Origin: Fimbriimonas sp.
Lineage (GTDB): Bacteria; Armatimonadota; Fimbriimonadia; Fimbriimonadales; Fimbriimonadaceae
Reading direction: 5' to 3'
Length of the DNA stretch: 33,151 bases
Assembly (NCBI GenBank): GCA_031292555.1
Contig: JARLGV010000109.1
Span: 1 to 33,151 of the forward strand
The notes below the pieces were generated by a model that worked only from the letters and a program-made list of their open reading frames with translations, did not search any database and had not been told where the DNA came from. The translations under genes and the position numbers were made by a program. Positions 1 to 33,151 of this stretch are shown in pieces; the stretch's first letter is position 1; each line of letters starts with the position of its first letter.

Positions 1-85
1 AACCGTATTTCAACGGTCGATTTCTCAACTTGGATATCAACCGACGAAACTTCCCAATCGGCAGTCAAACCCAAAAGAACGCGGA

Positions 86-3000
86 ATGCATCGGTGTCAT
101 GCACGCAACAAGTTTAGAAGAAGCCACGAGATTCTTCATAGTCCCTTTCTTGTCGCCTTGATGATAGCGTATGTACCTTCTTCGAATGGACTTAATGCGT
201 TTTTTGAAGTGATCTTAGGCGCATGGCATCGCCCACATACAATGCCAAGCAACCACTACACGAGCCTCCCATTGATCGCGTTTTTGGGCCACCATCCTGG
301 ACGAGACGTGGGGCGCGGCATTTGGTCAAAGGAAGCGTTAGCCAACGCTCAGGCGAGTTCCATAGGCACATATGCAAGCACCGATCCCGAAGACATGCTC
401 GTTGGGCACACAGTCGCAGTGTCTCCTGCCCCCGGGCCCCCACTTCCCTGGGAAGGCGCATTGAGCAATGGGTCCTGGCAGGGACGGATTTTGGTTCCAG
501 ATCATTCGATCGTTAACACTGCAAATGGAGATCGCCTGTTCGTACTCAAACTCTTGGGATGGAAGTCACGTGGAATCAACGTAGATTTCACGCTCTACCA
601 TAACAGCGAGACCAATTTCTCGGATGAATTCGGTTACGGCTGGTCTTCCAGCACCGACGTTTATATCAATAATCTAACTTCCACGCCTACACTTCACTGG
701 GCTACTGGGCTGAGCATTCCCTACTCCGGAACTGGGCCAACATACACGCCCCCTGCCGGGTACTACGATCAGATGGTTCATAACGGAGACGGCACGTGGA
801 CCGTGACGGCCAAGAACGGCACTAAATACGAGTTCAACGGCGCTGGTTTTTGCACGGCCATTCAAGACCTCGACGGGAACCAGCTCACGTTCGTCCTGAA
901 CAGCTCAAACTACTGTACGCAGATAATCGATCCCACTGGAAAATCGATCTCGATCAATCTAGATTCGAGCAATCATGTGTCAAGCATCGTCGATGCACTC
1001 AATCGTCGATGGTCTTTCGAACTAGACGGCAATGGTGACCTTTCGCGGGTCAACTGGCCGATCCAGTCTGACGGGATTGTCTACAACGACAGTTTCACCT
1101 ACTCGCGCAACAGGATCGCGTCGCATACGGACAAAAGGGGATGCGTCTGGCAAGCATCCTATAACTCCGATGGGAGTATTGCGACGAGCATAGACCCACT
1201 AGGGCATTCTGTCACTTATGGTTACAGCACATCAGCCACAGTCGTCGTCGATCCAATGAGCAACTCACTTACCGACAACTATTCGAATGGGATCTTGGCA
1301 AGTCGCAAGGATCAAGCCGGGTTCAGCGTCTCCTATAGGCTCCGTGATTCGAACTACAACATCCTAACTCTGGTCGACAAGAACGGCAGCACGTGGCATG
1401 GTACCTATGATCCTCACGGAAATCTCCTGAGCATTACTGACCCTTTGTCCCATGTAACAACCTGGACCTATAATTCGTTGGCGGAGGAGTTGACGCAGAC
1501 GGATGCCTTGGCGAATGTCCAGACATACACTTACAGTCCGTCTGGCCACCTATTGACGACCACCGATCCCTTATCCCATACCTTACGGGTCAACACTTAC
1601 GATCAATTCGGTGAGTTAATGTCCCAAAGTGATGCACTAGGAAATACGATACGCCTAACCTATGACACAAGCGGAAACTGCACAACGATTGAAGATCCCC
1701 TCAGCAACACGACCGAACTTACCTTCGATGCCCTGAACCGCCTTATCAGTATCCAGGACACGCTGGGAGACGACTATTCAGTTTCATACGATCCGTGGGA
1801 TCGGGAGATCACCTTCACGAATCCGGACGGTTCAGCCACTACCAGGAGCTACGATACTGAGGGTGACCTGCTCTCCGAAACTGATGAGAACTCCCACACA
1901 GCTTCCTTCACGTATGACACTGCCCAACGGCTGCTAACGGCAACTAACGCCCGGTCGGACACCGAAGCCTACATTTACGATCCGTGCAATAACAAGATAG
2001 GGGTGACCGATGGAAACGGCCACTTCCGATCCTACGCATATACGAACCGGGGTGAGCTGGCAGCAATGACCCTGGCAGACGGTGCAACGGAAGCATGGGC
2101 ATACGATGGGAACGGCAATACGACGGTTTACGAGAACCCAATTCGGCAATCGATATTGTACTCCTATGACTTCGCCAACCGTCCAACGGGAGCCACCTAC
2201 CCCACAGGGCCAGGTACATCGTATACATACGATAATTCGGACCGCCTGTTAACGATGTCAGACTCCACGGGCATAACGGCATGGACCTACGACCAGGCAT
2301 CTCGTGTCACAAATCTCAACACCCCTCAGGGAAGTATAGGTTACACGTACGACAACGCTGGAAATCGCCTAACCATGTCTGACGTGGCTGGGACAACAAG
2401 CTATGCCTATGACGCCGATTCCAATGTGGTGTCGATAAAGAACCCGTTTTCCGAATCCACCAGTTTTGGGTACGACGCTGACGGCAGACTGATCAAAGAG
2501 ACATTCGCCTCAGGTGCCTATGATCAATTTGGTTACGATAACCGAGATCGAACCGTCTCTTTAACTCATAGGAATTCTGCCGGCTCCATACTGAGCCAAG
2601 ATAGCTATTCTTATGACGCTGCATCGAACATCATTAGCAAAACAGTCGATACGCTGACGACGAACTACACATATGACCCTGTTGATCAGCTGCTCTCCGA
2701 GAACAATGCAGGCTACTCGGCTTCATACAGCTACGATTCGAACGGAAATCGAACATCCTCGAGCATTCAGGGTGTGACGTATGCTTACATCTATGACAGT
2801 GGCGACAAGTTAACTTCTATAAAGGCCGGTTCCTCGACCATCAAGAGCTACCTATACGATGCGGCAGGACGAACAACGTCCGTTACGACTAGTTCGGGGA
2901 CAACGTACCTGTCCTACGACTATGAAGACAGGGTAGTTGGGATCACGTACCCCAACTCGACGACCAACTCCTTCACATATAACGGACTGGATACCCGGAT

Positions 3001-3997
3001 TGCGAAGGCAGACTCGAGTGGTATGCACAACTATCGGCGGGATGGAATCGGCGTCACTGACCCCGTCCTATCCGATGGGACTATCACATTCACACCTGGT
3101 ATTTCAGAGCGGCTAGGAACGACGACGATCTTCGATCACTCTGACCAACTCGGAAGCTTCACGCGGCAGACCAATTCTGTCCAAAGCACCACTGCAACTC
3201 GCACGTTCGACGCGTTCGGAAACCTGCTATCGACAACTGGACAGCCTCAAAGCACCTTCGGGTTCGCTGGCACGAGTGGCTACCAGCAAGATACGGATAG
3301 TGGCTTAATGCTTCTCGGGCACCGGTTTTACGATCCAGCATCGGGCCGCTTCATAACACGGGATTCCGCTAAGGATGGGCGCAATTGGTATGCGTATTGT
3401 TACAACAACCCAGTTGCCCATGTTGACCCGGATGGCCATATCGTACCCCTGGTTGTCATCGCCATTTTGGCTATTGGAATTCTTGCTGCGGGCACTGCAG
3501 AGGCACCCACTTCGGGCCATTCTCATAGCAACGCTGGCCAAAACGGAGCCAGAAAGATCCAAGTCGCGCTCGACGTTACCGGCGCAGTCTCCGGCATCGG
3601 CGATCTTATAGGCGGCATCGCCGGCATAATAGAAGGGAGCGGAGCAGCAATTGAAGCTGAAGCTGGAGGTGCAGCGGAAGAAGTCGGTTCAGCTTCAAGC
3701 TCCGAAGCGGGCGTCTACAAGGGCGCGATCGAGAAGAATCATAAGTTGCCTCGAGCCATCAAGAAGCAACTCCGGAAAGAGCAATACCCTAGGAAACCAG
3801 ATGCAAGAGTGGGTCTGCCAAGAGACTGGCATCAGGGACCTGAGGGTATTCACGGAGGAAACGGGTACAAGCACCCTGGAGGCCACTACAATAATTGGTG
3901 GCATGACAGTATCGACCAGCACGGAGGATTTCATGAGATCCCACAGAAGAAAGTCCAGGAGCTTTACGACGAGATTGGTGACCTACTAGGATGGTAG
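86..3997 (+). CDS. RHS/YD-repeat protein with C-terminal toxin-like domain (5' end unresolved)
   Basis: Dozens of YD repeats (pattern YDxxGxxxxxxDxxG) fill roughly residues 215-1015. The RHS-associated core lies at about 1020-1117 and includes DQLGS, GHRFYDPASGRFITRD and a closing HVDPDG. In this family the repeats form a shell that encloses the C-terminal domain, which is a toxin that varies between strains. Here the tail (1118-1303) has a hydrophobic stretch just after the core, a Gly/Ala-rich segment and a compact His/Trp-rich end: H1219, W1248-H1249, H1256, GGHYNNWWH at 1265-1273. That end resembles His-dependent nuclease-type toxin tips, but I cannot assign a named family. No clear signal peptide is visible. 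The frame is open back to base 2, so the ATG at 86 may not be the true start and the gene may be 5'-truncated by the window. Base composition is clearly more AT-rich than the rest of the window. The next gene overlaps its stop. Confidence 0.85.
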   Translation: MHRCHARNKFRRSHEILHSPFLVALMIAYVPSSNGLNAFFEVILGAWHRPHTMPSNHYTSLPLIAFLGHHPGRDVGRGIWSKEALANAQASSIGTYASTDPEDMLVGHTVAVSPAPGPPLPWEGALSNGSWQGRILVPDHSIVNTANGDRLFVLKLLGWKSRGINVDFTLYHNSETNFSDEFGYGWSSSTDVYINNLTSTPTLHWATGLSIPYSGTGPTYTPPAGYYDQMVHNGDGTWTVTAKNGTKYEFNGAGFCTAIQDLDGNQLTFVLNSSNYCTQIIDPTGKSISINLDSSNHVSSIVDALNRRWSFELDGNGDLSRVNWPIQSDGIVYNDSFTYSRNRIASHTDKRGCVWQASYNSDGSIATSIDPLGHSVTYGYSTSATVVVDPMSNSLTDNYSNGILASRKDQAGFSVSYRLRDSNYNILTLVDKNGSTWHGTYDPHGNLLSITDPLSHVTTWTYNSLAEELTQTDALANVQTYTYSPSGHLLTTTDPLSHTLRVNTYDQFGELMSQSDALGNTIRLTYDTSGNCTTIEDPLSNTTELTFDALNRLISIQDTLGDDYSVSYDPWDREITFTNPDGSATTRSYDTEGDLLSETDENSHTASFTYDTAQRLLTATNARSDTEAYIYDPCNNKIGVTDGNGHFRSYAYTNRGELAAMTLADGATEAWAYDGNGNTTVYENPIRQSILYSYDFANRPTGATYPTGPGTSYTYDNSDRLLTMSDSTGITAWTYDQASRVTNLNTPQGSIGYTYDNAGNRLTMSDVAGTTSYAYDADSNVVSIKNPFSESTSFGYDADGRLIKETFASGAYDQFGYDNRDRTVSLTHRNSAGSILSQDSYSYDAASNIISKTVDTLTTNYTYDPVDQLLSENNAGYSASYSYDSNGNRTSSSIQGVTYAYIYDSGDKLTSIKAGSSTIKSYLYDAAGRTTSVTTSSGTTYLSYDYEDRVVGITYPNSTTNSFTYNGLDTRIAKADSSGMHNYRRDGIGVTDPVLSDGTITFTPGISERLGTTTIFDHSDQLGSFTRQTNSVQSTTATRTFDAFGNLLSTTGQPQSTFGFAGTSGYQQDTDSGLMLLGHRFYDPASGRFITRDSAKDGRNWYAYCYNNPVAHVDPDGHIVPLVVIAILAIGILAAGTAEAPTSGHSHSNAGQNGARKIQVALDVTGAVSGIGDLIGGIAGIIEGSGAAIEAEAGGAAEEVGSASSSEAGVYKGAIEKNHKLPRAIKKQLRKEQYPRKPDARVGLPRDWHQGPEGIHGGNGYKHPGGHYNNWWHDSIDQHGGFHEIPQKKVQELYDEIGDLLGW

Positions 3998-4644
3998 GCA
4001 TCTACCGAGTAATGGCAGAGCCCGTCGGATACCGATCCTATGGTTTGTTTACGCCGGCGCCATCCAAGTTACGAGGTGATCGGAGTTGCCTATCTTGTGG
4101 AAGAACTACACGCGAGAACTATGGCAAGCCTACACGAGTCCGCTTTGAGGGAGGTAGTTGCTCAGACTTTTACGCTGCAATAGGCAATCTGCTCGTCGCC
4201 CGTTCCGTTGGGGCATCAATTCAATCGCAGTTTCCAGAGGTTGGGCTGGACGAAATCGAGATCATCAATCGGCAAGGGCGTGATCGATTTCTCAAGAGGT
4301 GCGAGCCTGTGGTGGCGCTCGCTCCGAGGAAGAACGTTAAGTCTTTTTTGGAGGGGTCCACGCTTGTTCTGACTGAGATCTGCACCGTGTGCAAAAAGCC
4401 AGACCTAACGTTTCATTGGCTAGAAAGATCGGTTACGTTTCCAGATGACTGGGGCGAACTGGACTACCGCATCGAACCAAATCCTGATGGGGGAGAGATC
4501 CTTCTTTCGTCTGAAGTGGTTGGCGGGGATAATCTCTTTTACTTCTTCGACGGCTTCCTATTCTGTACCGATCAATTTCGAGAGTTCGTGCTCGGTCACA
4601 AGTGGTCCAACATCATGTTCCTGAAGTGCGGACGGATTGTGTGA
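3991..4644 (+). CDS. putative immunity protein, double-CxxC(G) (SitI6-like) family
   Basis: This 217-residue protein has no signal peptide and is presumably cytoplasmic. It carries CLSCG at residues 33-37 and CTVCKK at 131-136. This spacing of two CxxC knuckles, followed by a C-terminal half ending in a short F/T-x-Q-F-x-E-F-V segment and a final strand, matches the layout I recall for the myxobacterial double-CXXCG family (SitI6-type immunity proteins). The second knuckle lacks the usual glycine. The start overlaps the RHS stop by 7 bases (ATGGTAG), so the two genes are probably translationally coupled, as toxin and immunity genes usually are. An alternative start is ATG at 4012, which would remove the overlap. 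By position its role would be to neutralise the RHS C-terminal domain; this is an inference from position and motif. A plain zinc-ribbon protein of other function is the main alternative. Confidence 0.65.
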   Translation: MVGIYRVMAEPVGYRSYGLFTPAPSKLRGDRSCLSCGRTTRENYGKPTRVRFEGGSCSDFYAAIGNLLVARSVGASIQSQFPEVGLDEIEIINRQGRDRFLKRCEPVVALAPRKNVKSFLEGSTLVLTEICTVCKKPDLTFHWLERSVTFPDDWGELDYRIEPNPDGGEILLSSEVVGGDNLFYFFDGFLFCTDQFREFVLGHKWSNIMFLKCGRIV

Positions 4645-4720
4645 GGCAGGGCAGTTCGCGTTGAGATCCGTCGGTCGGCGGACAGGTTTGTGCTGCCATG
4701 GCCAACTTGGGATGCGAAGG

Positions 4721-4920
4721 CTGGGATTCTGTGCTAGTCAGTTAACGGCAGATTCTGTGTTAAGAGCTGCGATGGATCCACAGGGCGGCGGCGAAGCGGA
4801 TGGGTGATCCGGGCGAAGGGGCCATTGCGTTGGAGTAGCCCATACACAACCTCTCCGAGGTTGGATTCGTCGCGGCCACGGTCCCATGGTTGCCTTTAGG
4901 GCTAGCGTACAGAATCCCGG
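4721..4920. repeat. inverted-repeat-bounded ~200 bp segment, possible dispersed element
   Basis: The left end reads ctgggattctgtgctag (4721-4737). The right end (4901-4920), read on the opposite strand, is ccgggattctgtacgctagc. The 10 bases gggattctgt match exactly, followed by gctag after a 2-base offset. A further copy of gattctgtg lies inside at 4751-4759. There is no transposase. The arrangement resembles a small non-autonomous element or a REP-like structured repeat; copy number elsewhere is unknown. Confidence 0.4.
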
Positions 4921-4945
4921 GATTGGAGAGGTTGGCGATCATGCG

Positions 4946-5104
4946 CCCGCAACCCGCAACCCGCAAACCCGCAAACCCGCAAACCCGCAAACCCGCAAAC
5001 CCGCAACCCGCAAACCCGCAAACCCGCAAACCCGCAACCCGCAAACCCGCAAACCCGCAAACCCGCAAACCCGCAACCCGCAACCCGCAACCCGCAACCC
5101 GCAA
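4946..5104. repeat. tandem array of 21 units, cccgcaa (7 bp) and cccgcaaa (8 bp)
   Basis: Counting units gives nine 7-mers and twelve 8-mers in the order 7,7,8x5,7,8x3,7,8x4,7x5, totalling exactly 159 bases. The minus strand reads GGG-TTTGC or GGG-TTGC repeatedly, so it offers 21 G3 tracts separated by 4-5 base loops, a pattern compatible with G-quadruplexes. The array ends 30 bases before the GTG start of the hexosaminidase gene. The mix of unit lengths suggests slippage and unequal exchange. It is not CRISPR: there are no spacers. Confidence 0.95.
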
Positions 5105-5119
5105 CCCGGGCAAACATGA

Positions 5120-5125
5120 TAGCCT
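5120..5125 (+). promoter_or_regulatory. candidate -10 box (TAGCCT) for hexosaminidase gene
   Basis: TAGCCT lies 9 bases before the GTG start at 5135, which fits the TANNNT boxes seen close to other unit-leading starts in this window. No clear -35 is possible inside the tandem array immediately upstream. Confidence 0.3.
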
Positions 5126-5134
5126 ACGAATATC

Positions 5135-7387
5135 GTGAACGTCTGTCCATTGCTACTTGCCCTCCTGCCAACTACGCCGGCTCAGCCTGGGGCGCCGGCG
5201 ATCTTGCCGAAGCCGGTGCACCTCGCGGTTGGCGCGGGGAGTCCGTTCGAAATCACTCGTAATACCGTCCTCGTCGCCCCTTCCGACCTAGAGGGGGCGC
5301 GGCTACTTCAGACCATGCTTGCGACCGGGGCCGGGTTGCACCTCCCAACCGCTCACCGGACGAACTCTCACGGCTGGATTCGATTCCAGAAGGCGCCGGC
5401 CGGGACGATCAAGGCGGAGGGATACACCCTCCACGTCACCCACGACGGGATCGCCGTCCACTACGCCGACCAGGGTGGATCGGTCAACGCGGTCGAGACG
5501 CTCCGCCAACTGTTGCCGCCCGCCATCGAAGCATCGCACCCGTCTGGTACGAGCCACTGGACGGTTCCCGCCGTAGACGTGGAGGATGCGCCGCGCTTCC
5601 CATGGCGCGGCATGCACCTGGACGTGTCTCGGCATTTCTTCCCCGCTGCATTCATCAAGAAGTACATCGACTACCTCGCCCTCATGAAGATGAACGTCTT
5701 CCATTGGCACCTGGTGGACGATGGAGGGTGGCGGCTGCAGATCGACAAGTACCCGAAGCTCACCGAGGTCGGCGCCTGGCGATATGGCATCACCACCGAC
5801 TGGGATCAGAGCCGTCTTCGATTCGATCCGAGCAGCGGCTTGCCGAAGTACGGCGGGTTCTACACAAAGGCGGAGGTCCGCGACATCGTCAAGTACGCGG
5901 CCGCACGCAATGTCACGATCGTCCCCGAGATCGAGATGCCTGGTCACGCGATGCCGGTCTTCGCCGCTTACCCTGAGTTAGGATGCAAGAACCAGCCGAA
6001 GGCCGACCTGACCGGCCAACCGGACACCAACGTTTACTGTGCGGGAAGCGAAAGCACCTACCGGTTCATCGAGAACGTACTGGACGAAGTCATGGCGCTC
6101 TTCCCCTCCAAGTGGATCCACATCGGAGGAGATGAGGTCGATAAGCGGTTCTGGAAGGCGTGCCCGGTCTGCCAGGACCGGATCAAGAAAGAGGGGTTGA
6201 AGAACGAGGAGGAGTTACAGAGCTACTTTGTGCGGCGCATCGACAAATACCTTGCCTCCAAGGGCCGACGTCTGATCGGATGGGATGAGATCCTCGAAGG
6301 GGGCCTCGCCAAGGGCGCCACCGTCATGTCTTGGCGGGGGATCGACGGCGGAATCGCCGCCGCAAAGGCCGGGCACGACGTCGTGATGTCGCCCACGTCC
6401 CACGCGTATTTCGATGCCTCAAACACTTCGCAGACCACCGAACACGTCTACACCTTCGACCCGGTCCCTCCGGCGCTGAACGCGACCGAGGCGAAGCACG
6501 TCCTAGGCGGCCAAGCAAATGTGTGGACGGAATGGATCCCAACGACCCAGCGGGTGGAGTACATGATCTTCCCGCGAATCGCGGCGATGTCGGAAGTGCT
6601 CTGGTCTCCGAAAGAGGGTAGAGATGTGAACGAGTTTCTTAGCCGCCTTTCGTCGATCTATGAACGCCTCGACCGACTCGGCGCGAACTACTACCTCCCG
6701 GCTCCACGGGTGAAGACCAATGCCCTTCTCTTCATCGATCACGCGCAAGTTTCAGTGATCGAGGAGAAAAAGATGCCCGGTTCGATCCGATACACCCTGG
6801 ACGGATCGGCCCCGACTGCGAAGTCGAAACTCTACGCAGGGCCGATCACGATCGATCGGAAAGGCACCGTTACGTTTGCTTTCGTCAACCAGGCCGGACA
6901 CGCGGGATCGACTACGACGGTCGAATGCGCACCCAGTGACCCAGGCGTGCCGAGCAATCTGATTCGCGGCTGGAACGTCGCCTACTACGAAGGCTCGTGG
7001 ACCCAAACGCCGGATTATTCGAAGCTCACTCCGATCAAGGAAGCAGTTTCGACCACCGTAGATCTCGCTCAGCGTGCACGCGAGGATAACTTCGCACTTC
7101 ACTTCGCCGGATACTTCAAGGCAGGAACGGAGGGACTCTATCGATTCGCCCTCACGAGCGACGACGGATCCTGGCTCAAGATCGGCGGACTGTCGGTCGT
7201 GAACAACGACGGCACCCATCCTCCGACGACCCGCGAAGGCTCGATTTGGCTGCCCAGAGGCTTCTTCCCGATCGAAGTGGGTTACTTCCAGGCAGCAGAA
7301 GCAAAATCCCTTTCCCTGTCGGTTCAGGCGCCGGGCGCGAACTCCATTGGCCCGGCCGACCCTTTCATCCTTCACGCGGGAAGTTAA
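5135..7387 (+). CDS. secreted beta-N-acetylhexosaminidase, GH20, with C-terminal PA14 domain
   Basis: Removes terminal N-acetylhexosamine from chitin, peptidoglycan or glycan oligomers by substrate-assisted catalysis. An N-terminal hydrophobic leader (NVCPLLLALLPTTPAQ) indicates export. A GH20b-type domain precedes the barrel, which begins at FPWRGMHLDVSRHFFP. Barrel motifs are MNVFHWHLVDDGGWR, EIEMPGHA, the catalytic pair D333-E334 in HIGGDE, LIGWDEILEGG, and the Trp-containing GGQANVWTEWI. After the barrel come a chitobiase-C-like module (IRYTLDGSAPT) and a PA14 module (from GWNVAYYEGSW; LTSDDGSWLKIGG) that probably binds carbohydrate. At 750 residues it has the usual multidomain bacterial length. 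The start is GTG at 5135; no ATG in frame would keep the leader. It is monocistronic, with the tandem array upstream. Which sugar it acts on cannot be read from the sequence. Confidence 0.93.
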   Translation: MNVCPLLLALLPTTPAQPGAPAILPKPVHLAVGAGSPFEITRNTVLVAPSDLEGARLLQTMLATGAGLHLPTAHRTNSHGWIRFQKAPAGTIKAEGYTLHVTHDGIAVHYADQGGSVNAVETLRQLLPPAIEASHPSGTSHWTVPAVDVEDAPRFPWRGMHLDVSRHFFPAAFIKKYIDYLALMKMNVFHWHLVDDGGWRLQIDKYPKLTEVGAWRYGITTDWDQSRLRFDPSSGLPKYGGFYTKAEVRDIVKYAAARNVTIVPEIEMPGHAMPVFAAYPELGCKNQPKADLTGQPDTNVYCAGSESTYRFIENVLDEVMALFPSKWIHIGGDEVDKRFWKACPVCQDRIKKEGLKNEEELQSYFVRRIDKYLASKGRRLIGWDEILEGGLAKGATVMSWRGIDGGIAAAKAGHDVVMSPTSHAYFDASNTSQTTEHVYTFDPVPPALNATEAKHVLGGQANVWTEWIPTTQRVEYMIFPRIAAMSEVLWSPKEGRDVNEFLSRLSSIYERLDRLGANYYLPAPRVKTNALLFIDHAQVSVIEEKKMPGSIRYTLDGSAPTAKSKLYAGPITIDRKGTVTFAFVNQAGHAGSTTTVECAPSDPGVPSNLIRGWNVAYYEGSWTQTPDYSKLTPIKEAVSTTVDLAQRAREDNFALHFAGYFKAGTEGLYRFALTSDDGSWLKIGGLSVVNNDGTHPPTTREGSIWLPRGFFPIEVGYFQAAEAKSLSLSVQAPGANSIGPADPFILHAGS

Positions 7388-7497
7388 TCGGCCCGACACG
7401 TGAACTCATTCGTACCAGATGGGCCTATTAACTTAGACTCATCCGGCACGTACCCTACCGCTTTCCGAACGCCCTAGCCGCTCGTGCGGGATCGTGG

Positions 7498-7503
7498 TAG
7501 GAT
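7498..7503 (+). promoter_or_regulatory. candidate -10 box (TAGGAT) for the lutABC operon
   Basis: TAGGAT lies 7 bases before an in-frame GTG at 7511. If this is the -10, the transcript would begin near that GTG and the ATG at 7502 would lie upstream of the message start. No good -35 is seen. Confidence 0.3.
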
Positions 7504-8287
7504 GCTTGTCGTGCCCCATTCGGCGTCTACACCTGCCCAGGCACAGGATTCGCTTTCAGCCGCACCTCGAAATAGGGTGCGGCTAATGCTGACATGCCTC
7601 TGCGACGCCTTCTACGGCGAGGTAGGGATCGCCACAGTAAAAGTGCTGGAGCACGCCGGATGCGGGGTTTTGTTCGACCAAGATCAAACATGCTGCGGTC
7701 AGCCCCCGTTCAACTCGGGCGACTGGTCTGCTGCCCGGCTCGCCGCCGGCCACACGATGCGCACGCTGCTCAGCCACCCCGAGCCGGTCGTCACTCCGAG
7801 CGCGTCGTGCGCAGCGATGATTCGCGAATGTTATCCAATTCTTTACACCGGCATGGCCCATCCGAAAGTGTATGAACTCAGCGAGTTCCTCGTTAAGCAA
7901 CTCAATATCGCGACCTGGTCCGTCACAGCCAAGGAGCTCCCACCCAAAGTTCGTGTCGCCTACCACTTCTCGTGCCACGGCCGGGGGATTGGACTCAGGA
8001 ACGAGCAAAGGCAGTTGATCGAGAGCCTCCCTTGGGTCGACCTCGTGCCGTTCGACAATTCGGATCAGTGCTGCGGTTTTGGCGGCGCATTCTCCGCAAC
8101 CCACGGCTCTATCTCGGCCGGGATCGGGATGGAAAAGCTACGCGCGATTCAGGACGCTGGGGCCGAGGAGATTGTCGGCGGAGACATGGGCTGCCTCATG
8201 CAACTGAGTGGACTCATCAAACGGAACGGGATCTCTCTCAAGACCCGCCACTTCTCGCAACTGCTTGCGGAGGCGATCGGCGAATGA
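7502..8287 (+). CDS. lutA: LutA-like (Fe-S)-binding lactate oxidation subunit
   Basis: Belongs to the cysteine-rich CCG-domain family (LutA/YkgE), one of three subunits of the iron-sulfur, non-flavin L-lactate dehydrogenase that oxidises L-lactate to pyruvate in the cytoplasm. The first CCG unit runs from LTCLCDAFYG through DQTCCGQPPFNSG to SASCAAM. The second has HFSCHGRG and SDQCCGFGG and ends near GGDMGCLMQ. Length is about 260 residues, against about 240 for the family. The start is uncertain: GTG 7484, ATG 7502 and GTG 7511 are in frame, and homology begins only at RVRLMLTCL, so 7502 or 7511 is likeliest. The stop overlaps lutB by four bases (ATGA), and lutC follows. Confidence 0.87.
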   Translation: MLVVPHSASTPAQAQDSLSAAPRNRVRLMLTCLCDAFYGEVGIATVKVLEHAGCGVLFDQDQTCCGQPPFNSGDWSAARLAAGHTMRTLLSHPEPVVTPSASCAAMIRECYPILYTGMAHPKVYELSEFLVKQLNIATWSVTAKELPPKVRVAYHFSCHGRGIGLRNEQRQLIESLPWVDLVPFDNSDQCCGFGGAFSATHGSISAGIGMEKLRAIQDAGAEEIVGGDMGCLMQLSGLIKRNGISLKTRHFSQLLAEAIGE

Positions 8288-9648
8288 AGCGCCCATCAGT
8301 CGAGCAGTTCGCGCGAACCGTCTCGCCCGAGACGGTAGCAAGCGTCCGTGCCACCTCCACTCGAATGTCTAGCGCGCGGAAATCGGCTCTATTCGAGGCG
8401 TTCGACGATCTCGACGCCACTCGAACCCAGGCGGCACAGATCAAGGATTACGTCCTGGACAACCTGAAGACGCTGCTAACCCAGTTCGAGCTCAAGTGCC
8501 GACTGAACGGGGTTCGAGTGCTGTGGGCGTCCGATGCCGCGTCGGCCAACCGCCGAATCCTCGAAATCTGTCATAAGGCGGCACCGGACGGTGGGATCAT
8601 CGTAAAGGCCAAGTCGATGGCCACCGAAGAGATCCACCTAAACAAGCATCTGGCGAAAGCGGGCTTTGAGGTGGTGGAAACCGATCTCGGCGAGTACGTC
8701 GTTCAGATCGACGACGACATGCCGAGCCACATCGTCGCGCCGATCATCCACAAGAGCCGCAGCGAAGTTGGAAAGAGCTTCGAACGAGAGGGCCTCGGGC
8801 CATACACCGATGACCCGTCCGAGTTGGCGATGCGAGCCCGGGCTCACCTGCGGGACAAGTTCCGAGCCGCGAAGATCGGCATCAGCGGGGTGAATTTCGG
8901 CATCGCAGAGAGCGGCCGCATCGTACTCGTGGAAAACGAAGGCAACAGCCGACTGAGCACGACCGCTCCCGACGTCCACATCGCGGTGATGGGTATCGAG
9001 AAGCTGCTTCCCGGAGAATCAGACTTGGCGCTCTTCCTTCGGCTCCTTGCCGGCTCGGCAACCGGCCAACGCATAACAACCTACACTCACCTGATCTCCG
9101 GACCGAGACGCAAGGACGAAGGAGATGGCCCCAAAGAGGTCCATCTGATCCTTCTGGACAATGGGCGGAGCAAGATACTGAACGGTCCCTACCGGGAGAT
9201 CCTGCGGTGCATTCGTTGCGGGGCCTGCCTCAACATCTGTCCTGTGTACCGACAGGCAAGCGGCCATGCGTACAAGAGCCCCTATTCCGGTCCCGTCGGG
9301 GCCGTCCTCGGACCTGCCCTTGGCGGCGTTGAGAAGCGCCCGGACCTTGCCAAAGCGTCCACTCTGTGCGGCGAGTGTGAGGAGGTATGCCCGGTAAAGA
9401 TTCCGATTCCCAAGCTTCTGCTGAACCTACGCGACGAGGCAGTGCGCAAGGGAGTCGTCAAGGATGCAATTCCTTGGGGAACGTTCTCAGTCGGAACCAC
9501 GAGCGGTTTTCGCTGGCGGATGGGTCTCAAACTGCTCCCGATGGCCGGGTTGGTGAAACATCCTATGAAGGCGGCTTGGGAGGAGTTCAAGGAACTGCCC
9601 ACAAAGGAGGGGCGTGACTTCCGAGGGTGGTGGCGTGGAAGATCGTGA
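8284..9648 (+). CDS. lutB: LutB-like iron-sulfur protein with LUD domain
   Basis: Central electron-transfer subunit of the LutABC lactate-oxidising complex. The N-terminal two thirds is a LUD domain (KAKSMATEEIHLN, GPYTDDPSELAMRAR, GISGVNFGIAESG). The C-terminal part holds two 4Fe-4S motifs, CIRCGACLNICPVYRQ and CGECEEVCPVKIPIPK, and ends with a Trp-rich tail. Length is 454 residues, close to the family norm of about 470. The start is the ATG that overlaps the lutA stop (ATGA at 8284-8287); longer readings upstream would run through lutA and are not supported. The 3' end overlaps lutC by 35 bases, so the three genes are probably translated together. Confidence 0.92.
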   Translation: MKRPSVEQFARTVSPETVASVRATSTRMSSARKSALFEAFDDLDATRTQAAQIKDYVLDNLKTLLTQFELKCRLNGVRVLWASDAASANRRILEICHKAAPDGGIIVKAKSMATEEIHLNKHLAKAGFEVVETDLGEYVVQIDDDMPSHIVAPIIHKSRSEVGKSFEREGLGPYTDDPSELAMRARAHLRDKFRAAKIGISGVNFGIAESGRIVLVENEGNSRLSTTAPDVHIAVMGIEKLLPGESDLALFLRLLAGSATGQRITTYTHLISGPRRKDEGDGPKEVHLILLDNGRSKILNGPYREILRCIRCGACLNICPVYRQASGHAYKSPYSGPVGAVLGPALGGVEKRPDLAKASTLCGECEEVCPVKIPIPKLLLNLRDEAVRKGVVKDAIPWGTFSVGTTSGFRWRMGLKLLPMAGLVKHPMKAAWEEFKELPTKEGRDFRGWWRGRS

Positions 9649-10171
9649 CGAGATCCTTGGCCGCTTGAGTCATTCAGGACGCAAGACCCGCCCGCCGGAT
9701 GCGGCGACTCCTCTACCGGTCTTGAGTGTCGATGCGCTCTGGGATCTTTTCGCGCGTCGCCTTGAGAGCCTAGGTGGGCGCATCGGAACCCTCGACGATC
9801 TGCCGATCGTGCTTTCAAGACCTCACGTTATCGACATCGAGACGGCCGCTCGGCTCGGGCGTGTCCCCGGTGGAGATCCGATATGGGAGGCGGAGGTAGG
9901 CGTTACGACCGCCGACCTCGCCATTGCCGAGACCGGCACGATCGTTCTGTCGACCGGACTTGGCAAGCCGCGATTGGCAAGCCTCACACCCAGTTTGCAC
10001 GTCGCCATCGTGCCAAGGAGCCGGATCGTCGCAACGATGGCAGAAGCCATGAGCCGGCTTACCGACCGGACGACGGTGTTTGTGACCGGTCCAAGCCGCA
10101 CTGCCGACATCGAAGGCGTGATCGTACGCGGAGTCCACGGCCCAGGCGACGTGCTCGTGATTCCCGTCTAG
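9614..10171 (+). CDS. lutC: LutC-like LUD-domain protein
   Basis: Third subunit of the lactate-utilisation complex and a small LUD-domain protein related to the LutB N-terminal half. Recognisable segments are VGVTTADLAIAETGTIVLST and ITxVTGPSRTADIEG-like VTGPSRTADIEGVIVRGVHGPG, the typical C-terminal signature. At 185 residues it is shorter than the roughly 240-residue Bacillus protein; the N-terminal part is reduced. The start is GTG at 9614, preceded by aaaggagg at 9603-9610; an alternative GTG at 9635 has gagggtgg upstream. Both keep the domain. It overlaps lutB by 35 bases at the first start. The stop shares the palindrome ctag with the stop of the convergent gene on the other strand. Confidence 0.88.
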   Translation: MTSEGGGVEDRDEILGRLSHSGRKTRPPDAATPLPVLSVDALWDLFARRLESLGGRIGTLDDLPIVLSRPHVIDIETAARLGRVPGGDPIWEAEVGVTTADLAIAETGTIVLSTGLGKPRLASLTPSLHVAIVPRSRIVATMAEAMSRLTDRTTVFVTGPSRTADIEGVIVRGVHGPGDVLVIPV

Positions 10172-10743
10172 TAGCGCACGCCGGCCAAGATGAGCAGTTC
10201 GTTCTGACCGAAGTTGTGACCCCGTAGGCCGGCATTGGAGATGTGCAAGTATCGTAGCCCGAGCGTCAACTCTTGTTTCCCGACCTTGAAAGTGCCTCCG
10301 AAGCCGGTTACCGGCGTGGAGTTCAGTTGGCTGTCTAGATCGACGGTTGAACGGTTGGCAAGTTGAAACCCCCAGCCGAGTTCGGCATAGACTCCGTTCC
10401 CGGCTGCGTCGATCGGCCAACGCCACCGGGCATACGCAAGCGAACCGACGGCGACGGTCGGCTCGGAGTGCTTCCCGTCTACACCGGACGACTGGGTGTG
10501 GTCGCCATAGATCTCGTAGATGAGTTGCCCCGTGATTCGGCCCCGTTGGAAGCGCGGTTCAGGACGCCCGTAGGCGTAACCGATTCCTCCGCCGTAGCGC
10601 TGGTCCTCACTTCCCAGGACCAGTTGGTCCTGGCCATAGAAGAGGTTAACGTAATGGGAAGGGCCATTCGTAGAGTCGGAAACGTCGCACTTGCCTAGAG
10701 CAGGAAGCGCGAAAACAGACAAGATGACGGCAAAAACCTTCAT
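10168..10743 (-). CDS. PagL-like lipid A 3-O-deacylase / acyloxyacyl hydrolase
   Basis: A 191-residue protein with an N-terminal signal peptide (MKVFAVILSVFALPALG) and alternating hydrophobic/polar strands ending in an aromatic residue (GVRY-stop), as in small outer-membrane beta-barrels. Near the C-terminus it has YLHISNAGLRGHNFGQNE. His167, Ser169 and Glu182 line up with the His-x-Ser...Glu triad of PagL (H126, S128, E140 in Pseudomonas, from memory), with one extra residue before the Glu. PagL removes the 3-O acyl chain from lipid A in the outer membrane, so this gene argues for a lipopolysaccharide-bearing cell. It stands alone, convergent with lutC, with which it shares a 4-base stop overlap (ctag). 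The family call rests on the motif and topology. Confidence 0.72.
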   Translation of the reverse strand: MKVFAVILSVFALPALGKCDVSDSTNGPSHYVNLFYGQDQLVLGSEDQRYGGGIGYAYGRPEPRFQRGRITGQLIYEIYGDHTQSSGVDGKHSEPTVAVGSLAYARWRWPIDAAGNGVYAELGWGFQLANRSTVDLDSQLNSTPVTGFGGTFKVGKQELTLGLRYLHISNAGLRGHNFGQNELLILAGVRY

Positions 10744-10818
10744 AGAACTTAATCAGAAAGTAAGCAGGCGCTCGAACCGGAACGATCCAACCCCGGGTAC
10801 ACTCAGGCCTAATCCCCC

Positions 10819-12210
10819 ATGCGTTCTACGCTACCCGTCGTCGTGATCGTTGGCCGACCCAATGTCGGAAAAAGCACGGTTTTTAACCGGCTTATTCGAC
10901 GGCGCGTCGCCGTCGTTGAAGATACCCCGGGAATCACCCGAGACCGCCTATATGCGGAGGCGGAGTGGAACGGCCGCCGTTTCCAGGTCGTCGACACCGG
11001 TGGAATCGTTTTCCAAGAGGAAGATCCCCTTACCGATCAGATTCGAGTTCAAGCGAACATCGCTCTGGAGGAAGCGGACGTCGTCCTGTTTGTGACCGAC
11101 ACCCTCGCCGGCGTAAATCCGGACGATCAGGATTTGGCCAACCGACTTCGACCGATCGAAAAACCGCTGCTTGTGGTCGTGAACAAGGCGGACAACCACA
11201 ACCGCGACGATTACGCAGGCGAGTTCTATCGTCTAGGGCTGGGCGAGGTCTATCCGGTTTCGGGTCTGCACGGTCGCGGCATCGCCGACTTGATGGACGT
11301 TGTAGTTGAACTGCTGCCCCCGAGTTCCGAGAAACGGGACGAACGAGAGGAGATTCGGGTGGCGATCGTCGGCCGACCCAACGTGGGCAAATCGTCGCTC
11401 GTCAACGCCTTTACCGGCCAGCAGCGCATGATCGTCTCGAATATCGCGGGAACGACGCGAGACGCGATCGACACCGAGTTGGAGTACCAGGGTGAGCGAT
11501 TCCGTTTGATCGACACCGCCGGCATTCGCCGACGCGGCAAGATCCAAGGCTCCGTCGAGTACTACATGGTCGACCGAGCTCAAAAGGCGATCGACCGAGC
11601 CGATTGCGCGCTCATCGTCGTCGATGGAAGCGAGGGCCTTACCGACGGTGACAAGCGGATCATGAAACTGGCCCATGATGCGGGCAAGGCGTGTGTCTTC
11701 GCCGTGAACAAATGGGACACCAAAGAGCCGCCCGACGGCCAGCCCCGAGTGAAGTCGATTCTCAAGAAGGACTTCCTGACGATCATCAGCAACGAGATCC
11801 CCGAGCTATCCTACGCCACTGCCGCGTTCACCTCTGCCACCGAACGCACTGGCCTGGAACCGGTGTTGGACGAGATCCTAAAGGCGCAAGAAGCCTACAG
11901 CTTCCGCGTCTCCACGGGACAGCTTAACCGCCTGATTCAGGATGCCGTCTTCGCTCGGCCTTACACGTCCAAGGGCCGCCCGTTGAAGATCTACTACGCC
12001 ACTCAGGTTTCGACCCGTCCTCCCGCGTTCGTCCTGTTCGTCAATGATCCCGATCTGCTCCACTTTAGTTACGAGCGGTACCTGATGAACAAGATCCGAG
12101 CCGCCTTCCCCCTGGCTGGCACCCCCGTCCGAATCCGTGCCAAATCCAGTCACGGCAAGGAAGACGCCGTGGCAAACAAGCCCAAGAAGAAGGCTATCTC
12201 CGCGGGGTAA
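10819..12210 (+). CDS. der: ribosome assembly GTPase Der (EngA)
   Basis: Essential double GTPase acting in 50S subunit maturation. The first G domain has GRPNVGKSTVFN, DTPGITRD (switch region), DTGG and NKAD; the second has GRPNVGKSSLVN, TTRD, DTAGIRRRGK and NKWD. The C-terminal KH-like domain follows (SFRVSTGQLNRLI, KIYYATQVSTRPPAFVLFVN, YERYLMNKIR). At 463 residues it is of normal length with all nucleotide-binding motifs intact. The start ATG at 10819 sits directly before the first strand. No tight operon partner is visible: the upstream gene is divergent and the downstream gene convergent. An 8-bp hairpin (ctatctcc/ggagatag, 12194-12220) spans the stop codon but has no T-tract. Confidence 0.97.
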   Translation: MRSTLPVVVIVGRPNVGKSTVFNRLIRRRVAVVEDTPGITRDRLYAEAEWNGRRFQVVDTGGIVFQEEDPLTDQIRVQANIALEEADVVLFVTDTLAGVNPDDQDLANRLRPIEKPLLVVVNKADNHNRDDYAGEFYRLGLGEVYPVSGLHGRGIADLMDVVVELLPPSSEKRDEREEIRVAIVGRPNVGKSSLVNAFTGQQRMIVSNIAGTTRDAIDTELEYQGERFRLIDTAGIRRRGKIQGSVEYYMVDRAQKAIDRADCALIVVDGSEGLTDGDKRIMKLAHDAGKACVFAVNKWDTKEPPDGQPRVKSILKKDFLTIISNEIPELSYATAAFTSATERTGLEPVLDEILKAQEAYSFRVSTGQLNRLIQDAVFARPYTSKGRPLKIYYATQVSTRPPAFVLFVNDPDLLHFSYERYLMNKIRAAFPLAGTPVRIRAKSSHGKEDAVANKPKKKAISAG

Positions 12211-12224
12211 GGGGAGATAGGTTC

Positions 12225-12298
12225 TGGAGTAGTGGCGTTATGCCGGATTGAGATTGCCTCCGCACTGGGTCGGGTTCAGGCAACGCTCCGGTACTCCA
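12225..12298. repeat. nested inverted repeat in convergent der/mlaE gap
   Basis: The outer arms tggagta (12225-12231) and tactcca (12292-12298) enclose inner arms ttgcct (12254-12259) and aggcaa (12278-12283). All match exactly. It could fold as a long stem-loop and act as a bidirectional transcription end, but there is no T-run. The rest of the 128-base gap shows nothing else. Confidence 0.3.
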
Positions 12299-12338
12299 AC
12301 ACTCGATTTACTCCCAGCCTCCCGCTCCTCGCCAGCAC

Positions 12339-13118
12339 CTAATACATCACTCGGGCTAGCAGGAAGTTAGCGACGTAGATCAGGACCATGGAGATGACTA
12401 CGGTATTGGTGGTGGCCTTGCCGACTCCGACGGCGCCCTCGGTTGTTCGCAGGCCTTGTTGGCAGGCGACCAGGGCGATGATCAGGCCGAACACGGGAGT
12501 TTTCAGCATGCCGTTGACCATGTCGATCGGTCTGACGAACTGGGACACTGAGTGCATGAAGGCGACTGAGGAAATGTGTTCGGTCGTGGCTACGAGCAAG
12601 CCGCCCGTAATGCCGGACCACATGCAGACGAGGGCGAGAACCGGGAGCATCGTGATGCCCGCGATTACTCTCGGTAATACAAGGTAGTTGGTGGGATGGA
12701 CGCTCAACATTTTGAGGGCGTCGATTTGCTCGGTGACCGACATCGTGCCGATCTGAGCAGCCATCGCCGAACCGCACCGGCCGGCCACCATGATGCCGGC
12801 GATAACCGGGCCGATCTCGCGGGTCACCGTTAGGCCCACGGTTGCGCCCACGAATTGGGTGGCATGGTACTGACCCAAAAACTGCGATAGGTACAGCGAA
12901 AGGACGGCGCCAGAGAAGAAACCGGTCAGGACCACGATCGGAACCGAAGCAACCCCGATAAACGCCATTTGGGCCACCGTCTCGCCAAATTCGAACGGGC
13001 GCTTCAGGCATCGCCGAACAGCATCGCCAAAGATCAATCCCACCTCTCCGCAGAAAGTAAGGAAGGCGATCACCGGCGTGGTGATCGGGTCGAGCGGGGT
13101 CGTCGGCTTGGCGGCCAT
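12339..13118 (-). CDS. mlaE: MlaE-family ABC transporter permease (phospholipid transport)
   Basis: A 259-residue polytopic inner-membrane protein of the MlaE/YrbE family, the permease of MCE-type systems that move phospholipids between inner and outer membranes. Hallmarks are FFSGAVLSLYLSQFLGQ, VGLTVTREIGPVIAGIMVAGRCGSAMAAQIGTMSVTEQIDALKMLSVHP, NYLVLPRVIAG, the loop PVFGLIIALVACQQG and the final GVGKATTNTVV. Length is typical (about 260). The usual partners, the ATPase MlaF and an MCE-domain MlaD, are not adjacent; the flanking genes are der (convergent) and a divergent small gene, so the rest of the system must lie elsewhere. A TATCAT box lies 10 bases upstream of the ATG. Confidence 0.93.
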   Translation of the reverse strand: MAAKPTTPLDPITTPVIAFLTFCGEVGLIFGDAVRRCLKRPFEFGETVAQMAFIGVASVPIVVLTGFFSGAVLSLYLSQFLGQYHATQFVGATVGLTVTREIGPVIAGIMVAGRCGSAMAAQIGTMSVTEQIDALKMLSVHPTNYLVLPRVIAGITMLPVLALVCMWSGITGGLLVATTEHISSVAFMHSVSQFVRPIDMVNGMLKTPVFGLIIALVACQQGLRTTEGAVGVGKATTNTVVISMVLIYVANFLLARVMY

Positions 13119-13128
13119 GGGCCTTTCT

Positions 13129-13134
13129 ATGATA
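13129..13134 (-). promoter_or_regulatory. candidate -10 box (TATCAT) for mlaE
   Basis: Read on the minus strand, TATCAT ends 10 bases before the mlaE ATG, giving a leader of only a few bases. No clear -35. Confidence 0.3.
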
Positions 13135-13186
13135 GCGGATCGCTGAGCTGGGCAAGCGGACTACTGACACCTAGCCCGGTCGCGGG

Positions 13187-13192
13187 TATCCT
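13187..13192 (+). promoter_or_regulatory. candidate -10 box (TATCCT) for the small membrane ORF and ychF-like gene
   Basis: TATCCT ends 8 bases before the GTG at 13201. The ychF-like gene itself has no such box directly in front of it, which suits a shared transcript starting here. Confidence 0.35.
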
Positions 13193-13200
13193 TTTACGTT

Positions 13201-13353
13201 GTGGGTAAGCCCCAGCAGTTTTCATCAAAGTGTAGAGAGAGATTTCCGTGGGTATTGCTCATCGTACTTGCGATGACCACTTACTTGTTTTGGATCTTGC
13301 CGCTTCAGCTAGGTCCGCGCCCTTTGCACGTTGAATTTTCGAAGTCGAAATAG
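13201..13353 (+). CDS. small single-pass membrane protein, 50 residues, unknown function
   Basis: GTG at 13201 opens a 51-codon frame ending with TAG at 13351-13353. The product has a polar, basic N-terminus (GKPQQFSSKCRERF), one strongly hydrophobic helix of about 20 residues (WVLLIVLAMTTYLFWILPL) and a basic tail ending FSKSK. Arg/Lys residues sit on both sides of the helix, so orientation is unclear. The stop is 16 bases before the ATG of the ychF-like gene, and a -10-like TATCCT lies 8 bases upstream, so the two could form one transcript. I do not recognise a family. The frame might be spurious, but a clean start, one continuous transmembrane segment and good spacing in an otherwise empty 251-base gap favour a real gene. 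Confidence 0.45.
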   Translation: MGKPQQFSSKCRERFPWVLLIVLAMTTYLFWILPLQLGPRPLHVEFSKSK

Positions 13354-13369
13354 CTCGACTTGACCCTTT

Positions 13370-14425
13370 ATGAAAGTTGCACTGATCGGATATAGCGCCT
13401 GTGGGCGCAGCACTCTTTATCGCGCGGCCGCCCGCGGATTGGCCAAGGGAGACGTTACGGCGGTTCCCGTTCCCGACGACCGGTTCGACCGCATTGTCGC
13501 CCAGGTCAAGCCCAAGAAGCAGACTCCCGCGACCGTCATCCTTCACGACGACCTGGATCCGATCCAGGGCGTCGGAAAGGCTTTCTCTCTGAAACTGACC
13601 GACGCCGCGAAGAAGGCAGAGATCCTCCTCCACGTCGTGCGCGGCTTCGAGTCCCCCGTCGTGGCTTATCACGATGACGTGGACCCGTTGCGGGACCAGG
13701 AAGCGGTTGACGTCGAACTGGTGTTGACGGACCTCCAGATCGTTGAGAACCGCCTGGAACGACTACGCAAGTCGCCGACGATCAAGGTATCCGGCTCCCC
13801 CGATTACCTGGAGCACGACCTGTTCGAGCGCATCCGGCAACCGCTCGAAGACGGAACGCCGATCCGAGCAATGGAGTTGTCAGAAGACGATCAAACCGTC
13901 GTTCGCAACTACCAATTCTTGAGTGCGAAGCCGATGGTCGTCGCGTTCAACGTAAGCGAAGCAGATGCGACCAATCCACCCGAAAAGCTCCGAAAGCGGA
14001 TGGAAGAACTCGCGAAACGCGACACCCCTGCGTTCGTCGTATGCGCAACCATCGAGGAAGAGATCGCTCAACTCGATCCGGCCGACCAACCGGAGTTCCT
14101 GGAATCGCTCGGTCTGACCGAGCCGGCCAGCGCCAAAGTGATCCGAGCGGTCTACTCCGCAATGGGTCTGATCACGTTCTTCACCGCGGGCGAGAACGAA
14201 ACGAAGGCTTGGCCGCTCCGGCGCGGCAGCAATGCTCTAAAGGCGGCAGCGACCATTCATAACGACATCGCCAAAGGCTTCATCCGGGCCGAAGTCGTCC
14301 ATTACGAGGACTACGACGCGCACGGTTCACTTGAGGCGGCCTATGCGGCAGGCAAGATGGTTCTCGAGGGCAAGGAGCACGTCATCAACGACGGCGACCT
14401 ACTCCACATCCGAAATAAGAGCTAG
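13370..14425 (+). CDS. YchF/OLA1-family protein with degenerate nucleotide-binding site, C-terminal TGS domain
   Basis: 351 residues, close to the 363 of YchF. The C-terminal third matches the YchF TGS/DUF933 region well: VIRAVYSAMGLITFFTAG, ETKAWPLRRGS, AATIHNDIAKGFIRAEVVHYEDY, AGKMVLEGKEHVINDGDLLHIR. The N-terminal G domain is eroded. The P-loop reads G7-YSAC-G12-R13-S14-T15, with arginine replacing the invariant lysine. The switch I segment (NFPFCTI in YchF) is missing, and the DxAGL Walker B motif has become DDLDPIQG. NVSE, the counterpart of the NxxE base-recognition motif, survives, as does the central coiled-coil region (TDLQIVENRLERLRK). YchF proteins bind ribosomes and hydrolyse ATP; this one probably keeps binding to a partner without hydrolysis. 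It follows a putative small membrane protein by 16 bases. It may be a paralogue of a normal ychF elsewhere. Confidence 0.85.
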   Translation: MKVALIGYSACGRSTLYRAAARGLAKGDVTAVPVPDDRFDRIVAQVKPKKQTPATVILHDDLDPIQGVGKAFSLKLTDAAKKAEILLHVVRGFESPVVAYHDDVDPLRDQEAVDVELVLTDLQIVENRLERLRKSPTIKVSGSPDYLEHDLFERIRQPLEDGTPIRAMELSEDDQTVVRNYQFLSAKPMVVAFNVSEADATNPPEKLRKRMEELAKRDTPAFVVCATIEEEIAQLDPADQPEFLESLGLTEPASAKVIRAVYSAMGLITFFTAGENETKAWPLRRGSNALKAAATIHNDIAKGFIRAEVVHYEDYDAHGSLEAAYAAGKMVLEGKEHVINDGDLLHIRNKS

Positions 14426-14436
14426 ACAAGCGCCGG

Positions 14437-14442
14437 TATCCT
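14437..14442 (+). promoter_or_regulatory. -10-like box (TATCCT) 6 bases before ATG, leaderless start
   Basis: TATCCT, then six bases, then the ATG at 14449. A start site about 7 bases downstream of the box would fall on the A of ATG. No Shine-Dalgarno sequence is present. Confidence 0.4.
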
Positions 14443-14448
14443 AGGCCC

Positions 14449-16809
14449 ATGCTTGCAGCGGCTCTTTGCGTATCGGCGCTCATGTCGGCCCCAATTGCTA
14501 CGGTCACGTTGAAGACTGGCCTTACTATATCGAAGAGTTGCCATGTGACTCCTCGAGGTTATTTGCTGCCAACGCCCCAGGGGACGGCCAGGGCAGGCGA
14601 CGAAGAGATCCCGGCCCTGAAGCCGGCGATCGTGATCCGAGGCAGCAACTTGGTCGTCGATTTCGCCGGCTCGGTCTTGCGCGGCACGCCTGCGACCACC
14701 GAGCCGGATCAGCGCAAGGGTCTGGGAATCCTCGTCGAGGGCAAGAACATCACCCTGAAGAACCTAACCGTACACGGCTACAAAGTCGCGGTTTGGGCGA
14801 AGGGCTGTCAGGGGCTTACGATCACCGGTTCCAACTTCTCCGACAACTGGAAGCAGCGCCTCATGTCTACCGTCGACAAAGAGGACGAGAGCGACTGGCA
14901 GAGCTATCACCACAACGAGCACAACGAGTGGCTTCGCTACGGAGCGGGGATCTATCTGGAGGGTTGCCACCGGTTTAAGGTGAACAAGACCGTCATCCAA
15001 GGCGGCCAGTGCGGCCTGATGCTCGTCCGATCCGACGGCGGCTTGGTGGAACTGAACGACTTCTCATTTCTAAGCGGAGTCGGCCTGGGACTCTATCGAT
15101 CGTCCGGTAACCGGGTTTTGAACAACAAAATCGACTGGTGCGTTAGGGGCTTTTCCTATGGCGTCTATAACCGGGGCCAGGACTCGGCAGGGATTCTGAT
15201 CTTCGAGCAGTGCAACGGAAACGTCTTCGCGTTCAACTCTGTCACCCACGGCGGGGACGGGTTCTTCCTATGGGCCGGCCAGACCACGATGGACACCGGC
15301 AAAGGTGGATGCAACGGTAATGTCCTCTATGGAAATGACTTCAGCCACTCGCCCTGCAATGCGATCGAGGCGACCTTCAGCTCCAACATTTTCGTGAACA
15401 ACAAGCTGGTGGAATGCTGGCACGGCGTATGGGGCGGCTACTCGTTCGACACCAAGATCGTGGCCAACGTGTTCGCCTACAACGGAGAAGCGATCGCGAT
15501 TGAGCACGGGCAGGATATCGCGATCAACCACAACCTGTTCTACCGGGACAACTCCGGCATCAACCTTTGGCAGGACCCGATCGGCGACAAGAGCTGGCCG
15601 TATGCGAAACACCACGACACCGACAGCCGCGACTACCAGATCGCCGGCAATCAATTCGATGGAACGACCACGACGGCGGTTCAGATTCGCAACTCCAGGC
15701 GCTCGATGATCGGCGGGAATCGGTTTGAGAACTGCGGATCCGCCTTCAAGGAGTCGGGCGCCTGTCCCGATAGCCGGATCGACCTTGGGCAGGTTGCCTC
15801 GGGCAAGGTTCCTCCGAAGACAATCTCGACCGGTGGCCAGCCCGTACAGGGGACGAGCAACAACATTCATGAGTACCTCCGGCGATTTGATATTCCGTGG
15901 GCGCCCTTTGCCGATGTGCAAGCCTTGCAACGGGTCCAGCGCAACCTGTCTGCTGCGGAGCAGCGGGTCGTCGATGGAGGACTATCGGTAGTTGGGGGCT
16001 CGCCGAAGCAGAGCGCTTTTCTCAAACCGGGAGCCCTGCGCGGCCAGCGCTACATCTTGGTCGACGAGTGGGGCCCCTACGACTTCAAGTCTCCCAAGCT
16101 CTGGCCTCGTGAGGTGCTCTCGGGCGGAGCAACCGGAGGGCGAACCAGCCGACGATATGAGATCCTCGGCCCCAAGGGAGTCTGGCGCCTCGCGAAGAAG
16201 TCGGATGGCATCACGCTCTCCGCATCCACCGGAACCGTGCCCGGATTCGTAGACGTGGAGATGCCGAGCAAACAGGGCGGCCTCACCCAGATCGAATTGG
16301 AGTATATCGGCGGCATAACCACTGACTACCGAGGCATCGTCTCGCCAGCCGGCAAGCCAGTGAAGTTCGGCTTCAAGCAATTCTTCGCCCCGATCGCCTG
16401 GGACGTGAGGTTCTTCAAATGGACCGATGCGAACGACCCTCGCACCCAGGCGGCGGCGTTTGACAAACTCATCGCGGGAGACCCTATCAAGGAGCTTCAC
16501 ACCGATCGTCTTGAATTCGCAGGTGGCTCCTTCGACCCGGCAGTAGGCGCCGACCACTTCGCCACGATCTGCAACGGAACGTTCACGGTCCCGGCGGGAG
16601 ACTACAAGCTGGAGTTGACGACTGACGACGGCGCCCGCGTTTGGGTCGACGACAAAGCGGTTGTCACCGATGCATGGAAGTATCAGGGCCCAACCCTATA
16701 CACGGCGAACCTACACCTCGACGGTACCGAACACAAGATTCGTGTCGAGCACTTCCAGATCGACGGATATGCCCAATTGAAAGTCGTCCTCCGCCCAACC
16801 GGGGGATAG
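14449..16809 (+). CDS. secreted right-handed beta-helix protein with C-terminal PA14-like domain
   Basis: A 786-residue exported protein: the leader MLAAALCVSALMSAPIATV is followed by a parallel beta-helix with many rungs of the type GLTITGSNFSDN, NRVLNNKIDW, GNVLYGNDFSHS and DIAINHNLFYRDNSGI (about residues 50-450, NosD/PbH1 style). The section DYRGIVSPAGKPVKFGFKQF and the preceding part form a separate beta-rich module. The end (GTFTVPAGDYKLELTTDDGARVWVDD onward) is a PA14-like carbohydrate-binding module similar to the one on the GH20 enzyme in this window. Beta-helix proteins of this kind are often polysaccharide lyases or epimerases, but I see no catalytic motif that decides this. It is monocistronic, with a TATCCT box 6 bases before the ATG. 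A four-hairpin element follows the stop. Confidence 0.88.
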   Translation: MLAAALCVSALMSAPIATVTLKTGLTISKSCHVTPRGYLLPTPQGTARAGDEEIPALKPAIVIRGSNLVVDFAGSVLRGTPATTEPDQRKGLGILVEGKNITLKNLTVHGYKVAVWAKGCQGLTITGSNFSDNWKQRLMSTVDKEDESDWQSYHHNEHNEWLRYGAGIYLEGCHRFKVNKTVIQGGQCGLMLVRSDGGLVELNDFSFLSGVGLGLYRSSGNRVLNNKIDWCVRGFSYGVYNRGQDSAGILIFEQCNGNVFAFNSVTHGGDGFFLWAGQTTMDTGKGGCNGNVLYGNDFSHSPCNAIEATFSSNIFVNNKLVECWHGVWGGYSFDTKIVANVFAYNGEAIAIEHGQDIAINHNLFYRDNSGINLWQDPIGDKSWPYAKHHDTDSRDYQIAGNQFDGTTTTAVQIRNSRRSMIGGNRFENCGSAFKESGACPDSRIDLGQVASGKVPPKTISTGGQPVQGTSNNIHEYLRRFDIPWAPFADVQALQRVQRNLSAAEQRVVDGGLSVVGGSPKQSAFLKPGALRGQRYILVDEWGPYDFKSPKLWPREVLSGGATGGRTSRRYEILGPKGVWRLAKKSDGITLSASTGTVPGFVDVEMPSKQGGLTQIELEYIGGITTDYRGIVSPAGKPVKFGFKQFFAPIAWDVRFFKWTDANDPRTQAAAFDKLIAGDPIKELHTDRLEFAGGSFDPAVGADHFATICNGTFTVPAGDYKLELTTDDGARVWVDDKAVVTDAWKYQGPTLYTANLHLDGTEHKIRVEHFQIDGYAQLKVVLRPTGG

Positions 16810-16882
16810 ACATCAAGCGGCGTCCGGCCGACCGTGGTCATCGAACCTTTCGCACGAATCGCCTCCGCAGCCGTCGAATCGT

Positions 16883-16963
16883 CCCCTTCGGGGCCGGTTT
16901 GACCGGCGGCGTCCGGTCCCAGGGCTTTCGCCCTGGGCTGGCAGAATCTTGCCCCGTTGGGGC
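16883..16963. repeat. REP-like cluster of four perfect hairpins
   Basis: In 81 bases there are four short perfect stems: cccc-ttc-gggg (16883-16893), ccggt-ttg-accgg (16894-16906), cccagggc-tttc-gccctggg (16918-16937) and gcccc-gtt-ggggc (16951-16963). The 11-mer gcggcgtccgg occurs at 16817-16827 and again at 16906-16916. It sits between convergent genes. The pattern is like the extragenic palindromic repeats common in planctomycete-, acidobacterium- and verrucomicrobium-type genomes. It may also end transcription from both sides. Confidence 0.7.
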
Positions 16964-16994
16964 TTCAAAGGCGAGCTGTTGCTCCGTCTTCGAA

Positions 16995-17834
16995 TTAGCC
17001 TCGAAGGTCTTGCCGTAACTCGTCTTCGGCTTCCTTGAGCTGCCGAAGTTCGGCAAGCGTGGCTTCGAGGGCGCTGCCGGGTTTGGGGGCGCCCGATATC
17101 AGTTCCTCGCCGGCCAGGCGCCGGGAAACGACTTCGACCTGATCAGCCATTTCAAGTAACTTCTCGGCGACTCCGCGGGCCTCGTCATGGAACGGTGAGA
17201 TTTGGTCCAACCTACCCTTGGTTGTCAGAAAATCCTGACCGACGACTTCGTCCACGAGTTCGGTCCAGGCCCAACGGCTGGGTCGGGTCGGAATCGACGT
17301 GGCGAAGAGTACGAGCAGTTCCTGCATGCCCTGATCGATTGCGAGGAGCGACTGCTCTCGCGCCGAGCGCAGGTGGCCAGGAAGGTCCGCCCGTCGCCAA
17401 TAGGGCGACTCCAACGCGGCCTTTGCGCGGTGCCAATTACGGGCGCCCTCTTCCAGAACCGACGAGACTTCGATGCTCAGATCGCGATGAAGCCGACGCT
17501 TATCGAGGATGGCTTCTAGCCGCTCCGCGATCTGGCGGGCTTCGCGGCGCAGCCGGATCTGGGCGGGCTCGACTCTCGCCCGCTTAGCGGCGACTCCCCA
17601 TGCCCCGAGCATATAGCCGATGAAGGTGACGAAGCCGGCGAAGAACCCACCGCCCGCCGACTGGACGCCTCCGCTCGCCGACATCGCGATGAATCCTACG
17701 ACAGCGGCGACCACTCCACCGGTCGCGACGGTGGTGGGCGTGATTCCGATCGTCCATCCGCGCCGCCAGTCGACCGCCCAATGAATGTATTGGGTGAGAT
17801 AAGGAAACTGCTGGGATCGATTCCGCTTAGGCAT
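16995..17834 (-). CDS. membrane protein with two N-terminal helices and long helical cytoplasmic tail, unknown function
   Basis: 279 residues. A basic N-terminus (MPKRNRSQQF) and amphipathic stretch precede two hydrophobic segments, TTVATGGVVAAVVGFIAM and GGGFFAGFVTFIGYMLGAWG, with a Gly-rich hairpin between. From about residue 84 (KRARVEPAQIRLRREARQ) the protein is Arg/Glu-rich and predicted helical to the end, finishing in a coiled-coil-like ATLAELRQLKEAEDELRQDLRG. I do not recognise a family and see no catalytic motif. It is 74 bases downstream of ruvB on the same strand and could be read through from ruvAB, though no functional link is evident. The start ATG at 17834 has no close -10 box. 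It ends in the gap carrying the REP-like hairpins. Confidence 0.75.
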   Translation of the reverse strand: MPKRNRSQQFPYLTQYIHWAVDWRRGWTIGITPTTVATGGVVAAVVGFIAMSASGGVQSAGGGFFAGFVTFIGYMLGAWGVAAKRARVEPAQIRLRREARQIAERLEAILDKRRLHRDLSIEVSSVLEEGARNWHRAKAALESPYWRRADLPGHLRSAREQSLLAIDQGMQELLVLFATSIPTRPSRWAWTELVDEVVGQDFLTTKGRLDQISPFHDEARGVAEKLLEMADQVEVVSRRLAGEELISGAPKPGSALEATLAELRQLKEAEDELRQDLRG

Positions 17835-17908
17835 CGCTGTTCATTCAAACGGTCGACGAGCCGGTCGGGTTTTGGCTGTCGTCAAAAAGCCATCCAAACG
17901 ACCTTCCT

Positions 17909-18946
17909 TCACTCGCCGTCGTCAAGTTCGAGTTCAGGCGTCTGCTCCCGCTTCGGTGGCTTCAGCCCAAGCTGCTTGTAGGCCAGGTGAGTGGCGATTC
18001 GGCCCCGTGGCGTTCGCTGCAGCATCCCTATCTGGAGCAGATACGGCTCGTAGACGTCTTCAATCGTCGTCGGATCCTCGCCCGTGCTTGCGGCCAAGGT
18101 GTCGAGCCCGACCGGACCTCCTCGGTACCGCTCGATCATGATCCGCAAAATCGTAAGATCGATACGGTCAAGTCCGAGGTGATCGATCTCCAGTGCCCGA
18201 CATGCCTTCTCCGTGATGTACCTGTCGATGGCGGCCAGGTCCTCGACCTGGGCGAAATCACGCACCCTTCTCAGGAGGCGATTCGCTATGCGCGGCGTGC
18301 CCCGCGCCCGCTTCGCTATCTCGTCGGCGCCCGTCTTCTCGATCTTGTAGCCAAGGATGCTTGCCGACCGGCTGATGATCTCGAAGAGGTCCTGGTGGTT
18401 GTAGAACTGAAAGTGGGAGATGATGCCGAACCGGTCTCGCAACGGACCAGTCAAAAGGCCCTGCCGTGTGGTTGCGCCGACGACCGTAAAACGAGGAACG
18501 TCCAGCCGGATGGACCGTGCCGCCGGACCTTTGCCGATCATGATATCGACCTTGGAATCCTCCATTGCGGGATACAGGATCTCCTCGACCGGACGGCTGA
18601 GCCGGTGAATTTCGTCGATGAACAGGACGGCGCCCGGATCCAGATTCGTGAGAATGCCGACCAGGTCTCCGGGACGGTCGATCGCCGGCCCGGACGTGAC
18701 GTGAATCGTCGCGCCCATCTCGTTAGCAACGATGTTCGCGAGGGTCGTCTTTCCTAGGCCGGGAGGTCCGTAAAGGAGAACGTGGTCGAGCGGCTCGTTC
18801 CGTTGGCGGGCCGCCTTCAGGAAGATGGCGAGGTTCTGCTTGAGTTGTTCTTGGCCGATGAACTCGCTGAGCCACTTCGGGCGCAGCGAGAGGTCGAAGG
18901 AACGGTCCTCGATATTGCCTTCTGGATCCAGATCGTTGTCGCGCAT
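17909..18946 (-). CDS. ruvB: Holliday junction branch migration ATPase RuvB
   Basis: Hexameric AAA+ motor that drives branch migration of Holliday junctions with RuvA in recombinational repair. 345 residues, normal length. The N-terminus has [19 protein letters not shown]; Walker A is [20 protein letters not shown]; Walker B is [12 protein letters not shown]; sensor 1 is [20 protein letters not shown]; the arginine finger region and the winged-helix end ([18 protein letters not shown]) are present. It starts 15 bases after the ruvA stop on the minus strand, with aagg 9-10 bases before the ATG, so ruvA-ruvB form an operon. No ruvC is adjacent. Confidence 0.97.
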
Positions 18947-18961
18947 GTCAGTGTGGCCTTA

Positions 18962-19558
18962 TTAGCGCTGGAGCAGCCTCAACGCCGCCCGAATCTGCTC
19001 GTGCAAATCGGCCGACTCTTGGCGAGCATCGTGGGCGGCCGCCTCGGATTCGGCCCGACGGTAACCGAGATTGAGCAGGGCGTCCACCAATTCGTCCGAC
19101 GGAGGCGCTTTCTTGGGCTGGGGCGTGGCCGCCGTCACCTTGCGCAGGAACGTCTCCTCTTGGATCTTGTCTTTGAGTTCCAAAATGATCCGCTCTGCAA
19201 GCCGTGCACCGACGCCGGTTGCACGGGTAAGGACTCGTGAATCCTGGGCGAGGATCGCGGAAGCCACCGAATCTTCGCCGACCTGTCCGATGAGCGAGAG
19301 CCCCACTTTCGGACCGCAGCCTTTCACGCTGAGAAGCAAGTCGAACAGCCGTCGCTGAAACGGGAGCATGAACCCATAGAGTGAGACCCCGTCCTCGCGA
19401 AAGATCTGCCGGATCAGCAGATCGACCCGATCTCCGATCTGGGGAAGCTGTACCAAGACGGCATCTGGCAATTGGACCTCGTAGCCCACGCCTCCCGCGT
19501 CCACAACGGCCATGCCGTTCTCAACATCAAGCAACTCGCCGCGAAGACGACCGATCAT
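18962..19558 (-). CDS. ruvA: Holliday junction DNA-binding protein RuvA
   Basis: Tetrameric DNA-binding partner of RuvB. 198 residues, of typical length. The N-terminal OB-fold starts MIGRLRGELLDVENG and includes GGVGYEVQLP and DGVSLYGF. The helix-hairpin-helix region has LLSVKGCGPKVGLSLIG and ATGVGARLAERIILELKDKI. A variable linker (QPKKAPP) leads to the C-terminal RuvB-binding UBA-like domain (DELVDALLNLGYRRAESE). It is the first gene of the ruvAB pair. A TAACAT box lies 6 bases before its ATG with no ribosome-binding site, suggesting a leaderless message. Confidence 0.96.
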   Translation of the reverse strand: MIGRLRGELLDVENGMAVVDAGGVGYEVQLPDAVLVQLPQIGDRVDLLIRQIFREDGVSLYGFMLPFQRRLFDLLLSVKGCGPKVGLSLIGQVGEDSVASAILAQDSRVLTRATGVGARLAERIILELKDKIQEETFLRKVTAATPQPKKAPPSDELVDALLNLGYRRAESEAAAHDARQESADLHEQIRAALRLLQR

Positions 19559-19564
19559 CGGTAC

Positions 19565-19570
19565 ATGTTA
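19565..19570 (-). promoter_or_regulatory. -10-like box (TAACAT) 6 bases before ruvA ATG
   Basis: Minus-strand reading TAACAT, then gtaccg, then ATG. This is the same 6-base spacing as at 14437 and 20149 and is consistent with a transcript that starts on the ATG. SOS-box-like sequence was not seen here. Confidence 0.4.
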
Positions 19571-19598
19571 GCATGTGTCTACATAAAATGGAAACCGA

Positions 19599-20105
19599 TT
19601 AGGTTTCGATGTGGCCCTTGTACGGCTTGCCGTCCTGGGTCGCCGTCGTATGGATGTTCTTCATGTGCCTGATCTGCCACCCCGTCGGAGACTTGATCCA
19701 GGTGTCGGCGCAGACGATGACGAGAACGATCTCGTGCTTCAGGTTCTTCTTCCGGTCGTGAAACGTACCGACCGTTACCTGTCGCACCATCGTGCTCGCC
19801 TTGTTCCCGTTCATCACTGCGGTGAGCACCTTTCGAGTTCGAGTTTGGAACACGCCGTTCGAGCGCGCACAACTCTCTAGCAGCATCTTCTTGTCGATCG
19901 GCCGGGCATAGGAACCGGTCTTGAAGTCGGGAGCTAGCAGACTGCCTAGCGTTTTGAGGTCTTTGGCCGAATAGGCCTTGGTGAACTGGTCATAGCGAGA
20001 TTGAAACACCTGAATCGCCCCGTTCCCCGGAGGCGCGAACGCGGACGACATGGAGACCCAGGCCAAAGCCAAAACACCTGCAGTCAATAAGCGAGTTTTG
20101 CCCAT
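19599..20105 (-). CDS. secreted NTF2/SnoaL-like small protein
   Basis: 168 residues from the ATG at 20105, which opens a clear signal peptide (MGKTRLLTAGVLALAWVSMSSAFA); a longer reading from 20141 adds 12 residues that spoil the leader. The mature part has the alpha-helix-then-sheet pattern of cone-shaped NTF2-like folds: FQSRYDQFTKAYSAKDLKTLGSLLAPDF, then strands ending in DTWIKSPTGWQIRHMKN, which is the usual W-x-x-x-x-G-W-x-I closing motif. Such proteins often bind small ligands or act as accessory domains; no specific reaction can be assigned. It is divergent from the GH172 gene across a 55-base shared promoter region. Confidence 0.75.
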   Translation of the reverse strand: MGKTRLLTAGVLALAWVSMSSAFAPPGNGAIQVFQSRYDQFTKAYSAKDLKTLGSLLAPDFKTGSYARPIDKKMLLESCARSNGVFQTRTRKVLTAVMNGNKASTMVRQVTVGTFHDRKKNLKHEIVLVIVCADTWIKSPTGWQIRHMKNIHTTATQDGKPYKGHIET

Positions 20106-20148
20106 ATTCGATACTCGCCAATGATACTCGGCTCTGGCCATAACCCCT

Positions 20149-20154
20149 TATAAT
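20149..20154 (+). promoter_or_regulatory. consensus -10 box (TATAAT) 6 bases before ATG, leaderless start
   Basis: A perfect TATAAT is followed by ctgcct and the ATG at 20161. No -35 consensus is obvious. The embedded ttataa (20148-20153) is palindromic and lies in the divergent gap, so it might serve both directions. Confidence 0.5.
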
Positions 20155-20160
20155 CTGCCT

Positions 20161-21636
20161 ATGCTCCTTGCCGTTTCGCTGATGCTCGCCCTTCAAGCTG
20201 TGTCTGGCATGCCCGACAATTTAGTTCTTCCTGCACCTTACAAGGCGATGAGGCAAGGATCGCATAACCCTGACCCTAAGAGTAATGCAGATGAAAGGCG
20301 GCTGAACCCATCGACCACCCTCACCCTGCTAGATGCTGCCGGGCCGGGGATGGTGACGCATCTATGGATGACGCTCGCCGACAGCGAGTACGGCTGGCCG
20401 AGGCTGCTGCGGCTACGGGTCTACTATGACGATTCGACTGCCCCGAGCGTCGACGTGCCTCTCGGCGACTTTTTCGCGGCCGGGCACGGACGCGAGAAAG
20501 ACGTGAATTCGCTGCCAGTTCGAAATACCAGCCAGGGGCGTGCAAAGAACTGCTATTGGCAGATGCCCTACTTGAAGCACGTCAAGATCACGTTGACAAA
20601 CGAAGGCAAGCGGCCGTCAGCGCTGACCTATTGGCAGGTGGACTATCGGGCTTACAAGTCGCTTCCAAAGGACATCCTTTACTTCCATGCCCTCTACCGG
20701 CAGGAGCTTCCCGCCGTCTCTGGGCGAAACTACGCGATCCTCGACACGAGGGGACGGGGCCAATACGTGGGCACCGTTATTAACGTGATTACGAACGAGG
20801 ACAATTGGTTCGGCGAGGGGGATGATTACTTCTATGTCGACGGCGAGAAGGAGGCGTCCCTGGCCGGCACCGGAACGGAGGACTTCTTCAGCGACGCATG
20901 GGGGCTGCACGATCAGCAGGGACTCTATACGGGCACGACGGCCGCCGGCGGGTTCCAGATGGGAGATCGCGTCAGCGCGTACCGGTGGCAGTTGCGCGAT
21001 CCGGTTCCATTCACCAAGAGCCTCCACGTGGAGATCGAGCACTCCGGATGGACAAACAAGCCGAACGGCGACGTTCATTCCGGCTTCGAAGAACGCCCTG
21101 ACGATTTCAGTTCGGTCGCCTTCTGGTACCAGACTCCGTTCCGGACCGACTTGCCGCCGCTCCCCTACGGGCCGGCCCGGCTTCCCTACGGTAACGCCAC
21201 GGTGATCGACACCGAGAACCTCTTCCCCCAGGTGAAGGCGGAAAACGGACACGTCGAAGTGCAGAAGGGCGTCTTCTGGGAGCAGAATATCCTCTTCTTC
21301 AACCAGGCCGAGAAGGGCTCGACGCTGACCGTTCCGTTCGAGGTGACCGAGGCCGACCATTACGAAGTGATGCCGACCATGATTTCGAGCTACGATTACG
21401 GCATGTACACGGCCGAACTGGACGGCAAGCCGGTTGGTGGCACGATGAATCTCTACGCCTCGGACGTCCTAATGCCTCAGGGCTATCCGCTCGGACGGTT
21501 CGATCTCATCAAGGGAACCCATGTGCTGAAGTTCAAGTGCGTGGGCAAATCCGATTCGTCGGCCGGGTACTTCCTCGGCGTGCATCAGATCGTGCTGTCC
21601 AAGACATCGAAGGCCTACCCGCCGATCCGGAACTGA
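20161..21636 (+). CDS. secreted DUF2961 / glycoside hydrolase family 172 protein
   Basis: 491 residues with a short hydrophobic leader (MLLAVSLMLALQAVSG). Family hallmarks are GPGMVTHLWMT near residue 62, the jelly-roll strands, NWFGEGDDYFYVDGE (214-228) and GTGTEDFFSDAWG (237-249), then EHSGWTNKPNGD-like sequence. GH172 enzymes act on fructofuranose or D-arabinofuranose linkages. E219 and E240 are 21 residues apart, the same spacing I recall for the two catalytic glutamates of the Bifidobacterium difructose-dianhydride enzyme. The C-terminal module (STLTVPFEVTEADHYEV to LGVHQIVL) is a second beta-sandwich with carbohydrate-binding character. The substrate here is unknown. It is led by a perfect TATAAT 6 bases before the ATG. 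Confidence 0.87.
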   Translation: MLLAVSLMLALQAVSGMPDNLVLPAPYKAMRQGSHNPDPKSNADERRLNPSTTLTLLDAAGPGMVTHLWMTLADSEYGWPRLLRLRVYYDDSTAPSVDVPLGDFFAAGHGREKDVNSLPVRNTSQGRAKNCYWQMPYLKHVKITLTNEGKRPSALTYWQVDYRAYKSLPKDILYFHALYRQELPAVSGRNYAILDTRGRGQYVGTVINVITNEDNWFGEGDDYFYVDGEKEASLAGTGTEDFFSDAWGLHDQQGLYTGTTAAGGFQMGDRVSAYRWQLRDPVPFTKSLHVEIEHSGWTNKPNGDVHSGFEERPDDFSSVAFWYQTPFRTDLPPLPYGPARLPYGNATVIDTENLFPQVKAENGHVEVQKGVFWEQNILFFNQAEKGSTLTVPFEVTEADHYEVMPTMISSYDYGMYTAELDGKPVGGTMNLYASDVLMPQGYPLGRFDLIKGTHVLKFKCVGKSDSSAGYFLGVHQIVLSKTSKAYPPIRN

Positions 21637-21690
21637 GGGGTCCGCATAGTGTACGATAGCGCTGTCGCTATCACGCATTTGAACCTGAAC

Positions 21691-23181
21691 ATGAGCATTT
21701 CTATCGGTCTCCTGTCTGCCATTCTCACCACATCCGCCGTTATCCAAGAAGCACCCAAGAACATGACTTTTGAGACAAAGCTCAAAAGCGTGGCCGTGTT
21801 CCGAGATGGGTTCGGCTATTACGTCCGAGAGGGAAAGGTGAAGCTCGAAAACGGCTGGGCCACTACCAACCTTGTGCCAACCGCGGTCAAGGGAACGGTC
21901 TGGTTCTATTCGTTGGACACCGGAGACAAGATCGACACGATCGTAATGGGCAAAGAGAACAAGATTCAGTTTGCATCTCCCGCCGAGATCCGTACGAAAC
22001 TCAAGGACAAGATTGGCCTCAAGTTGACGGTTATTACGAAATCCAACCAGCGGTTCGAAGGCGAGTTGTCGAAGATTCTCGACGACATGCTGTTGCTCAA
22101 GGTCGGGGACGCTTTCAACGCGGTTCCGTACGATCAGGTTCAGACGATCGAGTTCGTCGGCTTCCCGGTGCGGATCAAGGTCGACACCAAGAACCCCGCC
22201 AAAGTCGCCAACATCGGCGTCGCTTACCTCCAGGAGGGCATTCGATGGGAGCCTAGCTACGTGCTTGACTTGCGGCACGGAACGGCCAACCTCAACCTAC
22301 GCGCCACGATGCAGAATACGGCAGAGAAACTGGACAAGACGGACGTGTTCTTCGTGGTGGGCGCCCCGTTTGTGGCCAATCGAGGTATCGAAGACATGAT
22401 GGCTCACATTCCAGGCGCCGAGCCAGGAATGGCGGCCAAACTCGAACTGCCTAAGAAGCTGGATCGAGAGACCCCGGTCACGGATCCCGATGCGGTAGCC
22501 CCTACGACGTCGGCGGCTCTGTCGCGCGACGAGTCGGGCGAGCTCTTCTACTACAAGAAGCCGGAGTTGAGCCTCGACACGACCGATGTTGCGATGGTGT
22601 CGATCTTCGACGTTTCGATCCCGGTCTCGCCTCGATTCGAGTGGAACGCGGATGGAGAGGAGGTCTCATACCTGCTCAGCCTGCAAAACAAGAGTGGCCA
22701 GCCGTTAACGACCGGTCCGGTGTTCGTCCTTGAGGAGGGCCGTGCGCTCGGCCAGGAGAACGTACGCTACACGCCGAACGGCGGCACCGCCGAGATCAGA
22801 CTCTCGCAAGGTATTGGCCTGAAGGTCGAAAAGCGCGAGGCAGAGGTTCGACGCGCTACGCCGGTAACCCTCGGCAAGACGGTTTTCGTCCCAGTTACCC
22901 TCGAAGGAACGCTGACGGTCACGAATTTCCGGACATCCAAGGCAACCATCACGGTTTCCAAGACGATGCGAGGCAAAGTCGGAAAGCTGTCCGACCTGGG
23001 GACCGTGAAGCAGACCCAGATACTGAACGGCGAGCCGAACCCGATCAACGACGTCGAATGGAAGCTCGACATCGCGCCCGGAACGACCAAGAAAATCACC
23101 TATACGTACGAGACCTACATGTCGGCCGAAAAGGCAGGGGCTCCGCCCGTGCCAGCCGGACCCGGCGACGACCGAGGGTGA
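21691..23181 (+). CDS. secreted DUF4139-type protein
   Basis: 496 residues from the ATG at 21691, which opens the leader MSISIGLLSAILTTSAVIQ; an upstream GTG in the same frame adds 14 unlikely residues. The N-terminal part (VAVFRDGFGYYVREGKVKLENG) has the TAV-x-x-DGFG-type opening seen in DUF4139/DUF4140 proteins. IGVAYLQEGIRWEPSYVLDL is the characteristic centre of DUF4139, and the end is the usual WKLDIAPGTTKKITYTYE. The family is of unknown function; some members are called mucoidy-inhibitor-like. It lies 54 bases after the GH172 gene and 28 bases before the Asp-box propeller gene on the same strand, so the three may share a transcript. Confidence 0.8.
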   Translation: MSISIGLLSAILTTSAVIQEAPKNMTFETKLKSVAVFRDGFGYYVREGKVKLENGWATTNLVPTAVKGTVWFYSLDTGDKIDTIVMGKENKIQFASPAEIRTKLKDKIGLKLTVITKSNQRFEGELSKILDDMLLLKVGDAFNAVPYDQVQTIEFVGFPVRIKVDTKNPAKVANIGVAYLQEGIRWEPSYVLDLRHGTANLNLRATMQNTAEKLDKTDVFFVVGAPFVANRGIEDMMAHIPGAEPGMAAKLELPKKLDRETPVTDPDAVAPTTSAALSRDESGELFYYKKPELSLDTTDVAMVSIFDVSIPVSPRFEWNADGEEVSYLLSLQNKSGQPLTTGPVFVLEEGRALGQENVRYTPNGGTAEIRLSQGIGLKVEKREAEVRRATPVTLGKTVFVPVTLEGTLTVTNFRTSKATITVSKTMRGKVGKLSDLGTVKQTQILNGEPNPINDVEWKLDIAPGTTKKITYTYETYMSAEKAGAPPVPAGPGDDRG

Positions 23182-23197
23182 CGATACTCTTTGAATT

Positions 23198-23202
23198 GGG
23201 AG
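23198..23202 (+). promoter_or_regulatory. Shine-Dalgarno GGGAG deciding a TTG start
   Basis: GGGAG ends 7 bases before the TTG at 23210. That start gives a full signal peptide to the propeller protein; the next in-frame ATG would remove it. Confidence 0.6.
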
Positions 23203-23209
23203 TAATCGA

Positions 23210-25402
23210 TTGACGGCACGCTGCACCGCCCGAATCTGGATTTTTGGTTTCCTCGCAACGGCAGCCCTCGGGCTGCTTGGCGGGCTGGCGGTTGGCGCCC
23301 AGCAGAAGGAGAAGCCTGACGAGCAGCGCGAGCGAGATGCATTCGAACGCGAGGTCGCGACCGGTTCGACTTTGCCGATCGCCCGTGCCAGGCTAACCGC
23401 GTTCTTCGATTCGCGGCTGATCCCACTCTGGAAGAACGCCGACGGGACCTCCCCTCGATGGCAAGAGATGGGGCCCTCCGTGATTCAGCACAGCTGGGGC
23501 GGCATGGACAACGCCGGCCGGACGTCCATGATCGCCATCAGCCCTGCCGATGCGCGCGTACTCTATCTCGCCGCCGCCTCAGGCGGCATTTGGAAGAGCG
23601 TTGATGAGGGGAAGAACTGGAAGCCGATCGGCGACCATCTGGCCAGCCTCTCGGTCGGAGCGATCACCGTCGACCCGTTCCATCCGGAGATCGTCTATGC
23701 GGGTCTCGGCGAACCCCATTACAGTCTTGACAGCTTTCACGGCGCGGGCTTTCTGAGATCGCTTGACGGAGGACAAACCTGGGACCTCCTGGCGAGCGAC
23801 GTGTTCATGGACTATACGTTCTCGCGTATCGTCCCCAATCCGAGCCGCCCCGGCTTCCTCTATGCCGCCACTTCGCGCGGCGTATTCCGCAGCCTGGACT
23901 ACGGAGCAACTTGGGTCCAGTTGCTGAAGGGTCCGGCTACCGATCTATTGCTCGACCCACGCAGCCCAAGCATCTTAATCGCCTCGATCGGTCTGCCCTG
24001 GGGCAGTCCGACAAACGGGCTCTACAAGTCGACCGACGCCGGCGCCAGTTGGATCAAACTCGCCCGCGACCTTCCAACCGACCCAATGACCTTGGGCCGG
24101 ATCCAGATGGACCAATGCGCTGCCTACCCAAACGTTATCTATGCCAGTCTGTACGGCAAAGGCGCTAGTCTGGTGGGTCTTTACAAGTCGGCCGACTTCG
24201 GCGAAAACTGGCTCCGTATGCCGAATGCCCCGAGCTATGCGGGCGGACAGGCCTGGTACGACAACTGCATCGCAGTGTGTCCTACCAACCCAAACGTCAT
24301 CTTTGTTGGCGGATTCTCGACTTTTCGGAGCATGGACGGTGGCGAGACATGGGAAGACAACACGCGCTCTTACTCCGGTGGCCGGGTGCACCCTGATCAT
24401 CACTCGCTAACTTTCAGTCTGACCAATCCCAAAACGCTCTACTTGTGCACCGACGGCGGAGCCTTCCGATCGCGCAACCTAGGCGAGACCTGGGAATCGG
24501 TCAGCAACGGACTGGGAACCGTCCAATTTCAAAGCGTCGACGTACACCCGACCGACGACAAGATTGCCTACGGGGGTACTCAAGACAACGGAACGAACAA
24601 GTTCACCGGGTCGACGGCTTGGACGAACATCTTTCTGGGCGATGGCGGGACCACCCACGTCAACTGGAAGGACCCGAACGTCGTCTATACCGAGTACGTG
24701 AACCTCACGATTCTGAAATCGAAGGATGCAGGTCAAAACTGGGACGGCGCAACAGACGGCATCGACCCGACCGAAGGCAAGCTCTTTTACGCGCCGTTCG
24801 TCCTCGATCCGAATGATCCCGATACACTTATCGCGGGGGCCCAAAAGGTCTATCGAACGACGGATGCCGCCAATCATTGGTCAGCGATCAGTCCGATCCT
24901 TGGAGCGCGCGTTTCGGCCGTGACGGTGGCTCCCAATTTGAGCAAAGTGATCTACGCGGGAACAAGCGACGGCCGGGTGTGGGTCACGCCAGATACCGGC
25001 AAGCAATGGTTCGAAATCACGAAGGGCCTGCCGAAGGGATACGTGGGAGACATCTGCGTCGATCCGCGCAACGCGCGGCACGTCTATGTGGCCCTAAGCG
25101 GGTGGAGCCCGAATCGCATTTGGAAGAGCCTCGACGCAGGCGGAACCTGGAAGAACGTCTCCGATGGTCTGCCGGACATGCCGATTCAGGCGTTGTCCCT
25201 CGATCCGAGACATCCGGATACCGTGTTTATTGGCACGTCGATCGGAGTCTTCGCCTCAAAACAAGGCGGTGGACGTTGGGTCCGCTACGGCGCCGGATTG
25301 CCGAACGTCCCCGTCTTCTCCATCGTCGCCAACAAGCAGACAGACTGGCTGACGGTGGGAACTCACGGCCGCGGCGCTTGGCGAGTCAAGCTCCCCCAGT
25401 AA
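23210..25402 (+). CDS. secreted sortilin/VPS10-like Asp-box beta-propeller protein
   Basis: 730 residues starting at TTG with a leader ending in LGGLAVGAQQ. From about residue 100 there are at least ten Asp-box blades of the form SxDxGxxW: SVDEGKNW, SLDGGQTW, SLDYGATW, STDAGASW, SADFGENW, SMDGGETW, SRNLGETW, SKDAGQNW, TPDTGKQW and SLDAGGTW, each followed by a hydrophobic strand such as DPFHPEIVYAG. This is the architecture of VPS10/BNR propellers, which act in protein or glycan binding and, with acidic catalytic residues, as xyloglucanase-like hydrolases. I see no decisive catalytic pair, so an enzymatic role is unproven. It ends GTHGRGAWRVKLPQ, a closing blade typical of the group. A 41-base gap separates it from the regulator gene. 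Confidence 0.85.
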   Translation: MTARCTARIWIFGFLATAALGLLGGLAVGAQQKEKPDEQRERDAFEREVATGSTLPIARARLTAFFDSRLIPLWKNADGTSPRWQEMGPSVIQHSWGGMDNAGRTSMIAISPADARVLYLAAASGGIWKSVDEGKNWKPIGDHLASLSVGAITVDPFHPEIVYAGLGEPHYSLDSFHGAGFLRSLDGGQTWDLLASDVFMDYTFSRIVPNPSRPGFLYAATSRGVFRSLDYGATWVQLLKGPATDLLLDPRSPSILIASIGLPWGSPTNGLYKSTDAGASWIKLARDLPTDPMTLGRIQMDQCAAYPNVIYASLYGKGASLVGLYKSADFGENWLRMPNAPSYAGGQAWYDNCIAVCPTNPNVIFVGGFSTFRSMDGGETWEDNTRSYSGGRVHPDHHSLTFSLTNPKTLYLCTDGGAFRSRNLGETWESVSNGLGTVQFQSVDVHPTDDKIAYGGTQDNGTNKFTGSTAWTNIFLGDGGTTHVNWKDPNVVYTEYVNLTILKSKDAGQNWDGATDGIDPTEGKLFYAPFVLDPNDPDTLIAGAQKVYRTTDAANHWSAISPILGARVSAVTVAPNLSKVIYAGTSDGRVWVTPDTGKQWFEITKGLPKGYVGDICVDPRNARHVYVALSGWSPNRIWKSLDAGGTWKNVSDGLPDMPIQALSLDPRHPDTVFIGTSIGVFASKQGGGRWVRYGAGLPNVPVFSIVANKQTDWLTVGTHGRGAWRVKLPQ

Positions 25403-25432
25403 TTGTTCCTGTTGCTTTCGACATCAAAGGGA

Positions 25433-25438
25433 TAGACT
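25433..25438 (+). promoter_or_regulatory. candidate -10 box (TAGACT) for the Rrf2 regulator
   Basis: TAGACT ends 5 bases before the ATG at 25444. A ttgctt at 25412-25417 is only 15 bases upstream, a short spacer for a -35. Confidence 0.3.
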
Positions 25439-25443
25439 AAAAC

Positions 25444-25902
25444 ATGCTTTCAAGCCGGGCACGCTACGCCACACGGGCCATTTTGGATCTGAGCATCGAA
25501 TTCGACAAGGGACCGATTCAGATTCAAGACATTGCCGAGCGTCAGAACATCCCGGTCAAGTTCCTCCAGCAGATTCTCGTCGCCCTGAAAATGACCGGTT
25601 TCGTTCAGAGCCGGAAGGGCCCCGGCGGCGGGTACTCGCTGGCGGTTCCTCCCCAGGAGATCACTCTCGGTGCGGTGATACGGGCGATGGATGGGCCGAT
25701 CGCGCCGATCAGTTGTGTCAGCGTGACCAAGTTCAGCGAGTGCGGTTGCCCCAATCCAGAGGTCTGCTCGCTACGCCTCGCGTTCAAAGAAGCCCGCGAC
25801 GCAATAGCCGATGTCTTGGACCATACGAACTTCGCAAACCTCACGGAAAAGCAGCTTTCCAACATCGACGCGATGACGCGCTCCTTCGATTTCGTCATTT
25901 AG
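25444..25902 (+). CDS. Rrf2-family transcriptional regulator
   Basis: 152 residues with a winged helix-turn-helix: MLSSRARYATRAILDLS opens it, IQIQDIAERQNIPVKFLQQILVALKMTGFVQSRKGPGGGYSLAVPP covers recognition helix and wing, and EITLGAVIRAMDG follows. C91, C100, C102 and C108 lie in the segment where IscR- and RirA-type members bind an iron-sulfur cluster, although the spacing (C-x8-C-x-C-x5-C) is not the IscR one. That makes it a plausible sensor of iron, Fe-S status or redox. It stands 98 bases before hemA, and a dyad in that gap could be its operator. The link with haem genes is by position only. Confidence 0.9.
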   Translation: MLSSRARYATRAILDLSIEFDKGPIQIQDIAERQNIPVKFLQQILVALKMTGFVQSRKGPGGGYSLAVPPQEITLGAVIRAMDGPIAPISCVSVTKFSECGCPNPEVCSLRLAFKEARDAIADVLDHTNFANLTEKQLSNIDAMTRSFDFVI

Positions 25903-25936
25903 GGGGCATACCCATTCTCTCGCGGGCCAGTTACCG

Positions 25937-25961
25937 GACATGACTGGTCGTCAAAAATGTC
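25937..25961. promoter_or_regulatory. candidate operator dyad upstream of hemA
   Basis: The outer half-sites gacat (25937-25941) and atgtc (25957-25961) flank the inner tgac (25941-25944) and gtca (25950-25953) around a 5-base centre. It lies between the Rrf2 gene and hemA, upstream of the TAGGAT box. A dimeric regulator site is plausible; which protein binds is unknown. Confidence 0.35.
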
Positions 25962-25985
25962 AAATGCCCTCCGAATCGCCTCGGA

Positions 25986-25991
25986 TAGGAT
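25986..25991 (+). promoter_or_regulatory. candidate -10 box (TAGGAT) for the haem operon
   Basis: TAGGAT ends 9 bases before the GTG start of hemA. The candidate operator dyad is centred about 40 bases upstream, near where a -35 region would lie. Confidence 0.3.
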
Positions 25992-26000
25992 TAAGGCGAC

Positions 26001-27380
26001 GTGCCGAACAGACCCGACTTGGATGGCGCCCCCGCCGACGTTGATGCATCTCTTGGTGTTGCATCGGTAGTCGCGGATTTCGCCTCGGTCACGCCGTTTG
26101 CCGACGAGATATCCGAGCAAGTTCCAGTCAGCCTCCTGGGTATCAGCCATCATACGGCAACTCTCCGAATCCGTGGCAAGGTTGGTTTCTCGGGTTCCGC
26201 GCTCGAACGAGTCCTTATCCGATTCCTCGAATCCGGATTCGATGAGTGCATGGTGCTGTCAACATGCAACCGGACTGAGATTTACACGGTCGGGGGATGC
26301 CGAGAAGAAGCCGAGCGCATTCTGATCGAGGAATCGGGCCTCTCGATCGACGATCTGAACAACTGCTTCTATTCCAAGCTGGGTCTGAACGCCATCCATC
26401 ACTTGTTCTCCGTGTTCAGTGGGCTGGACTCGGCCGTGATCGGCGAGACAGAGATCCTTGCCCAGATCAAAGATGCGGTGGCAACCGGACGTAAGGTCAA
26501 CAGCATTGGGCGGCACATCGACTTCGCCGTCCGGCGCGGTCATTCCACGAGCAGGCTGGTTCGGTCGAAGACCGAGCTTTGCCGAAACGTCACCTCAATC
26601 GGTTCGTTGGCGGTGCGAGACGCCGCGACCACATGCGGAGGTCTCCGCGACAAGAACGTAGTTGTGGTCGGAGCAGGCAAGATCGCTGAGCGCATCGCCA
26701 AGGACCTCATCGGCCATGGGCCGATGCGCCTCGTGTTCCTCAATCGAACCTACTCCAACGCGGCGAGCTTGGCCCGGCGATACAATGGGCAGGCCCGCCC
26801 CTTTACGGACCTGGAATTCAGCTTAGGTGAGGCTGATGCGGCTTTTGCCGCAACTTCTGCCGACCGGCCGTTGCTCAGCGCCGATGCAACTGCTCACCTG
26901 AGCCTCATTCGGGAGCGCTATCCCTTGACCGTCGTCGATCTAGGCGTACCTCCCAATATCCATCCGTCGGCTTCCTGGCTACCTGGAATTCGGCTGTTGG
27001 ACATGGACGAGATGGTGGCGCGCTGCACCGCCAACTCTCAACGACGACTGGCTGCCATCCCAATTGCCCAAGAAATCCTCAACGAACAATTGGCGGAGTA
27101 CCTCGTCGAATGTGAAAAGCGAATGGCATCTCCAACTATTGAAGTACTCGTGCGATACACGGATGAAGTCCGTGAGAACAATCTCCGTTGGGCGCAAGAA
27201 CGGTTGTCCCATCTTTCGGAGCAGGACCTCAAAATCGTTTCAGATTTGGCTAATCGAATGGTTAAAGGCTTCTTGCAATCTCCAATAAGAGAGTTGAAAG
27301 AAGAAGTCGCAACACCTACGTCGCGGGACGTCGTAGCCAAACTGTTTCGAGTGGAATCCGGAGGCGATTCGGATCGCTAA
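26001..27380 (+). CDS. hemA: glutamyl-tRNA reductase
   Basis: First step of the C5 haem pathway: reduces Glu-tRNA to glutamate-1-semialdehyde with NADPH. Motifs are LLGISHHTATLRIRGKV, the catalytic cysteine C89 in VLSTCNRTEIY, GLDSAVIGETEILAQIKDA, SIGSLAVRDAA, the Rossmann loop VVVGAGKIAERIAKDL, FLNRTYSNA, and VVDLGVPPNIHPS. The C-terminal dimerisation helix is present (ENNLRWAQERLSHLSEQD). At 459 residues it has about 40 extra N-terminal residues compared with the E. coli enzyme (whose cysteine is C50). The start is GTG at 26001 with aagg 4 bases upstream; TTG at 26019 would shorten the extension a little. It overlaps hemC by 8 bases if hemC starts at ATC 27373. Confidence 0.96.
   Translation: MPNRPDLDGAPADVDASLGVASVVADFASVTPFADEISEQVPVSLLGISHHTATLRIRGKVGFSGSALERVLIRFLESGFDECMVLSTCNRTEIYTVGGCREEAERILIEESGLSIDDLNNCFYSKLGLNAIHHLFSVFSGLDSAVIGETEILAQIKDAVATGRKVNSIGRHIDFAVRRGHSTSRLVRSKTELCRNVTSIGSLAVRDAATTCGGLRDKNVVVVGAGKIAERIAKDLIGHGPMRLVFLNRTYSNAASLARRYNGQARPFTDLEFSLGEADAAFAATSADRPLLSADATAHLSLIRERYPLTVVDLGVPPNIHPSASWLPGIRLLDMDEMVARCTANSQRRLAAIPIAQEILNEQLAEYLVECEKRMASPTIEVLVRYTDEVRENNLRWAQERLSHLSEQDLKIVSDLANRMVKGFLQSPIRELKEEVATPTSRDVVAKLFRVESGGDSDR
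27360..27364 (+). promoter_or_regulatory. Shine-Dalgarno GGAGG for hemC, paired with an ATC start
   Basis: GGAGG lies inside the last codons of hemA, 8 bases before ATC at 27373. It is among the best ribosome-binding sites in the window and pinpoints where hemC translation should begin. Confidence 0.6.
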
Positions 27381-28296
27381 TCGCGTCACGATTCGGCTAG
27401 GAACTCGCGGCAGCAAACTTGCACTGATTCAGGCTCATACCGTTCGAGACCTCATCGAGTCCAAGTTCGACCACGTAGACGTCGAGATTGTGCCGATCCG
27501 CACGAGCGGCGATGGCGGCAATCGCGAAGTGCTCGGATCGTTTGTCAAAGAAATCCAAGAAGCCCTGCTCGATCACCGCGTCGACGTGGCGCTTCACTGC
27601 CTCAAGGATCTTCCCACTCGGCCCGTCGACGGACTAAAGATCGGCGCATACCTGAAGCGCGAGGATCCGACCGACGCACTTATCTCCCACGCCGACGGAT
27701 GGAGCCAACTCCCGCATGGAGCGGTCGTTGGGACAGGCAGCGTTCGCCGCACCTCGCAACTTGCCGCCATTCGGCCAGATCTGCAGTTCAAGCCGTTGGT
27801 CGGAAACGTGGACACCCGCATGCGCAAGCTGCAGGAACGGATTTACGATGCCATCGTCCTGGCCACCGCCGGACTGACACGGCTTGGCGTGATGGAGCAC
27901 TGGGACACGTCGGAGTATGCGAACCTGCATGTCGAACCTTTGCCCATCCTCCCCGCCGCCGGACAGGCCATCCTCGTCCTCGAGGTCCGCAACGGCACGC
28001 CGATCCTGAATCTCATCGAGTCCTTCAACGATGACGCAACCCAACGAGCGAGCATCGCGGAAAGGGCTTTTCTGAACTTCTTCGGTACCGGATGCTCGAT
28101 GCCTGTCGCGGCCCACGCGAAGATCGACGGAGAGAAGCTGACTCTGGATGGCTTGGTCGCCTCGCCGGACGGCGTCCGAGTACTTCGCTCGACCGAGTCG
28201 GGCGACGGCGTCGATGCGGCCGGAATCGGCGTGCGTCTCGCCGATCGGCTGTGTGCCGATGGGGCTCGCGAGCTCTTGCCTGAGGGCATTGCCTAA
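27373..28296 (+). CDS. hemC: hydroxymethylbilane synthase (porphobilinogen deaminase), non-canonical ATC start
   Basis: Joins four porphobilinogens into hydroxymethylbilane. Motifs are TIRLGTRGSKLALIQAHTV at the N-terminus, VPIRTSGD, LHCLKDLPT, GTGSVRRTSQLAAIRPDL, GNVDTRMRKL, and the dipyrromethane-bearing cysteine C241 in GTGCSMPVAAHA. No ATG, GTG or TTG lies in frame between the stop at 27334 and GTG 27490, and starting at 27490 would delete the conserved N-terminal strand. With ATC at 27373 read as Met, the product begins M-A-N-R-V-T-I-R and is 307 residues, the usual length, with GGAGG 8 bases upstream. ATT at 27391 is the alternative. A sequencing error (ATG read as ATC) is possible. It overlaps hemA by 8 bases and hemD by 1 (TAATG). 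Confidence 0.93.
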   Translation: MANRVTIRLGTRGSKLALIQAHTVRDLIESKFDHVDVEIVPIRTSGDGGNREVLGSFVKEIQEALLDHRVDVALHCLKDLPTRPVDGLKIGAYLKREDPTDALISHADGWSQLPHGAVVGTGSVRRTSQLAAIRPDLQFKPLVGNVDTRMRKLQERIYDAIVLATAGLTRLGVMEHWDTSEYANLHVEPLPILPAAGQAILVLEVRNGTPILNLIESFNDDATQRASIAERAFLNFFGTGCSMPVAAHAKIDGEKLTLDGLVASPDGVRVLRSTESGDGVDAAGIGVRLADRLCADGARELLPEGIA

Positions 28297-29069
28297 TGGA
28301 CCAGCCTCTCGCAGGCAAACGAATTCTAGTGACGCGTCCGCGCGGACAGGCATCGCAACTGGCGGACCGACTTCAAGAACTTGGCGCCATCCCCGTTCAA
28401 CTCCCCGCGATCGAGATCGCTCCCCCACTGGACTATGCACCGGTCGACACGGCTCTTCGAGGGGTCGAACGATACGATTGGATCGTGATGACAAGCGTGA
28501 ACGGGGTCGAGTCGGTATCCGCCCGGATGGACACGCTTGGGCTTTCTCGGGAGCCGTTTCGAAACCGACGCATCGCCGTTATCGGGCCGGCGACCGCCGC
28601 CGCAACCGCTCTCAAGTTCCGAGAGCCGGATCTGGTTCCCGCCGAGTACGTCTCGGAAGCGATCTCGGCGGCCATCGAGCCGATCTCCGGCAAGCGCTTC
28701 CTCCTGCTTCGGGCAGACATCGCCCGGAAGGACCTGGCGGAGGAGTTACGACGCCGGGGAGGAGATGTCACCGAGGTCGCTGTGTACCGGATTGTAAGCG
28801 ATCGAGACGCCAAGCTGGCCGAAGACGAGCCTAGACCGGACTACATAACATTGACCAGTTCAGCATCCGTTCATGCGACTCTCGCCAAGCTGCGGGAAGC
28901 GGGGCGGGAAGTTTGGATGCGAAAGGTCCCTATCGCATGCATCGGCCCCATCACGGCCAAGACCGTGACCGATCTAGGCTTCTCCGTTTCGGTCGGCGCG
29001 GCGGAGTATACGATTCCCGGATTGGTCGAAGCTATCGTCAGACACGCCAAGGGAGTAAATCATGTCTAG
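28296..29069 (+). CDS. hemD: uroporphyrinogen-III synthase
   Basis: Cyclises hydroxymethylbilane with inversion of ring D. The family is poorly conserved, but the start LAGKRILVTRPRGQASQLADRLQELGA, the middle YDWIVMTSVNGVES and RIAVIGPATAAA, and the C-terminal DYITLTSSASVHATL and IACIGPITAKTVTDLGF are all typical. 257 residues, normal length. Two alpha/beta lobes can be read from the repeat of VTSVNGV and LTSSASV. The start ATG shares one base with the hemC stop (TAATG). The end overlaps hemB by 8 bases. Confidence 0.94.
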   Translation: MDQPLAGKRILVTRPRGQASQLADRLQELGAIPVQLPAIEIAPPLDYAPVDTALRGVERYDWIVMTSVNGVESVSARMDTLGLSREPFRNRRIAVIGPATAAATALKFREPDLVPAEYVSEAISAAIEPISGKRFLLLRADIARKDLAEELRRRGGDVTEVAVYRIVSDRDAKLAEDEPRPDYITLTSSASVHATLAKLREAGREVWMRKVPIACIGPITAKTVTDLGFSVSVGAAEYTIPGLVEAIVRHAKGVNHV

Positions 29070-30030
29070 TAGGCTGCGCCGGATGAGGCGCAACGAGTCG
29101 TTGCGCAAGCTCGTTCGAGAGACCCATGTCCAACCGTCCGATTTGATCTATCCGATCTTTGTACGAGAGGGCCAAACCGAGCCAGAGCCGATCCTTTCGA
29201 TGCCCGGCCAGTACCGGCTGCCCATCAACCGGTTGTCCGAGACCGCGAAAGAAGTCGAAGGGCTGGGAATCGGGGCACTTCTGATCTTCGGGCTCCCAAG
29301 CCGAAAGGACGACGGCGCGACATCGTGCTACGACCCGAACGGGGTCGTGCAGCAGGCCATCCGGGAGGTCAAGAAGGCGACTCCCAACCTTGTCGTGATG
29401 ACGGACGTCTGCGTATGCGCCTATATGGGCCACGGACACTGCGGAGTTCTGAACGGGCAGGAGATCGACAACGACGCTACCCTTCCGCTTCTCGCTCGAA
29501 TGGCGCTCTCCCATGCCCGAGCCGGCGCCGACGTTGTCGCGCCATCATCCATGATGGACGAGCAGGTCGGCGCAATCCGCACCGCACTCGACACTGAAGG
29601 GTTGAAGGACACCGCCGTTATGGCCTATTCGGCCAAGTTCAGCTCCGCGTTCTACGGCCCGTTCCGAGAGGCGGCCGATTCGGCGCCCAGCTTCGGCGAC
29701 CGCGCTTCCTACCAACACGATTACGCAAACCCCCGTCACGCTCGAAGAGAACTGCTTCAGGATATCGAAGAGGGCGCCGACATTCTGATGGTCAAACCCG
29801 GTTTGGCCTACCTGGACGTCGTATTGCGCGCTCGAGAACTTTCCGACCTGCCGATCGCCGCCTACGCGGTCAGCGGGGAGTACTCGATGATCAAGGCAGC
29901 CGCCGAACGTGGCTGGCTGGACGAGAAGAAGATTGTCCTTGAGACCCTTACTGCCTTCCGTCGTGCAGGCGCGGATCTCATCATCACCTACCACGCCAAG
30001 GAGGCCTCCACATGGCTGAACAACAGCTAA
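29062..30030 (+). CDS. hemB: delta-aminolevulinic acid dehydratase (porphobilinogen synthase)
   Basis: Condenses two 5-aminolevulinates into porphobilinogen. 322 residues, normal length. The zinc-type cysteine set is C117, C119 and C127 in DVCVCAYMGHGHCG, so this is a zinc-dependent rather than aspartate-rich magnesium form. The Schiff-base lysines are K192 (AYSAKFSSAFYGPFR) and K245 (MVKPG). PSSMMDEQVGAIR and YAVSGEYSMIKAA are also family signatures. The ATG overlaps the hemD stop by 8 bases, and the 3' end overlaps hemQ by 19 bases. Confidence 0.98.
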   Translation: MSSRLRRMRRNESLRKLVRETHVQPSDLIYPIFVREGQTEPEPILSMPGQYRLPINRLSETAKEVEGLGIGALLIFGLPSRKDDGATSCYDPNGVVQQAIREVKKATPNLVVMTDVCVCAYMGHGHCGVLNGQEIDNDATLPLLARMALSHARAGADVVAPSSMMDEQVGAIRTALDTEGLKDTAVMAYSAKFSSAFYGPFREAADSAPSFGDRASYQHDYANPRHARRELLQDIEEGADILMVKPGLAYLDVVLRARELSDLPIAAYAVSGEYSMIKAAAERGWLDEKKIVLETLTAFRRAGADLIITYHAKEASTWLNNS

Positions 30031-30683
30031 ATATCTATGCGACCTACGCATACACCGATGCGTTCTGGGCTCTCTCCGATGACGAGCGCCGGACGTTTCG
30101 GGCCAAATTCGTCGCCGAAGCTCAGTCCCTGGCTACCGGCACCCATCTCTACTCCGTCTTCCCCTGCCGGTCCGACACCGACTTCATGCTCTGGTCCGCC
30201 CTCGTCGCGGAGACGCCCGAATCGGCATCGACCGCCCTACTGAACTACAACCACATGGCCGACGGTTGGCGGCGTTACATTCGCCCAGTCCAAACGCTCT
30301 GGGGCTTCACGCGTCCGTCGATGTACTCCCGCGGAAAAAGTGAGCAGGATATCGACGCACTCGACAATGCGCGAGAACGCTTCTTCATCGTGTATCCGTT
30401 CACCAAGACCAAGGAATGGTATCTCAAGACCCCCGACGTCCGCCAGGGGATGATGAACGAGCACATCAAGATAGGGAAGCAGTACTTCGACGTCAAACAG
30501 CTGCTGCTCTATTCGTTCGGCTTGCAAGACCAGGAGTTCGTCGTCTCGTACGAGGTGGACAATCCGATCCGCTTCTCGGAGTTGGTCAACGCGTTGAGAT
30601 GCGTCGAAGGACGGATCTATACGAAGACCGACACCCCATTGATCACCGGCGTCTACGTGAAGCCGGAGGAGTTTATTCGCTAA
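30012..30683 (+). CDS. hemQ: HemQ / chlorite-dismutase-fold haem protein (probable coproheme decarboxylase)
   Basis: 223 residues of the chlorite-dismutase-like family. FFIVYPFTKTKEWYL, MMNEHIKIGKQY with the probable haem ligand H151, LLLYSFGLQDQEFVVSYEVD and TDTPLITGVYV are characteristic. Y128 in VYPF lies where Gram-positive coproheme decarboxylases keep their catalytic tyrosine. In the coproporphyrin-dependent pathway this enzyme converts coproheme to haem b as the last step. Its place inside the haem operon, between hemB and hemL, supports that role over chlorite dismutation. The ATG lies 19 bases inside the hemB 3' end and the stop shares one base with hemL (TAATG). A haem-dependent peroxidase-like side activity cannot be excluded. 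Confidence 0.87.
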   Translation: MAEQQLNIYATYAYTDAFWALSDDERRTFRAKFVAEAQSLATGTHLYSVFPCRSDTDFMLWSALVAETPESASTALLNYNHMADGWRRYIRPVQTLWGFTRPSMYSRGKSEQDIDALDNARERFFIVYPFTKTKEWYLKTPDVRQGMMNEHIKIGKQYFDVKQLLLYSFGLQDQEFVVSYEVDNPIRFSELVNALRCVEGRIYTKTDTPLITGVYVKPEEFIR

Positions 30684-31978
30684 TGAATTGTGCCAATCGC
30701 CCCACCTCCGAGTCGCTCTATGCCGAGGCTTGCGGGCTCATGCCCGGAGGAGTCAACAGCCCGGTGCGTGCTTTCAAGGCGGTAGCAGGCACCCCGGTGT
30801 TCTTCAAGAACGCCAAGGGCTCGCGACTGTTCGATGCTGACGGCAACGAGTACGTCGACTACGTGTCGTCCTGGGGCGCAATCTTGCTGGGCCATGCCGA
30901 CGACCGTGTTGTTCGGGCAATCGCGGATGCCGCCGCCAACGGCACCAGCTTCGGCGCACCGCATGAGGGCGAGGTGCGATTGGCGAGAGAAATCCTGGGG
31001 CGAGTCCCGGCGGTTGAGATGGTTCGCTTCGTGAACTCAGGCACCGAGGCTACGCTCGCGACGATACGTTTAGTTCGGGCGGCGACTGGCCGGAACAAGA
31101 TCGTCAAGTTCGAGGGCAACTACCACGGCGCTGTGGACAGCCTGCTGGCCAAAGCAGGCTCCGGAATCGCCACCTTCGGTCTGCCCGACAGCGCCGGCGT
31201 CCCGAAGTCGATCACCCACGACACGCTCCTGGCGCGCTACAACGATTCCGCGCATGTCGAAGCGATTCTCGAAGCAAACTCAAATGAGGTCGCGGCCGTG
31301 ATGGTCGAGCCGATTGCCGGCAACATGGGCCTGGTGCCGCCCGATCCAGGCTTCCTGCTGAAACTCCGCGAGATCTGCGATCACCACGGCGTGCTTCTGG
31401 TCTTTGACGAAGTAATGACCGGCTTTCGCGTCGCCAAGGGCGGCGCCTCGGAGCGATACGGCATCAAGCCCGATCTCGTTTGTATGGGTAAGGTGATCGG
31501 CGGCGGCCTGCCGGTCGGCGCCTACGGCGGTCGAAAGGAACTCATGAACCTGGTCGCGCCCATCGGACCGATGTATCAGGCGGGCACCCTGTCCGGCAAT
31601 CCGCTCGCCATGGCAGCCGGATATGCCGCTCTGTCCAACCTGGACGACGCCAGTTACGACTTGCTCGAACACACCGGAGCGCGACTGGAAGCCGGCCTCA
31701 ATCAAGTGTTCGGCGTGGCCGGAGTGCCCGCCCAGGTCCAGCGCGTCGGGTCGATGATCAGCGTGTTCCTGACCTCCGAGCCGGTCCACAACTACGACGA
31801 AGCCGGCACGACCGACAAGCCGTTGTTCGCCAAGCTGTTCCATTCGATGCTCGACAAGGGCTTCTACCTTCCCCCAAGCGCGTTGGAGGCGTGGTTCCTG
31901 ACGACCTCGCATACAAACGAAGATATCGATCGCACCGTGGAAGCATTCGCTCAAAGCCTCAAGGACGTGGCGGCTTGA
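30683..31978 (+). CDS. hemL: glutamate-1-semialdehyde 2,1-aminomutase
   Basis: PLP enzyme making 5-aminolevulinate from glutamate-1-semialdehyde, second step of the C5 pathway. 431 residues, normal. Motifs are MPGGVNSPVRAFKAV, DADGNEYVDYVSSWG, RFVNSGTEATLATIRLVRA, KFEGNYHGAVD, LLVFDEVMTGFRV (D242) and the PLP lysine K270 in VCMGKVIGGGLPVGAYGG, followed by QAGTLSGNPLAMAAG. The start is the ATG at 30683 fused to the hemQ stop (TAATG); the frame is open further upstream but that part overlaps hemQ and has no homology. The stop overlaps the hemE start by four bases (TTGA). Confidence 0.97.
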   Translation: MNCANRPTSESLYAEACGLMPGGVNSPVRAFKAVAGTPVFFKNAKGSRLFDADGNEYVDYVSSWGAILLGHADDRVVRAIADAAANGTSFGAPHEGEVRLAREILGRVPAVEMVRFVNSGTEATLATIRLVRAATGRNKIVKFEGNYHGAVDSLLAKAGSGIATFGLPDSAGVPKSITHDTLLARYNDSAHVEAILEANSNEVAAVMVEPIAGNMGLVPPDPGFLLKLREICDHHGVLLVFDEVMTGFRVAKGGASERYGIKPDLVCMGKVIGGGLPVGAYGGRKELMNLVAPIGPMYQAGTLSGNPLAMAAGYAALSNLDDASYDLLEHTGARLEAGLNQVFGVAGVPAQVQRVGSMISVFLTSEPVHNYDEAGTTDKPLFAKLFHSMLDKGFYLPPSALEAWFLTTSHTNEDIDRTVEAFAQSLKDVAA

Positions 31979-32988
31979 GGGACAGCCGATTCCTCAAGGC
32001 GTGCCGGGGCGAACCGGTCGACCGTACGCCGATCTGGGTGATGCGTCAGGCAGGTCGCTATCTACCCGAGTATCGGGAGATCCGAAAGGGCCGCTCCATG
32101 CTGGAAGCGGTCAGTACGCCGGATATTGCCGCCGAAGTCACGCTTATGCCGATTCGGCGGTTAGGGTTCGACGCCGCCATTCTGTTCTCCGATCTGACGG
32201 TACCGTTCACTCCGATGGGCGCGCCGTTCGACATCAAAGAAGGTGTCGGTCCGGTTGTGGATCATCCGATCCGGACTCAAGCGGATCTCGACGGTCTGTG
32301 CCGGTTCGAACCGGAGGACGGACTCTCCTTCGTCATGGAGACGATTCGCATCCTCAAGCGAGAACTGACGGTTCCGCTCATTGGGTTCACCGGCGCACCA
32401 TTTACTTTGGCTTCCTACCTGATCGAAGGCGGGCCGTCCCGCGATCACAAGCTCACCCGCACGTTGATGCGCACCGAGCCCGTGTTTTGGCACTCCCTCA
32501 TGGCGCTGCTTGCCGATAACACTCTGCGATACCTGCAGGCCCAGATTCGCGCGGGAGCGGATGCCGTTCAACTCTTCGACAGTTGGGTCGGAGTTCTGGA
32601 CGAAGCAACCTATCGCGAATGCCTGCTCCCCCACATGAAGACGATCTTCGAGGGTCTCGCCCCGTTGGGCGCTCCGACGATCCACTTCGGGACCGGAACC
32701 GCGGCGCTGCTTCGAGTAATGCAGGAGGCGGGCGGAGACGTGATCGGCGTCGACTGGCGAATCAGCCTGACCGATGCGGCAAAGTTGGTCCAACCCACGC
32801 CAATGCAGGGCAATCTCGATCCGGCGGTGCTCCTGACGACCCCTCAGATCATCAAGGAGCGGGCGCAAAACATCGTTCGGGAGGGTCGCCACCTTCCGGG
32901 TCACGTCTTCAACCTCGGCCACGGCATCTACCCGGAAACCCCGCTTCATAACGTCGAAGCCCTCATGGAGGCGGTCTGGACGGCCTGA
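31975..32988 (+). CDS. hemE: uroporphyrinogen decarboxylase
   Basis: Removes four carboxyls from uroporphyrinogen III to give coproporphyrinogen III. The start is TTG at 31975, overlapping the hemL stop as TTGA with aagga 9 bases upstream; it gives [34 protein letters not shown], split here as RFLKACRGE and [15 protein letters not shown], the family signature, within 30 residues of the N-terminus. The frame is open upstream into hemL but carries no homology there. Other motifs are [69 protein letters not shown] and [14 protein letters not shown]. 337 residues, normal length. Confidence 0.96.
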
Positions 32989-33029
32989 CTGCACTACCTG
33001 CCAAACTCGTGACCCATCCATCTCCGCCT

Positions 33030-33151
33030 ATGAAAGCCCTACTTGTGATGCATTACGGCACCCCGTCCTCGATCGACGAGGTGCTTCCCTACTACACCCA
33101 TATTCGGCGAGGCCGTCCGCCGGAACCGGCCGCGTTGCAGGACCTGATCGA
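33030..33151 (+). CDS. hemH: ferrochelatase, 5' fragment cut by window end
   Basis: Forty codons are visible: [20 protein letters not shown] followed by [19 protein letters not shown]. This is the opening of ferrochelatases, closest in style to the coproporphyrin ferrochelatases ([13 protein letters not shown]), which would fit with HemQ nearby. Start ATG at 33030; an in-frame GTG at 33009 would add seven residues. No strong ribosome-binding site is seen. It follows hemE by 41 bases. The rest of the gene is beyond the window. Confidence 0.88.

Follow-up and report, generated by a model that had tools for sequence, protein, structure and literature searches.

A probable RHS-borne toxin tail and its overlapping double-CxxC gene in Fimbriimonas, a likely divergent cousin of the SitA6/SitI6 pair of Myxococcus

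The SitA6 toxins of myxobacteria are small lipoproteins which carry an N-terminal escort domain and are moved between cells by TraAB outer-membrane exchange. These lipoprotein toxins (PF09533, TIGR02269) adjoin double_CXXCG proteins (PF09535, TIGR02264), a family placed in the clan of Imm11 (Weltzer et al., 2025, PMC12077181). In Myxococcus fulvus, for example, the DUF2380 protein pMF1.20 has DNA-cleaving activity in vitro, which its binding partner pMF1.19 slows down (PMC6091211). Homologs of this pair were stated in a 2016 genome paper to occur in myxobacteria only (PMC4700575), and a PF09535-like immunity protein has been reported in a polymorphic toxin locus of a Bodo saltans endosymbiont (PMC8163844). 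Other relevant systems are the RHS toxins with HNH/EndoVII tails, such as Tox-AHH, Tox-WHH, and Tox-SHH, in which an RHS carrier and a DPxG boundary precede a variable nuclease tail, an overlapping immunity gene follows, and several tails may occur per genome (Zhang et al., 2012, PMC3482391). The available part of the text of that survey names neither DUF2380, nor the Gmx double-CXXCG family, nor Armatimonadetes. Likewise, AHH nucleases occur with Imm11 or Imm43, so that here too an HNH-type toxin is paired with a member of the double_CXXCG Pfam clan as its immunity protein (PMC12077181).

The stretch of DNA analysed here (the window, 33,151 nucleotides) is a whole contig, G000:C33, of a Fimbriimonas genome of 6.46 Mb from the phylum Armatimonadota. 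It begins with an RHS repeat protein of 1303 aa (86..3997, plus strand, as are all features of the pair given below), the frame of which is open to the contig edge, and its start codon is uncertain. The protein matches RHS_repeat PF05593 in 20 stretches (E 5.7e-71, Pfam) as well as RHS_core NF041261 and the YD repeats of NCBIfam, and its Rhs_assc_core (TIGR03696, 3206..3439, E 7.5e-18 to 7.8e-19) ends at residue 1118, just past VDPDG. RHS/YD repeats and an Rhs_assc_core are thus followed by a DPxG-type boundary, a conserved core is joined to a variable C-terminal tail with differing tails within one genome, and the putative immunity gene lies directly downstream with a 7-base overlap and a recurrent pairing. 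All of these are the hallmarks of RHS polymorphic toxins, and the window shares them with the HNH/EndoVII group mentioned above.

The tail after VDPDG is 186 aa in length and passes from a hydrophobic stretch through a Gly/Ala-rich linker into about 90 residues that are rich in His and Trp. The pre-toxin linker (3440..3709, IVPLVVIAILAIGILAAGT) is strongly hydrophobic at its start, with the hydropathy maximum of the whole RHS protein at residues 1119-1137. The predicted toxin domain (3710..3994), HNH-like and of the DUF2380 type as judged from homology to a related tail in genome G104 and from hhalign, contains N1218-H1219-xx-P, H1249, H1256, and GGHYNNWW, and then a C-terminal helix. A first-pass annotation, made from the letters of the window alone, had described a 186-residue tail past DPDG with H1219, H1249, H1256, and GGHYNNWWH, every element of which is present in the sequence; the annotation did not mention that H1219 stands second in an HH pair, the first residue of which is Asn here. 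The codons AAT CAT (AATCAT, 3737..3742) encode N1218-H1219, and in an alignment of 20 tails the window reads NHKLP, with HH in the 19 others. In other words, the window tail has all of the DUF2380/SitA6 motif HHxxP...H...H...G.[WY]N..W except the first His. In the colicin-type HNH nucleases the first His position of the HH pair is a metal ligand, and by analogy the residue at the position of N1218 would be a metal ligand and H1219 the general base. The nuclease activity of the window copy is uncertain because the first His of the pair is replaced by Asn, a change that could make the enzyme weaker or inactive.

The next gene (3991..4644) encodes the candidate immunity protein, a double-CxxC protein of 217 aa. 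Its start overlaps the toxin stop by 7 bases (3991..3997), and it contains a first knuckle CLSC (in CLSCG, C33/C36, 4087..4098) and a second knuckle CTVC (in CTVCKK, C131/C134, 4381..4392), so that both the overlap and the CLSCG and CTVCKK motifs reported in the first-pass annotation are borne out. One CxxC is N-terminal and the other is central, as in the SitI6/double_CXXCG proteins, and CTVC is invariant among the three closest toxin-immunity pairs. The overlap suggests translational coupling of the two genes; the pairs of G104 and G136 overlap by 4 bases (GTGA/ATGA).

Direct searches with the window sequences gave little. The tail has no significant match in Pfam, NCBIfam, PADLOC, or PHROGs, and the SitA6 models PF09533/TIGR02269 do not match it directly at E<=10. 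Similarly, the 217-aa protein has no significant match in the same four libraries, PF09535 and TIGR02264 included, and TIGR02264 matches nothing anywhere in the genome. As opposed to the AHH pairs, the window immunity protein has no direct match to Imm11 or Imm43 at E<=10. A scan of genome contigs and a phage search with the window immunity protein, as well as a plasmid search with the immunity protein of G151, returned no match. A search of the PDB by sequence found nothing credible. Structure prediction from three-row alignments gave pLDDT 64 for the toxin, with no credible fold match and no HNH structure in the PDB, and pLDDT 30 for the immunity protein; neither model was usable.

The relationship to SitA6 and SitI6 emerges by way of relatives. 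When the window tail was searched against 291 Armatimonadota genomes, a 45% identical tail (E 7.9e-14) came up in G104 and a weaker match in G151, and behind each lies an overlapping gene that has CxxC motifs. A three-row profile found others in G136, G221, G073, and G191 and, near threshold, in G176 and G164, with a CxxC gene directly behind most of them; a scan of contigs with the toxin alignment returned the G104 and G151 contigs only. PF09533 (DUF2380) matches several of these tails (G221 1.2e-16, G164 8.6e-13, G073 1.8e-8, G104 4.5e-4) and is present in 22 of the 291 genomes, 14 of them above the curated cut-off. The tails have in common the pattern HHxxP ... H ... (I/L)H ... GG(Y/W)N..W of the HNH-type nuclease family DUF2380/PF09533. 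In hhalign, a joint set of the window tail and those of G104, G151, and G136 aligns to the DUF2380-like set with a probability of 98.3% (E 1.1e-14), and the window tail alone does so with E 1.8e-6; reversed and shuffled controls gave nothing comparable (best shuffle E 0.013).

The immunity proteins were compared in the same way with a SitI6 set made up of two Myxococcus plasmid proteins, the Armatimonadota hits of PF09535, and genes behind DUF2380 tails. The immunity set aligns to it over nearly the full length with E 5.4e-18 (2.7e-14 in a repeat with a slightly different command) and to the PF09535-only members with E 1.5e-11, with probabilities of 97-99% for the SitI6/double_CXXCG family across comparisons; the reversed controls gave E>0.1 and 20 shuffles E>0.4. 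The window protein alone reaches the SitI6 profile with E 1.4e-3 in an implausible alignment, which is not significant, and taken by themselves the two Myxococcus proteins are barely linked to the set; the chain to SitI6 thus depends on intermediates. It is through their relatives that a remote homology of the two partners with SitA6 and SitI6 of Myxococcus is supported. The SitI6-type likeness proposed in the first-pass annotation stands as a profile-profile relationship and falls as a direct match, the suggested comparison with TIGR02264 being negative.

The pairing itself is recurrent. The tail homologs terminate RHS or HINT-bearing proteins in G104, G151, G136, G221, G191, G164, and other genomes, and PF09533 and PF09535 matches adjoin in G055 and in G094, the latter from the genus of the window. 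A homolog of the window immunity protein (E 2e-10) lies in G139 one gene behind the end of an RHS gene. The search with this protein at E<=0.01 missed the immunity genes of G104 and G151, the assignment of which rests on gene position and alignment. The co-occurrence was counted over the 18 toxin loci, picked by the toxin alone, in which the downstream gene could be read. Several weak matches of the searches (L007-L009, L015-L021, L035-L037) were discarded because they are interrupted by stop codons or seem unrelated, and G009 is represented by the pair in L067 instead of that in L010. The gene directly downstream of the tail has at least two CxxC in 12 of the 18 loci, one in four, and none in two, namely G138 and G191, where the gene resembles the immunity genes of G195. 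Of 126 background ORFs of 180-320 aa taken from the retrieved loci, 8 (6%) have at least two CxxC and 17 at least one, which gives Fisher p values of 1.6e-8 for two or more and 2e-10 for one or more. Toxin and immunity distances across the pairs show a weak, marginal correlation (Mantel rho 0.17, p 0.046). The combination of toxin and CxxC gene thus recurs in many Armatimonadota genomes, and the window pair is no lone curiosity: it belongs, as a divergent member, to a set that is scattered over the phylum. In G195 (L006 1492-2872, G195:C37), two tandem immunity homologs without an intact CxxC, found by the search with the window immunity protein, lie with no toxin in the 3.5 kb read, which would be expected of extra immunity genes. 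In G136 (L089 9714-13904, G136:C9), three partial RHS cassettes with differing C-termini are arrayed, the first of which has a DUF2380-like toxin and a CxxC gene.

The window pair shares with SitA6/SitI6, such as pMF1.20/pMF1.19, the motif order HHxxP...H...H...G.WN..W, a two-CxxC immunity gene directly downstream, and remote homology of both partners. It differs in that the toxin domain sits at the end of an RHS protein of 1303 aa that has no lipobox, neither sequence reaches any curated cut-off, and NH takes the place of HH in the toxin. With neither a lipoprotein carrier nor a direct model match, the window toxin is not a SitA6 in the strict sense; it probably acts like one on an RHS carrier. 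The reading preferred with strong confidence is that the window encodes an RHS-borne polymorphic nuclease toxin together with its cognate immunity protein, and that the pair is a diverged relative of SitAI6 mounted on another carrier. The RHS protein would serve as the carrier of a small HNH/His-Me-type nuclease domain related to the SitA6/DUF2380 toxins, and the overlapping and probably translationally coupled gene would supply a cytoplasmic immunity protein of the SitI6/double_CXXCG superfamily. Homology to pMF1.20 and pMF1.19 (PMC6091211) makes it most likely that the tail cuts DNA and that the CxxC protein inhibits it. The two knuckles are probably zinc-binding and would maintain a fold with which the protein binds and blocks the nuclease; the producer would be protected, and a neighbor that received the tail without the cognate immunity protein would suffer DNA cutting.

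The Asn of the window tail bears directly on a different account, in which the pair is degenerate: the tail would be nuclease-dead through the His-to-Asn change, and the immunity gene would be kept only against kin with an active version. The window is indeed alone among the 20 aligned tails in lacking the first His of HH, at a metal-site position. However, apart from this residue the motif is preserved, the reading frame is complete, and the overlapping immunity gene is intact. Variation at other motif positions is also seen in the family (the G094 tail is without the Pro), and Asp or Asn serves as a metal ligand in other His-Me nucleases. This account is rather doubtful, though the most serious of the competing ones.

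Far less credit is given to the two accounts that deny the relationship of one partner or the other. If the tail were a non-nuclease toxin or a structural C-terminus with a coincidental His/Trp motif, the lack of a direct Pfam match and of an HNH structure match in the PDB for the toxin model would be understandable, but the motif aligns column by column with the DUF2380 tails via G104, the profile E of about 1e-14 stands well apart from the null controls, and the G164 member also weakly reaches an AHH HNH/EndoVII model (E 0.012); this account is very improbable. CxxC pairs are common in zinc ribbons, and the window protein alone has no family match, so that the downstream gene might be pictured as an unrelated zinc-ribbon protein, for example a regulator, which overlaps the toxin gene by chance. 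Such genes, however, recur directly after homologous tails in many genera, and the tandem copies in G195 and the profile link to SitI6 argue against chance as well, which leaves this picture equally improbable. The preferred reading remains that of an RHS-borne nuclease toxin with its immunity protein. The first-pass annotation had named the lack of both homology and co-occurrence as the outcome that would speak against its proposal; what was found is a SitI6 profile link and recurrent pairing, and its claim, that an RHS toxin is paired with a SitI6-type immunity gene in an organism other than a myxobacterium, proves right in substance.

The weapon is of a known kind, and what is new is its carrier, its phylum, and its branch of sequence. 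Relatives of a myxobacterial kin-discrimination pair scattered over Armatimonadota on RHS proteins point to carrier swapping. The divergent pairs could be used to study how HNH nucleases are neutralised by double-CxxC proteins, and functional names are suggested for genes which current libraries leave blank. A broader and more tentative possibility, which is not favored at present, is that a SitAI6-type module has spread phylum-wide on RHS carriers, moving between lipoprotein/outer-membrane-exchange and Sec-exported RHS delivery. The branch of the window has a natural Asn at the metal site, and its immunity protein reaches no database cut-off; this branch would then form a subfamily of its own in which the active site is altered.

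With regard to delivery, a candidate Sec signal peptide was read by eye at about residues 7-38 of the RHS protein (RNKFRRSHEILHSPFLVALMIAYVPSSNGLNA, 104..199), subject to the uncertain start codon. FLVALMIAYVP at residue 21 is among the most hydrophobic stretches of the protein, and the putative signal peptide is without a lipobox Cys, there being no Cys after it. Sec-like signal peptides are also found on the RHS proteins of the relatives in G094 and G151. Delivery by a T6SS was set aside as no sheath gene VipB/TssC (PF05943) was found in the assembly, which is rated 100% complete. Export by Sec, followed by a further step toward the neighbor, is the best guess because of the signal peptides of the relatives, the possible one of the window, and the lack of a T6SS sheath gene.

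The genome has six RHS core matches, five of them above the cut-off. A second RHS tail, on G000:C127 (L048 4665-5456, minus strand), is a WHH/colicin-DNase-type nuclease (E 6.3e-14), and a SUKH-1 (SMI1/KNR4) gene follows it closely (L048 4114-4587, minus strand, E 2.9e-7). Several RHS cores with differing tails are as expected of a polymorphic toxin repertoire. On G000:C13 (L047 2-745 and 1934-2632), two RHS cassettes about 1.2 kb apart have near-identical core ends but differ in their hydrophobic tails; they resemble displaced orphan modules.

The RHS-immunity block (window 1-5000) has a G+C content of about 52% against about 60% in the rest of the contig, which is consistent with lateral acquisition, and the step lies near a repeat array. 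This tandem array, between the immunity gene and the next gene (4946-5108), consists of 21.5 copies of CCCGCAAA-type units of 7-8 bases and is telomere-like in look. Beyond it, as read by eye from the translations, are a hexosaminidase-like protein with GH20 motifs (5135-7387) and a LutA/LutB/LutC-like lactate-utilisation cluster (7484-10171).
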